DNA of 64,000 bases from Thraustochytrium sp. TN22 (lineage: Eukaryota; Sar; Bigyra; Thraustochytrida; Thraustochytriidae): contig JABLUY010000178.1 of the NCBI GenBank assembly GCA_013306675.1, positions 17,866 to 81,865 of the forward strand. The letters are read 5' to 3'. The number at the start of each line of letters is the position of its first letter. Within the stretch, counting starts at the first letter, position 1. The notes beneath the pieces are model-generated. The model saw only the letters and a program-made list of their open reading frames with translations. It was not told the DNA's origin and did not search any database. The position numbers and the translations under genes are program-made. Positions 1 through 64,000 of this stretch are shown here, in pieces.

Positions 1-710
1 CGCATCCTGTTGGCCGCGGCTTGCATGCCATGGTTCTTGGCCCAGAACTTCTCGGTCTGCGTGAGCCCGAGCACGAACAGGAAACGGACGGGACCATGGA
101 CGTCGTCAAGGGTCTGACCCCAGGGCTTGTCAACAGGGTTCTCGGCGGGCGCGTAGAAGAAGTGACGAGTGGTCTGCTCCTCGGGGTTCGGGAGCTGGTC
201 CAGCATGGGCTCGACTGCGATGAGCATGCGCTGGTACGGCTCGACGGGCGGCATGGGCTCCTCGATCTTGTCGGAGCAAACCTTGAGCAGCATCCGGACG
301 GGGTACGTGGGCACCATGATCTCATCATCGTCCTCGTCCACGTCCTCTGCGGCGTCGGTGCGCAGGCGGAAGACCAGCTCATAGCCGTGCCTGCGCTTGT
401 CGCGCGAGATGCCCTGCGCCTTCTCCTGCAGCAGCACCAGGTTGGAAAAGCCCACGGTCGCGTAGATGAGCTCGCCCTTTCCGCGCATGACCATGACGCC
501 GACTGTGCAGGTGACGCCATCCACGGTGTACTCTTGAAACTCCTCGCCCAGCGGGTACTCCTTGATGATCTCAAAGTTCTCCTCGTAGAAGCGCACCACC
601 GTGGACGCAAACCGCCAGTCCGTCGCGTTCATGGTCTGCTCTAGCGTCGCCACGCTGTGGCCCGTCTTGCGCGCGTGCTCCGCGCTCTCCTGCGACTGCG
701 CGCAGCCCAT
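1..710 (-). CDS. Suppressor-of-fused-like domain protein (3' end outside window)
   Basis: Open reading frame from an ATG at 710 running leftward off the window edge, about 236 codons visible without a stop. The protein starts MGCAQSQE, which fits an N-myristoylation signal (Gly2, Ser6) with a palmitoylatable Cys3, so membrane anchoring is likely. The body resembles the Suppressor of fused (SUFU) fold: a segment with a short IYATVGFSNL strand, then KRRHGYELVFRLR, an acidic loop, and a later PVRFLFVLGLTQTEKFWA strand-helix that matches the family's TFLQIVGV region. In animals SUFU restrains Gli factors in Hedgehog signalling. In protists and bacteria the domain occurs alone with unknown role, so no pathway is inferred. 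The domain call is from recognised motif order, not from a search. Confidence 0.7.
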   Translation of the reverse strand, partial: MGCAQSQESAEHARKTGHSVATLEQTMNATDWRFASTVVRFYEENFEIIKEYPLGEEFQEYTVDGVTCTVGVMVMRGKGELIYATVGFSNLVLLQEKAQGISRDKRRHGYELVFRLRTDAAEDVDEDDDEIMVPTYPVRMLLKVCSDKIEEPMPPVEPYQRMLIAVEPMLDQLPNPEEQTTRHFFYAPAENPVDKPWGQTLDDVHGPVRFLFVLGLTQTEKFWAKNHGMQAAANRM

Positions 711-1500
711 GGTGCCCGGCGAGCGACGCTAGCACGACAACACGCTGCGCCACGCTACGCCACGCCACGCCACGCCGCTCCACGCCACGCCACGCCACGC
801 CACGCCACGCCAGCCACGCCAGCCACGCCACGACGAGACCTCGATGCAACTTGGGCCTCGATCCCAGGGAGTCGATCGACCGCGATTGACAGTACGGGTA
901 CTGTTGCCTCCCCTCGCCGCCTCCGACGCCTCGCCTCGCCTCGCCTCGCCGCGCGTGCGCCGCCCGCTCTGCCAGGGACTGCCACTGAGGGAGTGCACGC
1001 GCTCCGAGCAGCACGCACGGCCCGGCCGGGCAGTGCCTCTGCGCGGCGCGAGGCGAGGCGAGGCGAGGCGAGGCGAGGCGAGGCGAGGCGGGGCGAAGCG
1101 AGGCGAGGCGAGGCGGGCGTCGCAGTCTCCTCGCTCGCAGCGCAGACGCCGCCTCCAGGGCTCGTCTCGCGTCGCCTCACCTCGCCTCGCTCGCGGCGCC
1201 GCACAGGACAGCACGCCCAGCTCCGAGGCGCGGGAGCCCCGCAGGCTGCTCCCCCGGCTTGTGTGCAAGCGAAGCATCGACGCAATCAAGGTCCACTGGG
1301 AGGCTAGGTCTTTGAGCCGCGTGTGCGTGGCTGCGACGCAGCATTTGGCAAGGCGCAGGAGCGCACAGGAGCGCCGCCACCGCAAGAGCGCGCAGTGGTG
1401 CTCATCTTACAGCCAAGATCCGAGCACTTCTCTCTCTCTCTCTCCGCTCAGTTACTACCTCTAGCTCTAGCTAGCTGTCACTGGAGCTGCTACCTCCTCG
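711..1500. repeat. Low-complexity upstream region with 5-bp repeats
   Basis: Region upstream of the SUFU-like gene. It holds a CACGC/CCACG pentamer tract at about 741-831, a short CCTCG tract at about 930-951 and an AGGCG tract at about 1047-1114. The CCTCG and AGGCG tracts are reverse complements and could pair. Long open frames here are by-products of the 5-bp period. A CT-rich run at 1428-1445 and CTAG-rich sequence at 1457-1475 follow. No gene is supported. Confidence 0.7.
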
Positions 1501-3465
1501 TCCCGAGCAGCACTCGCCGTTGATCGCAGCCTCGCGCTGCTCGCAGGCCCCGATCGGAGGGCGGTTTGAGAATCAAGACCATCTCTGGCCGCCCCAGCCT
1601 GATGCAAACACGATCTTGAAAGTCGGCCACGGCCCGCGGCAGTGACCCTCCCGGGCCTTCACTGCAGTGCGACCACGACAAAGTTGCGCACGAGCTCCCT
1701 CGGCCAGCCGGGCAGGCTGCGGACCAATTTTTTGATAGCGGGTGAGGAGAGGACGAGGTGGACGACCGTGACGGTGACTCGAAGGGAGTCGCACTCCGAC
1801 TCGGACCTGGGCTCGTACGGGCCGGCCTTTGCATTGCAAGTTGAACGTGAAGCTGCGCCGCAGCCTGCAAGAGCGCAGCAGGCCGGTGCGCCGCGGGAGG
1901 GGGCCGCCGCGGCGGCCGCGCCGCGCCGCGCCGCCCGCTCGGCCGCGATCGCGAGCGGAGCGGCGAAGAGCCAGACTGCCCGCGGCGCGCGCAGCGACCA
2001 CGAAGACGACAGGCAGCTCCCGCGGCCTCACTCACCACCACTGGCACAGCAGCCACTGGCAGCCGGCCAGCCAGAGGCAGCAGCGCGGCCGCAGCTGGCC
2101 GCGCGGCGCCGCCGATGGCGAGTCGCGGACGCCCCGGGCCGCCGCGGCGCCGCCCGCCAGGTCGGCGTGGGTTGGCAGCAGCACGCGCGCAGCTGCGGCG
2201 CAGCGCTCCTGAGCGCGTGCCGCAGCGCGGCTCGGGAGGCCCGCAGGAGGGCGTCGCCCCGGTTGGGTGTGCGAGCGCACCCGGTGTGCGGCAGTGCGCG
2301 GACCCGGAGAGGAGAGGCCCCGGGCCGGGCATGACCGTCCACTGGAGGAGTTGAGTCACGGTTGAAAAGGGCGAGGCGGGGGAGCGTCCCCGCGCTGTGC
2401 GCGCCGGGCTGCGCGCCGGCCACGCGCTGGCCGAGGCCCGGGTCGGTGGCGCCGCGTGGCGCCCCGCCGGCGGCTGGTCGAGCAAGCTCGTTTTGATCGT
2501 GCCGGTTTTGGTGTGCTTCATGCCAGGGCGAGTTCTTGCGCAATGACATTTGCGGGCAAAGCTTCTCCAAGGTGCTCTCGAACTTCTTCGGGTTGGGCGA
2601 CACCATCATCAGCAGCGGGTTCCTGTATATTTTCATTCATGAAGGCAGGCCTGAAGCAGACGCGCAACATGGCGACTTTGCAGACGTCAGATTCTGGGAG
2701 GCTGGAGCGCCAGTCGCGCAAGAACCTGAAACTTTCGGCACTGACGATCGGGACCACCTTTGTGATGATTCGCTCGTGCCCGTCGTTCACCAAATCAAGG
2801 GCGGGGTGCCGGCCGCATGCTCGATTTCACCGGTGGCATCGTGGTTGCTCTCGTCCAGGCTGTAGCAATGCTTGCTCTGACGGCGTCTGCGTGGCTGCCG
2901 AGCAAGTAATCTAGCTTGCTATTGAGGAGCATTCATCGACGCAGCCGCGTCAGGAGCAGTCACAGCTCGCACTCGAGGCGGGACGAGCACGAACCATCAA
3001 ATGGCGGCCCGCCCAGGCCCTCTTCGCGCACCGAGGCGAGCAAGCCCAATCGAGCCAGTGCCAAGGGGTGTGCCCTCATCGCGAAAGCATCGCGAAAGTA
3101 GTTGATCGATTCTTGCCTTGATCGATTCTTGCCGAGCGCGTCCCCTGCAAGCCAGGGACGCTGGTCGAGCCGCGGGCGCCATCGTTTGATGGTAACAACG
3201 GGTTGAATCCGCACTGCGTCTGCATGGGTGTCGGAAGCATCTGCGGCTAAGACCTGCTTCTCTACGTTCATGACATCATAGCATCCAACATCCAGTTTTC
3301 GTGGCCTGATGCGAGTTCAGTCTCGCTTTTCGTAGAAATCTTCTGGTTGCCAATGGGGCCTGGACATGCCTTGTGCGTACATTGATTGTAGGCTGGAGCA
3401 TGACCGTCGGCGCCGCATATGGCCCAGTCGGCCTGATGTGTCAGTGTCTTTCCGTGCTTGCTTGC
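1501..3465. other. Gene-poor stretch, no supported gene
   Basis: No frame shows a recognisable domain. The part at 2500-2900 is less GC-rich than its surroundings and has short competing frames on both strands (for example minus 2518-2793 and plus 2536-2865) with non-repetitive composition, so a decayed or spliced gene is possible but unproven. A segment at about 2283-2480 is related to one at about 5220-5372. Sequence at 3300-3465 is the 3' flank of the alpha-galactosidase gene. Confidence 0.5.
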
Positions 3466-4770
3466 TTAGCTTTCCATCACTTCGAGTGCGCTTGTCTCCT
3501 GCTCGGCCTTGGAAAAGTAGAGCTTAAGGAGGACAGCGTCACGCCCGCTAACGCCGATCGTGAAGGACTCCCCGTCATGCTCGAGATCGATGGCTTCCTG
3601 AGTATTCACGTCGATCGCCTTGACCAGACGACGCCCCTTTGGCACGCGGAGGTTGCGAAAGAGCACGCGCATGAACTCCAGACCTTGCCACGGCGCGCCG
3701 TCGTTGAGCACCATCACAGCATAGGCGCCGTCGGAAAGAGGCTTTACCCAGGCCTGCATGGGCATCTCGGTAAAGCCCATCCTCTGCTGCACCATTCGGC
3801 CAGGGTGGCCGGCCCAGTCCTGGTTGATGGCAATAGCGAGCTTATTTGAGAGGAGCGGCCACACCACCGCGTTGGTGCGCTCATCTGAAACGTTGTGGCC
3901 CATGATGAGCGGCGAGCTCGTGATAACCCAGGCGAAAAAGTGTGCGCGACTCTCCGAGTAGCCATTCAGGTTGCCAACCTGCATCATGTCTGGGTACGCC
4001 CAGCAGCCAGGCCGCGAGAGCGGGTCATCGCCGAGGTAGGGAATCATCGCCTGCAGACTCTCCCAGGTGAAACGAAAGAGCTTGAGGAGATCGCCATTGA
4101 TGCGATACATGTGGAATGGGCAGTCGCCAGGCCCTTTCTGCGTCGGGCGGCGATTGTTGCTTTCAATCATAATCTTGTTTGCCGGGTTTCCGAGCTCTTC
4201 GTACCAAATGGACATGTTCTTGAACCTGCTGCAGCCGTCGACTTTCACCGAGTCGAACTTGTGCTTGATGATGAAGTCGGCGTCGCCTTTGTAGTGCGTT
4301 CTGCCCGGCCAGAGATCATCAAGCTCCTTGCAAATGCAAGAGTTCATGTACCACCCCGCGGTGAGTCCGAGCTGGTGAATTTCGCTCACCATGGCGCCGA
4401 CATCCGGGAAGAGCTTCTCGTTGACGATGGGGTCGCCGCCCTTGGTGTGGTAGCTGCCCTTGTAGCCGGCGCCACACTTTTGCCAGTTGTCGTCCACGCC
4501 CACGTCTGTATAGCCCAGGTCCGCAAAGGAGATGCCCTCCCCGTTCGCGGAGATGCGGCCATCTGGCCCGCGCTTGGCGGCGATGGCCCGCGCGGCGTCT
4601 AGAACGATCTCCTGCGAAATGAAAGGGCCCATCTGGTTCCACGTGCGCCAGCCCATGGGCGGCGTGGACGCAATTCCATCATGGTCTGCGCCCTGCACGA
4701 GGCTCGTGGAGGCCTGCAGCGCAAGGTGGACCGCCAAGCTCAAGACCACGAACCTGGACGTCCGCCGCAT
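3466..4770 (-). CDS. Alpha-galactosidase, glycoside hydrolase family 27
   Basis: 434 residues from ATG 4770. Hydrolyses terminal alpha-linked galactose from oligosaccharides or glycolipids with retention of configuration. An N-terminal signal peptide (basic MRRTSR then a hydrophobic core up to about residue 27) indicates secretion or lysosome/vacuole delivery. The catalytic barrel begins with the family signature TPPMGWRTWN. The nucleophile is the Asp of SVKVDGC (about residue 178) and the acid/base is the Asp of AYPDMMQVGN (about residue 261). SSPLIMGHNVS and AINQDWAG further down are also typical. The C-terminal part is a short beta domain. Length matches eukaryotic GH27 enzymes. Some family members prefer alpha-N-acetylgalactosamine, and substrate cannot be settled here. 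Confidence 0.93.
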   Translation of the reverse strand: MRRTSRFVVLSLAVHLALQASTSLVQGADHDGIASTPPMGWRTWNQMGPFISQEIVLDAARAIAAKRGPDGRISANGEGISFADLGYTDVGVDDNWQKCGAGYKGSYHTKGGDPIVNEKLFPDVGAMVSEIHQLGLTAGWYMNSCICKELDDLWPGRTHYKGDADFIIKHKFDSVKVDGCSRFKNMSIWYEELGNPANKIMIESNNRRPTQKGPGDCPFHMYRINGDLLKLFRFTWESLQAMIPYLGDDPLSRPGCWAYPDMMQVGNLNGYSESRAHFFAWVITSSPLIMGHNVSDERTNAVVWPLLSNKLAIAINQDWAGHPGRMVQQRMGFTEMPMQAWVKPLSDGAYAVMVLNDGAPWQGLEFMRVLFRNLRVPKGRRLVKAIDVNTQEAIDLEHDGESFTIGVSGRDAVLLKLYFSKAEQETSALEVMES

Positions 4771-5670
4771 CTGGTGGCAGTGAGGACCGACCGCCTGGCG
4801 TACGCTACTGTGATCCCGGGTGCCGCCGTCCAGTCTTGTGGACCTGCTCGCCCCCGCTGCCCGCGCCGCGTCGGCTCAGGCCAGCTCAGGCTCGATGGCA
4901 GTTTAGCGCGAAGCCGAAGCTTCGCACGCGATGATCCGCGTCCGGCCCGGGGTCCGCCTTCGAAAGATCTGCTGCGCAACGCATTTTCCTTTTTTAAATT
5001 AAAACGCGCTTCCGCCGGATGAGGTCCCGTCTCGACCAAACCGCCACGACGAGTAAGCTAGCTACTGGCTAGGCCGAAGAGAGAACGGCGGGCTGCGCAG
5101 GTGGTGCAAACCTATTCGTAGTAGCTGGCCATGGCAGATCGTGCCTGCGCGAGGGCTCGGCCACCATCGTGACCACTGAGCCAGGGTGTGTGCGCGCAAG
5201 GTATGCGCGCGCGCAGCAGGTGTGTGCCAGTGCGCGGACCCGGAGAGCGTCCCGCGGTCACAACTACACGGGCGGGAGGGCCGGGCCCGGGAGGGCGGCC
5301 ACGGCCGAGGCCCGGCCGAGGCCCGGGTCGGAGGCGCCGCGGGCGCCTGCCGGCGGCTGGTCGAGGCGGCGACGCGAGGCGACCTGGACGCACTGTATGT
5401 AGGGCTAGACCGCTACGGCCGCGAAGTATCTTGCGGTGCCAGTCACGGAGCTGGCCATTGGCCATGGCGTGGAACCGGGAAGACGCAAGCGTCCGAGCAG
5501 GCCAGGCGGCCAGGCGCCGTCGGGAACCGGGGCGTCCCGGTCGAGCTCTCGGACCCGGCCGCGCTGGTGGCGGCAGGACTGCAGTCGCAGCACTGCAGTG
5601 GCAGAGCGTGAATTCATCGAAGCGAGCGGTCACGGAGAGCGAGAGCGAGCGAGAAGGACTGGCCGGCAGC
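4771..5670. other. Divergent intergenic region with a dispersed-repeat copy
   Basis: Separates the alpha-galactosidase (leftward) from the SDR gene (rightward), so it should contain both promoters. About 5220-5372 is a diverged copy of 2283-2480. Just after it one plus-strand frame reads LVEAATRGDLDAL, reminiscent of the first helix of an ankyrin repeat, but it is too short to annotate. A CTAG-rich patch lies at about 5055-5075. Confidence 0.5.
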
Positions 5671-6696
5671 ATGTGGAGGTCCGTCGTGGTGGTGGGCGGC
5701 GGCGGCTGCGTGGGGCGCGCCGTGGTGGACGAGCTCGTGCAGGGCCGAAAGGCCGCACGCGTGGTGGCGACGAGCCGCAGCGGGCAGGTCAAGGGCCTTC
5801 CGCAGGGCGTGGAGGGCGTCCAGGTGGACTCGGCCGCACTGGACATGGTGGACGGCGCCCCGGAAGACCTGGCTGACCTCCTGCAGGAGGTGCAGGCGGA
5901 CCTCATGTTTTGCTGCGTCGGATTCCCGCGGTACCACAAGCGCGTGTGGGGGCCTGGCTGGACCGCGGTCGCGGACCGCCTGGTGCAGGCCTGCCGCGCG
6001 ACCAAGGTGCCACTCATCTTCATGGATAACCTGTACGGCTTCGGCGCCCCGGGCATGCAGCGAATGCCTCTCAAGTCCACGGACACGGAGCTGCTGCCGG
6101 GCGGCGAGGAGTCCAAGCCGCACATCCGCGCGGCCGTGGACCGCAAGCTGCTCGCGGCGAGCGAAGCCGGCGACATCAAGGTCGCTCTCGTGCGGTCCAC
6201 GGACTTTTATGGCCCGCGAACCACGGCCAGCGCCCTCGGCATGGTCTGGGACGATGCGGTACAAGGCAAGCGCGTGTCCTTCGTGGGCGACCCGACGAAA
6301 GTTCACGCACAGGCGTACGTCCCGGATATTGCCCGCGCGCTCGTGCTAATCGCAGGGAACCCGGACACCTGGGGCCGCGCATGGCACGTGCCACCCACCC
6401 AGCCGGACAGGACCATGCTCGACTGGTTGCGTGTCATCTTACGTGCCAACGAGCTGCCGGACGACCACCTCCGCTACATGTGCTTGGACGGCTTTCTCAT
6501 CAAGATGCTGTCGCTCTTCATGGAGCCCGTCGATGGCCTCAAGGAGATGCTCTTCATGTGGCACGCCGATTACACCGTCGACAGCTCCGACTTCGCCGCC
6601 CGCTTCCCAGACTTTCACCCCACGCCGGAGGCCGACGCCGTGCGCGCCACCAATGCCTGGTATCGCGCCAAGCACGGTCTCCCTCCTCTCGCCTGA
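5671..6696 (+). CDS. NAD(P)-dependent epimerase/dehydratase-like (extended SDR) protein
   Basis: 341 residues. I chose ATG 5671 because the Rossmann fold starts immediately (MWRSVVVVGGGGCVGRAVV, glycine motif GGGGCVG). The longer upstream frame is proline/arginine low complexity. The protein continues with a DLMFCCVG strand, a NLYGFG segment where nucleotide-sugar epimerases often have NVYG-like sequence, VRSTDFYGP and a QAYVPDIARAL segment like the F-x-y-V-x-D-v-a-r signature of extended SDRs. The classic YxxxK pair is not obvious, so it may be an atypical SDR that binds NAD(P) with altered chemistry. Substrate is unknown. No signal or transit peptide is visible, so it is probably cytosolic. 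Confidence 0.8.
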   Translation: MWRSVVVVGGGGCVGRAVVDELVQGRKAARVVATSRSGQVKGLPQGVEGVQVDSAALDMVDGAPEDLADLLQEVQADLMFCCVGFPRYHKRVWGPGWTAVADRLVQACRATKVPLIFMDNLYGFGAPGMQRMPLKSTDTELLPGGEESKPHIRAAVDRKLLAASEAGDIKVALVRSTDFYGPRTTASALGMVWDDAVQGKRVSFVGDPTKVHAQAYVPDIARALVLIAGNPDTWGRAWHVPPTQPDRTMLDWLRVILRANELPDDHLRYMCLDGFLIKMLSLFMEPVDGLKEMLFMWHADYTVDSSDFAARFPDFHPTPEADAVRATNAWYRAKHGLPPLA

Positions 6697-7320
6697 CTTG
6701 CTCACTCCTTTGATCTTGGCGCCATCCACACCGTCCGTCGACTGACTCGAGATACGTAGTTGGCTTGAAAAAATAGCTTCGACGGAATACAGATTGATGT
6801 CTTGGCGTCGGCCGACCGCACAATGTCATCGTCCTCCTTTTCGTCGCTACATGCCGCCACTTCCGCGCAACTCGCCAATCGCCTGCCAGCAATGCCCGTG
6901 GCAGCTCACTCCTCAAGCCGACGGTGCCTCGGACTCGGGGAAGAAAAAAACGCCGGCAGCTTCACCTTGGGCTCACAGGGCAGCTACGCAGCAGGTCCTC
7001 CTCGTCCTCCTCGTCCCGGTCCTCCTCCGCGGCGTCCTCACAGTCGGGCTCCGAGTCCTCCTTCGCCTCGCACGACGGCGTGGGCAGCCTCAACTTGAAA
7101 GCCCCTCCAAGTCAAAACGGTTTCGCGCGGGGCAACCGCCACGCAACGGCGGCGGCGGCCGGGCGGCGCGGCGCGGCCGCGACGGCGACGGGCAGGGCGG
7201 GACGCGCGCGCGCGCGCGGCGGCGGCTGGCGCGCGGCTCCGGCGGCGGCGGCGGCCGCGGGCAAGCCGGCGCGGCCTGCGCAGGCCGCCGGCGCGGCCGG
7301 CGAGCAACTTCTTTTCGGCC
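6697..7320. other. Leader region of the Myb gene, GC-repeat rich
   Basis: Between the SDR stop and the Myb start. The first 200 bases are unremarkable 3' flank. From about 7010 it turns into CTCCTCGTC-type and then GGCGGC/GCGCGC low complexity (about 7140-7290), which creates long arginine/alanine frames on both strands. No gene is supported. It probably holds promoter and 5' leader. Confidence 0.5.
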
Positions 7321-9363
7321 ATGCCGGCGCCGCGCGCGCGGCCGCGGCGGCGCGGCGGCGAGCCCGGCGGCGCGCCCGCCCCCGCGGCGCGCGAGGAGGC
7401 CCAGGGCGACGACGCGGCGGCACTGGCTGGCGCGGAGGCCTCCGCGGGCGCGGACGCGCCGGCGCAGCTGCACGCCGACCACACCGAGGCGCACGACGAC
7501 GCGCCGCGCGGCGACGGCGACGGTACCGGGGTCCCGGAGGCGGAGGGAAAAATCAACCAGGCGCAGCTGGACGAGCACGAGGACATGCTCCGTGCTCACG
7601 CGCAGCACGAACTGGCCCATGAGCAAGCGCACGCGCATGAAGATCATGCGCATGCGCATGCGCTCGCGCACGGCCAGGAGGACGGCTTGGGCGCGTTGAA
7701 CCACGGCGGGCCTCCGTCGATTGCTTCGATAACACCATCGACGGCGACGCAGCAGCAGCAGCAGACGCAGCAGACGACGCAGCAGACGCAGCGACAAGAA
7801 GGAGAGGCGACGGGCCTCGATGACGATGCAGCTGAAGCGGAGACCGTGCCGGCGGCGCCTCAAGACATGGACTCGGACCAAGAGGGGGTAGACGAGGAGG
7901 ACGAGGACGAGGACGGGGACGAGGAAGGGGGCGCGCCGTGGGACTCGGTGGAAGAACAGATTCTACGCACGGCCGTCACCGCGTACAAGGGAACCGCGTG
8001 GGACCAAGTTGCACGATTCTTGCCGAACCGGTCCGCCGAGGAGTGCCAACGGCAGTGGAACCGCCTCTTCACGGCGACGGCGCCGACCAAGGGATCCTGG
8101 ACACCCGAGGAGGACCGCAAGCTGAAGCAGGTGGTGGCCATGCACGGCGCGCAGCACTGGTCGAGCATTATTTCCTCCTATTTCTCGAACAGGAGCGGCA
8201 AACAATGCCGCGAACGTTGGCGAAACCACCTCGACCCGCGGCTGAAGCGCGGCCCGTGGACCGAGGAGGAGGAGCGCATCTTGATGGAGGCGCGCAAGAC
8301 AGCTGGCAATCGCTGGTCCCAGATCGCCAAGATGCTCCCCGGGCGTAGCGACAATGACGTCAAGAACCACTGGTACGCCTCGCAGCGACGCCTGAAGACT
8401 CGCATGCAGCTGGTCAACATCGTCTACGCGCAGCAGACCGGCGACGAAACGAGCACTTCCGCGGACAAGCGCGCCCGTGCGCCGGGCGAGGATGGGATGG
8501 GCGTCGAGGACACCAAGCGACAGCGTCTGGGCGGTGACGAGGACGAGCAGGGCACGCTCTCGCGAGGCCCGCCGTCGTCGGCCCTGGATGTATTCACGGA
8601 TGGTGGTGTGGGGGCGACGGCAACGTCGGCAACGTCTACCACGTCTACAGCAGGAGCAGCGGCAGGGGCCGGCGACGGCGAGCACAGCGCGGAGGCGAGC
8701 GGCGAGGACGTGGCGTCGACGGCCAAGTGGGACCCCAAAGAGGGCGCCATGCTCATGGAGCTCGTGCAAAAGCTCGGCACGGACTGGAACAGCATCGCGC
8801 GGCAGATGCCGCGGCGGTCCGCGCTGCAGTGCGCGCAGCACTGGGACAACGTGCTCAACCCAAACATGATCAAAGGCCGCGGCTCGTGGTCGCCAACCGA
8901 GGACCAGAAGCTGCGCGAGCTCGTACTCAAGCACGGCGCGGGCAAGTGGTCAATCCAGATTGCGCCGCACCTGCCAGGCCGCGCCGGAAAGCAATGCCGC
9001 GAGCGTTGGTACAACGCGCTGCAACCCGACTTGCGCCGCGGCGACTGGACTCGCGAGGAGGAGGACCTCTTTGAGCAGCTTCACAACAACCATGGGAACC
9101 AATGGGCGAACATCGCACGAAAGCTGCCTGGGCGCAGCGCCAACGACGTGAAAAACCACTACTACGCGTCCATGCGTCGCCGCAACCGCCACGCCAAGAA
9201 GATGGCCAAGACTGGCGGCCGCGACGTCTCACTCGCGCCCCGCGCCCCCTTGGGTGTCCTTCAGAGCGGCTCGGCCTCGTCCCAGGCGCCGCCGCCACCA
9301 CCGCCACCGCCGCCGCCACCGCATTCGGCGTCCTCGACTCAAAATCCCCATGCCATGGAATGA
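7321..9363 (+). CDS. Six-repeat Myb DNA-binding protein (two tandem 3R-Myb units)
   Basis: 680 residues from ATG 7321. A low-complexity N-terminus (Ala/Pro/Arg, His-Glu-Ala, poly-Gln about 140-157, acidic run about 180-200) is followed by two blocks of three SANT/Myb repeats. Block one covers about residues 207-358: WDSVEEQIL, KGSWTPEED, KRGPWTEEEE. Block two covers about 469-620: KWDPKEGAM, GRGSWSPTED, RRGDWTREEE. Each third repeat ends with the NDVKNHxYAS recognition-helix signature, and each second repeat with GKQCRERW, as in R1R2R3 Myb proteins. The C-terminus is proline-rich. 3R-Myb proteins bind DNA and often control cell-cycle genes, so nuclear location and transcription control are inferred. 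Carrying the whole R1R2R3 set twice is unusual. Confidence 0.9.
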   Translation: MPAPRARPRRRGGEPGGAPAPAAREEAQGDDAAALAGAEASAGADAPAQLHADHTEAHDDAPRGDGDGTGVPEAEGKINQAQLDEHEDMLRAHAQHELAHEQAHAHEDHAHAHALAHGQEDGLGALNHGGPPSIASITPSTATQQQQQTQQTTQQTQRQEGEATGLDDDAAEAETVPAAPQDMDSDQEGVDEEDEDEDGDEEGGAPWDSVEEQILRTAVTAYKGTAWDQVARFLPNRSAEECQRQWNRLFTATAPTKGSWTPEEDRKLKQVVAMHGAQHWSSIISSYFSNRSGKQCRERWRNHLDPRLKRGPWTEEEERILMEARKTAGNRWSQIAKMLPGRSDNDVKNHWYASQRRLKTRMQLVNIVYAQQTGDETSTSADKRARAPGEDGMGVEDTKRQRLGGDEDEQGTLSRGPPSSALDVFTDGGVGATATSATSTTSTAGAAAGAGDGEHSAEASGEDVASTAKWDPKEGAMLMELVQKLGTDWNSIARQMPRRSALQCAQHWDNVLNPNMIKGRGSWSPTEDQKLRELVLKHGAGKWSIQIAPHLPGRAGKQCRERWYNALQPDLRRGDWTREEEDLFEQLHNNHGNQWANIARKLPGRSANDVKNHYYASMRRRNRHAKKMAKTGGRDVSLAPRAPLGVLQSGSASSQAPPPPPPPPPPPHSASSTQNPHAME

Positions 9364-9578
9364 GGGGAGGAGGGGTGGGCACGCCTCCGTAAAGGATTGA
9401 TTGCAGTTGCAGTGGAGAGAAAAACAAGTAAAAAAGCCCAGGTATGAAAATGATCAAGGCATGAGCAACAGCAACGAGTCGATACGGTGAGGGGCGGGGG
9501 GCGGGGGGGGGCGGCACGAACAAGCAACCGTCCGTGCGGTACGCTCGACAACTTGCGCGTAGGTGGCGGCCGTGCAGA

Positions 9579-10997
9579 TCAAACCAGGAGTGGCGAGTCG
9601 AGGCACGAGAAGCCAGTGGCAACACCGCCCTCGTCAACGCCAACCATCTTCGTGCGTAGGAGCTGGCCCGCAAAGGCGTTGTGGTAGACCTTGGAGCCGT
9701 CACCGATAAAGGTGCCGTAGACGCCGAGCTCCTGGAGCGCCTTGCCCGGCAGCGGCTCGCCGGCCTTGAGCAGCACGGCGTCAACCTCAGCGGGGAAGAT
9801 GCGCTGCATGAGGATGTGCGAGGCGAGCTCGGACGGTGACATGGTCTCCAGGGCCTTCTTGACGTTATCGCCGTACAGATTGTTGCCGCCGCCCTCGCGC
9901 TGCGGCTTGACGACGAAGCGCGCCGGGTCGGCGATGGCGCGCTGCACGGCCTCGCGCGCCTCGTCGTCCTGCTCCTTGGCGTCGAGCGACCAGAGACCGG
10001 CGAAGCTGGACCGCAGCTTGGCGCCCACCTCCTCGCCCATGAAGCGCTCGATCTGGCCCGGCCGCGCCAGCTCCTGCTGCACCTTCTTGGTGCCGACCAG
10101 CTGGTACGCGATGCTCGGGCACTTGATGGCGTTGGACTCCTCCAGACGCTGGCGCGCCTCCCACTGCGTCTCGCTGGGGTAGTCCGTAGGCGTGTAGCCG
10201 GCGCGGAAGTAGACCACGGAGATGAGGTGCCCATCGATACGCAGGTCGCGGCCCGAGGCCTCGTCGATCTGGGCGCGCTCATGGATCTGGCTGAGCGACA
10301 TCCGCAGGCAGCGGACCTTGTGCGCGTCCCAGAGCTCGTACTCGAGCCAGCGCTGGTCGAAGGAGTTGCGCTCACCCTCCTGCACGACAAAGAGCACGGT
10401 GGGCTCGGCCGCCTCGACGGAACGCGACTCGAGATGCACGCGCGCGGCCTCGGCCAGCGCGACGGGCAGATTCTTGTCGGCCTCATTCACGGGCGTGGCA
10501 CTCGCGTCGCGCGCCGCCTCGCCCAGGCCTCGCACCGCTTCGTTGTCCGGGTACCGGTCCAGGAGGAAGCGGTGCATACGCGCGACGCGCGCCGAGAGGC
10601 AGCCGAAGGAGGACGCAATCGTGTTCAGCTCCACCTGCAGCAGACGCTCGCCGTTGTCCATCATGTAGTCGGACCGGTTGATGCCCAGGTAGATGCGCTG
10701 CACATCGCCCTTGGCCTCGACGGCGCGGCACACGCGCACGAGGCCGGCTGTGAAGGCGTCGAACTCCAGCGTGCCCTCCAGCGTCTTGTACACCCAGTCC
10801 AGGTCGCGCGCCACGCGGTCCACGAGCTCGTTGTACGGCTCCGCCAGCGACTTGGCGTGCTCGAAGGCGTCGCGGGACAGCGGTGTCGGCAGCAGCGACA
10901 CGGGCGCCGCACGACACAGCCTCGGGTGGTCCGCGTCCATGATTTGCAGCCCGTGTGCCGTCGCCCACGCCACGGCCTCCTCCGCCAGCCGCTCCAT
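9579..10997 (-). CDS. GSS: Glutathione synthetase, eukaryotic type
   Basis: 472 residues from ATG 10997 (MERLAEEA). The frame is open further upstream but has no ATG there. Catalyses ATP-dependent addition of glycine to gamma-glutamylcysteine, the last step of glutathione synthesis, usually cytosolic. Family landmarks: RSDYMMD and QVELNTIASSFGCL in the substrate-binding part, the glycine-rich ATP loop in QREGGGNNLYGD, ILMQRI, and LGVYGTFI near the C-terminus. The length matches eukaryotic GSS (about 470-480). It is transcribed divergently from the CaMKK-like kinase at 11617 and convergently with the Myb gene, 215 bp away. Confidence 0.95.
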   Translation of the reverse strand: MERLAEEAVAWATAHGLQIMDADHPRLCRAAPVSLLPTPLSRDAFEHAKSLAEPYNELVDRVARDLDWVYKTLEGTLEFDAFTAGLVRVCRAVEAKGDVQRIYLGINRSDYMMDNGERLLQVELNTIASSFGCLSARVARMHRFLLDRYPDNEAVRGLGEAARDASATPVNEADKNLPVALAEAARVHLESRSVEAAEPTVLFVVQEGERNSFDQRWLEYELWDAHKVRCLRMSLSQIHERAQIDEASGRDLRIDGHLISVVYFRAGYTPTDYPSETQWEARQRLEESNAIKCPSIAYQLVGTKKVQQELARPGQIERFMGEEVGAKLRSSFAGLWSLDAKEQDDEAREAVQRAIADPARFVVKPQREGGGNNLYGDNVKKALETMSPSELASHILMQRIFPAEVDAVLLKAGEPLPGKALQELGVYGTFIGDGSKVYHNAFAGQLLRTKMVGVDEGGVATGFSCLDSPLLV

Positions 10998-11616
10998 CCT
11001 GCCCGTGCTCGTTGCCGTGCTGCCGGAGCTCCTGTTCTTGCTCTCCTCGAGCTCTGCGTCGTGCGCGGCGAAAACCGCGGCCCCGCCCGAGCTGCCGAGC
11101 CGCGGCAAGCGCCGAGTCCGGGTCGAGCTCCGCCGCGCGCCCGCAGGCAAGCCCGCAAGCAAGCCCGCACGCAGGAGTGAAGCGCCTGGCCTCGCCTCGG
11201 CGGCGCCGCGCCCCCGTGCGCGAGCGCGCCGCTCCCGCTGCCCCCCCGCGCGAGCAGAGATGCCGCTTTGCTGCGCCTGGCTGCGCGCCGCAGCAGGACG
11301 CCGCCTGCTTCACAGTAGGCCTGCCCTCCGCATCGCGCGGTCCACCGTAACAGCTGCCGCGCGGCGACAAGGAGATGCCGCGAGCAGGACGCGCGCGCGC
11401 GCGGGCGCGGGCGCCTGCAGCTCGAGCAATCCGAACCCCGTGGGGGTGGTCGAGTTGGTCGGCGTGACGTGCGCATGGCAAGGGATGCCAGGACATGACG
11501 TGACGTGACATGACCTGACTTGACGAGACCGACGCAACGCGAGAGAAGCGTCGGCTCGCGCGGCGCGGCAGACCGGCGCGCGCGGGATGCGGCGGCGGCG
11601 GTAGCGCGGCGCGGCG
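10998..11616. other. Divergent promoter region between glutathione synthetase and the kinase gene
   Basis: About 620 bp with no supported gene. It contains GC-rich simple sequence, an AAGCCCGCA-type short repeat at about 11150-11172, and at 11455-11535 several close TGACGTG/TGACATG/TGACCTG words (about 11465-11520). These resemble clustered bZIP-type half sites, but binding is only a guess. Confidence 0.4.
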
Positions 11617-14010
11617 ATGGGGTGCGTGTCGTCGGCGCCGGCGGGCGCGCGCGAGCGGGGCGCGGCGAAGGGCGGCGGCGGCGGCGGCGCGGGCACGGGC
11701 GCCGGCGCTGGCGGCCCGGCCGCGGCCGCGGCCGCGCCGGCGCCCGAGGCGCTGGGCAGAGGCGGGCAGGGCGGCGGCGCGAGCGGCGGCGCTGGCGGCG
11801 GCGGGCGGGAGGATGCGGACCGCGAGCACGAGCGCGCTGCGTTCAGCGTGGAGCTGCAGGCGATCGAGGGCGCGCCCGAGACGGGCGAGCTGGTGGTGAA
11901 CCAGTACACGCTGACGAAGATCCTGGGCCAGGGCACGCAAGCGCAGGTGCGGCTCGCGGTGGATGGGGACAACAACCAGTGGGCAGTCAAGATCATCCGC
12001 AAGCGGCTGACGCTGCGGCGCGGGCGCGCGCGCAGCACCGGGCCCTTGGCCAGCGCCGCGGCGCCCATCGCGCGCGAGATCGCCATCATGAAGAAACTGC
12101 AGCACCCGAACATTGTGCAGCTGCACGAGATCATGGACCTGCCGCAGCACAACCGCATCTTCCTTGTCATGCAGTACGTGAACGGCGGGCCCATCATGGG
12201 CGACAACCTCGATGGCAACGAGCCGATCCAGGAGGCCCGCGCCCGGGACCTCTTCGGCCAGCTCATCAAGGGCCTCGAGTACCTGCACTTTCACGGCATC
12301 GTGCACCGCGATATCAAGCCGTCTAACCTGCTGGTTACGACGACCGGCCTGCTCAAGATCAATGACTTTGGCGTGTCGGCCATTTGTGAGCCGATCGAGC
12401 TCGAGGACGAGATGAGCGACGACGGGTCCGAGGTCTTTGACAGCGACGCGCAGCCCGTGGACACGGACAACCTCGCGCACGCCGACGGCTCACTGGCGCT
12501 GGGGAGCGTGGGCATGACCTCGGCCGTGCCTCGCCGCGAGATCACGCCGCCGATGGAGGAGGACGAGGAGGACGAGGACGAAGAAGAAGAGGCAGCAGCA
12601 GCAGCAGCAGAAAGAGGCTACTACGACGCGGGCATCGAGCCGCCCCCGCCACTACCGCAGCTCGCTGTCAGAGGCGTCGAGGGCGCTTTTCCTCAGAACG
12701 GCCAGGGCGACGAGGGCGACGACCTGGACCCGGCGCAACTCGACCTAGAGCTGGACCTGCCCAAGCTCACGTTGGCCACGGACAACCTGGACTCGCCGTC
12801 CATGTTCGGGGGCAGGGACGATCGCGAGGGCGACGACGCCTCTGGGGGCGGGGGCGCGGACGACGAGGACGGCGAATCGGGGCGACGAGGAGGCCACTCG
12901 GGCAATGGCAACACGAACCGGTACAGCGGCGCGAGCGGTATCTTGACGATGCTTTCGCAAGGCGAGACGCCGCGCATGGGTGCCGTTCCGTTCATCACAC
13001 CGCGCGCCGCGGCCGCGGCCGAGAAGCTGAACCCGGACTCGGAAGAGGCACGGCGTCTGCGCGGCATCCTGTACCCTCCTACGCCGAACAATTTTGACAA
13101 GGTGCAGCACAATGACGATATGAACTCGCCGCCCATTGGCACCTACGCCTTCTTTCCGCCCGAGGCATGCAACCTGGACAACTTCAACGACGTGCAGTAC
13201 AAGGGCAAGCTGGCGGATCTCTGGGCTGCCGGCATCACGCTCTACATGATGCTCTTCGGGCGCGTGCCCTTCATGGCTGACACGCGCGAGGAGATCTTCT
13301 ATCTGATCCGCACCATGCCGCTTCAGTACCCTGAGGACATGGTGTCCAAAGTGAGCGCGGAGGCGCTTGCGCTGCTGGAGACTATGCTGTCAAAGAAGTC
13401 GTACGAGCGCCTCGATATCCCGGGCATCAAGTCGAACGAATGGATCCGCCAGGGCTCCAAACTCTCGCACCTCCCGCAGGTGTACCGGGACTTTATCGTG
13501 CCAACCGAGGCCGAGGTCATCGGTGCCGTCACCGAGGTCGACCTCTCTGTCGGCATTACGCCCATGGTGCGCAGCAAGTCGTGGACCATGACACAGGCCG
13601 CGGACGCCAAAACGACTGCGGCTGGCACGGCGCCCGGCGCCGCGGGCGCGGGCGCGGGCGCGGGCGGCATCGGCGACGCCGCTGGGAAGGATCGTCTGGT
13701 GCGCAACGAGACCAACGGCAGCCAGGGTTCTGTAAGCGACGCCGACGACGTCCTGCTGCCGCTGCCCAACCTGCGCCTCGACACGAGTTCACCTTCGGTC
13801 AGGATGGCGAGCGAGAAGCCCGAGACGCGCCCTGTCTCGCTCCCTACGCGACAGCTCCGGCCCGAGCCGCTCCAGCAGATGATGGAGCGCCGCGTCGACG
13901 CGGTCACGGCCGCAGCTTCGCGCAAGAAGGCAGCCGCCGCAGCTCTGCAACAGCAGCAGCAGGCGTTGCCGCCGCCGCCGTCGGATGGCGTTCAAGACAG
14001 CACCAAGTGA
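11617..14010 (+). CDS. CaMKK-like Ser/Thr protein kinase with long activation-segment insertion
   Basis: 797 residues from ATG 11617. The N-terminus MGCVSSAP fits myristoylation plus palmitoylation, then Gly/Ala-rich sequence. Kinase domain: glycine loop ILGQGTQAQV, VAIK-type lysine in WAVKII (Lys125), HRDIKPSN (about 230), NDFGVS (Asp250). Between DFG and the GTYAFFPPEA segment (from 508) lie about 255 residues, whereas kinases normally have 20-35. The insert is acidic and Ser/Gly/Gln-rich. After it come the normal lobes (ADLWAAGITLYMML, then a motif ending ERLDIPGIKSNEWI). QYVNGGPIM after the hinge and the arginine-rich insert after the VAIK lysine (about 127-135) match CaMKK, the upstream kinase of AMPK/SnRK1. 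Gln/Ala-rich C-terminus. The CaMKK assignment is inferred. Confidence 0.85.
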   Translation: MGCVSSAPAGARERGAAKGGGGGGAGTGAGAGGPAAAAAAPAPEALGRGGQGGGASGGAGGGGREDADREHERAAFSVELQAIEGAPETGELVVNQYTLTKILGQGTQAQVRLAVDGDNNQWAVKIIRKRLTLRRGRARSTGPLASAAAPIAREIAIMKKLQHPNIVQLHEIMDLPQHNRIFLVMQYVNGGPIMGDNLDGNEPIQEARARDLFGQLIKGLEYLHFHGIVHRDIKPSNLLVTTTGLLKINDFGVSAICEPIELEDEMSDDGSEVFDSDAQPVDTDNLAHADGSLALGSVGMTSAVPRREITPPMEEDEEDEDEEEEAAAAAAERGYYDAGIEPPPPLPQLAVRGVEGAFPQNGQGDEGDDLDPAQLDLELDLPKLTLATDNLDSPSMFGGRDDREGDDASGGGGADDEDGESGRRGGHSGNGNTNRYSGASGILTMLSQGETPRMGAVPFITPRAAAAAEKLNPDSEEARRLRGILYPPTPNNFDKVQHNDDMNSPPIGTYAFFPPEACNLDNFNDVQYKGKLADLWAAGITLYMMLFGRVPFMADTREEIFYLIRTMPLQYPEDMVSKVSAEALALLETMLSKKSYERLDIPGIKSNEWIRQGSKLSHLPQVYRDFIVPTEAEVIGAVTEVDLSVGITPMVRSKSWTMTQAADAKTTAAGTAPGAAGAGAGAGGIGDAAGKDRLVRNETNGSQGSVSDADDVLLPLPNLRLDTSSPSVRMASEKPETRPVSLPTRQLRPEPLQQMMERRVDAVTAAASRKKAAAAALQQQQQALPPPPSDGVQDSTK

Positions 14011-14056
14011 CAGAATGGTGAAAGCCTTTCTCAACCCGTACCCTACATGTCTAACT

Positions 14057-14131
14057 GTCTGCCTGCCTGTCTGCCTGATTGCCTGCCTGCCTGCATGCCT
14101 GCCTGCATGCATGCATGCCTGTCTGGTTGCC
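14057..14131 (+). repeat. (TGCC)n tetranucleotide repeat
   Basis: Imperfect CTGC/TGCC tetranucleotide tract with TGCA variants in the 262-bp space between the convergent kinase and HslV genes. A T-run (about 14136-14146) and a G-run (about 14157-14166) follow. It is probably 3' UTR sequence. Confidence 0.85.
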
Positions 14132-14272
14132 TCCCTTTTTTTTTTTTAACCACACCGGGGGGGGGCGCGGTCAGTTGCTTGTCAGCTTGTTTTGGCCTCT
14201 TCAACAGTGTTGTCCGTTTTCCAGCAGCTAAAACTCATTTTCAGCTGGCTAGCCTGGCCTCTCTCAAACTAA

Positions 14273-14977
14273 CTAAGCGGACTTAGTATCCTTGGGGTCG
14301 GCGTCATCCGTGTCAAGCATCTCGATGGTATAGTTGCTGTTCGTAAAAACGCAGAGGTCCGAGGCAACATCCATGGAGCGTCTGGCAATGTCCTCGGCGG
14401 TGAGGTCCGGGCTGTCCAGTGAAGAAAGGGCGCGCGCCGCGGAAAGCGCAAAGAGACCGCCGGAGCCGACGGCGATGATGCCGTCGGGCGAGTTGAGCAC
14501 GTCGCCGTTGCCAGTGAGCGTGAGCGAGACATCCTTGTCAACGACAATCATAATGGCCTCAAGGCGGCGCAGGTACTTGTCAGTGCGCCAGAGCTTGGCG
14601 AGCTCGACGCAAGAGCGCGAGAGCTGGCCCGGGTACTGCTCGAGCTTCTTCTCTAGCCGGTCGAGCAGCGTGAGCGCGTCGGCCGTGGCGCCCGCAAAGC
14701 CGGCGAGCACGGTGCCCTGGCTCGAGCCGTCCTTGCTCCCGCCCAGACGGCGCACCTTGATGGCGTTGCCCTTGACGATGGAGTTGCCCTGCGAGATCTG
14801 GCCGTCGCCGATGACCACGACCTTGCCGCCGCGGCGCACCGACAGGATGGTCGTGCCGTGCATCTCGTTCGAAAACGCGCTCGAGCTCAGCGCGCGCGCC
14901 GCGAGCCCCGCGCCGCGCGCGCCGCCCCACGGCGCCGCGCCCGCGCGCGCGGCCGCGCCCATGGCGCTCGCCATCAT
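14273..14977 (-). CDS. hslV: ATP-dependent protease subunit HslV, mitochondrial
   Basis: 234 residues from ATG 14977. Upstream frame is open but lacks ATG. HslV is the threonine peptidase ring of the HslUV protease. Residues 1-41 are Ala/Arg-rich without acids, a typical mitochondrial presequence. The mature protein would start at Thr42 in [13 protein letters not shown], giving the catalytic N-terminal threonine. The body follows the family: [62 protein letters not shown]. Eukaryotic HslV survives in several protist lineages but not in animals or yeast, which supports the protist reading. Its ATPase partner HslU is not in this window. Confidence 0.95.
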
Positions 14978-15386
14978 CCTCCCGCCGCTGCCGACTCGCC
15001 CGCGCGCAAGCGCCAGACCGCCGCGACAAGATACCCGCCCCCGCGATCGCGCTCTGCTTGCCGCCCTGCGCGCAGCGCCCAGCTGGGCGCCCAGCAGGCA
15101 GGCGAGCAAGCGTCGACTCTCTACTGTAGCGCAGGCCCGCCCACTTTGAAGTTCAAATTAGCTCAAGTTGCCCGGCCTCCAGCTAACTTGCTAGTTAGTG
15201 CTTGCTTGGTGCGCCTCGACGCCGTGGTCGTCGCCGCTCAGATCGCCGCACGGCAGCCGGGACGCGCGCGGCGCGGCGACAGGCCGGCGGGGCCCGCGCG
15301 GGGGCGGGGCCGGCCAGGCGAGGCGAGGCGACGGGCGGCTCGCCAGCTCGCCCGGCGCGACCTCGGGCTTGAAAAAGAAGAAGAAG
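14978..15386. other. Divergent promoter region between HslV and the membrane-protein gene
   Basis: About 410 bp with no supported gene. A less GC-rich patch at 15130-15215 (with GCTAACTTGCTAGTTAG) sits near its centre. A short AGGCG tract at about 15317-15335 precedes the membrane protein's start, like the (GGCGA)n leaders seen elsewhere in the window. Confidence 0.45.
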
Positions 15387-16660
15387 ATGATGAGGGCCTC
15401 GCTGGGCGACTTCGACCCGTCCGGCGCGCTGGAGGACAAGGACGCGGCGGGCGAGCTGCTGGGCGCGCTGGCGGTCTTCGGCGTGCTCACGGCCGTCTAC
15501 CACCGGCACCTGGCGACCAAGGGCGAGGCGCAGCCCGCGGCGCCGACGCAGCGCGCAGACCCGGGCGAGGGCAAGACGCCCAACAGCACCTTCACGAGGG
15601 ACGACCTGGCCAGCGAGGGCGACTTCGGCCACGATGAGGACCTGATGGCGCTCGGCAACGACGCGGCCGCCGCGGCGCGCCGCGCGCAGCAGGACGCGCT
15701 CAGGGACGACTTCTGGAGGACGGTCACGCCGCTCGATCTGCGCCACGGCTCGCACGTTGGGATCATCTCGCGTTTCACGCTTGGCCTCTACCGGCTCTGC
15801 GTGCTGGCCTACTGCATCGGTACGTATTTCTGCGCGGGCCAAGGCGAGAGGCTCGCAAGACCTTGAAGATTGACTTGCTTGATCGGGCTCGCGCAGGCAT
15901 GTGGGTGGTCTTCTTCAGGGACAAGTCGTGCTGCAGCGATTCGCAGTACGTCGAGCCCTATGTCTTCTTGCTGTACACACTTTACTTTGCGTCTGCCTTC
16001 TTCGTGTCGGTCAAGGCACCGCGGCCCGACGGGTCCACCGCGTTCTACGAGGTCCTCATGGTCTGTCTGTACGAGGTGGCCTTCCCCGCCTCGCTGTACA
16101 TGTGCGCGCTGTACTGGGCGGTGCACGACCGCTCCAAAACGGTGCGCATCCCGAGCGAGCAGCGGCTGCTGGCGCGCCTCTTCGCCTCGCTCAACGCAGG
16201 CTTGATGCTGCTGGAGTGGGCCATGAACCGCGTTGTGCTGCACAGCTCGCGCTGGGTCGGCATCGCCTACCTGACCGAGGTTTACCTGTTTGCGCTCATT
16301 TGCGTGGAGAAGCTGCGCGGCAAAGACTACCTCGTCTACAGCGATATGCACTTTCTCCCGCTCGAGATTGAGTCGTATCCTCTCATGGTGGGCGTGCTCA
16401 TGAGCACCATCGCCATGTACTATGTGACGTGTCTGCTGACCACGGTGCGCCAGTACGGGTGGACCTCACCGCTCCAGCACATGGTGGAGGGCGCTCTGCC
16501 CCTGCGGCCGTCGGCGGCTGCGACCGAGGAAGCCGATGCCGGCGGCGCGTCCACGGGTACGGCGCAGCCGCCTGCGCCGTCGACTGCCGAGAGTGCCACG
16601 GCGCGGACACCCTTGCTGGACAGTGGCGACGCGCTCATGGATGATGAAGACCACAATTAA
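15387..16660 (+). CDS. Multi-pass membrane protein, two exons
   Basis: Exons 15387-15819 and 15897-16660 are joined across a 77-bp GT-AG intron (GTACGT donor, GCGCAG acceptor) and give 398 residues in frame. The junction reads YCIGMWVVFF, inside a membrane helix, which supports the splice. Six or seven hydrophobic segments are visible: near residue 20-38, the junction helix, YVFLLYTLYFASAFF, YEVAFPASLYMCALYW, LNAGLMLLEWAMNRVV, YLTEVYLFALIC and VLMSTIAMYYVTCLL. The C-terminal tail is Ala/Thr-rich and soluble. The spacing of helices and the WxxxH/N-type polar residues recall the Rolling stone / FAR-17a-AIG1 group of membrane proteins, but similarity is weak and I do not assign a function. Confidence 0.8.
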
Positions 16661-16825
16661 TTAACAAAAATGTAGCTCGCAGAAGGCCAGGCCTGGGCCT
16701 TGGCCTTTTCTGTTTTGTTTCATTTAGAAATCGACTTGGTTGCTCTCGCACGCCTCGCTGGCTCCAGGGGCACATCGGATCGAAAATGGTATTTTAGCTG
16801 CTTGTGTCTCGTCCTTCCTCGTTCC

Positions 16826-17932
16826 TTACCTCGATCTTCGCGACTTGCCCGGGCGCTGCTTCTTGCCGGACCCGCGGCCGCCGTCGTTCTGCACAAAGGG
16901 CGAGCCGACGCTCTCGGCGTCGTTCTTGCGCTGGCTGCGGCCGCCAAAGCCGAACTTCTTGTTCTTGACCTGGCGGCGCTTGTTGGGCCCGGAGCGGGCG
17001 TCGGCACCGCCCTCGCGACTGCGCTTGTTGCGATGCGCCGAGGCCAGCGCGCCCTCGCTGGCGCCCTTGGCCTTGAACTCGCTCGCCAGCTCCTTGTCGC
17101 GCTTCTTCCAGGCCGCCTTCTCCTTCTGCTTCTCGGCCTGCACGCGCTTGGCGTACTTCTTGTACTCCTTTTGCTGCTTGCGCTGCTCGAAGGCTTCGAT
17201 CTTCTTCTTCTCGAAGAGGAGGTTCTGCTTCACGCGCGCCATGTGCTCGTCGCTCTTGACCATCTCCGCAAAGTAGTCGAACGGCCGCATGTGCGGCACC
17301 TTGGCCTCGTCCAGCCGCTCGCGCGCCACCTTGACAGCGTTCAGCGCCTGGTTGTAGAACTCCACCTCGCGCTTCAGGTCGTCCTCGATGTCCTCGATCG
17401 CGGCGGGCTCCTCCGCCACCACCGTCAGCGTCTCCGCGAACGGGAGCTTGAGTCGGAAGTCCTCCAGCCGCTGCATCACGGCCTCGTTCTTGGCGTCCTC
17501 CTCGTCCTGAGCCTCTTCGCCCTCGTCCTTCTCCTCCTCGCCCTCCGCGCCCTCCTCCTCTTCATCGCCGCTGTCCTCGTCCTCCTGGATGCCGGACTTC
17601 TTCATAAGCGCGGCGCGCTCCGCGCGGATGCGGCGCAACGCCTCCTCCTCCGAGTCGTACGCCTCGTCACCATCCTCGCCGGCTGCCTTGGCCGCGCCAG
17701 CCTCGCCCTCGTCCTCGCTGTCCTCCTCCTGCCGCAGCTGCTGCTTCTTCTTCTGCTTCTTCTGCTTCTTGAGCGCCTTTTGCGCGCTCGCGATCTGCGC
17801 CAGCACCTTCTTGCCGCCCTCGCCCATGGCCAGGTCCTGCTCCACGTCCGCGGCCTCCGGCGCCACGAACCCGGGCGCGTCCTCCCGCGCCGCGCCCGCC
17901 GCGCCGCCGCGCTGCCGCCGCGCCTTCGCCAT
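16826..17932 (-). CDS. EBP2: rRNA-processing protein EBP2
   Basis: 368 residues from ATG 17932 (MAKARRQRGG). Upstream residues in the open frame are arginine low complexity. EBP2 (EBNA1BP2 in animals) is a nucleolar factor needed for 27S pre-rRNA processing and 60S subunit assembly. The N-terminal half is charged coiled coil with acidic blocks. The conserved core runs from EDIEDDLKREVEFYNQAL to KVPHMRPFDYFAEMVKSD and HMARVKQNLLFEKKKI, the family hallmark. A basic KKQQKEYKKYAKRV helix and a Gly/Arg/Lys C-terminus with GPNKRR and KNKKFGFGG complete it. BRX1, another 60S assembly factor, lies at 36385 in the same window. Confidence 0.95.
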   Translation of the reverse strand: MAKARRQRGGAAGAAREDAPGFVAPEAADVEQDLAMGEGGKKVLAQIASAQKALKKQKKQKKKQQLRQEEDSEDEGEAGAAKAAGEDGDEAYDSEEEALRRIRAERAALMKKSGIQEDEDSGDEEEEGAEGEEEKDEGEEAQDEEDAKNEAVMQRLEDFRLKLPFAETLTVVAEEPAAIEDIEDDLKREVEFYNQALNAVKVARERLDEAKVPHMRPFDYFAEMVKSDEHMARVKQNLLFEKKKIEAFEQRKQQKEYKKYAKRVQAEKQKEKAAWKKRDKELASEFKAKGASEGALASAHRNKRSREGGADARSGPNKRRQVKNKKFGFGGRSQRKNDAESVGSPFVQNDGGRGSGKKQRPGKSRRSR

Positions 17933-18814
17933 CGCGCCGCGCCGCGCCGCCCTCCCGGTTCTGCGCCGCCGCCACTGGCCCCGCCGCCGCCGCCAACCAC
18001 GCCCTGGGACCGCAACCGCCTCTCGTGTAACCGTGCCCGCCCCGTTTTCTAAACTCTTTTGACTTCCTCGGTCACTCACAGTCACCTGGTCACGACGTCA
18101 CTGGCACTGCACTGCAAGCAAGTCACGAGTCAGAAGCGTCAAGCAACTTGACATGTGATGATGACAATGGATGGATGAATGCCCGCGCTCTCTTGCGAAC
18201 CGTCAGGCACGGGTGAAGAGCTCGTGCTGAGGCTGAGTGTTCGTGACCGGTCGATTGGCGCTCTCTCTCTCGGCGCTGGCACGGCTCGTCTCTTTCCACC
18301 GGTCGCTGATGCGCAAGGAAGCACCAAACTTCGAGTTGAACGCAGCCGCCTTGTGCGGCCGCGTCGGACCCCTTAAAATGCGTTCGCTTCGTCGGGTTTC
18401 TGGGACGGTCGCCATGGTCGATGGAGCAAACCGAGCGAAAGGGGGGCTTCGACCTCGTCCCAGTCAGGCACTGACTGCCGTTGATCCCCACACAAGCGGC
18501 ATAATCAGGCATCTTCGTGTCAGTGCCGCCACGCCGCAGCGTCAATCGATGCAGCGCCCCCCTCGCCGACTCGGACAGCAAGCCTTGCAGTGCACAAGCC
18601 CTCCAGTGCACCAGCCATCACCAGGCGCAGCCCGACTGTGACCACAATGATTGACAGTGCCACAGCGAGCGAAGGCTGCGAAGCAACGTGCGTTGACAGT
18701 GAGCGCGTTGACTGCTTGCTTGCTCCGGCGTGCTCGTCCGCGCGAGCCTCGTGCACCGGAAGCGGCAGAACTTGAAGTTGGAGGCGTCCGAGGCGCGCCC
18801 AAAGCGCGCGGGCG
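17933..18814. other. Divergent intergenic region, no supported gene
   Basis: About 880 bp between EBP2 (leftward) and the HMA-2OG gene (rightward). A minus-strand open frame at 18123-18611 has mixed composition but no recognisable domain and is not annotated. The last 40 bp before the downstream start are GC-rich. Promoters for both genes are expected here. Confidence 0.45.
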
Positions 18815-18815
18815 A

Positions 18816-18846
<31 letters not shown>

Positions 18847-20026
18847 CGCCGCGATGGCGGCAGTGGCCGCGCGGCAGCGGCTGGCGCGGCAACGGTGGGC
18901 GGCGGCGCAAAAGGTGCGGCGCGTCGAGCTGTACGTGGCGGGTATGATGTGCCAGGCGAACTGCGGCGCGACGGTGGAGCGCGCGCTGCGCGGCGTGGAC
19001 GGCGTGGTGCGCGCGACGGCGGACGCCGGGAAGAAGAGCGCGGAGGCGTGGGTGGAGCCCGGCGTGGCGGACGAGAGCCTGGTGGCAGCCGTGGACGCCG
19101 TGGGCTTCGCGGCCAAGGTGGCGGAGCCCGAGTCGCGTGAACGGCGCGTCAAGCTCAAGGTGGAGGGCATGATGTGCGAGAAGAACTGCGGCTCTACCGT
19201 GACGCGTGCGCTGCAGGGCCTGGACGGCGTGCGCGAGGTCAAGGTGTCGGTCAAGGACGGGAGCGCCAACGTGCTGGTGGAAGGCAGAGTCGCGGACGAA
19301 GACCTCGTGGCCGCCGTTGAGGCAGTCGGCTTTGGCGCGTCAGTCGTAAAGCTGGGCGCGGGCATGCGCCGCGGCGCCGCAGCTGGCGGCAGCAGGCGGG
19401 CACGAACGGGTGGGCGGCCGCGGCACGCGTGCATCCGCGGCGCGGTCCCCCAGGAGGTCCTGGACAAGGCCTTCGCCGGCGTCCTCCAGCACTACCACGA
19501 ACAGGAGCTCCAGGAGTACAGCCGGTACAAGAACTGGACGCAGTCGTGCTACATGGACTGCCACGAGCACTGGAGCCCGCAGGTGCCCATCACGGAGCCA
19601 CTGCGCGACAGCATGGCGGAGGTTATGGAGATCGCGCGGCTCCGCTTCAAGGAGTGGTACGAGGAGCTGTACGGTCTGGAGGACGCCGACGTGTACTCGT
19701 TGAACAGCTTCGTGACCAAGTATATTCCGGTCGAAGGCAAGGAGGAGTTCGGCAAGCACATCGACAGCGCCAAGGCGGACGGCAGCCTCATCGTGTGCCT
19801 GCCGACGGATGACCCGCACGACTGGCCGGGCCTGAAGGTTTGGGACGGCCCGCGCAACGAAAAGAACGAGGTCCCGGAACACACCTACGTGCTGCAGCCG
19901 GGTGACGTGTGCTGTCTGGACTCGCTCATTTGGCACCACGGGCTCCCGATCACCAAGGGTGTACGGTACGTGGCGGTCTGCTTCCTCGCGTGCAAATGGA
20001 AGAAGGTGAAGCAGGCGAGCGGCTAG
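18815..20026 (+). CDS. Two heavy-metal-associated domains fused to a 2OG-Fe(II) oxygenase
   Basis: 403 residues from ATG 18815 (poly-Ala start, possibly a targeting peptide). Two HMA ferredoxin-like domains lie at about residues 31-104 and 108-180. Each has a metal-loop cysteine pair, GMMCQANC and GMMCEKNC, spaced CxxxC instead of the usual CxxC. A basic linker (about 185-212) leads to a C-terminal domain with the 2-oxoglutarate/iron oxygenase facial triad: HxD in GKHIDSA, distal His in WHHGLPI and the 2OG-binding Arg in GVRYVAV, with LPTDD and PGDVCCLDSLIW between. This layout fits the prolyl-4-hydroxylase-like fold. Copper-chaperone-type domains fused to a hydroxylase suggest metal sensing or delivery to the enzyme; that role is inference. 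Confidence 0.85.
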
Positions 20027-20204
20027 ACCCTTTGACAGCCGGAGCCAAGCGTTTAGTAGCTAGCTGCAAACATTGCTGTACCGTACTTACTTTCTTCATT
20101 TCGGCGGACGGGGAAAGGAGGGTTGAGAGCAGGAGCAGAGATGGGATTTTGTGGGGAAGGAAAGAGGCTGAGCAGGCAGCCTCTGCACTTGCACTTGACC
20201 ATAC

Positions 20205-20209
<5 letters not shown>

Positions 20210-20281
<72 letters not shown>
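20210..20281 (+). repeat. (CA)36 dinucleotide microsatellite
   Basis: An uninterrupted CA run in the 270 bp between the convergent HMA-2OG and CFAP61 genes, ending 15 bp from the CFAP61 stop codon. On the CFAP61 transcript it would read as a (UG)n tract directly after the stop, if the 3' UTR extends that far. Confidence 0.98.
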
Positions 20282-20282
<1 letters not shown>

Positions 20283-20296
20283 CACGGTGGTACCCT

Positions 20297-23200
20297 TTAC
20301 TTTTTGCTACTGCTGGATGATGAGGTGGTGGCGCGCAACAGGGGCAGAGCATACATGTCGAGGAGGTCTGCATTAGCGCGAAGAAAGTCCACAACCCGCG
20401 CCTGCAACGACTTCTTGACAAGGCCCGGGAGCGCCTGGCCGCAGGGCCCAACGAGCTGGCCGCGCGCAACTGCAATGTCGAGGTCCTCGGCAGTCTCCGA
20501 AGCGTAGGTGTCGGCGAGCTTGGCGACAACGGCACGCAGGTCGTCGTCGTCGGCCCGGCCGGCCAGCATGGCACGCAGGTCCTGGCAGAAGCTGCCGAGG
20601 CGGTCGTGGTAGAGAGCGGCGGCCCAGTCCTGCGAGAGAAAGTCGAGCAGGTCGGTGACGCGGCCGCGCGAGAGCTGGTCCTCGAGGCCGTTCAGGTAGG
20701 ACACGTGCAGGCCGACGAGCTGGTCGACCGGCGCGATGCGATTCTTGAGCGTGCGTAGGCGAGCCGCGGTCAGGCGCTGCTGAGGCGCAGGCGGCTGCAG
20801 TGCATCGTCGGCGAGCCCGTAGGAGACGCTGGCGATATAGCCCAGGTGCGTGACCTCCAGCCGGCAGAAGGAGTGCTCGGACTGCGTCTCAAAGGCGGTG
20901 AACTTGTCGGAGCCGTCCCAGCCGGGCGAGCAGGCGCGAAAGTACGCGACGCGGCCTGGCAGCTCGACGCTGTGCGCTTGCACGTGCGGCATGGACCAGA
21001 CGGGCAGCGCGTCGTTGGCGAGGTCATTGGCGTCGGCGCCGTCATCCGCCGCGTCCTGCAGCGGGTCGACGTAGCTGAGCAGGCTGGCGGCGACGCGCGC
21101 GCCGACCTCGCGCGAGTTGTTGTGCTCCATGGCGAGAGGCGCGCGGTAGCGGCGGGAGAACTTGGTGTTGCTGCCACAGCCGAAGATGCGCGGGTCGACG
21201 GTCTGGAAGCGGCTGTTGACCACCATGCGGCCGTCATAGACCAGGCCGGTATCGTTGACGGAGGCGAAGACGTCCGGGTCAACGTTGCGCTCGTCCGCCG
21301 TGACAAGCAGGCGGCAGTCGATGGTCTCGGTAAGCGCGTCGGCGTCCTCGGTGCGTTTGGCCTCGTCGTCGCCACGGCCATCGTCCTCGTCGCCATTGCC
21401 GTCGCCGTCGTTGTTGTTTGACTTGGCGGCGGCGACGGGGGCGGCGCGAGCGGGAGCCTCGCGCATGAAGACTGCGCGACAGACGGCGCCGGTGCCCAGA
21501 TCGCGCTCCGCGGCGGTGAGCTTGAGACCGGAGCGCACGCTGACGCCGGCGGCCGCGAGCTCGCGCGTGACGCGCTCGGCGACCCAGGCGTCGCGGGCAA
21601 AGGGCGAGTCGCCCTCGGTGGGTTGCACGAGCGTGATGCAGGAGCCCGGCAGGCCCCAGGACAGAAGCGCCTGCACGGCGGCGTAGGCCTCGAGCGTGGC
21701 GCCGTAGACCACGGTGGGCGCCTTGACCTTGGCGTGCTTGGTCTCGATGGCGCGGCGCAGCACCACGGCTTCGCGCGGGTTGCTGCCGACACCGTAGGCG
21801 GACTCAGCGAGCGACTTGGACTCCTGCAGGTCGGCGTGCTTGATGTCGCAGAAACGGTGCAGCGAGGTATCCTGCAAGCCAGTGGCCAGCACGAGGTAGT
21901 CGTAGGGCACAAGCGAACCGTCCGCCAGCACGACGGCCTGCGAGGTGCGTTCGATGAAGAGCATGCGGTCCTCGATGACGCTGACGCGCTCGCGCAGGCC
22001 GAGGCGGTCCAGGAAGCGCGAGTCGTAGCCGCCGGGCGCGCTCGTGCCGTGCGTACAGAGCGCGCGCACGCCGTCGAAGCGCTCGTCCGCGACGCCGCCC
22101 GGCGCGACCAGCGTGAGCTTGGAAAAGTACGCATGTGGCAGCACCAGGAACTCCTCGAGGAGCGCCAGGCCGGCGGCAGATGCGCCCACCACCACGATGC
22201 GCGTGTTGAGCGTGAGGCGCGGCTCAGAGAGCGCGGCGCGCGAAAGCAGAAAGAGCGAGAAGCGCGTGTGCTCCTCAGGCGGCTCATGCACGTGGCGCAG
22301 CTTGTGCGCGCGCTGCAGGAAGAAAGTGCGGCGCGGACGCAGGGGTGCCATCTGCTCCACCACCGCGACGGGCGGCAGCTGGCCGGGAAAGAGCTGGTAC
22401 ACGAGAGCATGCAGGTCGGCTTGGCGCATGACCTCTTGCAAGATGGCGCGCGCGAACTGGCTAAAGATGGGCATGAGCGCCATTTGCAGGAGCGCGCCAA
22501 CGTGCAGGGACTCACGCTGCGCTGCCGTGGCCGGCATGCCGCGCACCGCCTCAAGGTGGAACTTGTGGCCGAAGCTGGTGGCCTCCTCGCGGCTGACGCG
22601 CGGGCGCAGAATGATGACGCCGACGAGCTGGCCAAGCACCTCGACGAGCATCGTGTCGTGTGCGTCGTCGCGCGCCTGGCGCACCGCCTCGTCGCGCGCC
22701 TCAAGGCCCTCGAGCAGATCCATCATGGCGGCCGTGTCGGCCTCGCCCAGCGCGGATCGGCGCACGGTGAGCTGGCTGCCGCCGACCCAGGCAGGAGGAG
22801 GCGTGCCGCGCGGGGATTCGCAGCAGGTCTTGGTCTCCTGGGCCTTGGCCTCCTCCTCTTGCTCTCGCTCCTCCTCCTCCTCCTCCTCCTCCTCTCCCTT
22901 GGTCTCGTCGTTGTCGTCGTCGCCCTCATCATCTTCGTCGTTCTTTCCCTCGTCCTCCTCGTCATCGGCCTGCTCCTTTCCTTCCGTGACGGCAGGCGGG
23001 GCTGCGTAAGCGTCGGCAATGAACTCGGGCGCCTTGAGCACGCGCAGCGCGTCGCGGTGCAAGACGTAGAGGCTGTGCGAGAGGGTTGATTTCTCGTGCG
23101 CCGGCACAGGGCTGAAAAAGGGCAGCAACGCGCTCTCGTAGACCTCACAGGGCAGCGTGAGCACGCAAAACTCCTTGCCGGGAAAGGCCTCAAAGGCGGC

Positions 23201-24121
23201 CAGCAGGACGTCGCGCGTGCGCGCACGGTGGGCCTCGTCAATACAAAAGATCGAAATGGCGAACACGTTGTCGTTGGCGCTCTGCGCAAGCAGCGCCTCG
23301 TCGCTGCCGTCCGGGGCTGCGGCGGCCACGGTGTCGGAAGCAGCGAGGTTGTCGAAGGCATCGAGGTCGAAGTTGGCCTGCAGCACGCCGACGTCGATCT
23401 GCGTGGTGAGGCAGACCATGCCGACGGGCCGGCCGCGCAGCGTCGCGGAGATGGCGCGGTTGTCTTCGTCCTGCGCCTCGATGAGCTCGGCGAGGAAAAA
23501 TTCTCCAAAGGTGCGCGAGAGCACCTGGCTCTGGGCATCGAAGACCTTGACGAGGTCGTCATAGTCCTCGACCTGCGCCGGCCGCGTCTCCAGGTTGAGC
23601 GCCCAGCTGATGCGTGCCGCGCACAGCACGAGCCACGGCACGTCGTCGCGGCGGTCGGACGGGGCCACGTAGGCGCCGGCGTCGTCAAAGTAGAGGTCCC
23701 GGTACAGCGCCTTGCTGCGGCTCTGTGGGTGACACATGAGGAGGACAAAGTCGGTGCGCGGCAGCGTGTCGAAGAGCGCGCGCATGACGAGGTCCAGGCA
23801 TGCGGCCTCCTCGCTGGCGTGCGCGCCCCAGCACGTCAGAAAGAGCGTATTCCCCGGCTCCGCGCCCGGCACCTCGATGAGCGCGCAGGCATCCTCGGCG
23901 CGCGCGAAGCCCTGCGCGGGCCGGTCGTCGAAGGCAGCAAAGGCCACCGTGGCGCCCTCAGCGTCCTCCACCACCACACACAGCAGCGACCCTGGCAGCA
24001 CCTGCGTCAGCAGCGCCGCCTCGATGTTCTCCGCGCCTGCGAACCACTCCTGCGCGCGCACCAGCGCGCTGGCAGCGGCCACATCGCTTGCCTCCGCGCG
24101 CCGCACCACCAGCCCGTCCAT
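20297..24121 (-). CDS. CFAP61: Cilia- and flagella-associated protein 61
   Basis: 1274 residues from ATG 24121, close to the animal length (about 1240). CFAP61 belongs to the calmodulin- and spoke-associated complex at the base of axonemal radial spokes. The N-terminal part starts VVRRAEASDVAAASALVR and has an acetyltransferase-like fold with FCVLTLPCE and SHSLYVLHRDAL, as in the family. An acidic insert (about 385-420) separates it from a second part. From about residue 638, a Rossmann fold (TRIVVVGASAAGLALLEEF) begins the flavoprotein-like pyridine-nucleotide-disulfide domain, with VPYDYLVLATGLQD and later GRMVVNSRFQTVDPRIFGCG. The C-terminus holds the dimerisation region. Presence of this gene indicates a motile 9+2 flagellum in the life cycle. 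Confidence 0.92.
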   Translation of the reverse strand: MDGLVVRRAEASDVAAASALVRAQEWFAGAENIEAALLTQVLPGSLLCVVVEDAEGATVAFAAFDDRPAQGFARAEDACALIEVPGAEPGNTLFLTCWGAHASEEAACLDLVMRALFDTLPRTDFVLLMCHPQSRSKALYRDLYFDDAGAYVAPSDRRDDVPWLVLCAARISWALNLETRPAQVEDYDDLVKVFDAQSQVLSRTFGEFFLAELIEAQDEDNRAISATLRGRPVGMVCLTTQIDVGVLQANFDLDAFDNLAASDTVAAAAPDGSDEALLAQSANDNVFAISIFCIDEAHRARTRDVLLAAFEAFPGKEFCVLTLPCEVYESALLPFFSPVPAHEKSTLSHSLYVLHRDALRVLKAPEFIADAYAAPPAVTEGKEQADDEEDEGKNDEDDEGDDDNDETKGEEEEEEEEEREQEEEAKAQETKTCCESPRGTPPPAWVGGSQLTVRRSALGEADTAAMMDLLEGLEARDEAVRQARDDAHDTMLVEVLGQLVGVIILRPRVSREEATSFGHKFHLEAVRGMPATAAQRESLHVGALLQMALMPIFSQFARAILQEVMRQADLHALVYQLFPGQLPPVAVVEQMAPLRPRRTFFLQRAHKLRHVHEPPEEHTRFSLFLLSRAALSEPRLTLNTRIVVVGASAAGLALLEEFLVLPHAYFSKLTLVAPGGVADERFDGVRALCTHGTSAPGGYDSRFLDRLGLRERVSVIEDRMLFIERTSQAVVLADGSLVPYDYLVLATGLQDTSLHRFCDIKHADLQESKSLAESAYGVGSNPREAVVLRRAIETKHAKVKAPTVVYGATLEAYAAVQALLSWGLPGSCITLVQPTEGDSPFARDAWVAERVTRELAAAGVSVRSGLKLTAAERDLGTGAVCRAVFMREAPARAAPVAAAKSNNNDGDGNGDEDDGRGDDEAKRTEDADALTETIDCRLLVTADERNVDPDVFASVNDTGLVYDGRMVVNSRFQTVDPRIFGCGSNTKFSRRYRAPLAMEHNNSREVGARVAASLLSYVDPLQDAADDGADANDLANDALPVWSMPHVQAHSVELPGRVAYFRACSPGWDGSDKFTAFETQSEHSFCRLEVTHLGYIASVSYGLADDALQPPAPQQRLTAARLRTLKNRIAPVDQLVGLHVSYLNGLEDQLSRGRVTDLLDFLSQDWAAALYHDRLGSFCQDLRAMLAGRADDDDLRAVVAKLADTYASETAEDLDIAVARGQLVGPCGQALPGLVKKSLQARVVDFLRANADLLDMYALPLLRATTSSSSSSKK

Positions 24122-24432
24122 GCTGGCTCCGCTTCGCGCCCTGCGCGTGCTTTTGCCGCGCCGTGATGCCCGGCGAGAGAGGCAGAGGGAGAGCTAGCGC
24201 GCGCACGCCCGCGGCACAGAGCCGTTGTGAGCCATGCGATCATTACCTCGTGCCAGCGCCGCTGTCGGCGCAAGGCTTGCAGAGGCAAAAGAAGAAGGAG
24301 GAGAAAAAAAAGAGTGAAGGAATTGGAAAAACCGAAGGAATGCCGCCTGCTTTCAAGTTTTCGTCGAGGTCGTCTATGGTCCTTGAAGTTAGAGCGGAAT
24401 TTTCCCGCGAAAAGGAGGGAATCCTGGACACG
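24122..24432. other. Short spacer between zinc-finger gene 1 and CFAP61
   Basis: About 310 bp, 3' flank of the zinc-finger gene and 5' leader of CFAP61 (both minus strand). A purine-rich patch with an A-run lies at about 24285-24345. No gene is supported. Confidence 0.5.
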
Positions 24433-25422
24433 TCAACTGGCCGAGAGGCGGTGCGCCTGGCAGAGCGTGGCTCCGGGACGCGCAAGCGTGGAGCAGCCCA
24501 CGGCGGCGCAGCGCAGGCCGCCGCCGTGATTGGCGCAGGCGCCGCCTGGGTTGAGCGCAGCTTTGTCGCAGCCTGATTCGCCGCAGCGCCAGCCGCCACC
24601 ATGGGCTATGCATCGGCGCGACTTGTGGTCACGCGCGCGGCGCGTGCAGCCGGCCTCGACGCAAAAGTAGCGCTTGCGCTGGGCAGGCTTGTGTGCCCGC
24701 TTCGCGTTCCAAACAGTGAAGGAGTGGGGGTATGAGCCGCCGTGCAGGTTGCAGCGATGCTTGCCGTCATTGCGCTGTGGAGCCTGTTCGTCGCAGCCCG
24801 GCTCCTGGCAGAGGCAAAATTGAAAGTGCTCGATGCAGTACGGCGTGCCGTGCTGCGTGTAGCGATGGCAGCCTCCAGCATCGGCGGGGCCGGCGCACGT
24901 GCGCCACCGCTCGTTGGACACACTCTCGAGCGTCGCTTGATGCTTGCGGCACATTTGGCTTGCGGCGCGGGCTGCAGTGGTGCAGCCGGGGACGGCGCAG
25001 CGCTTGCCGCCGCCGTGCGCCTTGCATAGGCCCGGGGCGCCAGAGTACGGCTTTTTGCCGACTGCTTGGCGGCCGCAGCCGGCCACGGCGCACCGCCAGC
25101 CGCCTCCGTGCGCGACGCAACGCATCGACGCGTCGCGCGCGAGCTTTGTGCATCCTTCCGGGTGCTCACACAGCGCTTTGCGTTTGCGTTGCGGCTTGGG
25201 TGGTATGGCCATCATCGTTGTCGTTGCAGATGCCACCGGCAGAGGTGGCGGTGGCGGTATGGGATGCTCAAGCAGCGGGGATGGTGGCGATTCACCAATC
25301 ATGACGGTGCTCCACGAAGACGCCGAGGATGGCGTCGGCGACGCAGGGCGCGCCGACTGCGCCCGCCATTCGGCTGGAGACGGCGCCTCCTGCAGCGTGC
25401 GGTTGGTCTGTGCGAGGTCCAT
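24433..25422 (-). CDS. WRKY19-like CxxHGGG zinc-finger protein 1
   Basis: 329 residues from ATG 25422 (MDLAQTNRT). The frame is open upstream but arginine-rich and non-conserved. After a Ser/Pro-rich N-terminus come tandem cysteine/histidine units of the form C-x(4,5)-C-x-(K/R)-x-A...C-x-x-HGGG-x-R-C, for example RCVAHGGGWRCAVAGC and LCKAHGGGKRCAVPGC. I count about eight, the middle ones degenerate (TCAGPADAGGCHR, FCLCQEPGCDE). These WRKY19-like zinc-finger proteins are abundant in oomycetes and related protists. DNA binding is presumed, targets unknown. The paralogue lies 630 bp upstream on the same strand. This copy has fewer and more diverged units. Confidence 0.85.
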   Translation of the reverse strand: MDLAQTNRTLQEAPSPAEWRAQSARPASPTPSSASSWSTVMIGESPPSPLLEHPIPPPPPLPVASATTTMMAIPPKPQRKRKALCEHPEGCTKLARDASMRCVAHGGGWRCAVAGCGRQAVGKKPYSGAPGLCKAHGGGKRCAVPGCTTAARAASQMCRKHQATLESVSNERWRTCAGPADAGGCHRYTQHGTPYCIEHFQFCLCQEPGCDEQAPQRNDGKHRCNLHGGSYPHSFTVWNAKRAHKPAQRKRYFCVEAGCTRRARDHKSRRCIAHGGGWRCGESGCDKAALNPGGACANHGGGLRCAAVGCSTLARPGATLCQAHRLSAS

Positions 25423-26050
25423 GGCGTGCACGCCGCGCCACCTGCGCGAGTTCACTCTCCTGTGCAAGAAAACGCGCGCAAGCCGCACGCTCGAGGGCAG
25501 CCGCGCGCGCAGGCGCACGCGCGCGCGCACGCGCGAGCGTGCGCTGCGCGCCTGTGATGCGCGCGCGAGCGCGCGAGGGCGATTTGCGGTTCGTAGCGTG
25601 CGACGAGACCTGATCACGTCAAAGTCTCCCTCCTCCCGATGGCTGCCGCGGCGCCTTGGAGTGGGACAGTCAAAACCAACGTTCAACGAAGAGTCATGCT
25701 GTAGGAGTGTAGATAAGGCGCAACCAACGCAAGTAGAGAAGGCAGAAGCTGATGTCTCCCTTTTTGCGGAATCCAAGTCATGCTGGTTGTTGGCGGCAAT
25801 GCTGACGAGAGAAGTTCCGTGCGCATTTTAGCAGCGGCGGCGGCGGCGGCAGACAAACTATGCAAAATGCACAAGCCAGGGCGACAACGTGCAAGGCACA
25901 GCTTTCCACTGTGTTGAGCCAAAAAAAAAAAAGGAAAAAGAGGTGGAACACAACTTGAAGATGAAGATAGTAACGCGCTGCAGCAGCATAGCGACAGGCC
26001 CACCCTGCCAAAGACGCTGGAGTTCGCGTTCTACGAGCTAGCCTAGCTGT
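25423..26050. other. Spacer between the two zinc-finger paralogues
   Basis: About 630 bp. It includes alternating CGCG/GCGC sequence at about 25480-25580 just upstream of the downstream gene's start, a (GGC)n run at about 25831-25850 and an A-run at about 25921-25932. Apart from expected promoter and 3' flank, nothing is recognised. Confidence 0.5.
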
Positions 26051-27679
26051 TCAGGTTTGCATAAGGTCGTTATGGGAGTGCTGCTGATGGTGCTGGTGGT
26101 GCACGGCGTCGTCGACAACCAACTCATGGTGTAGCATGGCCTGCGAGGCATCAGGGTCGAGCGGAGACGCGTATGCAGGCTGGTAGACGCGGTCCATGGA
26201 AGGCGCGGAAGGGACCGCGGAGATGGTGGGCACGCCGGCGGGCGAGGCGTCGGACGCAGCGGAGCGAATGCCGTGGCTGCGGCAGAGGTCGGAGCCGCCG
26301 CGCGCCGACTTGCTGCAGCCGGGGATTTGACAGCGGCGGCCGCCGCCGTGCGCGACGCAAAAGTCAGTGGGCGCGACGGCGGCCTTGGCACAGTCGCCGT
26401 GGTGGCAGCGGCGGCCGCCGCCATGTGCAATGCAGTGCTCGGAGCCGCCGCGCGCGGCCTTGTCGCAGCCATGGACGGAGCAGGACTTGCCACCGCCGTG
26501 GTGGCGGCAGTAGCTCTTGGAGCCCTGTGCGGTCCGCATGCAGCCGTCGACGAGGCAGCGGCGACCGCCGCCGTGCGCCTTGCAGAGGTGTGCCTGGGTT
26601 TCAGTTGAGCCGCCCTCCGCGCTGCGCGTGCACCCCAGGTGCTGGCAGCGGCGGCCGCCGCCGTGCGCCTTGCACATGTTGGAGGGCGTCTGAGCCGCCT
26701 TGTTGCAGCCGTCGGGATACTGGCAGCGCTTGCCGCCACCGTGCGCAATGCAGTGCTTGGTGGTGCCGACCGCGGCGCGGTCGCATGCGTTGACGACGCA
26801 GCGGCGACCGCCGCCGTGCAGGATGCAGACCTTGGAGCCGCCGCGCGCAGCCTTGTCGCAGTCGTCAATGGCACAGCGGCGGCCACCGCCGTGCGCCTTG
26901 CAGAGCTGCGGGGAGCCAGACTCGGCGCCGCGGTCGCAGCCATCATGCTGGCAGCGGCGACCGCCGCCGTGTCTGATGCAGAGCTGGTTGGCGCCGCGCG
27001 CATTGCGCGTGCAGTAGGCCATGCGGCAGATGCGCTTTCGTGAGCGCGCCCCGCGTGAGTCGGCGGCTCGCGCCTGCAGCGCGTCGTGCGCGGCGAGGCC
27101 GGCGTCGCGCGCGGTGCCCAGGAGAGCAGCGTCCTGGTCGCGCACCGCGGCGGTGGCGGCCGCTGCTGCGGCGGCCTCGTGCTGTTCGGCGGCCTCGGCG
27201 TCGGCTTCGTGGTCCTGCGCGTCCAGGTACGCCTGCTGTTGCGGTTGTGGTGCTTGCTGTTCTTGCACGGACGGCAGCTGCTGTGGTTGTTGTTCCTCCT
27301 CCTCCTCCTGCTGCTGCTGCTGCTCCTGCTCCTGCTGCACAGACTGCACAGACTGCACAGGCGGGTCCTGCAGGTGCGCGTGCGCATTTTGCGCGTCGAC
27401 CATGGCGTCGAGGTGATGGTGGTCGGCCTCGTGCGGCGGAGGCACATGCTCTAGTTCCAGCGCGTCGTCGGCGTGATCCAGGTCGCGAGGGGCGGCCGGC
27501 GCGGGGCGCACGCCGTGGTCGAGCAGGCCGGCCACGTCGCTGAGCGGGCGCTTGGGCTGCTGCATGGGCGGCGCCTCGTCGTCGACCGGCAGGGCCTCCT
27601 CATGGCCGTCTTCGTCCAGCACGTGGCTGCGCGCGCCGACGAGCGCCGCGTCCTCCTCGTCCTCGCCGTCGCGCAGCAT
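26051..27679 (-). CDS. WRKY19-like CxxHGGG zinc-finger protein 2
   Basis: 542 residues from ATG 27679 (MLRDGEDEED). N-terminal third is acidic, then glutamine/glutamate-rich with His clusters (HHHLD), consistent with an activation or interaction region. From about residue 265 ten regular zinc-finger units follow, each about 24-30 residues with C..C and CxxHGGGRRC, e.g. LCKAHGGGRRC and CILHGGGRRC. The HGGGRRC linker is nearly invariant. The C-terminal 80 residues are unstructured. Same family and strand as the gene at 24433, so a tandem duplication is likely. The expanded, regular array contrasts with the degenerate units of its neighbour. Nuclear location is inferred. Confidence 0.88.
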   Translation of the reverse strand: MLRDGEDEEDAALVGARSHVLDEDGHEEALPVDDEAPPMQQPKRPLSDVAGLLDHGVRPAPAAPRDLDHADDALELEHVPPPHEADHHHLDAMVDAQNAHAHLQDPPVQSVQSVQQEQEQQQQQEEEEEQQPQQLPSVQEQQAPQPQQQAYLDAQDHEADAEAAEQHEAAAAAAATAAVRDQDAALLGTARDAGLAAHDALQARAADSRGARSRKRICRMAYCTRNARGANQLCIRHGGGRRCQHDGCDRGAESGSPQLCKAHGGGRRCAIDDCDKAARGGSKVCILHGGGRRCVVNACDRAAVGTTKHCIAHGGGKRCQYPDGCNKAAQTPSNMCKAHGGGRRCQHLGCTRSAEGGSTETQAHLCKAHGGGRRCLVDGCMRTAQGSKSYCRHHGGGKSCSVHGCDKAARGGSEHCIAHGGGRRCHHGDCAKAAVAPTDFCVAHGGGRRCQIPGCSKSARGGSDLCRSHGIRSAASDASPAGVPTISAVPSAPSMDRVYQPAYASPLDPDASQAMLHHELVVDDAVHHQHHQQHSHNDLMQT

Positions 27680-28377
27680 GGCGCGCGCGCGCCGCTGCCG
27701 TTGCGCGCGCCGCTGCCGTCGCGCGCTGGGGCGGCGCCGCCCAAAACTCTGTCTGTCTGGCGGGCGGGCGGCGCGAGTTGTCTCGCACTGTCTCGCTCGC
27801 ACAGGCAGTGGCACTTGCTTGCACTCAGGCTGGCAGTGGAGTGGCAGTGGAGGGGCAGTGGCATTTCAGCTTGTAAAGCGGAGAGGGCGTTAACGAGGCA
27901 AGGAGCTGGCAACCTAACGACGCCCAGTTGCCGTGGTTGGGGGGTGGGTCACGACACAGCTGGCTGGCAGAGGCGAGTCCAGATGTATCCTTCTTATGTT
28001 AGGCAAGAAGCTGTGGAGAGTGGCGACAGGCAGGCGCACGAGAAGTCCATCATGATCCGCGGCCGAGCGGACAAGGCTCGGCAAAAGTGCGGAACCTCCT
28101 CTCTCTTCTATGCCACGTTCCCGACGATGGTGTCCGCGGCGGTGGTCAGCGCCAAGTTATCGATCGATCACGAGTTGCGGATGCTCCGCCAACTCATCAT
28201 CGATCGTTCACGAATTGCGGCAGCTCCGCCAACTCGTCTTCCACGGTCTCCACACAGGCTAGCCCAGGCCTTGCCTAGCTAGCACCAGCCTGCTTCCGTT
28301 CTCTTGCTTCGCCAGCGGCAGTCACAAAGCAGGCATCATCGTTCGTAGTTAAGAGGCAGCGTGGAGCTAGCTAGTGC
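27680..28377. other. Spacer with a 40-bp tandem duplication
   Basis: About 700 bp between zinc-finger gene 2 and RPT4. Positions 28161-28200 and 28201-28240 are adjacent diverged copies of a 40-bp unit beginning CGATCG and ending in AACTC plus four or five bases. TAGC-rich sequence flanks the RPT4 stop (about 28366-28376). No gene is supported. Confidence 0.6.
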
Positions 28378-29550
28378 TTAGACCTTGCTGTAGTCGAGCT
28401 TGGTCTCGAGCTTCTTGAGCTCTGCCATCTTGCGGACGGCCTTCATAAAGTCTGTCTCAACGATGTAGGAGCGGTCCTCGCGGATGGCGAAGAGGCCGGC
28501 CTCGGTGACGACGTTGCGGAGGTCAGCGCCGTTAAAGCCATCGGCGATCTTGACGACGGACTCGTAGTCAATCTCACCGCGCTTGGCGACCTTGCTGGAG
28601 TGGATCTTGAGGATTTCGATGCGCGAAGCCTCGTTCGGCAGCGGGATCTCGATCTTGCGGTCAAGGCGGCCCGGGCGCAGGAGCGCCGGATCGAGAATGT
28701 CGGGGCGGTTGGTGGCCATGACGACCTTGACCTTGCCGAGCGAGTCGAAGCCGTCGAGCTGGTTGAGCAGCTCCATGAGCGTGCGCTGGATCTCGCGATC
28801 CGCCGAGGTGCCCTCGGAGAAGCGGCGGCCGCCAATGGCGTCGATCTCGTCAAAGAACATGACGCTCGGCTCGTGGTCGCGGGCGTAGTTGAACATCTCG
28901 CGAATGAGGCGCGCACTCTCGCCAATGTACTTGTCGACCACGCCGCTGGCGACGCACGAGATGAAGGTGGCCTGCAGGTTGCAGGCGAGTGCGCGCGCCA
29001 GCAGCGTCTTGCCGGTGCCGGGCGGACCATACAGCAGCACGCCCTTGGGCGGCTTGATGCCCACGCGGAAGAAGAGTTCTGGGTTCGTGAGCGGCAGCTC
29101 GATGGTCTCGCGCATCTTGCGGATCTCCTCGTTCAGGCCGCCGACGTCGGTGTACGAGATGGAGCCGGGCTCGTCCGCGATCATTGTGTACACGCCGGGG
29201 TCCACCTCGCGCGGCAGCGCGCGCATGATGGTCAGCGTCGTCATGTCCAGCGACACGCGCGTGCCCGGCACGAGCTTGGCCTTGTCCACCTTCTTGCGCA
29301 CGCCCACCACGTACCGCGGGCCGCTCGACGCCTTGACGATGTACCGCTCCTCACCCAGCTCCTTGAGCACCTCGCCGATGATCTGCCCCACGCTCTGCAG
29401 CGCCTTGAGGTCGTCCTCCGTCTTCTCGTAGTCCTTGGTCAGCTCCTTCATCTTGTTGCGCATCGCCTTCACCTTGGCCTCCATCTCCCGGTGCTTCACC
29501 AGCACGCGCCGGTACTCGTCCAGCACCTCATTGCGCTCCGACGACGGCAT
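28378..29550 (-). CDS. RPT4: 26S proteasome regulatory ATPase RPT4
   Basis: 390 residues from ATG 29550, the usual RPT4 (PSMC6) length. One of six AAA ATPases in the base ring of the 19S particle, which unfolds ubiquitinated substrates and feeds them into the 20S core. An N-terminal coiled coil (residues 1-55) leads into an OB domain ([20 protein letters not shown]). The AAA domain carries Walker A GPPGTGKT (about 177-184), Walker [12 protein letters not shown], sensor ATNRPD and arginine-finger [15 protein letters not shown]. The family-typical ISYTDVGGL start of the ATPase domain is intact. The assembly chaperone PSMD9/Nas2 is encoded at 62076 in this window, but not as a cluster. Confidence 0.96.
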
Positions 29551-30202
29551 CCTCCCGCGCCGCGACCCGCGCCGCGCCCTCGCACCGGACTGCCTGCTGC
29601 CGCGCCGACCGCGCCTGCCGCCCGCCGCCGGCGAAGCTTCACCGGCCGCCCCGCGGCTCCCGCTGTTACCGGCCCGCCCGCTCCCGGATCATGAAGCCTC
29701 AAGGATCCTGGAGCTAGCTCGTAGCTCTACAGCTCTAGCTAGCTAGCTAGAGACAGGCGCGGCGGCGCGGCGACGCGCAGCGCCGGGCGGAGCGTTGGCG
29801 GAGAGGGCGCCGGCGAGACGAGGACTCGGAGCGCCAAGAGAGCAAGCGGAAACGCTGGGCAGAGGAACGGCGGCGATGCAGAGCGGAAAAGGACACGGGG
29901 AGCGCGGCCGAGGTTGACCCCGGCGAGGTCGACCCCGGCGAGCTTGACCGCGGCGAGGATGACCCAGGCGAAGTCCCCCAGGCAGGGCGACCGCGCGGCA
30001 AAGAAAAAGAGGAGTGACTCGGAATGATGCACGCTGAAAAAGACGACCAAGGAGTACGGGAAAAGATATCTCTTGCAGCTTGGTGGGTATACCAGGTACC
30101 CTACCCACAACACCAGGGCGCTGAAAAGCTGTCGCCCTTGCGTTTGACAACCTCGTCTTTGGAGGTTTTGGCACAAAGGCCTTGGCATGAAGGAAACCGA
30201 GC
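29551..30202. other. Intergenic region with 15-bp degenerate repeats
   Basis: About 650 bp between RPT4 and ribokinase (both minus strand). A (CTAG)n patch lies at about 29735-29750. At about 29913-29975 a 15-bp unit (around GACCCCGGCGAGGTC) is repeated four or five times. Read on the minus strand it gives a short pentapeptide-like pattern (LAGVDLAGVNLG), but the enclosing frame (29739-30206) has no other support. Confidence 0.5.
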
Positions 30203-31426
30203 TCATGTCAGCGTGGCTCCGCTACGGTAGGAAGCCTGCGTGCCAGAGAATTGGACGGTGCGAGCAGCAGTCTCGTTGGCAAAGGTGCACGCGTCGCGCA
30301 GCGAGTGACCGTGGCTGAGAGAGGCGGCGAGGGCGCCGACGAAGCTGTCGCCAGCGCCCACGGTGTCGACGGCGACGCAGGAAATGCCGGGGATGGCAAA
30401 GAGGTCTACGTCGGAGGAGGTTGTGCGCTCTGCGAGCATGGCGCCATGCTCACCTAGTGTGAGGACGGCGGCGCGGAGCGAGGTGAAGCGAGTGAGCAAG
30501 GCGGCGGCGGCGTCAGCGCCGTGGGCCGCGAGGACGCGCGAAGGATCCCAGTCCAGAAGCTGCGCGGCCTCGACCTCGTTGAGGCAGAGCAGATCGCTGG
30601 CGGCGCAGAGCGCCCAGAGACGGTCGTCGGCGAGGTCGGGGGGTACGGGCGCGACGTTGAGAATGCGCAGCGCACTGGGCGGCGCCATGGCGAAGGCTGC
30701 GAGGGAGGCGTCCATCCTGGCCTCAAGCTGGCAGAGCACAATTGCGGCGCGCTGCAGCACGGGGGCTGCCGCGGCAACATCCGCGGCATCAATGTTCGCG
30801 TTGGCGCCTGGCGAGACGACAATGGCGTTCTGACCGTGCGCGTCGACCATGACGGCTGCGAAGCCGGTGGGCAGCGCAAGGTCGGTGCGCACGAAGGCGC
30901 AGTCGACGCCGGCCGCCTGAAGCGCGCTGAGCGTGGCGGTGCCGCGCGCATCCTGGCCTACGCGCGACACAAAGCTGACCTTCTCCGGGCCCAGCAGCAG
31001 GGCCGCCTGCACGGCCTGGTTGGCGCCCTTACCGCCAAAGTCCTCGCTCGCGGCTGAGCTCAGCACCGTCTCACCGCGGCCTGGCAGGCGGTCCACCTGC
31101 AGCTTGCAGTCCACGACATTCTGCGCACGAAGGAGACCATGAGCCTCTCGAATTCTACGTCCATTGCCCTGGCGCTCTCCACCTTCGCTAGCCTGTTCTT
31201 AGGAACTCACAATGCCCACAACGGCGACCGTGCTGGTAGAGCTCTTGTTGCTCTCGGCGGCGGCGGTGGTGCTGCTGCTCCTGTTGCACCGCGCGCCGCC
31301 GAAGACGGCCCAGCTGGCGCTGATGGCGCTGGTGCTGGCGCTGGCGCTGGCGCTGGCGCTGGTGCTGGTAACCTTGCTGCAGAGGGCCGCGCGGCCGCGC
31401 ACGGCCGGCCACGCGGCGCGCAGCAT
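30203..31426 (-). CDS. Ribokinase (PfkB family), two exons, organelle-targeted
   Basis: Exon 1 is 31426-31211 and exon 2 is 31120-30203. The 90-bp intron has a GTGAGT donor and TGCGCAG acceptor. The joined protein is 377 residues. The splice restores the conserved first strand: STVAVVGI plus NVVDCKLQVDRLPGRGETV, matching the ribokinase start. Residues 1-65 are Ala/Ser/Arg-rich (MLRAAWPAVRGRAALC) without acids, a likely mitochondrial or plastid transit peptide. Body motifs: GGKGANQAVQAAL, GFAAVMVD, LNEVEAAQLL and the PfkB signature DTVGAGDSFVGAL containing the catalytic Asp. It phosphorylates ribose to ribose 5-phosphate. Related sugar or nucleoside kinases cannot be excluded, but the GGKGANQA motif favours ribokinase. 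Confidence 0.88.
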
Positions 31427-31614
31427 GGGCACGCGCCGAGTGGAGCGGAGAGAGAGAGGTCTGTAGCGCAGGCGGCTTTGCAGTGGTGACCAGCAAGTCT
31501 GGCGTGAACGGTTCGTGCTCAACCTCATCAAGTCCGCAGAAGCAGAACTCCTACCCGAGCGCGCGCAAGGCGAGGCGCGGCGCGGCGGCGGCGCAGCGGC
31601 CGGCGCCGGCTACC

Positions 31615-34491
31615 ATGGACGGCCAGCAGGGGGGGGCACAAGCGCAGGCGCAGGCGCAGGCGCAGGCGCAAGCGCAAGCGCAAGCGCAGGCACAGACCGA
31701 GGCACAGGCGCAGGCACCGTCGCAGGAGACAGGCACAAGCTCGAGCGGTACGAGCAGCAGCAGGATAGAGGGGACGGCGAAGCAGGAGCTGGCGCCCGGC
31801 GTGGACGGGCTGGCGGTGGGCGTGGAGGGCATCGAACTGCAGTACCCGCTGCCGGCGGGCGTGGAAGATGAGTCGGCGATGCGCACGGTCAAGTGCTCGT
31901 GCGGTGAGCTCGTGCTCGTACCCAAAGACGTGGCAATCTTTAGGTGCGGCGCGTGCGAGCAGGTGATGCAGCTGGTGCAGGGGCCGACGGAGGCGGAGCG
32001 ACAGCGCATGGAGCAGTTTGCGCTGCAAAAGTGGATGGTGCGCGAGGCGGTGAGCCGCGAGCTGGACGCCTGGCTGGACGGGCGCGAGAAGTTCGACGAG
32101 TCGTCGCAGACGCTGGTGTCGCGGTTCTACCGCAAGCTGACAGAGTTCCCGCTGTTCAAAAACCCGGGGCAAGAGGAGCGCGTGGACGAAGTGCTGCTGC
32201 AGCTGTTCAAGTTCTTGCCGATGCTGGAGGCGAAGCTGACGCGTATGACGGACGCGCGCACGAGCGTGAGGCAGCGGTTCGTGAACTACATTGCCGGGCC
32301 GGTCTTTTACGCGACGTTTGGCGATGAGCTCGGATCGGTGCTGTTCGGCGACTCGCGCGGCGAGAAGAACGACGCGTTCAAGGCGGAGCTGGTGAACCTG
32401 CTCAAGGAGGTGGAGAAGCCGGACGGTATTTCGACACTGATCGAGGCGCTGGAGTCGGCGCACAGCATCGAGGAGCTGCCCGCTCCGTTCCGCAGGCTGA
32501 TGCACGCGCAGGCGGAGGCGGCCGTGGCGAACCTGGAGCACTCGCTGGCAAAGCCGCGCAGCAGGTCCAAGCTCAAGAGCCTGTACCGGCTGGTGCCGCG
32601 CAACGCGATCTTGAAGCTGATGAAGATGAACACGGGTGCGTCCGGGCTGGTGTCGTCGGCCATCAACATTTTCATGGTGCGTCCGTTTGGACACCGCAGC
32701 CTGATGCAGCGCATGGCGGCGACCTCGCTGGGCATTACGGACTCGGAGCAGATGGCGGCTGTGGCGTCGAAGCGGCTGAGCGCGGAGGTGCGCGAGCGGT
32801 GCCTGGCGTACGTGACGCACTACGACGGCGAGCACCTGATCGACATTTGGTATGCGACGGACGAGGAGATTCTGGCATTTCTGGAGGATGCGCAGCTGGC
32901 GGCGCAGTGGGGCTGCTCGGCGATCCCGCAGGACCAGCTGCGCGACCTGCGGCGCCAGTGCGAGGAGTACCGCAGCGCGGTGCTGGCTTCGGGCATGCAC
33001 TCGCAGAGCTACCAGGGGCTGGATGACGAGGAGGAGGATGACGAGGAGGATGCGCACTCGCAGGGCTCGGACCTGGACGACCTGGACGCGACCAATGTGG
33101 AGGAGGAGATGGCAGGGCACGAGTTGGAGCTGGGCGCAGACGGCGCTGTCAAGGCCGCAAGCAGCGGCGAGGGCGCGAGCGCGACGGCCAAGGCGCCTGC
33201 AGGTGGCGGCGGGCGCAAGCCGAAGCGCGCGAACTCATTCTTCCGCCGGCGCAGCCGCCGGCTGGAGGCAGAGGCGGACAAGCACCCGCTTCAGTACATT
33301 CGTATCTTCTGCTACGAGGAAATGAACCGGCAGCTGGGCGACATGGCGCTGGAGCTGCTGGGCGACCCGGTGGTGGAGCGATTTATCCGCGTGGTGGTGC
33401 CGGTGATGCAGCGACATATGATCCAGAGCGTGACGTCGCGTGGCAGCGGTTTTATTCCGCTGCTGGAGGGGCTCTTTGATGCGTGGAAGCACGTCTTGAA
33501 GCTGCACGGCGACAAGGACCTGACGGAGGCGAGCCGGCGGCACGCGTACTCCGAGGTGGTGGCACGCGTGCAGGGGCAAATCTTCACGCTGGTCCACAAC
33601 TTGGTCCGCAGCGATCGTACCAACACGTGGCACGAGCTGGCGTACTGGCTGGTGGACTTTTACAACTCGTCGCGTCTTGACCTGGACACGGACGCGATGA
33701 TCGAGGCCATGCCGGCCGAGCAGGCCGCCAGCGTCCAACAGGAGGCCGCCCTCCTGCGCGAGCGCCAGTTGCGCAACGCGCAGCGCACGCTGGGCAGCCC
33801 GAGTCTCCCTCTCCCGGAGATTCGCGCAGCGCAGATCCTTGTGGACCGCTTCCGCGAGCGCATCGTGGACGGTCTGTTCAACGCGCACGATCGGAGCGCG
33901 AGCGTGCGCGAGGCGCCGGGCGCCGGGCACCTCTTGCCGAAGCGTCTGCGCACTGGGCCCTCGCTGCGCATCCGCGCCGAGGAGCTCCTCCTGACGCATC
34001 TGGAGGTGATTTACTCGTACGAGGACTCTTCCGGCATGTCGCGCCGCGGGTACGAGCAGCTGCAGCTGGACTTTAACATATCCGGCAAGAGTGACACCGA
34101 GTCGCTCCTGTGGATTCGGCGTTCGCTGCCTGACCACTCCACCACGGCGGACGGCACGGAGCTGGGCTGGATGAAGCCCATCACGGCGGTCCGCGTGCAG
34201 GAGAACGCCGACGCTCGTGCCGAGGCTGCCCTGCGGGCCCAGGGCTTTGCCAAGGTCGCCAAGGCCCTCGATAAGCGGGAGGTCTTCTTGTGGTATTCGC
34301 GCACGTCGGAGGAGAAGCCGATTCGCAATCTCAGCGCGATCCGCCTCGACGATCCGCACGCGCGTCTCCGAGAGGATGCTCTCCTTGCGACAGGTTACAA
34401 GCGCTTGGACCCAATCATTCGCTCGCAGCGATCCGCAGGCTTTTTCTCCTCTGCGTCCAAAGCTGCCATTGCCATCTTTGTCCAGCGTTGA
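31615..34491 (+). CDS. Large zinc-ribbon protein with PXB/DUF3818-like region
   Basis: 958 residues from ATG 31615. The frame is open upstream but starts from non-ATG codons. Begins with an Ala-Gln dipeptide repeat (about residues 8-40), then a small zinc-ribbon-like motif with cysteines in KCSCGEL...FRCGACEQV (about 92-117), similar in form to LSD1-type fingers. A long helical region follows. Its segment around residues 330-375 (AINIFMVRPFGHRSLMQRM) resembles the QPFG-x-SLLQRIF core of the fungal PX-associated DUF3818/PXB domain, as in yeast Lec1. An acidic linker and a basic patch (about 465-550) precede a second helical half. The similarity is my reading of a short motif. Lipid or membrane-traffic function would be speculation. 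Confidence 0.7.
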   Translation: MDGQQGGAQAQAQAQAQAQAQAQAQAQTEAQAQAPSQETGTSSSGTSSSRIEGTAKQELAPGVDGLAVGVEGIELQYPLPAGVEDESAMRTVKCSCGELVLVPKDVAIFRCGACEQVMQLVQGPTEAERQRMEQFALQKWMVREAVSRELDAWLDGREKFDESSQTLVSRFYRKLTEFPLFKNPGQEERVDEVLLQLFKFLPMLEAKLTRMTDARTSVRQRFVNYIAGPVFYATFGDELGSVLFGDSRGEKNDAFKAELVNLLKEVEKPDGISTLIEALESAHSIEELPAPFRRLMHAQAEAAVANLEHSLAKPRSRSKLKSLYRLVPRNAILKLMKMNTGASGLVSSAINIFMVRPFGHRSLMQRMAATSLGITDSEQMAAVASKRLSAEVRERCLAYVTHYDGEHLIDIWYATDEEILAFLEDAQLAAQWGCSAIPQDQLRDLRRQCEEYRSAVLASGMHSQSYQGLDDEEEDDEEDAHSQGSDLDDLDATNVEEEMAGHELELGADGAVKAASSGEGASATAKAPAGGGGRKPKRANSFFRRRSRRLEAEADKHPLQYIRIFCYEEMNRQLGDMALELLGDPVVERFIRVVVPVMQRHMIQSVTSRGSGFIPLLEGLFDAWKHVLKLHGDKDLTEASRRHAYSEVVARVQGQIFTLVHNLVRSDRTNTWHELAYWLVDFYNSSRLDLDTDAMIEAMPAEQAASVQQEAALLRERQLRNAQRTLGSPSLPLPEIRAAQILVDRFRERIVDGLFNAHDRSASVREAPGAGHLLPKRLRTGPSLRIRAEELLLTHLEVIYSYEDSSGMSRRGYEQLQLDFNISGKSDTESLLWIRRSLPDHSTTADGTELGWMKPITAVRVQENADARAEAALRAQGFAKVAKALDKREVFLWYSRTSEEKPIRNLSAIRLDDPHARLREDALLATGYKRLDPIIRSQRSAGFFSSASKAAIAIFVQR

Positions 34492-34941
34492 GAGTTGTCA
34501 TCTCTGCCCAATGACAAGAACCATGTCGCTGCCCAGCGATACGATGCATGCCACTGCTCTCGTCGCTCAGCGACAAGAAGCATGCCACAGCCACAGCGAG
34601 CAACTTGCATACATTTTGCCGCATACCGCATGCCAAGCAGGCAAACCAACTCAAAGCTCAGACACGCGCGCGCTACACAAGCTACGGCGACGAGACGCAC
34701 ACGAGGAGCAAGCCCGCGCCCAAGCGGGCTCAACGATGCCTGTCAGCACACTCCGCCGCGCCGCGCGTGCGAAAAAGAACCACGACAAGCCGCCTAGGAG
34801 TGAAATGAGAATCAAAACATTGCCGTTTTCTTCCGGGTACTCGTAATGGACCCGCGTTGACATCAAAACCATGAACTTGGTCTTGCCTCTCACCGCACAA
34901 GCGTTGTCCAGCGAGCCAATGCACAGATGATACGTTGCAAG
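34492..34941. other. Convergent 3' flanks, no supported gene
   Basis: 450 bp between two genes that end toward each other. Several short near-repeats of a GCAGCGACAAGAA/CAGCGATAC type occur at about 34500-34600. No domain-bearing frame is seen. Confidence 0.5.
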
Positions 34942-35644
34942 TTAGGGTACCGGGGCCGCTCCAGCTCCGCTGTTGGTGAGATTCGCAAGCGGCTTGCCAG
35001 CAGTAGCCTTGTCAAAGCCGGCCTTCATGATGAATTGGCGCTGGAGCGTCAACTTGTCTTGCAAGGTGGTGACCTGCGTGCGCCAGCGCTCCACCTCGTC
35101 GGTGCGCTCGCGCGTGATATCATTGATGGCGCGCTCCTGGTCCCGCGCGTGTTCCTCGAGGCGAGCGATTTCCCTTTTCGCCGCTTCGAGGTCCTGGGCC
35201 ATGGCAGCCTCCACATGCGCCGCACGATCTTGTGCAGCGTCTGCGCGCGCGCGCGCCTCCTGGAGCTCTTCGTGTGCATGCTCAGTCTGCGTCGAGGCGC
35301 GCAGCCTCTCCAGCTCGGCCTGCAGCTCTAATCTCGCCGCGACTTCTTGCTGCAGCTGCTCCTCCATCTCCGCCATGGTCTCCAGCGTAGACGCGCGCTC
35401 AATCGAGTAGAACTCGCGATCCTCTTGCTGCACGTGGTTCGCGATACATGGTGAGCAAGCGACCGGCACTGCGCGCCGCGGAGATTCATCAACGTACGTG
35501 TAGCGTGGACAAGTACCTGACCTCGTCCTGCGCCCTGCCAAGCTGCGCGGCGAGCGAGAGATCCCCATCGCCGTGCCGCTGCTGCTGCTGCTCTTGCTGC
35601 TGCTCTTGCTGCTGCCTGTGCAGCTGCTGCGTGAGCAGGTCCAT
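34942..35644 (-). CDS. Coiled-coil protein, two exons
   Basis: Exons 35644-35498 and 35427-34942 are joined across a 70-bp GT-AG intron (GTACGT donor, ACGTGCAG acceptor) and give 210 residues. The junction YLSTLH|QEDREFYSIE continues a helical pattern. Residues 10-30 are glutamine-rich. From about residue 65 to 180 there is a long charged heptad region (MEEQLQQEVAARLELQAEL and onward), predicted coiled coil, then a short non-helical tail. I do not recognise a family. The start is uncertain: the frame is open 5' of 35644 without another ATG, so an additional upstream exon is possible (an acceptor-like GCGTGCAG lies at about 35664-35671). Confidence 0.65.
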
Positions 35645-36384
35645 GATCTGCCTTGGCACGTCTGTCTGCACGCCTGTGCGCCTACGCGCCTGTGCGCCTT
35701 CGCGCCTGTGCTCCTACGCGCCTGCGCGCCTATGCGCCCGCGCTCCCGCGCGCCCGCGCGCCCGCGCGCCCGCGCGCCTGCTGGGCCGAACGAGGCTTGG
35801 CGGTTTGCGACAGCGTGCTCATGTCAGCACGTGTGCAACGACCACGGCGACTTGTCACCTGTCAGAATGATGATGAAGGCGGGCAGACTCGGACGAGAGC
35901 AAGCGAGAGCAAGCGCAATGCTGAGCCTGAGCAATCGATCGATCGCAAGACGCGACGCGATCGAGCACTCCGACACAGACAGTCCAGACCACGGACGACG
36001 AAGCCTCTGCTTGCGGCACGTGAACGCAGGCGAGCCCGCCCAGCCGTGTTTCGCTTCGGGCATCAGACCTCTCGACGGCCTCTCCTTCCTCTGCAACGCG
36101 TGGCCTTTGTTCTGCCACGCGGCCGGACGCATGATTCGCATCACGCTTGCACGAGGCCCGCGCCGCCGCGCGCAGCTCTACGATAACTTCAAGTTTACAG
36201 CGAGAGGATTTATTGAGCGCGGACCAAGAGCAGGCGTCCCCAGGAGGGGTAACGCGGGGAAGCGTGGCAAGCACTGGCTGGCGGGCAGAAGCAGTTCCAC
36301 GGTCCCGCGCGAGCGAGAGCGGCGCGCGGCGCGCGGCAGGCGGGCAGCGGCGCGGGCGGGCGGGCAGGCAGGCAGGCAGGCGAG
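35645..36384. other. Divergent intergenic region with (GCGCCTRC)n-like repeats
   Basis: 740 bp between the coiled-coil gene and BRX1. At about 35670-35785 a GCGCCTGTGCGCCTAC / CGCGCCCG repeat produces long frames with no domain. A (GGCA)n/(GGGC)n run at about 36350-36382 abuts the BRX1 start codon. No gene is supported. Confidence 0.5.
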
Positions 36385-37560
36385 ATGAAGCGCAAGCTGG
36401 CCAAGGGCGCCGCCATGCAGCGGCGGCGCGACAGCGCGGGTCCCGCGGCGGCGCCCGGCGCGGGCGGCGGGCGCGCTGCGCGCGCGCAGGCCCGCGCGAC
36501 GCGCGCCAAGGTGGAGCAGGAGCACGAGGAGGAGAACTCGGACGCGCAGGAGGAGATCGATGCGGAGATCGAGGAGCAGGTGCAGCTGGAGATGAGCTCG
36601 GAAGAGGACTCGGAGTCCGAGCAGGAGGAGGGGGACGAGGAGGAGGCGAGCGCGCCGCGGGCAAAGCGGGTCAAGGGCGCCTTGTCGGCGGCGGACCAGG
36701 ACATCATGAAGAAGCGGCAGGAGGAGACGGATCGCATCGACAACGTGGTGCCGTACCGCAACAAGCAGCGCGTGCTGATCTTTTGCAGCCGCGGCATCAC
36801 GTCGCGGTTCCGGCACCTGATGGACGACATGCGCGCGCTGCTGCCGCACCACCGGCGCGAGATTAAGCACGACACGAAGCGCAACCTGGGCGAGATTAAC
36901 GAGCTGTGCGAGCTCAAGGGGTGCAACAACTGCATGTTTTTCGAGGCGCGCAAGCGCAAGGACCTGTACCTGTGGCTGTGCAAGACGCCGAACGGGCCGT
37001 CGGTGAAGTTCCACGTGCTGAACATCCACACGATGGACGAGCTGCGTCTGAGCGGCAACTGCCTCAAGGGGTCGCGGCCGCTGCTGTCGTTCGCGCACGA
37101 GTTCGACCTGGACCCGACGCTGATGCTCATCAAGGAGATGTTCACGCAGATCTTTGGCACGCCGCGCGGGCACCCCAAGAGCAAGCCGTTCGTGGACCAC
37201 GTGATGAGCCTGAGTTTGCTGGACGGCAAGATCTGGTTCCGGCACTTTCAGATTGTGGACTCGACGCACGACCCGGCGGAGATCGCACGCGCCATGAAGC
37301 TGGGCGAGGAGACGGTCAAGCTGGTGGAGATTGGCCCTCGTTTCGTGCTGGACCTCATCAAGGTCTTTGAAGGCAGCTTTGGCGGCCGCACGCTCGTGGC
37401 GAACCCTGCCTACATGACGCCCACGGCCGTGCGGTCGGAGTTCAAGCGCAGCTTGGGCTCGCGCTACGTGGCTCGCAAGGAGCGCGAGGAGAAGCGTGCC
37501 GAGCGTGCTGAGGTCAACGTCATGCCTCCCAACCCTGTGCGTGATGTCTTTCGTGCCTAA
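36385..37560 (+). CDS. BRX1: Ribosome biogenesis protein BRX1 (Brix domain)
   Basis: 391 residues from ATG 36385. BRX1 works in the nucleolus in early 60S subunit assembly, bound to pre-rRNA with Ebp2. The N-terminal 110 residues are basic, then acidic (EEDSESEQEEGDEEE). The Brix domain follows from about residue 130: KQRVLIFCSRGITSRFRHLMDD, EINELCELKGCNNCMFFEARK, WLCKTPNGPSVKFHV, GSRPLLSFAHEFD, IKEMFTQIFGTP and a C-terminal LVEIGPRFVLDLIKVFEGSFGG. All match the BRX1 subgroup better than other Brix proteins (IMP4, RPF1, RPF2). The C-terminus is basic. Its known partner EBP2 is encoded at 16826. Confidence 0.96.
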   Translation: MKRKLAKGAAMQRRRDSAGPAAAPGAGGGRAARAQARATRAKVEQEHEEENSDAQEEIDAEIEEQVQLEMSSEEDSESEQEEGDEEEASAPRAKRVKGALSAADQDIMKKRQEETDRIDNVVPYRNKQRVLIFCSRGITSRFRHLMDDMRALLPHHRREIKHDTKRNLGEINELCELKGCNNCMFFEARKRKDLYLWLCKTPNGPSVKFHVLNIHTMDELRLSGNCLKGSRPLLSFAHEFDLDPTLMLIKEMFTQIFGTPRGHPKSKPFVDHVMSLSLLDGKIWFRHFQIVDSTHDPAEIARAMKLGEETVKLVEIGPRFVLDLIKVFEGSFGGRTLVANPAYMTPTAVRSEFKRSLGSRYVARKEREEKRAERAEVNVMPPNPVRDVFRA

Positions 37561-37867
37561 AGCTAACAGTAAGAACCCATTGATTTCGGACTCGCAAGAG
37601 CCGCGTCGTATTCGTCATCGTTGATCATCATTGATCATCACAAGGAGTTCAAATGTGTGCACTCTTTAATGCGGCAAACGAGCCCCTACTCTTCTCCGTC
37701 TCTCTTTCTCTCTCTCGCATTCTCTCGCTACTTGAACTTGACCGTGAGAGAAGATCCTCGAATTGATCGTGGTGTGCGCAACACAACAGACGACCAAAGA
37801 CCAAGACTCTCCTTCTCGCTTCTCTCGTCTCCCCTACTCCGATCCGCTCGCGTCATTCGTCGATCGC
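37561..37867. other. Convergent 3' flanks of BRX1 and the NDUFB2-like gene
   Basis: 307 bp. It is noticeably less GC-rich than surrounding sequence, with a TTGATCATCA tandem pair at about 37620-37640 and CT-rich runs at about 37690-37720. No gene is seen. Confidence 0.5.
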
Positions 37868-38245
37868 TTAGTGGTGCTCGAGCTCAGGCTTCATGCCAGG
37901 CTCCTTGGTCCAGGAGAGCGCGTGGCCGTGGCCGTGGCCGTGGTCATCATGGCCATGGTCATCATCGCCATGGGCGTCCCAAGGGTGCTGGAGGCCCAGC
38001 ACGTAAATGCCGTCCTCCTTTGCCCTGTAAAAGATCCAGAGCCACATGAGCGTGCCGACGGCCTCGCCGAGCTGGATGTGGTGCTTGGCGACGTGCGGGA
38101 CCTTGAAGTGGTTGTACTCCGGGCCGGCGCTGGTGCCGGCGCGGCGCACCTGCTGCTGCTGCTGCTGGCGCCACTGCGGCGCGGCGCGGCGCGCGCCCGC
38201 CGCCGCGGCCCTCCTCAGGGCGGCGCCCACCAGGCCGCCGCTCAT
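37868..38245 (-). CDS. NDUFB2-like accessory subunit of mitochondrial complex I
   Basis: 125 residues from ATG 38245. An Arg/Ala/Gln-rich N-terminus without acids (MSGGLVGAALRRAAAAGARR) is a likely mitochondrial presequence. The mature part reads NHFKVPHVAKHHIQLGEAVGTLMWLWIFYRAKEDG with one membrane helix around LMWLWIFY, then LGLQHPWDAHG. The single helix flanked by FKxPHV and HPW(D) fits the small beta-subcomplex subunit NDUFB2 (AGGG), which sits in the inner-membrane arm of NADH:ubiquinone oxidoreductase. The C-terminal tail has a His/Asp-rich run (residues 92-109) not typical of the family. Similarity is short, so an unrelated single-helix mitochondrial protein remains possible. Confidence 0.65.
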   Translation of the reverse strand: MSGGLVGAALRRAAAAGARRAAPQWRQQQQQQVRRAGTSAGPEYNHFKVPHVAKHHIQLGEAVGTLMWLWIFYRAKEDGIYVLGLQHPWDAHGDDDHGHDDHGHGHGHALSWTKEPGMKPELEHH

Positions 38246-38795
38246 GCTGCCGGCGAGCTCCCTCGCTCCCTGCTCGCTCGCCGCCGCCGCTGCTGCGAGC
38301 CCTGCGCGGGCGCGCTTGGGGCGGGGCGCGGCTGCGCGCGGAGGCGGCCTGCGCGCGTGCGTGCCTAGCGCGAGCGAGCCGGCGTGCGCGCGGGCGTGCG
38401 TGCGGGCGGGCAGGCAGTCTGTCGCGGCGGCGGCCTCGTGGCCGCGGCGCCGCGCCGCTGCAGCGCGCGGCGCCTTACCGCGGCGCCTGCTCGCGCCGGT
38501 CCCCGCGCGCGGCGCCGCTGCTCGGCGCGCCTGGCCGCGCGCCGCGGGCGCCTTAAGCGCCGCAACGTAGACTCGTGTCGACGCCAGGAGACTTCGGCGC
38601 ACGCCGCGGCGAGGGCGCCGGCGCGAAGGCGGAGAAGGGGGAGAAGGAGGCGGAGCAGAGGGAGGAGGAGGCGGCGAAGAACGGCGAGAGGGAGGAGGCC
38701 GCGGCAGAACCGGAACGAGCGGGCGCGAGGCGAGGCGAGGCGAGGCGGGCGCAAGGCGAGGCGAGGCGGGGCGGGGCGAGGCGAGGCGAGGCGCG
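38246..38795. repeat. Divergent leader region with (GGCGA)n tract
   Basis: 550 bp between the NDUFB2-like gene and ATG3. Strongly GC-rich low complexity, ending in a (CGAGG)n pentamer tract at about 38726-38793 that runs up to the ATG3 start codon. The same pentamer recurs at 1047-1114 and 15317-15335. Long frames here are repeat artefacts. Confidence 0.7.
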
Positions 38796-39740
38796 ATGAG
38801 CCTGCTGCATAAGCTGCACAATGTGGCGCACGCGGTGGGCGAGTACGTGACGCCGGTGCTGCAGGACTCGGCGTTTGAGGAGCGGGGCGTGCTGACGCCG
38901 GAGGAGTTCGTGCGCGCGGGCGACCAGCTGGTGCGCACGTGCCCGACGTGGCAGTGGGCGGCCGGCGACCCGAGCAAGAGGCGCGCGTTCCTGCCGGAGG
39001 ACAAGCAGTTCCTCATCACGCGCGGCGCCGCGTGCGAGTGCCGCGTGCGCGACCTGGAGGCAACGTACAACGCGGAGCTCGAGGTGGAGGGCGTGGACGG
39101 CGAGGACGACTCGTGGCTCGCGACGCACAACAACCAGCCGGCGCGCGCCGAAAAGGCAGAGGAACCGCTGGATCTCCGGGCCGTCGCAGACGCCGTGCCA
39201 GAGCCTGCGCCTGCGCCTGCGCCCAAGGAGGCGCCCAAGGAGGCCGCGGCAGAAAATGAGGACGGCTTCATCGATCTGGACGACTTTGTCGAGGAGGGCC
39301 TGGACACAGACCAGCAGGCGAAACAGGGCCACGGCACAGACGCGCAGCAGGATCAGGAGGACGGCGTGGTGAAGATGCGCACCTACGACCTCAGCATCAC
39401 GTACGACAAGTACTACCAGACGCCGCGCGTGTGGCTGCACGGCTACGACGAGCAGCAGCAGCCGCTCTCGGGCGAGGCGGTCATGGAGGACATCATGCAG
39501 GACTACGCCAACAAGACCGTCACCATCGAGCCGCACCCGCAGCTAGCTGGCGGCGTGCGCTACGCGTCGATCCATCCGTGCAAGCACGCAGACGTCATGA
39601 AGAAGATTGTCGCGCAGCTCAACGAGGGCGGCAAGAAGGCGGACCCAAGTCAGTACCTCTTCATCTTTCTCAAGTTCATCCAGTCCGTTATCCCCACCAT
39701 CAACTACGACAACACCATCGAGGTTGCTGCGGCCATGTAA
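38796..39740 (+). CDS. ATG3: Autophagy E2-like conjugating enzyme ATG3
   Basis: 314 residues from ATG 38796. ATG3 transfers ATG8 to phosphatidylethanolamine during autophagosome formation. The N-terminal amphipathic helix region (LLHKLHNVAHAVGEYVTPV) fits the membrane-curvature-sensing start of the family. Then LTPEEFVRAGDQLVRTCPTWQWAAGD and KQFLITRGAACECR follow the conserved E2 core. A flexible acidic segment (about 125-190) corresponds to the ATG7/ATG8-binding insert. YDLSITYDKYYQTPRVWL and the active-site Cys262 in IHPCKHADVM are diagnostic. The C-terminal QYLFIFLKFIQSVIPTINYD is complete. Length matches the family (about 310). Confidence 0.96.
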   Translation: MSLLHKLHNVAHAVGEYVTPVLQDSAFEERGVLTPEEFVRAGDQLVRTCPTWQWAAGDPSKRRAFLPEDKQFLITRGAACECRVRDLEATYNAELEVEGVDGEDDSWLATHNNQPARAEKAEEPLDLRAVADAVPEPAPAPAPKEAPKEAAAENEDGFIDLDDFVEEGLDTDQQAKQGHGTDAQQDQEDGVVKMRTYDLSITYDKYYQTPRVWLHGYDEQQQPLSGEAVMEDIMQDYANKTVTIEPHPQLAGGVRYASIHPCKHADVMKKIVAQLNEGGKKADPSQYLFIFLKFIQSVIPTINYDNTIEVAAAM

Positions 39741-39783
39741 GAACCACGAGTGAGCAAGAGGGCCAGCGCAACGGGCAACAACC

Positions 39784-40007
39784 AAGCGAGACCAGCGACC
39801 GACGCGGCAACTCCCAAGCGAGACCAGCGGCCGACGCGGCAGGTACTAAGCGAGACCTGCGACCGACGCGGCGGGTACCAAGCGAGACCAGCGACCGACG
39901 CGGCAGGTACTAAGCGAGACCTGCGACCGACGCGGTGGCTACCAAGCGAGACCAGCGACCGACGCGGCGGGTACCAAGCGAGACCAGCGACCGACGCGGC
40001 AACAAGC
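39784..40007 (+). repeat. 32-bp minisatellite, seven units
   Basis: Seven tandem copies of a 32-bp unit beginning AAGCGAGACC with starts at 39784, 39816, 39848, 39880, 39912, 39944 and 39976. Units differ by a few substitutions, with A/T alternation after GAGACC. It begins 44 bp after the ATG3 stop codon. Because 32 is not a multiple of three, the frames through it cycle and are not coding. Confidence 0.95.
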
Positions 40008-40191
40008 TTTACCTTTGATGGCGTTCACTTTTCAGTAAATGCGATGGAAGCTCTGTACACAATGCAGGCGGTATGATTGCAACTTGTAAGTTACCACCCA
40101 CTGGCTGATCAAGAGAAGATCTGAAGCGCCCAGCAGACATGACGAAAGAGGAAGCCGCGCTCCTCATTCACAGTCAGAATCTCGACATACA

Positions 40192-40215
40192 CTAGCTAGC
40201 TAGCTAGCTAGCTAG
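40192..40215 (+). repeat. (CTAG)6 tetranucleotide tract
   Basis: Perfect CTAG tandem repeat, self-complementary. Shorter CTAG/TAGC clusters occur at gene boundaries elsewhere: about 1457-1475, 5055-5075, 20056-20063, 28366-28376, 29735-29750 and 62041-62052. Confidence 0.95.
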
Positions 40216-40726
40216 GCTAGAGGCTACCTGGCCCGAGCCCTGAGCTTGAACGCGCTTACGATCCGGAGGTGGCGACGCCGGCGTGAGTGGGCCACGAAAG
40301 ACGCCGCGATCAGAGACTAGGGTGCGTTGAACAGCAAAGAAGGAAGGAGCACAAAACATAGATGGCCACCCTGCTGCGCCAGAAACTGGGACACTGCTAC
40401 AAATGCATTGCTCCTGGACGTTGGTGAAGTGCAGCACTTCAGCGCCGCTTCTTGGACCTTCGTTGTCGTGTTCGTCGTGTTCGTGGTTGACGACGAGAAG
40501 GCCAGCAGCCCCAGCGGCAGCTGCAACTTCGACAGAGTTGCAACCGGAAGCGAGCGCGAAGGCCACTGGGCCGGAGGGAGGCGGTGACGTGGGAAGCGAC
40601 AAGTCCAGCGCTGTGCACGAGGCGCACTCAATCGTCGCGATGAACGTTGTATCAGTTAGCTGGAGGAAGACAACGGCGGCGAGGAGAGTAAAGCGGATGA
40701 GCTGGACGAAAGAAGAAGGACGCCAA

Positions 40727-40788
40727 TGACCGCAGCAGTCGCGGCCGACGCCATCTGCTTAGCAGCGAGACCGCGACTGCTGCGGTCA
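40727..40788. other. Perfect 18-bp inverted repeat (hairpin)
   Basis: Left arm 40727-40744 (TGACCGCAGCAGTCGCGG) and right arm 40771-40788 are exact reverse complements, separated by 26 nt. The stem is GC-rich and would form a stable hairpin in RNA or cruciform in DNA. It lies in an otherwise gene-poor area. Nature unknown. Confidence 0.85.
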
Positions 40789-42312
40789 CGGCCAGCGTCG
40801 CTTCGCAGCTTGTTGAGGGACGGTGTACAACAGGGTCCGAGTCAGGATGGGGAATCACTCTGAGCGAGGACTGGATGCCCGGCCAGCCCTCAAAGGGGCG
40901 TCTGGCAACGCACCGGCCAGCACCGAGGGATCCTATCGGAGGTACATTCGGCCAACTCTATTGCACGTGCGGCGGTCGCCTGTCGCGCTCATGATGCCGC
41001 TGGTCTGCCTGTCCATGCTCTATGTCGCTACAAGACATGAGATGTGGTCGCTGAAGGCTTCGCGGTCCGCGCTGGTACGAGCGGGCGCATGAGCCTATTG
41101 GTCGCCGACAATTGCCGGGGTCTTGGCGCCTTTCGCTACTGTGAACTTGCCGCTCTTGGCGCTCGGGCGTGCCTGCTAGGCTGGTGCGCGGGCGGGTCCT
41201 TCTTCGACAACATCGCGAGCGCGTCTGGCGAGGCGTGGGACTGGCGCCGTGTTGCTCATGGTTTCGGCTTTTTCGCTCGCGCAGGGCTTACAGAACGTGC
41301 ACGGCACGAAGTTGGTCAACTCTGCCTTTTCGCAGGCGCTGCGGCCTGGACCCTTTGCAGCAAGTCAAGCCCGAGCCTCGGCGCCTTCACGAACACGAGG
41401 CGAGCTCACCGCGCTTCTGCTCGAAGGACGCGACGAAAACACCGCAAACCTCGCGAGCGCGCGCTCTCACCGAGGTCATGGATGCTGCCGGTGATCGCGG
41501 AAACCGTGGAGGCGCGGGATGAATGCGAGCATCGTCGGTATGACGTTCCGCTTCGGCTTGTTGCCGTCCGCGGACTCCAGCTGCGCCTGTTGCGAGCCGA
41601 GCCCGCCTGTGCGCATCCCGTTTAAGGTGGCGTCGCTCGTCCCGGTCCAAAGGCCACGTTTCCCAAGTTCTTCGCCCGCGCCCGCCGTGGGATCTGAGTG
41701 CAAGGGCGCTCACCGTTCAATGCCGCATGGAGTTCTACGCGCGGTCCCTGCTCTTGAGTGTGACCGCAACCTGGACTTGTTTTGAAAGCTGCTCGTGCTC
41801 CTGCCGGCCGCGGGCGGCGGCCTGGACATGAAGAGGACATTCATCGCAAGAGTTTCCAATCGTGTTCATTCGAACTTGTCTGGAAGCTGCGGTTTCCTTG
41901 TCGATGCGGACGGCACGTGCAATTGTGCAGGCTGTTCAGGCAACCGCCAGCATGGCATCGAGTACATGGAAATGCACTGCCGCTCGACAGCCGTGGTGTC
42001 CATGTCGAGCAGGCCCTTGAGCTTGACCCTCCGCCAGCGAGCGTGCCAACCAACGGGAATCTCCAACTGGTTGCGCGCTGGTTGGCTGGCTGGCTGGCCT
42101 CCGGCACCTGCGTTCTCCGGCTGGTTAGCAAGGTTCAAAGCACAAGCACAAGTCAAGCTCGACGGGCCTCCGGCACCTTTGTTCTCCGTCTGGGTCAGCA
42201 AGCACGCACGCAGCTCGACTACAAGGTTCAAACAACAAGCCAAGCTCAACACTTATCAGTCATGACATGAACACGATTGGAAGATCTTGCGATGATAATT
42301 CTACGACGCTTC

Positions 42313-43365
42313 TTAAAGCAGGCACGAAGACTGAAAGATCATCGACGTCACAACCCACGGCTCCATGTTGGAGGCCGGGCGGCGGTCCTCAAAGTAGCCG
42401 TAGCCGTCCTCCTTGGTCTGGTTGCCGACACGGACCGAGGCGCCGCGGTTGGCAATGCCCCAGGAGAACTCCTCCATGGAGGCAGTCTCATGGCGGCCGG
42501 TCAGGCGCTTCTCGTTGCCCTCACCGTAGGCCAGGATGTGCTCGGCGTGGCGCTTGCCGAGCTTCTCAATGGCCGGGATGATGTAGTTCTCAAGGCCGTC
42601 CGGCTCCTCGCGCATCTGCTTGGTGGAGAAGTTGGTGTGGCAGCCGGCACCGTTCCAGTCGCCCGGGACGGGCTTGGGGTCGAAGCTGGGGATGACACCG
42701 TAGCCCTCGCACACGCGGAGGAGGATGTAGCGGGACATGTGGTGGTGGTCACCGGCGTCAATGCCGACGCAGGGGCCAACCTGGTACTCCCACTGGCCGG
42801 GCATGACCTCGGCGTTGATGCCCGAGATGTTGATGCCGGCGACGAGGCACTTGGCGAGGTGCTCCTCGACGATCTCGCGGCCGAAGGCGACGTCGGCACC
42901 AGCGGCGCAGTAGTACGGGCCCTGGGGGCCGGGGTAGCCGAGCTGGACGGTGGGGCCGCCGAACGCGCGCGCCTTGGACTTGGGCCAGCCGAGCGGGGTG
43001 CCGTCCTTGAACATGGTGTACTCCTGCTCAATGCCGAACCACGGCTCGAGCTCCGGGGCCTGGTCGAAGATCTCCTTGGCCGGGGCGCGGTGGTTGGTGG
43101 GGATGGGCTCGCCCTGCGGGGTGTACGTGTCGCAGAGGACGAGGACGTTGTTGCCGCCGCGGAAGGGGTCCGGGAAGACGGCCTGGGGCTGGAGGATGAC
43201 CTCGGAGTCGTGGCCGGGGGCCTGGCCGGTGGACGAGCCGTCGTAGTTCCACTGCGACAGGTCGCCGAGCTTGACCGACTTCTTGTTGAACATCACCTTG
43301 GTCTTGCAGCGGTAGCCGCCGGCGGCGTCCAGCCACACATACTCGGCGAGCACGTAGTCGGGCAT
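42313..43365 (-). CDS. Glutamine synthetase type II (copy 1)
   Basis: 350 residues from ATG 43365 ([13 protein letters not shown]). Makes glutamine from glutamate, ammonia and ATP, the main entry of ammonium into amino acids. Type II (eukaryotic) signature: [11 protein letters not shown] near the N-terminus, then [29 protein letters not shown], the ATP-site motif [17 protein letters not shown], and [10 protein letters not shown] / [10 protein letters not shown] at the C-terminus. All active-site segments are intact. No transit peptide from this ATG; the upstream in-frame extension is not conserved. A paralogue is transcribed in the opposite direction from 45581, with 2.2 kb between the two starts. 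Copy 1 lacks the C-terminal extension of copy 2. Confidence 0.96.
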
Positions 43366-45580
43366 CTTGTTGCTTGGTGGAGAAGAGGTTGCTGTTCGGG
43401 AGCTCGCTCTTGCTTGCAGGTCTGCTGCGATCGATCCTTGGCTGCAGCAGCTCGCGCCATCGCGGCACAAAGCCCCGAACGCTGCGGCGCCCAGTGGGCG
43501 AGTTTCGCCGAGGGGAGGCTCCACTGGCGCCATCTTTTTCCTGCGACCCCCCTCCCGCTCCACTGGCCCGGGGCCGCCCTCTGCTCGTGCCCGCAGCCGC
43601 CCCCCGTGGGGGGGATTTCGGCACGTGTGCTCCGCCCCGCCCACTGGGTGGGAAAGGACGCCTCCCGGGGCCGCGCGTCATGTTGTCCTAGTGCGTGCAC
43701 TACGTGACTCTTACCTTGCGGGAGTCTCCCGTAGCTCGTCAGGCCCGAGGAAACGCCGACAAAAAATGGAAAAAGAAAAGAACAAGAGTGCCGAAGCAGC
43801 GCAGGTTGGCTCAGTATGACTGGCTGCTGCCTCGTGCCAAGTCCAGGCGAGGCAAGGCAAGGCAGGCCAGCCACCGCGCGCCGGCACAAGCATGGCAAGT
43901 CGCGCTTGCGGCGCTGGCTGGCGTGTGCGAGCGGATGGTTGCTGGCAGCCCGACGCCGTCTCTGACTCACACTGCCAGCGCGGCACTGCACGGCGTGGCT
44001 GCGTGCGCGCGTGCACACCGACCGCGCGCCGCGAGCGCCGCGAGCAGCCGCGAGCAGCCGCCCTGGCCCAGTCGCGCCCAGTCGCCAGTGATGGGATGGC
44101 AGGCGGGCAGGCAGGCAGGCAGGCAGGCAGGAGGCCGCAGCCACCCAGCCAGTGGATAGCCAGCAGCCAGCCAGCCAGCCAGCGGCGGCGGCCGGGCGGC
44201 CCGGCGGCCGGCCGGGGAGCGAGCCGAGCGAGTCGCGGGGGCTGGAGGCGGGGCGAGGCGAGGCGGGGCTAGGCAGAGCCGCGCGCGCAGCGCGCGCGCA
44301 GCTGCGCGCGCGCGCGAGCCAGAGGGGCTGCAGTGCGAGCCGGAGCCTCGTGCCTGCTCGGAGCCCAAGTAAGCAAGTGACAAGAGCAAAAGTGCCAACC
44401 GATCCAGTCAAGCTGTGTTTTCCAGGCTGTGCCTTGTGCGGCTTGTGCACAACCAGCTTGTGCAGCCATGGCAGGTGGAGCTGTGCTCTTGTGCTTCAAG
44501 TTTGTGTGCACGCACGCGCGGCGCAGCGCAGCGCAGCACAGCACAGCACCGCATCGGCCACGCCCTCGGCATCGCACTGCACGCGTGCTTGCTCGCTCGT
44601 GATCGCTCGCGATGGATGGTGATGGCTCCGAGGCCGAGTCCGAGTCCCGGCCTGCCTGCCGTGACTGGCTGCGCAGGTGCGTGGCTCGTGATGCCTGCCT
44701 TTTGGCGCAGATCCAGCCCGGCCGGCGCGGCCACGGCTGTGAGCGAGTCCAGGCCGCAAGAATCACTGCACACACGCTGCCTGGACTGCCTGCCAGTGCC
44801 TGCTTGAGGCGCGGAGACGCTGGGACTGAGTCTTGCTTGTGCACGCGCGTGCCTGCCTGGCCGCGAGAGCGAGAGAGAGTGAGTGGAGGCGCGGCGGGCC
44901 GCTCAGCGCACAGCAAAGCAGAGCAAAGCAAAGCGTAAGAATCAACGCGAGGCCTGCAGTGGCAGCGCAAAGCACAGCAAAGCACAGCGCCAGTGACTCC
45001 GTGGAGTCCGTGCGACAGGCTGGCTGGCTGGCTGGCCGCAAGACTCAGCACTCCACCGCACTGCGCTGCACCGCGCTGCTCGCCATCGCCGCGCGCGCCC
45101 TCCGCTAGCGGCGCCCTGGCAGCGGGAACGCTACGGCGCCGCCCGGGCGGCTCCCACGTGGGCGGGAAAACTGCTCGCACCCGTTTCCCGGAGGAGACGC
45201 CCGCTCGGCGTCCCGGCCCGTGCTGCGGACCAAAGATTGCCGGCGGAGGCGCCCTGCTTGCTCCCCGTGCTGCGCGGCCGCCGTGCTCGCCGCGCTTCTT
45301 TCTACCAGGGCCAGTCAGGCCCGGCGCCTGTGCACTGCTCGCCCGCCCGCGCCAGCTGTCTGCTCGCGCGCGCGAGGTCTGCACACCTCTCCTCTCACCC
45401 ATCCTCCTCTGGCGCCTCAGCTCCAGCTCAGCAGGCGGCGGCATCCCCGTAATTGGCTTGGCGCGGCGTCGCGGCCATCGGTCCGGCGGTGGCGGACGTC
45501 CAGCGCGAGCACGAGCAGCTCGGCGTCGCGCAGCTCTGCAGCAGCAGCAGCAGCAGCAGCAGCACAGGAGCCAAGCGAAG
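43366..45580. promoter_or_regulatory. 2.2-kb intergenic region between divergent glutamine synthetase genes
   Basis: Must carry the promoters of both GS paralogues. It contains a (GGCA)n tract at about 44100-44132, a CCAGC tract at about 44155-44185, alternating GCGC sequence at about 44278-44316, repeated GCAGCGCAGCACAGC / GCAAAGC words at about 44520-44560 and 44920-44990, and a (GCA)n run at about 45536-45563 just 5' of copy 2. No domain-bearing frame is found; open frames are low complexity. Confidence 0.55.
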
Positions 45581-46717
45581 ATGACGGTCATCGCGGAGTA
45601 CGTGTGGATTGACGCCGAGGGCGGCCTGCGCTCCAAGTCGCGGGTCATCTACAAGAAGGACTCGGTCAAGCTCAAGGACCTGCCGAGGTGGAACTACGAC
45701 GGCTCGTCCACCGGCCAGGCCCCCGGCGATGACTCCGAGGTGATCCTCTACCCGTGCGCCGTCTACCTGGACCCCTTCCGCGGCGGCAACAACGTGCTCG
45801 TCATGTGCGACACGTACACGCCGCAGGGCGAGCCCATCCCCACCAACACCCGCTACGGCGCCAACCTCATCCTCGAGGCCGGCAAGAAGGAGATCCCGTG
45901 GTTCGGCATTGAGCAGGAGTACACCATGTTCAAGGACGGCGCTCCGCTCGGCTGGCCCTCGTCCAAGGCCCGCGCCTTTGGCGGGCCCACCCACACGCTC
46001 GGCTACCCGGGCCCGCAGGGCCCGTACTACTGCGCCGCCGGCGCCGACGTCTCTTTCGGCCGCGAGATCGTCGAGGAGCACCTCGCCAAGTGCATCTACG
46101 CCGGCCTCAAGGTCTCCGGCATCAACGCCGAGGTCATGCCTGGCCAGTGGGAGTTCCAGGTCGGCCCCTGCATCGGCATCGAGGCCGGCGACATGCTCTG
46201 GATGGCCCGCTACATCCTCAACCGCATCGCCGAGAACTACGGCGTCGTCGCCTCCCTCGCGCCCAAGCCCGTTCCCGGTGACTGGAACGGTGCCGGCTGC
46301 CACACCAACTTTTCCACCAAGAAGATGCGCGAGTCCAAGGGCGCTCTCGACAAGGTCATTATCCCCGCCATTGAGCGTCTCGCCAAGAAGCACGCCGAGC
46401 ATATTGAGGTCTATGGCGTCGGCAACGAGGAGCGCCTCACCGGCGCCCACGAGACCGCTTCCATCGACGAGTTCTCCTGGGGCATTGCCAACCGTGGCGC
46501 CTCTGTTCGCGTCGGCAACGAGACTGCCAAGGCTGGCCGCGGCTACTTTGAGGACCGCCGCCCTGCCAGCAACATGGACCCCTACCTCGTCACCGGCAAG
46601 CTCTTCCACACGGCTGTTCTCGATGCCCCCACGCGCTCCTCCTTTCTCGGTTTTACCGTCACCAAGGGCCCGCGCAAGTCTCTGTCCAAGCTTGGTTCGG
46701 CCCTTCTGCGCCGCTAG
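45581..46717 (+). CDS. Glutamine synthetase type II (copy 2)
   Basis: 378 residues from ATG 45581 ([15 protein letters not shown]). Same family and motifs as copy 1: [67 protein letters not shown]. It differs by a C-terminal extension of about 30 residues rich in Ser/Lys/Leu (after [11 protein letters not shown]), absent from copy 1. The two start regions are in mirror orientation, so the pair probably arose by inverted duplication and shares upstream DNA. Different isoforms could serve nitrate assimilation versus photorespiratory or general ammonium recycling, but nothing here assigns roles. No obvious organelle signal at this start. Confidence 0.96.
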
Positions 46718-48632
46718 TTTCGTTTCCTTTTACTTACAGAACATCCAGCTTGAACAATGTGTGTCTTTCTGTGTCTGTGTCTTTGTCTCCTCCTTGCGTC
46801 GAGTCGCCAGCGCGCCAACAAAAAGGAGTGCAACCGCCAGCTTGGCTAGCACGCTCAAGGTTTAGCGGGCGCAATCGTTCCCGCATGAGCCAAGGCCGCC
46901 GCGACCACCATCGCTGAAAGCTCATCGGAACGCAAGAGTCTGTCCCACAATAATGGTGTTCCTGCGCCCATGGTCCGGTCCACGCGCGCTTTGCGCACAT
47001 GCCAAAAGCTGGGACCGGGCGAGTGCTCGCCACTCGCCCAGTCTGCAGGTGCGGCCCATACGTCAACTATTTGGAGACGCTGCTTGCGCCTTGCCTGAGA
47101 GGCCAGCTGAAGCATGGGCTGCTAAGGTGCCAGCGCCGCTTGCTGCAGATTTGTCAGCTACTGCAGGAACTCTTGTGCTGCCTGATGCCCGCGCCTTGCG
47201 GAGCCAAACAAGACGGCGCTACGAATGCGTCTCGCTCCCTGTACGAAAATGCGGCGCCCAGGGCTGCTCGCACCCATGTCACTCCCCGCAGGCTGCCTAC
47301 CTGTAACGCCTTGGCGGCCATCACCAAGGGCGCCTCACGACAGAATCGACGATGCCACGCGGTGAGAGCCGCAGCGTGCGCTCTGGCCACGCACGGCGAC
47401 GACCTCGGCTGGATTCTTGATGACCTGCTTCCGGAGCTAGTCTCATCGCCCGGCACGTCATGGTCAGGTTGGCGTGTTCGTCAATGGCCCTACCCGGCCT
47501 CAAAACATTGCTTTCTATTGCCGCGCGCGCAGAGGCCAGCGCCCAAAACGCCAGTTCGTGCAAGGCTCACAGGTGCGTCCGCTCCACCGCGTCGACGAGG
47601 GCCAGAAAGCCTGCGTCCTGCGCACGTACGGCGGCAACGCTCTCGGAACGACAACCGCGCCCTCCCCGTATACGTTCTCCTCGTCCGGTCCCGCGTGAAG
47701 CACCAAGAATACCTCGGTCAGCGGGTCCGGATGGTTGCATATGCCGCCACGTAGTTGGCGTGTCGCGTGCGTGCTCCAGTTCGCCGCTGGGCCAAGGCCC
47801 TTGCGGTGTCCGTACTCGGCCTAGCTAAGCAGCTCGATGACGACGTCATCCGTATGTCCCTCGTCGCCACGTGCAGAACGGTCTTCGCTGCGCAGCCTAA
47901 CGTGCCGCTCGTTGCATGCTTCTTCTTCTATGCCCCGGCCCGGATGGCGAAAAGGTCCGTGTCCTTCCTTTGAAGGCATCCCGCTCGGCGCGGTTCGCAC
48001 GCTCCTCAAGCTTCCCCTTGCGCTGCTGCCGCTGCGCGCAGTGAACGGGAGAGCAGCGTCGCAGGCACTTACAGTTAGTCGTCGGGTCGTCCTCATACTA
48101 GTCCTCGCGCACGTGCCTGCACGCCATGCGCAGCGCCTACGCCAAGGCGCCAGTGTCGCTCGACAGGCCGCTGCGCTGGCCCGCGAAGCCGCGCCGCGCG
48201 CGCCGCCCGCGCGTGCGCGTGTGCCAGGCCACTGCTCTGCCGCCTCATCACAGTCAGCTCGATTGACGAGGCGCTCAGGAGGTTCGACCTGGCGGTGGCA
48301 GACCCGGAACGCGGCAGCCTACGACGCGCGGCGTCGGTCAAGGGTGGCCACGCGCGCTGCTGCCGGCGCCGACTTGCGTCGCTGCGCCGCTGCAGCTGGC
48401 CCGTGACGGCGCTCAACGCGGTGCCAGACTCGCTGCTTCGTGAGCGGCAACACGACGCGCGAGGCTCCCCTCAGGCTGACGGTCTGCTCGCGCGCCAACC
48501 TGCGCTTGCTGGCGCGGCCCACGAGGGCGCTCAGCAACGCGCGAGTCTGCAACGCAGTCGTGATAGATAACGGCCGACGCTGCTGCTAAAGCACTTGGCA
48601 CTCGATCTGGGCTCGGGATCGTCAGATTCATC
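46718..48632. other. Gene-poor stretch upstream of the LRR-Roc-COR-TIR gene
   Basis: About 1.9 kb with no recognised domain. Composition is less repeat-driven than other intergenic DNA. Plus-strand frames at 47474-47698 and 46999-47754 have mixed composition and could be exons or remnants. At about 48275-48330 a plus frame reads WRWQTRNAAAYDARRR, resembling WYASQTRNAAARGARH at about 54510-54560 upstream of the second LRR gene. This suggests a shared 5' portion (exon or old exon) of both LRR genes. Confidence 0.4.
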
Positions 48633-51600
48633 ATGGACGAGAAGGTGCGCGTCATCGTGGAAGCGGCCATTCGCAAGATCGAAGGTGGCAAGACAGAGCT
48701 CCGGTACGTAGTGCTGATGCCGGTCTCAGCCGATGCAAGGCAGCCCAGCAGCCTGCGACATCCTCGAAACGTTCACGTTCGCGCATGGCGTGGCCAGTGA
48801 GGCAGGCACGGCAATCCTTCTTTGTGCGGCCTGCCAGCCACAGGGCTCTTGGACGACACGTGCAGGCCGGCCTGGCCTGGCCTAGCCTGGGCTGGCCTGG
48901 AGGATCATGTCAAGCTGACGACGCGCCTTGCCAAAACGCAGCCTTTACGACAACAACATCGGCTGTGCGGGCGCTGAAGCGCTGGCGCGAGCGCTGGAGA
49001 GCGGCCAGTGCACGCTGACGACGCTGGAGTGAGTTCCTCGCTTCCTTCTCCCATTCGGTGGCCACTTACGCATGGGCGCGGCCAGCTCGTCAGGCACGGC
49101 AGGCCTGCTTCGTAGCAGCCAGCCACCGGGCTCTTGGAGGACACGTGCAGGCAGGCCTGGCCTGGCCTGCCTGGGCTGGCCTGGAGGATCATGTCAAGCT
49201 GACGACGCGCCTTGCTAAAACGCAGGCTTTGCAGCCACAACATCGGCTGTGCGGGCGCTGAAGCGCTGGCGCGAGCGCTGGAGAGCGGCCAGTGCACGCT
49301 GACGAAGCTGGAGTGAGTTCCTCGTTTCCTTCTCCCATTCGGTGGCCACTTACGCATGGGCGCGGCCCGCTCGTCAGGCACGGCAGGCCTGCTTCGTAGC
49401 AGCCAGCCACCGGGCTCTTGGACGACACGTGCAGGCCGGCCTGGCCTGGCCTAGCCTGGGCTGGCCTGGAGGATCATGTCAAGCTGACGACGCGCCTTGC
49501 CAAAACGCAGGCTTTGCAGCCACAACATCGGCTGTGCGGGCGCTGAAGCGCTGGCGCGAGCGCTGGAGAGCGGCCAGTGCACGCTGACGAAGCTGGAGTG
49601 AGTTCCTCGTTTCCTTCTCCCATTCGGTGGCCACTTACGCATGGGCGCGGCCCGCTCGTCAGGCACGGCAGGCCTGCTTCGTAGCAGCCAGCCACCGGGC
49701 TCTTGGACGACACGTGCAGGCCGGCCTGGCCTGGCCTAGCCTGGGCTGGCCTGGAGGATCATGTCAAGCTGACGACGCGCCTTGCCAAAACGCAGGCTTT
49801 GCAGCCACAACATCGGCTGTGCGGGCGCTGAAGCGCTGGCGCGAGCGCTGGAGAGCGGCCAGTGCACGCTGACGAAGCTGGAGTGAGTTCCTCGTTTCCT
49901 TCTCCCATTCGGTGGCCACTTACGCATGGGCGCGGCCCGCTCGTCAGGCACGGCAGGCCTGCTTCGTAGCAGCCAGCCACCGGGCTCTTGGACGACACGT
50001 GCAGGCCGGCCTGGCCTGGCCTAGCCTGGGCTGGCCTGGAGGATCATGTCAAGCTGACGACGCGCCTTGCCAAAACGCAGGCTTTGCAGCCACAACATCG
50101 GCTGTGCGGGCGCTGAAGCGCTGGCGCGAGCGCTGGAGAGCGGCCAGTGCACGCTGACGAAGCTGGAGTGAGTTCCTCGTTTCCTTCTCCCATTCGGTGG
50201 CCACTTACGCATGGGCGCGGCCAGCTCGTCAGGCACGGCAGGCCTGCTTCGTAGCAGCCAGCCACCGGGCTCTTGGACGACACGTGCAGGCAGGCCTGGC
50301 CTGGCCTGGCCTGGGCTGGCCTGGAGGATCATGTCAAGCTGACGACGCGCCTTGCCAAAACGCAGGCTTTGCAGCCACAACATCGGCTGTGCGGGCGCTG
50401 AAGCGCTGGCGCGAGCGCTGGAGAGCGGCCAGTGCACGCTGACGAAGCTGGAGTGAGTTCCTCGTTTCCTTCTCCCATTCGGTGGCCACTTACGCATGGG
50501 CGCGGCCAGCTCGTCAGGCACGGCAGGCCTGCTTCGTAGCAGCCAGCCACCGGGCTCTTGGACGACACGTGCAGGCAGGCCTGGCCTGGCCTGGCCTGGG
50601 CTGGCCTGGAGGATCATGTCAAGCTGACGACGCGCCTTGCCAAAACGCAGCCTTTACAACAACAAGATCGGCTCCGCGGGCGCTGAAGCGCTGGCGCGAG
50701 CGCTGGAGAGCGGCCAGTGCACGCTGACGACGCTTTCGTGAGTTCCTCGTTTCCTTCTCCCGTCCGGCAGCCTCTGAAAGCACGGGCCAGCGGTCCATCT
50801 CATGTGATGATTACGCATGGGCGCGGCCAGCTCGTGCGGCACGGCAGGCCTGCTTCGTAACAGCCAGCCAACAGGCTCTTGGATGACACGTGTAGGCAGG
50901 CCTGGCCTGGCCTGGCCTGGCCTGGCCTGGCCTGGAGGATCATGTCAAGCTGACGACGCGCCTTGCCAAAACGCAGCCTTCAGCACAACTACATCGGCGA
51001 CGCGGGCGCTGAAGCGCTGGCGCGAGCGCTGGAGAGCGGCCAGTGCACGCTGACTTGGCTTTCGTGAGTTCCTCGTTTCCTTCTCCCGTCCGGCAGCCTC
51101 TGAAAGCACGGGCCAGCGGTCCATCTCATGTGATGATTACGCATGGGCGCGGCCAGCTCGTCAGGCACGGCAGGCCTGCTTCGTAGCAGCCAGCCACCGG
51201 GCTCTTGGACGACACGTGCAGGCAGGCCTGGCAGACCTGCCCTGGCCTGGCCTGGAGGCTCATGTCAAGCTGACGACGCACCTTGCAAAAACGCAGCCTT
51301 TCGGCCAACATGATCGGCGACGCGGGCGCTGAAGCGCTGGCGCGAGCGCTGGAGGCAAACCCAAGCAGCGGTCTTCAGGAGCTTATCCTGTCAGACGTCT
51401 CCGGCGCGATTGAGGCCCGTATTGGTAACCGCCTCAAGATCGTCAAAGCCGAGGTCGATGCGTTCAGCACGGACGCGCTGGCGGCGCTCCAAAACGACAA
51501 GAAGGTTCGCTGGGGGCGCGCCAAAGCCATGGTGGTCGGCCAGGGCGGCTCGGGCAAGTCGTCGACGATCCGCACGCTGCTGGACCAGGACGTGGTTCTC

Positions 51601-53889
51601 GAGCACGAGTCCACGCTCGGCGTCGAGCTCAAGCTCACGCACACGCGGGATTGGACGGAGCAAAGCCGGCTGGACACCTCGGTGCTCAGCGAGCAACTCG
51701 CGAAGCACAAGTATCGGCCTCGGAGCGCAGGTGTCGAGCACTCGCAGAGCACGACGTCAGCGCAAGCTCCTGCGTCCTTGCCCGCACCTCGGCCAGTTGC
51801 CGTCAACGAGATGGACGTTGCGAGAGCGTACAACGCTAAGATGCGCGTGCACGTGCAGGAGCAGGGCACCAAGGTGGACGAGGAGGTGAGCTTCACCATC
51901 TGGGACTACGGCGGCCAAGAGGTCTTCTACGCGCTACATCACCTCTTCCTGACGCGCTACGGCGTATATGCGCTGATCTTTGACATGCGCGAGGTGCTGG
52001 GCAGAGAAGCCTTCCAGGCCACCTTGGAGCCGGACGCGTACGCAAAGCTCGCGACGCGCGAGGACGCCCTCGCAACGCTGCGCTTCTGGCTCGACTCCAT
52101 TCGCCTGCACGCGCCGGACGTCAGCGTCGTGCTGATCGGCACATACCTGGATCAGGTTCCTCACGAGGCGCAGCACAAGCAGATCCAAAGGAACTTGGAG
52201 AAGTCGGCGTTGCGTGACTTAGCCGGCCAGCCTTCCATCGTCCGCAACACTCCTGAACGGCTTGAGTTCTTCCCTCTCAACAACACTTCACGTGGGGATG
52301 CCGACGGGCGCGTGGCTCGACTGCGCACCGTCCTGACCGCGGCGGTCGCAACGAAGGACTTCACAGCGCAAAAGGTGTCGTTGCGCTGGTCGCTCTGCCT
52401 TGACAAGCTGCTCGAAACAAAGAAGAGCTACATGACCCTCGACGAAGTCAGCACGGTGGCTCGCGAGAAGTGCGGTCTCCAGACCACGGACGTGCGCAAC
52501 ATGCTCGAGTACATGCACGAGCTGGGCGTACTGGTGCACCTGCGCAGCTCCGAGACGCTGCGCCAGGTGGTCGTGCTGCAGCCACAGTGGCTGCTGGGCA
52601 AACTATCTCGCGTCATCTGCGACCCGCGCCACATGGAAACGCACAAGGAACAGCTCAAGTACGACGATGACATGCCGGGTGTTCTGGGCGGCGCGCTCGA
52701 GGCCTGGGAGGATCGCGGCGTGGCGAGCCGAGCCCTGCTGACTTGGCTGTGGCGCGCCGACCAGGTCGACTACCTGTCGGCGCTGATGCAGGCGATGCTC
52801 TTAGCGAGCCCGAGCCCATGGGTCGGTGCGCGCGACGAGGAGGACGAGATCATTGACGACGAGGGCGCGCTGCTGGTCCCGAGCCTGCTCAGGCCTGCCG
52901 ACATGGACACTCTTAACAAGGGCCGCACGGCGGTCGACGGCGGCTCGCTGGCGTACATCAAGTTCCGCGTCTTGCCAAAGGGCCTCTTCCAGCGCCTCGT
53001 GAGCCAGTATGTCCAGGACTTTGGCTCGCAGGCGCACGTCCTGGAGGTGACGGCGGACACGGTGCACATGCTCTTTGACGGCGTCGACACCTTCCTCTCG
53101 ATAGAGTACGAGCACCGCCGTGTGGTGGTCCGCTTCGCGGGAGCTTCATCGCAGGGCCTAGTGGACCGCATCGCGTTGCTCAAGGCCGGCCTCGAGAGCA
53201 TCAACACCTCGTTCATGAAGAGCGCATTGCGGGCCAAGATCTTTGTCAGTTCCGACGGCTCCATGGAGCCTCGGTCATGCGCATCTGCAGACGAGCTTGC
53301 CGCACCGTCCAATGACGGCAAGGTGCGCACGCTAGGCGGCAAGTCGCTGTCTTTGGCGGCCTTTCATGCGGTCGTGGCCAACCAGCCGCAGGCGGAGCAG
53401 CTGCGCGACGCGGGCACGGACGCCGCCAAGCCTTTTGACGTCTTCCTTTCGCACGAGTGGGGCCCGGGCAACGCTACGCATCGCGTCGTGGTCAAGGTCG
53501 CCGCGGCGCTGGAGGCCGCGCATGGGATCCGCTGCTGGCTGGACCAGTCGGAGGTGAGGCCGGGCAACGTGGCGCGCGCCATGGCGCAGGGCATCGACCG
53601 TTCCAAGGCGAGTGTCATCTTCTTGACGCGCCAGTACATGGACAAGGTGAACACGCCCGAGGACCGGGACGACAACTGCCGCGCTGAGTTCAACTACATC
53701 CACAAGCGGCACAAGCTCGCGGGCATGCTCCCGTGCGTGCTGGACGAGGACATGGCCGACACGAGCGCGTGGAAGGGCGTCTTTGGCATTAGCCTGAGTG
53801 GCGACCAGCTCTTTTGCAAGATGACCGAGGGCGGCACCGATTCCGAGATCGAGAGGCTCGCTGGCCGCATTCGCGAGGTGATTGGTTGA
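48633..53889 (+). CDS. LRR-Roc-COR-TIR protein (NLR-like receptor), ten exons
   Basis: Exons: 48633-48703, 48942-49028, 49226-49312, 49511-49597, 49796-49882, 50081-50167, 50366-50452, 50651-50737, 50977-51063, 51297-53889. All introns are GT-AG, and the joined frame is 1119 residues. A short N-terminus (EAAIRKIEGGKTELR) leads to ribonuclease-inhibitor-type LRRs, one per 87-nt exon (pattern LxxNNIGxAGAEALARALESG). The last exon holds one more LRR, then a Ras-of-complex GTPase: P-loop VVGQGGSGKSS (about 335-345), switch DYGGQE (about 459), GTYLDQ. A COR region follows (LQPQWLLGKLSRVI), then a C-terminal TIR domain from about 969 (FDVFLSHEW, GIRCWLDQSEV, ASVIFLTRQY, NCRAEF, whose Glu fits the NADase position). 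Probable pathogen or stress sensor; that role is inferred. Further 5' exons are possible. Confidence 0.88.
48942..51300 (+). repeat. Tandem array of about 285-bp exon-intron units encoding LRRs
   Basis: Each unit is an 87-nt LRR exon plus an intron of about 198 bp. Unit exon starts at 49226, 49511, 49796, 50081 and 50366 are 285 bp apart and the five exons are identical; their introns differ at only a few sites (e.g. CCCGCTCG/CCAGCTCG, AGGCCGG/AGGCAGG). Flanking units at 48942, 50651, 50977 and 51297 are diverged. Introns share a TTTCCTTCTCCC pyrimidine tract early on, a (CCTGG)n run and the acceptor AAAACGCAG. All exons have the same phase, so copy-number change keeps the frame. Confidence 0.95.
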
Positions 53890-54650
53890 GCGAGCGCGCG
53901 TCATAAAAGAAATGATCAAGGAGGTCTTGTTGTTATTTGGCCAAGCCCGCCATGCGTCATGAGGCTAAGGAATGTGCAAAGACGCGGCGCCCGCCATTGA
54001 GCAAAATGCCGCTGCCAGAGAGGCTCAGGCTGCCCGCGGACGTCAAGCTAGTTGTGAACCTGCCAGACGCACTCCATGCTGCACAGCCGAAAGAGCAGCC
54101 AGCACCTAGTACCACCGCAAGACCAGGCCAGCTTGCAAGCACGCCCCGTGGCCGCCGCGCAGCACTCATGCGCGCACGCCGTCGCGGCGAGCCGCTGCGA
54201 ATCCTGTCACTTTGAAGGACACAACTTGCGGCACGAACGCCTCTTGGTGCGGAGGGGCGATTACGACGGCTCCAAGTTGTATTCGCGTCTCCTCACGAAG
54301 TCCGCCGAGCAGTTGCGCTTCGTGGGACATGTGTGTTCGCTGCCAGCCGCACCGAAAGGCGAAGAGAGGAAAAAGACGAGGGATCGCGTCGGGTCGCCTG
54401 ACTCGCGGCCTGAGCGTGGCCGCCCTTCCCATCCTGCTGCACGACCGACTCGGGCCGCCTTGTCGGCACGCGCCGTTTGCCTGGCTACCTTCATGTCAAA
54501 CGCAACTTCGCGCGGTGGTATGCCAGCCAGACCCGAAACGCAGCGGCGCGCGGCGCGCGGCACCGTGAGCGCACGCGCCAGCTCGCATCGCCGCGCCACT
54601 GCGGCCGGCCCGCCACGGCGCCCAGGGCGCTATCAGACGCGCGTTGCAAC
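53890..54650. other. Region between the two LRR genes
   Basis: 760 bp. A plus-strand frame open from 54414 to the ATG at 54651 (with WYASQTRNAAARGARH) may be coding in the second LRR gene, since similar wording occurs upstream of the first LRR gene at about 48275-48330. No in-frame ATG supports a start in it, so I leave it unannotated. The rest (53890-54410) holds no recognised domain. Confidence 0.4.
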
Positions 54651-56233
54651 ATGCGCCGCAACGTGGACGCCGCCATCCGCGAGACCGGAAACGGCGAGAC
54701 AGAGCTCAGGTACGGGTGGTTGCTGGCAAGCTAGGGCGTGAGCAGGTCGGAGTCTCTGTGTGCATCAACAACCTCACGCTCACCAAGAACGCTGTGCCTT
54801 GGTCGAATGCAGGCTGTGGTCCAAAAAAATTGGTGACGCGGGTGCTGCAGCGTTAGCGCAAGCGATGGAGAGCGGCCAGTGCACGCCGACCACGCTCTAG
54901 TAAGTTACGTTCTGCCTTTCATCCCTACGGACCCATGCTGCATGGGCCCCGGGCTCTTGGACGGCTCGCGTTCGCTGACGAGTTGCTACCCCGCAGCCTG
55001 GGAAGCAACCACATTGGCTCGGCCGGCGCCAAAGCCCTGGCGCGAGCGCTAGAGAGCGGCAGGTGCACGCTCACCACACTCTCGTGAGTTTGAAATCGTG
55101 CGCTTGCCAGGCACGGCAGCAATTTCGCGCTGACTGGCGACCTACCTTTGTCTATCGCTTTCAGTCTTACCAACAACAAGATCGGCTACACGGGTGCACA
55201 AGCGCTGGCACGGGCATTGGAGAGCGGCCGGTGCATGCTGACGACGCTTTCGTACGTTTTCTGCTCCCCCGCCTCTTCTCTCATGGGCCCAGTGCAGCAG
55301 TGCAGACCTGGCTCATGTTGCAGCTGCCGGGCTCCTGGGCGGCATGCGCACTTAGTCCTGGGACATCAAGACACGCTTTCTGACTCACGGACGATTTGTC
55401 CTGCAGGCTCCGAATGAACAACATCGGTTCCTTTGGCGCTGAGGCTTTGGCGCGAGCGCTGGAGAGCGGCCAGTGCGCGCTGACCACGCTCGAGTACGTT
55501 CGATATTTTGCTCTCCTCCCAATTCCCCTCGACGCGCGCCATCCCACCGACGCCGTGCGCCTGCGCTCGACCTCTTATGACAGAACAGCAGGCTTTTAGG
55601 TCATGCACGTAGGCCGAGAGAAGCATGCCGCGCCCATACTCACGGTCAACTTGCCTTGCCGAATTGCAGACTCACTGGCAACGACATCGACATTGTGGGC
55701 GCTAAGGCGCTGGCGCGAGCGCTGGAAAGCACCACATGCAAGCTGACCAGGCTCGTGCTCTCGTGAGTGTCTCCGGAAAGAAGAAATCATAGCACACGGG
55801 CGACCCTAAAGTTGACTCATGGTTGCTATTTCTCAGTCCTCAAGATCGTAGTGACGAGCTCATGGCAACGATGACTCGAGAACTCCCACTCAACCAGACG
55901 CTCGCCTTGCAACGTGACGCCATCAAGAAACTCGCATGCCGGGCGCAGGAACTCCGCTGCTGCATCCAGCTCTCACGCCAGCGAGGCTTACCCATCACTA
56001 ACTTCGGCAGATCCACCGGCCCAGCTACTTCACATGCGGCAACCCTCCAGGCCAGCCCTTTGGCCGACAAAGAGAGTATCATTGCTGCCTACACGACCAG
56101 GATCGCGATACTCCGTGCGCGCTGCCAAGCTCTCCGCGCTCAAGTGCGGCCGCTCGCGTCATTCTTGCACGAGTTGGAGGACGACGACCAGGACGTTCAA
56201 GGAGCGCACGCACCGACGCGTCCGAGAACCTGA
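54651..56233 (+). CDS. LRR protein with coiled-coil-like tail, seven exons
   Basis: Exons: 54651-54709, 54813-54899, 54997-55083, 55165-55251, 55407-55493, 55670-55762, 55837-56233. All introns are GT-AG, and the joined frame is 298 residues ending in TGA at 56231-56233. The first exon encodes DAAIRETGNGETELR, closely like EAAIRKIEGGKTELR at the start of the upstream LRR-Roc-COR-TIR gene. Five LRRs follow, one per exon (four of 87 nt, one of 93 nt), e.g. LGSNHIGSAGAKALARAL and LTNNKIGYTGAQALARAL. Instead of GTPase and TIR domains, the last exon gives about 130 residues of charged, partly helical sequence. Could be a decoy, adaptor or truncated paralogue of the receptor. The first LRR is weak (KKIGDAGAAALAQAM). 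A more 5' start is possible. Confidence 0.75.
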
Positions 56234-57074
56234 GCAGTGGACGAAACTTGAAAAATGTTGGCGCTTCTTGTCAGCGAGATGACGACCGTCGAGTCTAGTT
56301 TGGCACCAAACTCGTCGACGAACGCTGAGCCTGACTGGGCCCATGTCCGCCGGCGGTCGCCAAGCCTAAGCGTCCCGGGCGATTCATTGCCAGGTAGGCT
56401 TCACGAGGGATCACCCCGTCCTTGGATAGGTTCATCGGGGCGCAGCCATTGTCGCTCGAGATCACTTCGGCATGGTCACGTTCTCAAAAATGATGGAGAG
56501 GTCCCTGCAGCCGCTGTAAAAAAGAGCACGTTCGAGTCTGCGCGTTGGACATATGTCGACGACAAGCATCGAAGCTGTGCCCAGTCATCGCTACGGTAGG
56601 ACGCGGATGCGTGGTCTGAGGGTGCGATAAAGTGAGCAAGCATGTCGTGCGCGCCAGAACGCCTGAATGGGGGTCTTTGAGCCAACCAATCTCGTATGTC
56701 GTCATGAACAGGCTGCCTGCTTGTCAGAAGCCTGAGCGCCTGCTGGTGCGTTTCTTGGCCTCGAGGCACATTTGCGGCCATGAAAAACATACAAAAACCA
56801 AATGAAAGCATTGTTGAATCTTGTAGTAGCGTAGGTGCGTCGCGCGCGACGTAGCGTAGCGTAGCGTTGATGCCTGCCTGACGTTGATACCTGCCTGACA
56901 TTCATGCCTGCCTGACGTTGATGCCTGCCTGACGTTGGTGCCTGCCTGGCGTTGATGCCTGCCTGACATTGATGCCTGCGCGACATTTATGCCTGCCTGA
57001 CAAACTTGGGCGAGCGCGACCCGATAAAGGGCGATGGGGACCCTGCCTGCCTGACATTGATGCCTGCGCGACAA
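56234..57074. other. Convergent flank with MATE-gene fragment and minisatellite
   Basis: 840 bp between the second LRR gene and the MATE gene. 56748-56774 matches 57312-57338 of the MATE coding region at 25 of 27 positions (minus-strand peptide QMCLEAKKRT versus QMCREAKERS), so part of the MATE 3' region seems duplicated here and decayed. A 17-bp minisatellite follows (separate entry). No intact gene. Confidence 0.55.
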
Positions 57075-57138
57075 TCATGCCTGCCTGACAAACTTGGGCG
57101 AGCGCGACCCGATAAAGGGCGATGGGGACCCGGCCTGC
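56866..57138 (+). repeat. 17-bp minisatellite and 87-bp higher-order duplication
   Basis: Eight tandem 17-bp units (consensus GTTGATGCCTGCCTGAC) at 56866-57001, with ATT/GTT variation. An 87-bp block then repeats: AAACTTGGGCGAGCGCGACC starts at 57002 and again at 57089, separated by two more 17-bp units. The second block overlaps the 3' end of the MATE gene and encodes its last residues. Confidence 0.95.
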
Positions 57139-58784
57139 ATGGAGGAGGCAAGCGCCTCTGCGGACTCGAGGTGATGGCGGCGCGTGATGCCTGTGCTGGC
57201 GGATGCGAGAGGAATGGCCTGGGTCTCCTCGAGAAAGTGCGGGTCCTCTTCCTCGAGGAGGTGCTCGAGCTGCACGTCAGCGTCGGTGACCTCTTCGACG
57301 ACGGCCTCGGAGCGTTCCTTGGCCTCGCGGCACATTTGGTCCCAGTCGAGGCGGGCAATGTAGGACCAGAGGACGACGAGCTTGAAGATCTCGCCGCAGA
57401 CCTGGCCCATCCAGATGCCGCGCACGGGGTGGTCCTTGTAGTAGGGCACCTTGTAGGCGAAGAGGAGGGCGCACGGGACCTGGACGCACCACATGCCGGC
57501 GGAGAGGGCAAAGGCGAGGATGCGGTTCTGGGCCATGGCCTCGAGCAGGTTGACGGCGCAGAGCGCCATGCAGGCGGTAAAGTAGTCGATGACGAGGGCG
57601 TACATGGCGCCGTCGACGACGTCAATGACGTCCTGTTCGTTGGTGAAGAGCCTCGCGATGGACACGCGGTAGATCCAGGTGAAGAGGCCGACGAGGAAGC
57701 AGATGATGATGACGAGGATGATGCTGATGCGGGCCACGAGCTTGGCGCCCGCCACGTTGCCCTCGCCCAGGTACGAGCCGACGCGGACCTGGAGCGCGAG
57801 GCCGCAGCCCCAGTAGAGGGACCACAGCACACCCCAGAGGCTGGCAAGGATGGCGTTGCCGGCAATGAGCGACTCGCGCGTCTCGTCCGTGCCGATGCGC
57901 CCGGTGGAGAAGGAGATGAGCTGCAGTCCGGAGTTTTCCAAGACGATGCCCACGGCCATGGGCAGCACCATCTTGAAAAAGCGCTTCACGCGGTCGGCCT
58001 GGAGAAACTCCCAGGACCACCCGCCCCAGTAGGCCTTGTGGTAGCCGCGGATGCCGACGGTGTACGTCGTGAAGCACGTGAGCTGGAAGACCATGGACAA
58101 AAAGGTCGCGAACGGGCTGCCGCGCAGGCCCCACCCGACGGGGCCGTCCGCAGGCACGAAGACGTAGTTCATGGCGTAGTTGACGCCGACCGTCAGCGCG
58201 GACACCACCATGGCGGGCGTGACCACCTGCATCGACTGGAAGTACTGGCGGATAATCATGTACATGACCATGGGCCAGAGCACCAGGGCCGACACGTCGT
58301 TAAAGTCCTGCGCCAGCTCGGCCACGCCCTCGGCGTCGACCATGATCGCGACCACCTGCTTGGTGAAGAGGTAGCCGACCAGGATCGGCAGGCACAGGAG
58401 CGTCGTCACGAAGATGGCCAGCTGCAGCCACACGCCAGCCAGCTTGTAGTTCTTGGCGCCGATGGCCTGGCTGCCCAGCGAGTTGAGGGCGTACCCGGGT
58501 GCGAACGCGATGTTGCTCAGAAACTGGTTCCACGTGTTGCCGAAGCTCGACGCCGTCAGCTCCTTCTTGCCCAGGTGGCCCACGAAGGCCGTGTCCGTGT
58601 TGATGATGACCAGCCTGCACAGCGTGGACAGCGCCACCGGCAGCGACAGCACGCTCAGCTCGCGCAGCTCCGTCCAGAACTCCACGCGCTTGTCGCCGCC
58701 ATCCTCGCTTTCCTCTCGCAGCAGCGGCGTGCGGTGGTCGCCCGCCTCCGCGTCTCCGTTGCCCGCCGCGCCCACCGACGCCAT
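57075..58784 (-). CDS. MATE-family multidrug/organic-cation efflux transporter
   Basis: 569 residues from ATG 58784. Antiporter exchanging protons or sodium for organic cations or secondary metabolites across the plasma or vacuolar membrane. About twelve hydrophobic segments are visible in the two-lobe MATE layout. N-lobe: LRELSVLSLPVALSTLCRLV, INTDTAFVGHLGKKELTASSFGNTW, FAPGYALNSLGSQAIGAKNY. C-lobe: FFKMVLPMAVGIVLENSG, AGNAILASLWGVLWS, LQVRVGSYLGEGN. The GSQAIGA and VRVGSYLGEGN motifs are family hallmarks. The cytosolic C-tail is charged. Its last 20 or so residues (QAGSPSPFIGSRSPKF...) are encoded by minisatellite DNA, so the stop codon has probably been captured from the repeat. Confidence 0.93.
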   Translation of the reverse strand: MASVGAAGNGDAEAGDHRTPLLREESEDGGDKRVEFWTELRELSVLSLPVALSTLCRLVIINTDTAFVGHLGKKELTASSFGNTWNQFLSNIAFAPGYALNSLGSQAIGAKNYKLAGVWLQLAIFVTTLLCLPILVGYLFTKQVVAIMVDAEGVAELAQDFNDVSALVLWPMVMYMIIRQYFQSMQVVTPAMVVSALTVGVNYAMNYVFVPADGPVGWGLRGSPFATFLSMVFQLTCFTTYTVGIRGYHKAYWGGWSWEFLQADRVKRFFKMVLPMAVGIVLENSGLQLISFSTGRIGTDETRESLIAGNAILASLWGVLWSLYWGCGLALQVRVGSYLGEGNVAGAKLVARISIILVIIICFLVGLFTWIYRVSIARLFTNEQDVIDVVDGAMYALVIDYFTACMALCAVNLLEAMAQNRILAFALSAGMWCVQVPCALLFAYKVPYYKDHPVRGIWMGQVCGEIFKLVVLWSYIARLDWDQMCREAKERSEAVVEEVTDADVQLEHLLEEEDPHFLEETQAIPLASASTGITRRHHLESAEALASSMQAGSPSPFIGSRSPKFVRQA

Positions 58785-59767
58785 TTCGCCTGCCGTGCCG
58801 CGCGCTCCGCCGCCGCCGATCCCTCTCTGCCGCCGCCGCGCCCGCCGCGCGCCGCGCCACCAGCGGTCTCGCGCGAGTCAACGCGCCTCGCCGCCTGCCG
58901 CCCCAGCCAGCCTGCCCAGCCTGAGAGAGGGGGGCTCTGAGGCCGAGAGCTCAGCTTCTGCGCCTTCCGAGTCCTTCTGCCACTGGCGGCGTGGCGGCTG
59001 CCAGCCACTGCGCCGCGACTGCGGCCACGGTGACGGCGCCGCGCCCGGAGCCCGAGCTGCTGGCCAAAGCGCGCCAAAGCAAGGAAGAAAGCTCGTCGCG
59101 GCGAGCTTTCTGCGCCTGCGTGGTTGGCAAGTTCGCGCAGCCAGTGCCAGGCTGCCTGCCTGCCACGCACAGCACGCGGTGCTGCACGCACTGCGCGGCA
59201 CTGCACACGCCGCGTCGCTCGCGGTCGGTGCCTGCGCGGCCAGCAGCCACTGCCGCTGCCAGGGCTTGCTTTGCTTGGCGGCAATGCGGCGCCCGCTTGG
59301 ACTTTGACGCCTCCGAATCCGAGTCGTCGGTGGCGCTGCGCGCGTGGGAAGTCCAACAGCCAGGCAGGCAGGCAGGCAGGCAGGCAGGCCGGCCTTGACT
59401 CTGACTGATCTGGCTGGCTGATGATTGACGTGAGCTGACTGCCAGTGACAGTGAGAGCTGAGGTTGGTGGTGGCTGGTTTGCTCGCAGAGGGGGGGCGCG
59501 CGTTGGCGCGCGTTGGTGGCGCGTTGCCGGCCGCGCTTGAACGCGCTTGGTGCAGTGGTGGTGGGCGCCGACTTGATGATGGGCTCGGTAGAGTACACAC
59601 ACGGAGTCCTCGCGCACGCCCAGGCACCAGCACGATGATGACACCCCAGCGCACAGCGCTCTCTAACTTTAACGGCCTCCTGGACCGCAGCTCCCGGGTC
59701 GGGCAGTGCCAGTGTGACAACTCGTCGCGTCCGGGTCGCGGCCGCGGCCGTGCTGCAAGGCGCCGTC
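58785..59767. other. Divergent region between MATE and the p25-alpha-like gene
   Basis: 980 bp with no recognised gene. A (GGCA)n tract lies at about 59360-59389. A plus-strand frame near 59635-59765 (with MMTPQRTALSNFNGLLDRS) might be a 5' exon of the next gene in another frame, but no splice pair is convincing. Promoters for both genes are expected. Confidence 0.45.
59360..59389 (+). repeat. (GGCA)n tetranucleotide tract
   Basis: Tandem GGCA/CAGG repeat in the upstream region of the p25-alpha-like gene. Similar tracts at about 44100-44132 and immediately before the BRX1 start at about 36362-36382. Confidence 0.95.
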
Positions 59768-60114
59768 ATGCTGCAGCGCGTCTACGCGCGCTACTGCAGG
59801 TACGGGGCGGTGGCGCAGCAGCGTGAGACGCTGTCGGGACCCAAGTTCGCGCGCTTCTTGGAGGACGCGGGTCTGGACACGGCGCTGGAGGAAGGCATCG
59901 AGCCGTACGTGGCGGACGACCGCCTTCGCCTCACCTACGCGGACTTTTGTGATGCACTGCGCCGCCTTGCTGCGGCGCTCTATGTGGAGGAGCCCGACCT
60001 GGACCGTGCCTTACAGCAGCTCGTGGATGAGTTCGTGACCAAGCTCGTCGTGGATGATGATGCTTCACCAGACAACATTTCCATTGTCCTTGGCGACGAC
60101 GAGGAGGAAGACGA

Positions 60115-60156
<42 letters not shown>

Positions 60157-62044
60157 AAAAGGAGAAGAAGCACACAAACATCTACATCCATGCAGCAGCA
60201 GCAGCAACTACAACAAGGGCGCAAGAAGCGCGTCGTCGCTGGGCGGCGCAAGCTCCTCGTACGTGACGGCTCCGTTTGCTTCGCCAACCACGCCGAGGTC
60301 CTCGTGCTCAGGACTTTCGTCCATTGCAAGCTTCCCCGAGGACACCGAGTCGCGCACGACAGGAACGACGCTCGTCACGGTACACACGGATGCCATGCCG
60401 CTGCAAGCAGCCAAGCACAGCAGCACCAAGGTCGACCACAACCCGCAGCACGTGCACCTGGACGCTAGCCAGACTGAGCGCCTGCACGCCATCTTTGCGC
60501 AGTACGCACCCCACTGGTGCGCAGGCGCGGAGCGCAACACCAAGGCGCGCCGCTTCCTGCGCAGCACGCAGCGGCACTCGCGCAAACGGCCACGCACCTT
60601 TCGTTGGATCAACGCCATGTGCTTTGGCGGGTTTTCCAGCTTCGTGCATGACTTCCAGCTCGCCTCGCCAGACGACGCCTGCGTGCGCGACGCCTTCGCC
60701 TCGGCCGCTGGCGTCGCGCCCGCGCGCGTCTTTGACACCACGCTGGACAAGCACGCGTTTTTGCACGCCGCCGTCGGGCTCGCCGCCATCCAGGCCACGC
60801 GCACCAAGGGCGGCTTCATCCCCTTTGGCCAGCAGGTACGCGACCTGCTGCGCCAGTGCGAGCGCAACTTTTTGCCCGAGTGCCCAGGCTTCAACTGCGA
60901 CCTCGACCACAGCCTCCCCAGCACGCCCCGCGTGCGCATCGACGCGCTGCCCGTTGACGCACGCGAGGACGACCAGCTGCTCGCCACGCTCGACGTCGCC
61001 AACGCGCGCCTCATCAAGGTCTTCGTCGCGTACTGCGAGCACGAGTCCGTGGCGCCGGCGCCGCGCGACGCCTGCCGCGGCGCGCGCTGCGGCCCGCCGC
61101 TCCAGCCGCTGCTCACGGAGCGCCTCTTCTTGCGTTTTTCCAAGGACTTCGAGCTCAGCCCGCGCTTCCTCAGCGAGGGCCACCTCACCTCGCTCTTCCG
61201 CCAGCTCGCGCGCGACCCCTCGGCGCCGCCCGAGTCCGGCCCCACCGTGCCTGCCGTGCCCTACGCGGTCTTTGCCGCCCTCGTTGTGCACTGTGCGCTG
61301 CGCGGTTTATCGCGCTACCCGTACGAGGAGGTCGCCTCCACCGCCAGCGACAAGCTCACGCTGCTCCTGCGCAAGTTGCAGGTCACGGCCGCCTGCGCTC
61401 GCGTGCTTGGGCCTGGCGTCCCACTCCTCGACTTCGACGACCAAGCCAACGACGACCAGGACGACTCGGACCCTCACCAAAATCCACAGCAGCAGCATCA
61501 GCAGCAGCCGCCCGCCGCCGCCGCGGCCGCCGCGCACGTTCCTCGGGCGCCTTCGTGGACCTCCGTGGCCACGTCCTCCTCGGCCGCCTCCAAGACCTCA
61601 ACCTCCACCGTGACCGACGCGCGCTGGCTCGCGGACCGCCGCCGCCGCCTGCAGCGCGACTACGACCGGGCGCTGCGCCAGCGCCTCGCCGGCGCTGCTG
61701 CCGCCGCCGCCGCGCCCGCGCCCACCGACCCCGCCGCCGCAGCCGCCGCCACCGCCGCGCCCGTGCCCGCGCCCGCGCCCGCGAGCGCTGCATTGCCGGT
61801 GCCGCCGGCGCCGCCGACCTCGACGACCGCGACGACCGCGACAATCGCGACCGCGCCCGCCAGCCCTGCAGCCCTGCCTCGGTCGCGTCGAAGCGAGCCC
61901 ATCCGCTCGCTCTTTGCCGGCCGCAGCGCGTCCACGCCGCCGCGCGCGCCGTCGTCGTCGCGCCGCCTCGTGGCGCCGCCGCGCGCCGCCGACACGGCGC
62001 TCTCGCTCCACGAGAAGCTGCACCTTGCGCGCCTCACGCACTAG
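59768..62044 (+). CDS. p25-alpha/EF-hand-like multi-module protein
   Basis: 758 residues from the first in-frame ATG, 59768 (MLQRVYARYC); the frame is open upstream without ATG. Three modules share the pattern F-x-x-Y-C ... L-x-x-x-x-F-x-(K/R)-F-x-x-D ... Y-x-x-F-x-x-A-L, similar to p25-alpha/TPPP and degenerate EF-hand modules of flagellar and microtubule proteins: about residues 1-90 (YARYCRYG, GPKFARFLEDAGLD, YADFCDALRRLA), 225-360 (IFAQYAPHW, HAFLHAAVGLAAIQ) and 415-540 (VFVAYCEHE, LFLRFSKDFELS, YAVFAALVVHCAL). A poly-Asp/Glu run (about 110-140) and an Ala/Pro-rich C-terminal region (about 560-758) are disordered. A flagellar or microtubule role is inferred. Confidence 0.65.
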
Positions 62045-62075
62045 CTAGCTAGCGCCGGCAGGAGACGCAGCCACG

Positions 62076-62792
62076 ATGCAGCAGCTGCGCGCCGAGCTGC
62101 TCGACCTCGAGCGCCAAAAGGCCAAGAACGAGGACGAGGCCGTCGCGCTGCTCGAGGTCCTCAACTCTCCCGGCCCCGATGGATCGCCGCCCGTCGGCCT
62201 CTCCGGCAAGCTCGTCGACGACGAAGGCTTCCCGCGCGCCGATATTGACATTCCCATGATCCGCAAGCACCGCAACCGCCTCGCCATTCTGCGCACCGAC
62301 CGCAAGGACCTCGAGCGCCGCATCGAGGCCAAGCTACACGAGCTGCACGAGATGCTGCGCAACATGCCCGACGACCCGGACGACCAAGAGGACGACGGCG
62401 ACCACGACGGCGATGGCCACTATTCCGGCGACCCGCTCGTAGCCCCGGCCACCGCCACCTCGCTCCACGACGCCGCGCCGCGCGCGTCGCACGCTGCCGG
62501 CGACGACCTTGTACCTCTCGCCCGCGTCAACGAGGTCTTTGATGGCTCTCCGGCGGACCAGGCCGGCCTCCAGGCCGGCGACCGCATCCTCCAGTTCGGC
62601 TCTGTCGCCTACTCGGCTGCCGACGCCGGGCCGCGTCCGGACCTCTCCGCGCTCGCCGCCGAGGCCAGTGCTCACTTTCTGCAGTCCATTCACGTTCGTG
62701 TACTTCGCGACGATGCCGTCCTCTCGCTCCACCTCACGCCGCGTCGATGGTCTGGCCATGGCGTCCTTGGCTGTCATATTGTCCCCATCTGA
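62076..62792 (+). CDS. PSMD9: 26S proteasome assembly chaperone PSMD9/Nas2 (PDZ domain)
   Basis: 238 residues from ATG 62076. Nas2/p27 binds RPT5 and helps assemble the base of the 19S regulatory particle. The N-terminal helical domain (LRAELLDLERQKAKNEDEAVALLEVL ... PPVGLSGKLVDDEGFPRADIDIPMIRKHRNRLAILRTD) contains the highly conserved LVDxEGFPRxDIDI motif. After an acidic linker a C-terminal PDZ-like domain follows: ARVNEVFDGSPADQAGLQAGDRILQFGSV. The C-terminus ends in LGCHIVPI. The start lies only 31 bp past the upstream gene's stop codon, with a CTAG repeat between, so the promoter must be very short, overlap the upstream gene, or be shared by a read-through transcript. Confidence 0.95.
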   Translation: MQQLRAELLDLERQKAKNEDEAVALLEVLNSPGPDGSPPVGLSGKLVDDEGFPRADIDIPMIRKHRNRLAILRTDRKDLERRIEAKLHELHEMLRNMPDDPDDQEDDGDHDGDGHYSGDPLVAPATATSLHDAAPRASHAAGDDLVPLARVNEVFDGSPADQAGLQAGDRILQFGSVAYSAADAGPRPDLSALAAEASAHFLQSIHVRVLRDDAVLSLHLTPRRWSGHGVLGCHIVPI

Positions 62793-63006
62793 TCTCTGTG
62801 CATGCAGGCACAATGTATGTCTCTGCGACGCGACGCTGCTGCAAGCCAGTGCCACAAGAGCGCAAGAGCGCGTTTTGTCATGACCGTCCTTGGCCCCAGG
62901 CTGACTCATCGCGGAATTTATGTTCAAGCGTTACCACGCGTTTTCATTGTTCAAGCTGCGCCAACTAACTAATTCTAGACTACGACTTTTGAAAGCCTTT
63001 TAAAAG

Positions 63007-63258
63007 CTAGGCGTCTTCGCTCACAGCCTGCGCAAGGTCATCCGCATCAAGGAGCGCCTCGATCTCCGCCATCTCCGCCTTCTTGCGCTCAACGCCCTGG
63101 CCCACATCCGGCAGTCGAAACGCGGGCCCGACGCCTCGAATGCGCAAAAGGACACCCTTGCCCTCGCGCTGCGCGTCCTGCATGGCCTCCACCTCGCGTG
63201 CCAGCTGCTCGTGCACCTCCAGCAGCCTCAGCCGCTCGCTCGTGTTGAGCGCCGCCAT
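63007..63258 (-). CDS. Small helical protein, unknown function
   Basis: 83 residues from ATG 63258 (MAALNTSERLRLLEVHEQL). The frame is open upstream but becomes Arg/Gly low complexity without ATG. The first half is a predicted helix with heptad-like leucines (LRLLEVHEQLAREVEAMQ), the centre is a short VLLRIRGVGPAFRLPDVG strand-turn segment, and the C-terminus is an acidic helix (AEMAEIEALLDADDLAQ). Composition and codon use look coding. I do not recognise a family. Confidence 0.55.
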   Translation of the reverse strand: MAALNTSERLRLLEVHEQLAREVEAMQDAQREGKGVLLRIRGVGPAFRLPDVGQGVERKKAEMAEIEALLDADDLAQAVSEDA

Positions 63259-64000
63259 CCCGCCCTGCACGCGCTGCGCAGTCGCGCTGTCCCTTGGTCC
63301 CTCTGTCCCGCTTTCCAGGACCGCGCCCCGCCGCGCCCTGGCGCGCCGCGCTCCGCCGCTCCGCTTCGTTCGCTCCCCTCCGCGCCGGCCGCTGCGCGGC
63401 GCCGCCGCGGCGCCGCCGCCGCCGCCGCGCTTGCCGCCGCCGCGCCAGGCCCGCGCGCGCCGAGGCGGAGCGGCGAAGCCGGACAATTTTTCGTTTGCGC
63501 AGGCAGGGCGCGGCTGACAGACGTTCTTGGATTTCTTTCTTTCTCGAGAGAAGAGAGCAAGCTTCTCTGCTCGATTCCTCCGTGCCGCAGCCGCAGCCGG
63601 CCGGCAGGCAGGCGCTGCAGGTCGACCACGCAGGCCAGGACGGCGCGCTCCAGAGCCCGTGGCCGCCTCCGATTTTCTTTCGTTCTCTACCGAGCAGGCA
63701 GGCCAAGCACTGCACGGCCCGGTCGCGCTCCGAGGCGCGGCCGCTGTTGTTCACGAAGCCCGTGTCAGACCCAGCCAGCGAAAGGCCGAGGCCGAGTCAG
63801 CGCCCCAGGATAAACAAGTTGGCAAACGTATAGCTCAGTAGTTTGTTTTTGAAAAGCTAGCTCTTGTAGCTCGGTCTCAGCTGCTAGCTCAGGCTGGCGG
63901 CCGCGCAGGCGGAGCGCAGCGGCGCGCGGGGTTCATTCTGGCTTCGGCGGCGGCGGCGGCGGCGCGGCGCGGCGGCGCGCGTGCGGCGGGCGGCGGCGGC
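63259..64000. other. GC-rich low-complexity end of window
   Basis: Upstream of the small helical gene. GCC/GGC and CGCGCC runs (about 63330-63470), a TTTCTTTCTTTC tract (about 63532-63543), CTAG/AGCT-rich sequence (about 63855-63890) and a (GGC)n end (from about 63945). The long open frames on both strands are repeat artefacts. No gene is supported. Confidence 0.5.

What the first reader, a model, noticed from the sequence alone, without database searches (positions are those of the whole stretch)
48942..51300. LRR array amplified as exact exon-intron units inside a receptor-like gene
Five consecutive 285-bp units carry identical 87-nt LRR exons and almost identical 198-bp introns, flanked by diverged older units. 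Every exon has the same phase and length, so unequal crossing-over adds or removes whole LRRs without frame damage. The variation seen among the five units is intronic while the exons are unchanged, consistent with very recent amplification or with homogenisation. This is a plausible engine for fast copy-number change in a recognition domain.
Basis: partly seen in the sequence, partly recalled or inferred. Interest (0 to 1): 0.87.

Follow-up and report, generated by a model that had tools for sequence, protein, structure and literature searches.

The report
Self-duplicating LRR exons in protist sensors
A single-celled protist, probably a thraustochytrid, carries a large set of probable immune-type sensor genes whose recognition part grows by copying whole exon-intron blocks, while natural selection rewrites only the few amino acids that would touch a target; brown algae are known to do much the same.

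Summary
Window 48942-51063 holds eight LRR exons, each exactly 87 nt and phase 2; exons 2-6 are identical, in 285-bp units. The spliced gene (48633-53889, 1119 aa) is intact and encodes LRR-Roc-COR-TIR, so probably a cytosolic ROCO sensor, not a membrane receptor. The genome (37.9 Mb, probably a thraustochytrid) has 46 COR-A matches, 34 with TIR in the same frame, and many such arrays with differing unit lengths. Related units also lie beside kinase-TIR and upstream of WD40 frames. 'Variation is intronic, exons unchanged' is compatible with chance here (3 intron sites; P about 0.27) and reversed elsewhere. Between 10 arrays, introns diverge 12.1%, silent sites 13.7%, amino-acid sites at five concave-face codons 45.7%, other amino-acid sites 10.2%. 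Best reading: whole units are copied in tandem and selection diversifies the binding face. At least 10 contigs end inside such arrays, so copy numbers are probably minima. Brown-algal ROCO genes and Tetrahymena LRR genes are close precedents. New variant of a known kind.

The parts
48633..48703 (+). start exon, 71 nt, MDEKVRVIVEAAIRKIEGGKTELR, ends in phase 2
   Evidence: Spliced frame open to the stop; a similar start exon is seen in four other genes whose contigs end in the following intron
48704..48941 (+). first intron, 238 bp, 3' half of the C-type haplotype
48942..49028 (+). LRR exon 1, LYDNNIGCAGAEALARALESGQCTLTTL + split codon, 87 nt
49226..49312 (+). LRR exon 2 (identical copy 1 of 5)
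   Evidence: 0 differences among exons 2-6
49511..49597 (+). LRR exon 3 (identical copy 2 of 5)
49796..49882 (+). LRR exon 4 (identical copy 3 of 5)
50081..50167 (+). LRR exon 5 (identical copy 4 of 5)
50366..50452 (+). LRR exon 6 (identical copy 5 of 5)
50651..50737 (+). LRR exon 7, diverged mainly at binding-face codons
50977..51063 (+). LRR exon 8, diverged mainly at binding-face codons
51297..53889 (+). last exon: ninth LRR, Roc GTPase with GQGGSGKSST P-loop, COR-A, C-terminal TIR, stop
   Evidence: Pfam Roc 53.8 bits, COR-A 49.5, TIR_2 50.3; translation; PDB matches
49313..50650 (+). region holding the five 198-bp introns after exons 2-6 (types C, C, C, A, A)

Best explanation
This is the recognition part of an LRR-Roc-COR-TIR gene, one of a large family of probable cytosolic danger sensors in a thraustochytrid-like protist. 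Each LRR is one 87-nt phase-2 exon. A whole exon+intron unit can therefore be gained or lost by unequal crossing-over or slippage between near-identical units without damage to the frame. Recent amplification makes runs of identical LRRs; recombination keeps units alike. Selection then diversifies codons 2, 3, 5, 8, 27 and 29, taken here as the concave beta-strand face of an RI-type LRR and the turn after it, while conserving the helical core; introns drift. Shown: units, phase, intact frame, domains, arrays elsewhere in the genome, and the contrast between face, other, silent and intron divergence. Inferred: unequal crossing-over as the copying step, ligand binding, immune function, signalling through GTPase and TIR.
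For: Intact spliced frame of 1119 aa; retention of any intron but the first gives a stop after one codon. Roc, COR-A, TIR_2 above cut-off. LRR part matches ribonuclease inhibitor and NLRP LRRs in the PDB. 169 exon matches in 21 sources, 164 delimited, 138 at exactly 87 nt (the script favoured 87). Recent arrays: C11 315 bp with 8 of 11 87-nt exons identical, C398 276 bp with 6 of 12 identical, C407 260 bp, C149 317, C379 321; C321 also 315. Family A, 10 arrays, 45 array pairs, 783 unit pairs (105 skipped for unlike intron length): intron 0.121; nonsynonymous at the five xxLxLxx codons chosen beforehand 0.457 (3.4-4.3 times intron, 95% bootstrap); nonsynonymous at the other 24 codons 0.102 (0.77-0.95 times); silent at those 0.137 (1.01-1.26 times). 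With the two further variable codons 5 and 8 set aside, the remaining 22 give nonsynonymous 0.058 and silent 0.126 (that split was made after seeing the data). Intron core types run C, A-like, C, C, C, A, A along the array, a mosaic expected from block duplication or exchange.
Against: No reads, transcripts or second strain were available, so neither copy number nor splicing is verified. Family B (4 arrays, 6 pairs) behaves differently: introns 0.095 against silent sites 0.286 and other nonsynonymous sites 0.203, so its introns are homogenised or constrained. Within arrays silent exon differences also exceed intron differences (pS 0.041 against 0.0127), which positive selection alone does not give, and whole-exon pN equals pS. 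Of the five positions chosen beforehand, codon 26 hardly varies. No binding-face segment is shared between arrays (0 of 96 distinct segments), so exchange of such segments between genes is not seen. The selection test is a count, not a codon model. Immune function is by analogy only.
Confidence: 0.77

Rival explanations
1. Assembly artefact: a smaller true array was expanded, or several loci were merged, so that the five identical units do not exist as such.
For: At least 10 contig ends lie inside such arrays or their first intron, so the assembler struggles there. The C359 and C11 arrays are nearly identical (5 of 2805 sites) while their flanks differ by 2.3-3.6%, which mis-polishing could also give.
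Against: The window array has further gene sequence on both sides and carries internal markers (two intron haplotypes; a 1-bp deletion and two further changes in the intron after exon 1). Other arrays have different unit lengths and sequences. Breaks of contigs in arrays point to too few copies assembled rather than too many.
Confidence: 0.12
2. Targeted diversification: a dedicated process rewrites the face codons (by short-tract conversion from donors or by codon-level mutagenesis), rather than selection on ordinary mutations.
For: Some closest-intron unit pairs of different genes have no mismatch at aligned intron sites, yet nonsynonymous divergence of 0.62 (C379/C321, 6 gap positions) and 0.48 (C407/C239, 20 gap positions) at the six face codons (pairs chosen for minimal intron divergence). 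Multi-nucleotide codon changes cluster slightly more than expected (25 codons with two or more changes against 20.0, P 0.012).
Against: Five window copies, eight C11 copies and six C398 copies keep identical exons, so face codons are not hypermutable at this time scale. No segment is shared between the arrays compared. Selection plus homogenisation of the rest gives the same pattern.
Confidence: 0.08
3. Introner-like spread: near-identical introns were inserted into LRR exons by a mobile intron.
For: Introns of different genes can be nearly identical, and one 49-bp intron piece lies outside any evident LRR gene (C109).
Against: The copies examined sit at the same phase-2 joint between LRR exons. 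Of six partial intron-only matches examined (C275, C244, C16, C153, C205, C109), five are the first intron of LRR genes or of a decayed one; only C109 is not.
Confidence: 0.02

Closest known systems
Brown-algal LRR-ROCO genes (Zambounis et al. 2012, not held, recalled and as cited in PMC11378527; Teng et al. 2024, PMC11378527)
   Same: LRR + Roc-COR; one LRR per exon, constant exon length, phase 2; four positively selected sites on the concave face; stramenopile host; candidate immune receptors (section 11 and passages read)
   Different: There 72-bp exons, and LRR-ROC-COR the only architecture the paper's authors infer for brown algae apart from small groups with an extra C-terminal domain. 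Here 87-nt RI-type exons, exact recent unit runs, a C-terminal TIR, and related units beside kinase-TIR and WD40 frames. That paper reports no more than four ROCO copies in each of several other SAR species, among them Schizochytrium aggregatum; it also names a TPR-ROCO-TIR in the red alga Chondrus, so a ROCO-TIR fusion as such is not new
Tetrahymena 90-bp LRR exon arrays (PMC6564038, passages read)
   Same: Tandem constant-length LRR exons, phase 2, clonal expansions with their own intron lengths, proposed unequal crossing-over
   Different: 90 bp rather than 87; thousands of LRR genes per the paper; a link to REP retrotransposons, not tested here; the passages I saw do not mention Roc-COR-TIR
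Animal NLRP and ribonuclease-inhibitor genes (exon structure recalled)
   Same: RI-type LRRs of about 28-29 residues; sequence matches in the PDB
   Different: Here the NTPase is Roc-COR, not NACHT, and the unit arrays are recent
TAL effectors (recalled)
   Same: Near-identical repeats differing at a few specificity residues
   Different: Bacterial DNA-binding proteins without introns; analogy only

Membership tests
ROCO (Roc-COR) GTPases | Roc domain followed by COR in one protein | tested here: met
   Roc 53.8 bits (cut-off 27), COR-A 49.5 bits (cut-off 35.3), in order, same exon
ROCO (Roc-COR) GTPases | P-loop of the GTPase | tested here: met
   GQGGSGKSST in the translation; motif meaning recalled; the Pfam Roc stretch itself covers profile positions 44-91 only
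ROCO (Roc-COR) GTPases | GTP binding and hydrolysis | not testable with these tools
   needs protein
Brown-algal exon-shuffling LRR-ROCO | one LRR per exon, phase 2 | tested here: met
Brown-algal exon-shuffling LRR-ROCO | 72-bp exon | tested here: not met
   87 nt
Brown-algal exon-shuffling LRR-ROCO | diversifying selection on the concave face | tested here: met
   counting method, not a codon model; face positions from the recalled LRR motif
Brown-algal exon-shuffling LRR-ROCO | alternative splicing of LRR exons | not testable with these tools
   no transcripts
Brown-algal exon-shuffling LRR-ROCO | LRR-ROC-COR domain set without TIR | tested here: not met
   C-terminal TIR_2; 34 of 46 COR-A matches share a frame with TIR_2
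Tetrahymena 90-bp LRR arrays | exactly 90-bp exons | tested here: not met
   87 nt
Tetrahymena 90-bp LRR arrays | phase-2 introns and clonal unit expansion | tested here: met
NLR (NACHT or NB-ARC LRR) receptors | NACHT or NB-ARC domain | tested here: not met
   no such Pfam match in the last exon
TIR-domain NADase signalling proteins | catalytic glutamate and NAD cleavage | not tested
   TIR_2 match only; a Glu in DDNCRAEF is suggestive from recalled motifs

The most novel reading that the evidence does not exclude
The genome holds a portable, self-amplifying family of LRR cassettes recruited by ROCO-TIR, kinase-TIR and WD40 genes, in which a dedicated process, not selection alone, renews six face codons while recombination keeps introns and core nearly identical: a germline diversification system in a unicellular stramenopile.
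Probability: 0.08. Interest if true: 0.9.

Novelty: new variant of a known kind. Interest (0 to 1): 0.5.

Why it matters
It puts the brown-algal style of candidate immune-receptor evolution into a probably thraustochytrid lineage with a compact 38-Mb genome. There copy number and face-codon change could be followed directly in clonal cultures with long reads. In family A the introns diverge about like silent sites, so they are an internal yardstick beside each LRR that helps to separate copying, homogenisation and selection within one gene family. Related units beside Roc-COR-TIR, kinase-TIR and WD40 frames suggest a recognition module recruited to different signalling outputs.

Tried and rejected
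Membrane receptor: rejected as the leading reading because the start exon is short and charged and the C-terminus is Roc-COR-TIR; signal peptide and transmembrane predictors were not run. (closest-intron pairs) chooses pairs by intron similarity and so understates intron divergence; with all unit pairs replace it for the main claim. Searches used 14 of the 19 arrays that had units; L033, L034, L037, L038 and the window's second gene, which are more diverged, were left out, as was L027 (near-duplicate of L028); families A and B were drawn by me. One search left codons 5 and 8 out of both classes; one search puts them back with the other codons, which raises the other-codon value from 0.058 to 0.102. 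Exchange of binding-face segments between genes: 0 of 96 distinct 24-nt segments shared between arrays, permutation mean 0.02; that count used 124 exons, leaving out L027, exons not 87 nt long and exons with irregular ends. Introner spread: not supported. Organism: the 18S search did not complete; identity rests on a PfaA-like 3044-aa frame beside a divergent 2083-aa frame (recalled as a thraustochytrid hallmark) and on no chlorophyll-binding match. Structure prediction and fold search were not used. The contig-end test assumed total array spans of 60-300 kb; at 300 kb it is not significant.

Full report
Observation. The array is there as described. TRF finds 48833-50761 with period 285, 6.8 copies and 98% match. 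Eight exons of exactly 87 nt begin at 48942, 49226, 49511, 49796, 50081, 50366, 50651 and 50977, all with ..CGCAG acceptors and GTGAGT donors. Exons 2-6 have no differences. Introns after exons 2-4 are identical, those after 5-6 are identical, and the two types differ at 3 of 198 sites. Along the gene the intron core types run C (first intron), A-like with a deletion (after exon 1), C, C, C, A, A, then diverged. That mosaic is expected if blocks of units were duplicated or exchanged.

Gene. Splicing 48633-48703, the eight exons and 51297-53889 gives 3360 nt, 1119 aa and a single stop at the end. Each of the nine introns falls in phase 2, so any number of 87-nt exons keeps the frame. Retention of any intron but the first meets a stop after one codon; the first meets one after 32. 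The last exon carries Roc (53.8 bits), COR-A (49.5) and TIR_2 (50.3), all above Pfam cut-offs. Its closest solved relatives are chains named leucine-rich-repeat protein and Rab family protein (bacterial Roc-COR proteins as I recall), LRRK2, and a TIR protein. The LRR part resembles ribonuclease inhibitor and NLRP LRRs. The gene is therefore LRR-Roc-COR-TIR and most likely cytosolic; a signal-peptide predictor was not run.

Genome. The window lies in a 37.9-Mb assembly of 453 contigs, and is GC-rich (60-73% per 2-kb step). A PfaA-like frame of 3044 aa with a divergent neighbouring frame of 2083 aa and no chlorophyll-binding match point to a thraustochytrid; that these are hallmarks is recalled. 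The genome has 108 Roc matches (probably with ordinary small GTPases among them), 46 COR-A matches of which 42 pass the cut-off, and 123 TIR_2 matches. Of the 46 COR-A matches, 34 share contig and frame length with a TIR_2 match. The 285-bp unit has 159 matches, and the tool calls such counts lower bounds.

Arrays. I fetched 20 loci. With the window, a profile finds 169 exon matches; 164 could be delimited by splice sites and 138 of these are exactly 87 nt (the script preferred 87). Recent arrays differ in unit length: 285 (C86, the window), 315 (C11, 8 of 11 87-nt exons identical, and C321), 276 (C398, 6 of 12 identical), 260 (C407), 317 (C149) and 321 bp (C379). This suggests that amplification happened several times independently. 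Ten frames from the array loci were scanned. Four have Roc, COR-A and TIR_2 (C321, C381, C17, C265). One has Roc and a COR-A just below cut-off (C11; its TIR lies outside the fetched piece). Two have a protein kinase and a TIR (C398, whose TIR is below cut-off, and C407). One has WD40 repeats (C149, about 1.6 kb downstream of its array). Two have no match (C359, C379). The kinase arrays belong to family B; the WD40 array belongs to family A like the window. That LRRs and kinase or WD40 belong to one gene is inferred from position and strand.

Selection. The test uses all unit pairs between the ten arrays of family A (45 array pairs, 783 unit pairs, 105 more skipped for unlike intron length). 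Introns diverge 0.121. At the five positions taken beforehand from the LRR xxLxLxx motif (codons 26, 27, 29, 2, 3; motif recalled) nonsynonymous divergence is 0.457, 3.4-4.3 times the intron (95% bootstrap). At the other 24 codons it is 0.102 (0.77-0.95 times) and silent divergence is 0.137 (1.01-1.26 times). 'Beforehand' means taken from the motif and not fitted; I had by then seen the per-codon counts. Six codons stand out: 2, 3, 5, 8, 27 and 29; codon 26, although in the prior set, hardly varies. With codons 5 and 8 set aside after the fact, the remaining 22 codons have nonsynonymous 0.058 and silent 0.126, so introns and silent sites of the core diverge alike (ratio 0.92-1.16). Family B (4 arrays, 6 pairs, 156 unit pairs) also has high face divergence (0.552), but its introns (0.095) are far below its silent sites (0.286), so introns there are homogenised or constrained. 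Five more diverged arrays were left out of these counts. Within arrays, exon differences exceed intron differences: 40 tree edges give intron 105/8300, pN 0.042, pS 0.041; 95 pairs with both flanking introns alike give exon 180/8265 against introns 466/39349 (pairs not independent). The excess of silent exon differences within arrays is not explained by selection on the protein; deeper ancestry of exons kept by selection while introns homogenise would give it.

Homogenisation and assembly. Two near-duplicate 12-exon arrays (C359 and C11:302-310k) differ at 5 of 2805 array sites but at 26 of 1121 upstream and 154 of 4258 downstream sites. The array thus seems to have been exchanged or homogenised as a block, unless polishing did it. 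Of 12 contig ends examined, six lie inside an array (C210, C381, C1, C419, C17, C239), four in the first intron before one (C16, C153, C275, C244), C379 begins just past its array, and C53 is unclear. With 906 contig ends, 1.4 are expected for 60 kb of arrays, 3.6 for 150 kb and 7.2 for 300 kb (P for ten or more: 3e-6, 0.004, 0.19; the spans are my assumption). Copy numbers are best read as minima.

Comparison. Brown-algal ROCO genes have one 72-bp phase-2 exon per LRR and four positively selected sites on the concave face (PMC11378527, section 11 and passages). Tetrahymena has 90-bp phase-2 LRR exon arrays with recent clonal expansion, for which unequal crossing-over, possibly with retrotransposition, is proposed (PMC6564038, passages). 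The present family works like both and is a member of ROCO, but it is not the brown-algal type by exon length and domain set. A ROCO-TIR fusion as such is in print (TPR-ROCO-TIR in Chondrus, named in PMC11378527). Searches for LRR, Roc-COR, TIR and protist terms (15 of 32 listed) and for thraustochytrids with LRR, TIR or immune-receptor terms (12 of 5,338 listed, none of the 12 holding the word thraustochytrid) showed no paper on this family; this is weak evidence that it is not in print. Zambounis et al. 2012 is not held and is cited from recall and from PMC11378527.

Verdict. The variation pattern was misread: in the arrays compared, face codons of exons change fastest and, in family A, introns drift at about the silent rate. 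The finding is a new variant of a known kind, and useful because copying and selection can be told apart within the gene.

Noticed in passing
window 54651-55766 (+): A second, short LRR gene just downstream: a start exon and five more diverged LRR exons, followed by a frame that was not scanned for domains.
   Followed up: partly
window 57075-58877 (-): MatE transporter frame (146 bits) on the opposite strand.
   Followed up: no
window 44939-46717 (+): Glutamine synthetase frame of 592 aa, upstream neighbour of the LRR gene.
   Followed up: no
window 56865-57138: 17-bp minisatellite and an 88-bp duplication (TRF).
   Followed up: no
window 39774-40001: 32-bp tandem repeat, 7.1 copies, 88% match.
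   Followed up: no
G000:C160:1247-4627: Four TIR_2 matches spaced exactly 1043 bp, each with one TGA inside: a tandem array of TIR-bearing units, perhaps decayed.
   Followed up: no
G000:C205:300-1000 (L044): Decayed start of an LRR gene beside a tRNA-like sequence (tRNA recognised by eye).
   Followed up: no
G000:C109:45283-45331 (L043): 49-bp piece of the LRR intron outside any evident LRR gene.
   Followed up: no
L031, L032, L035, L036: In family B introns are about three times more alike than silent exon sites; intron constraint or homogenisation, unexplained.
   Followed up: partly
G000:C124:26703-41142: PfaA-like PUFA synthase frame of 3044 aa with a divergent frame of 2083 aa, used to guess the organism.
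   Followed up: partly
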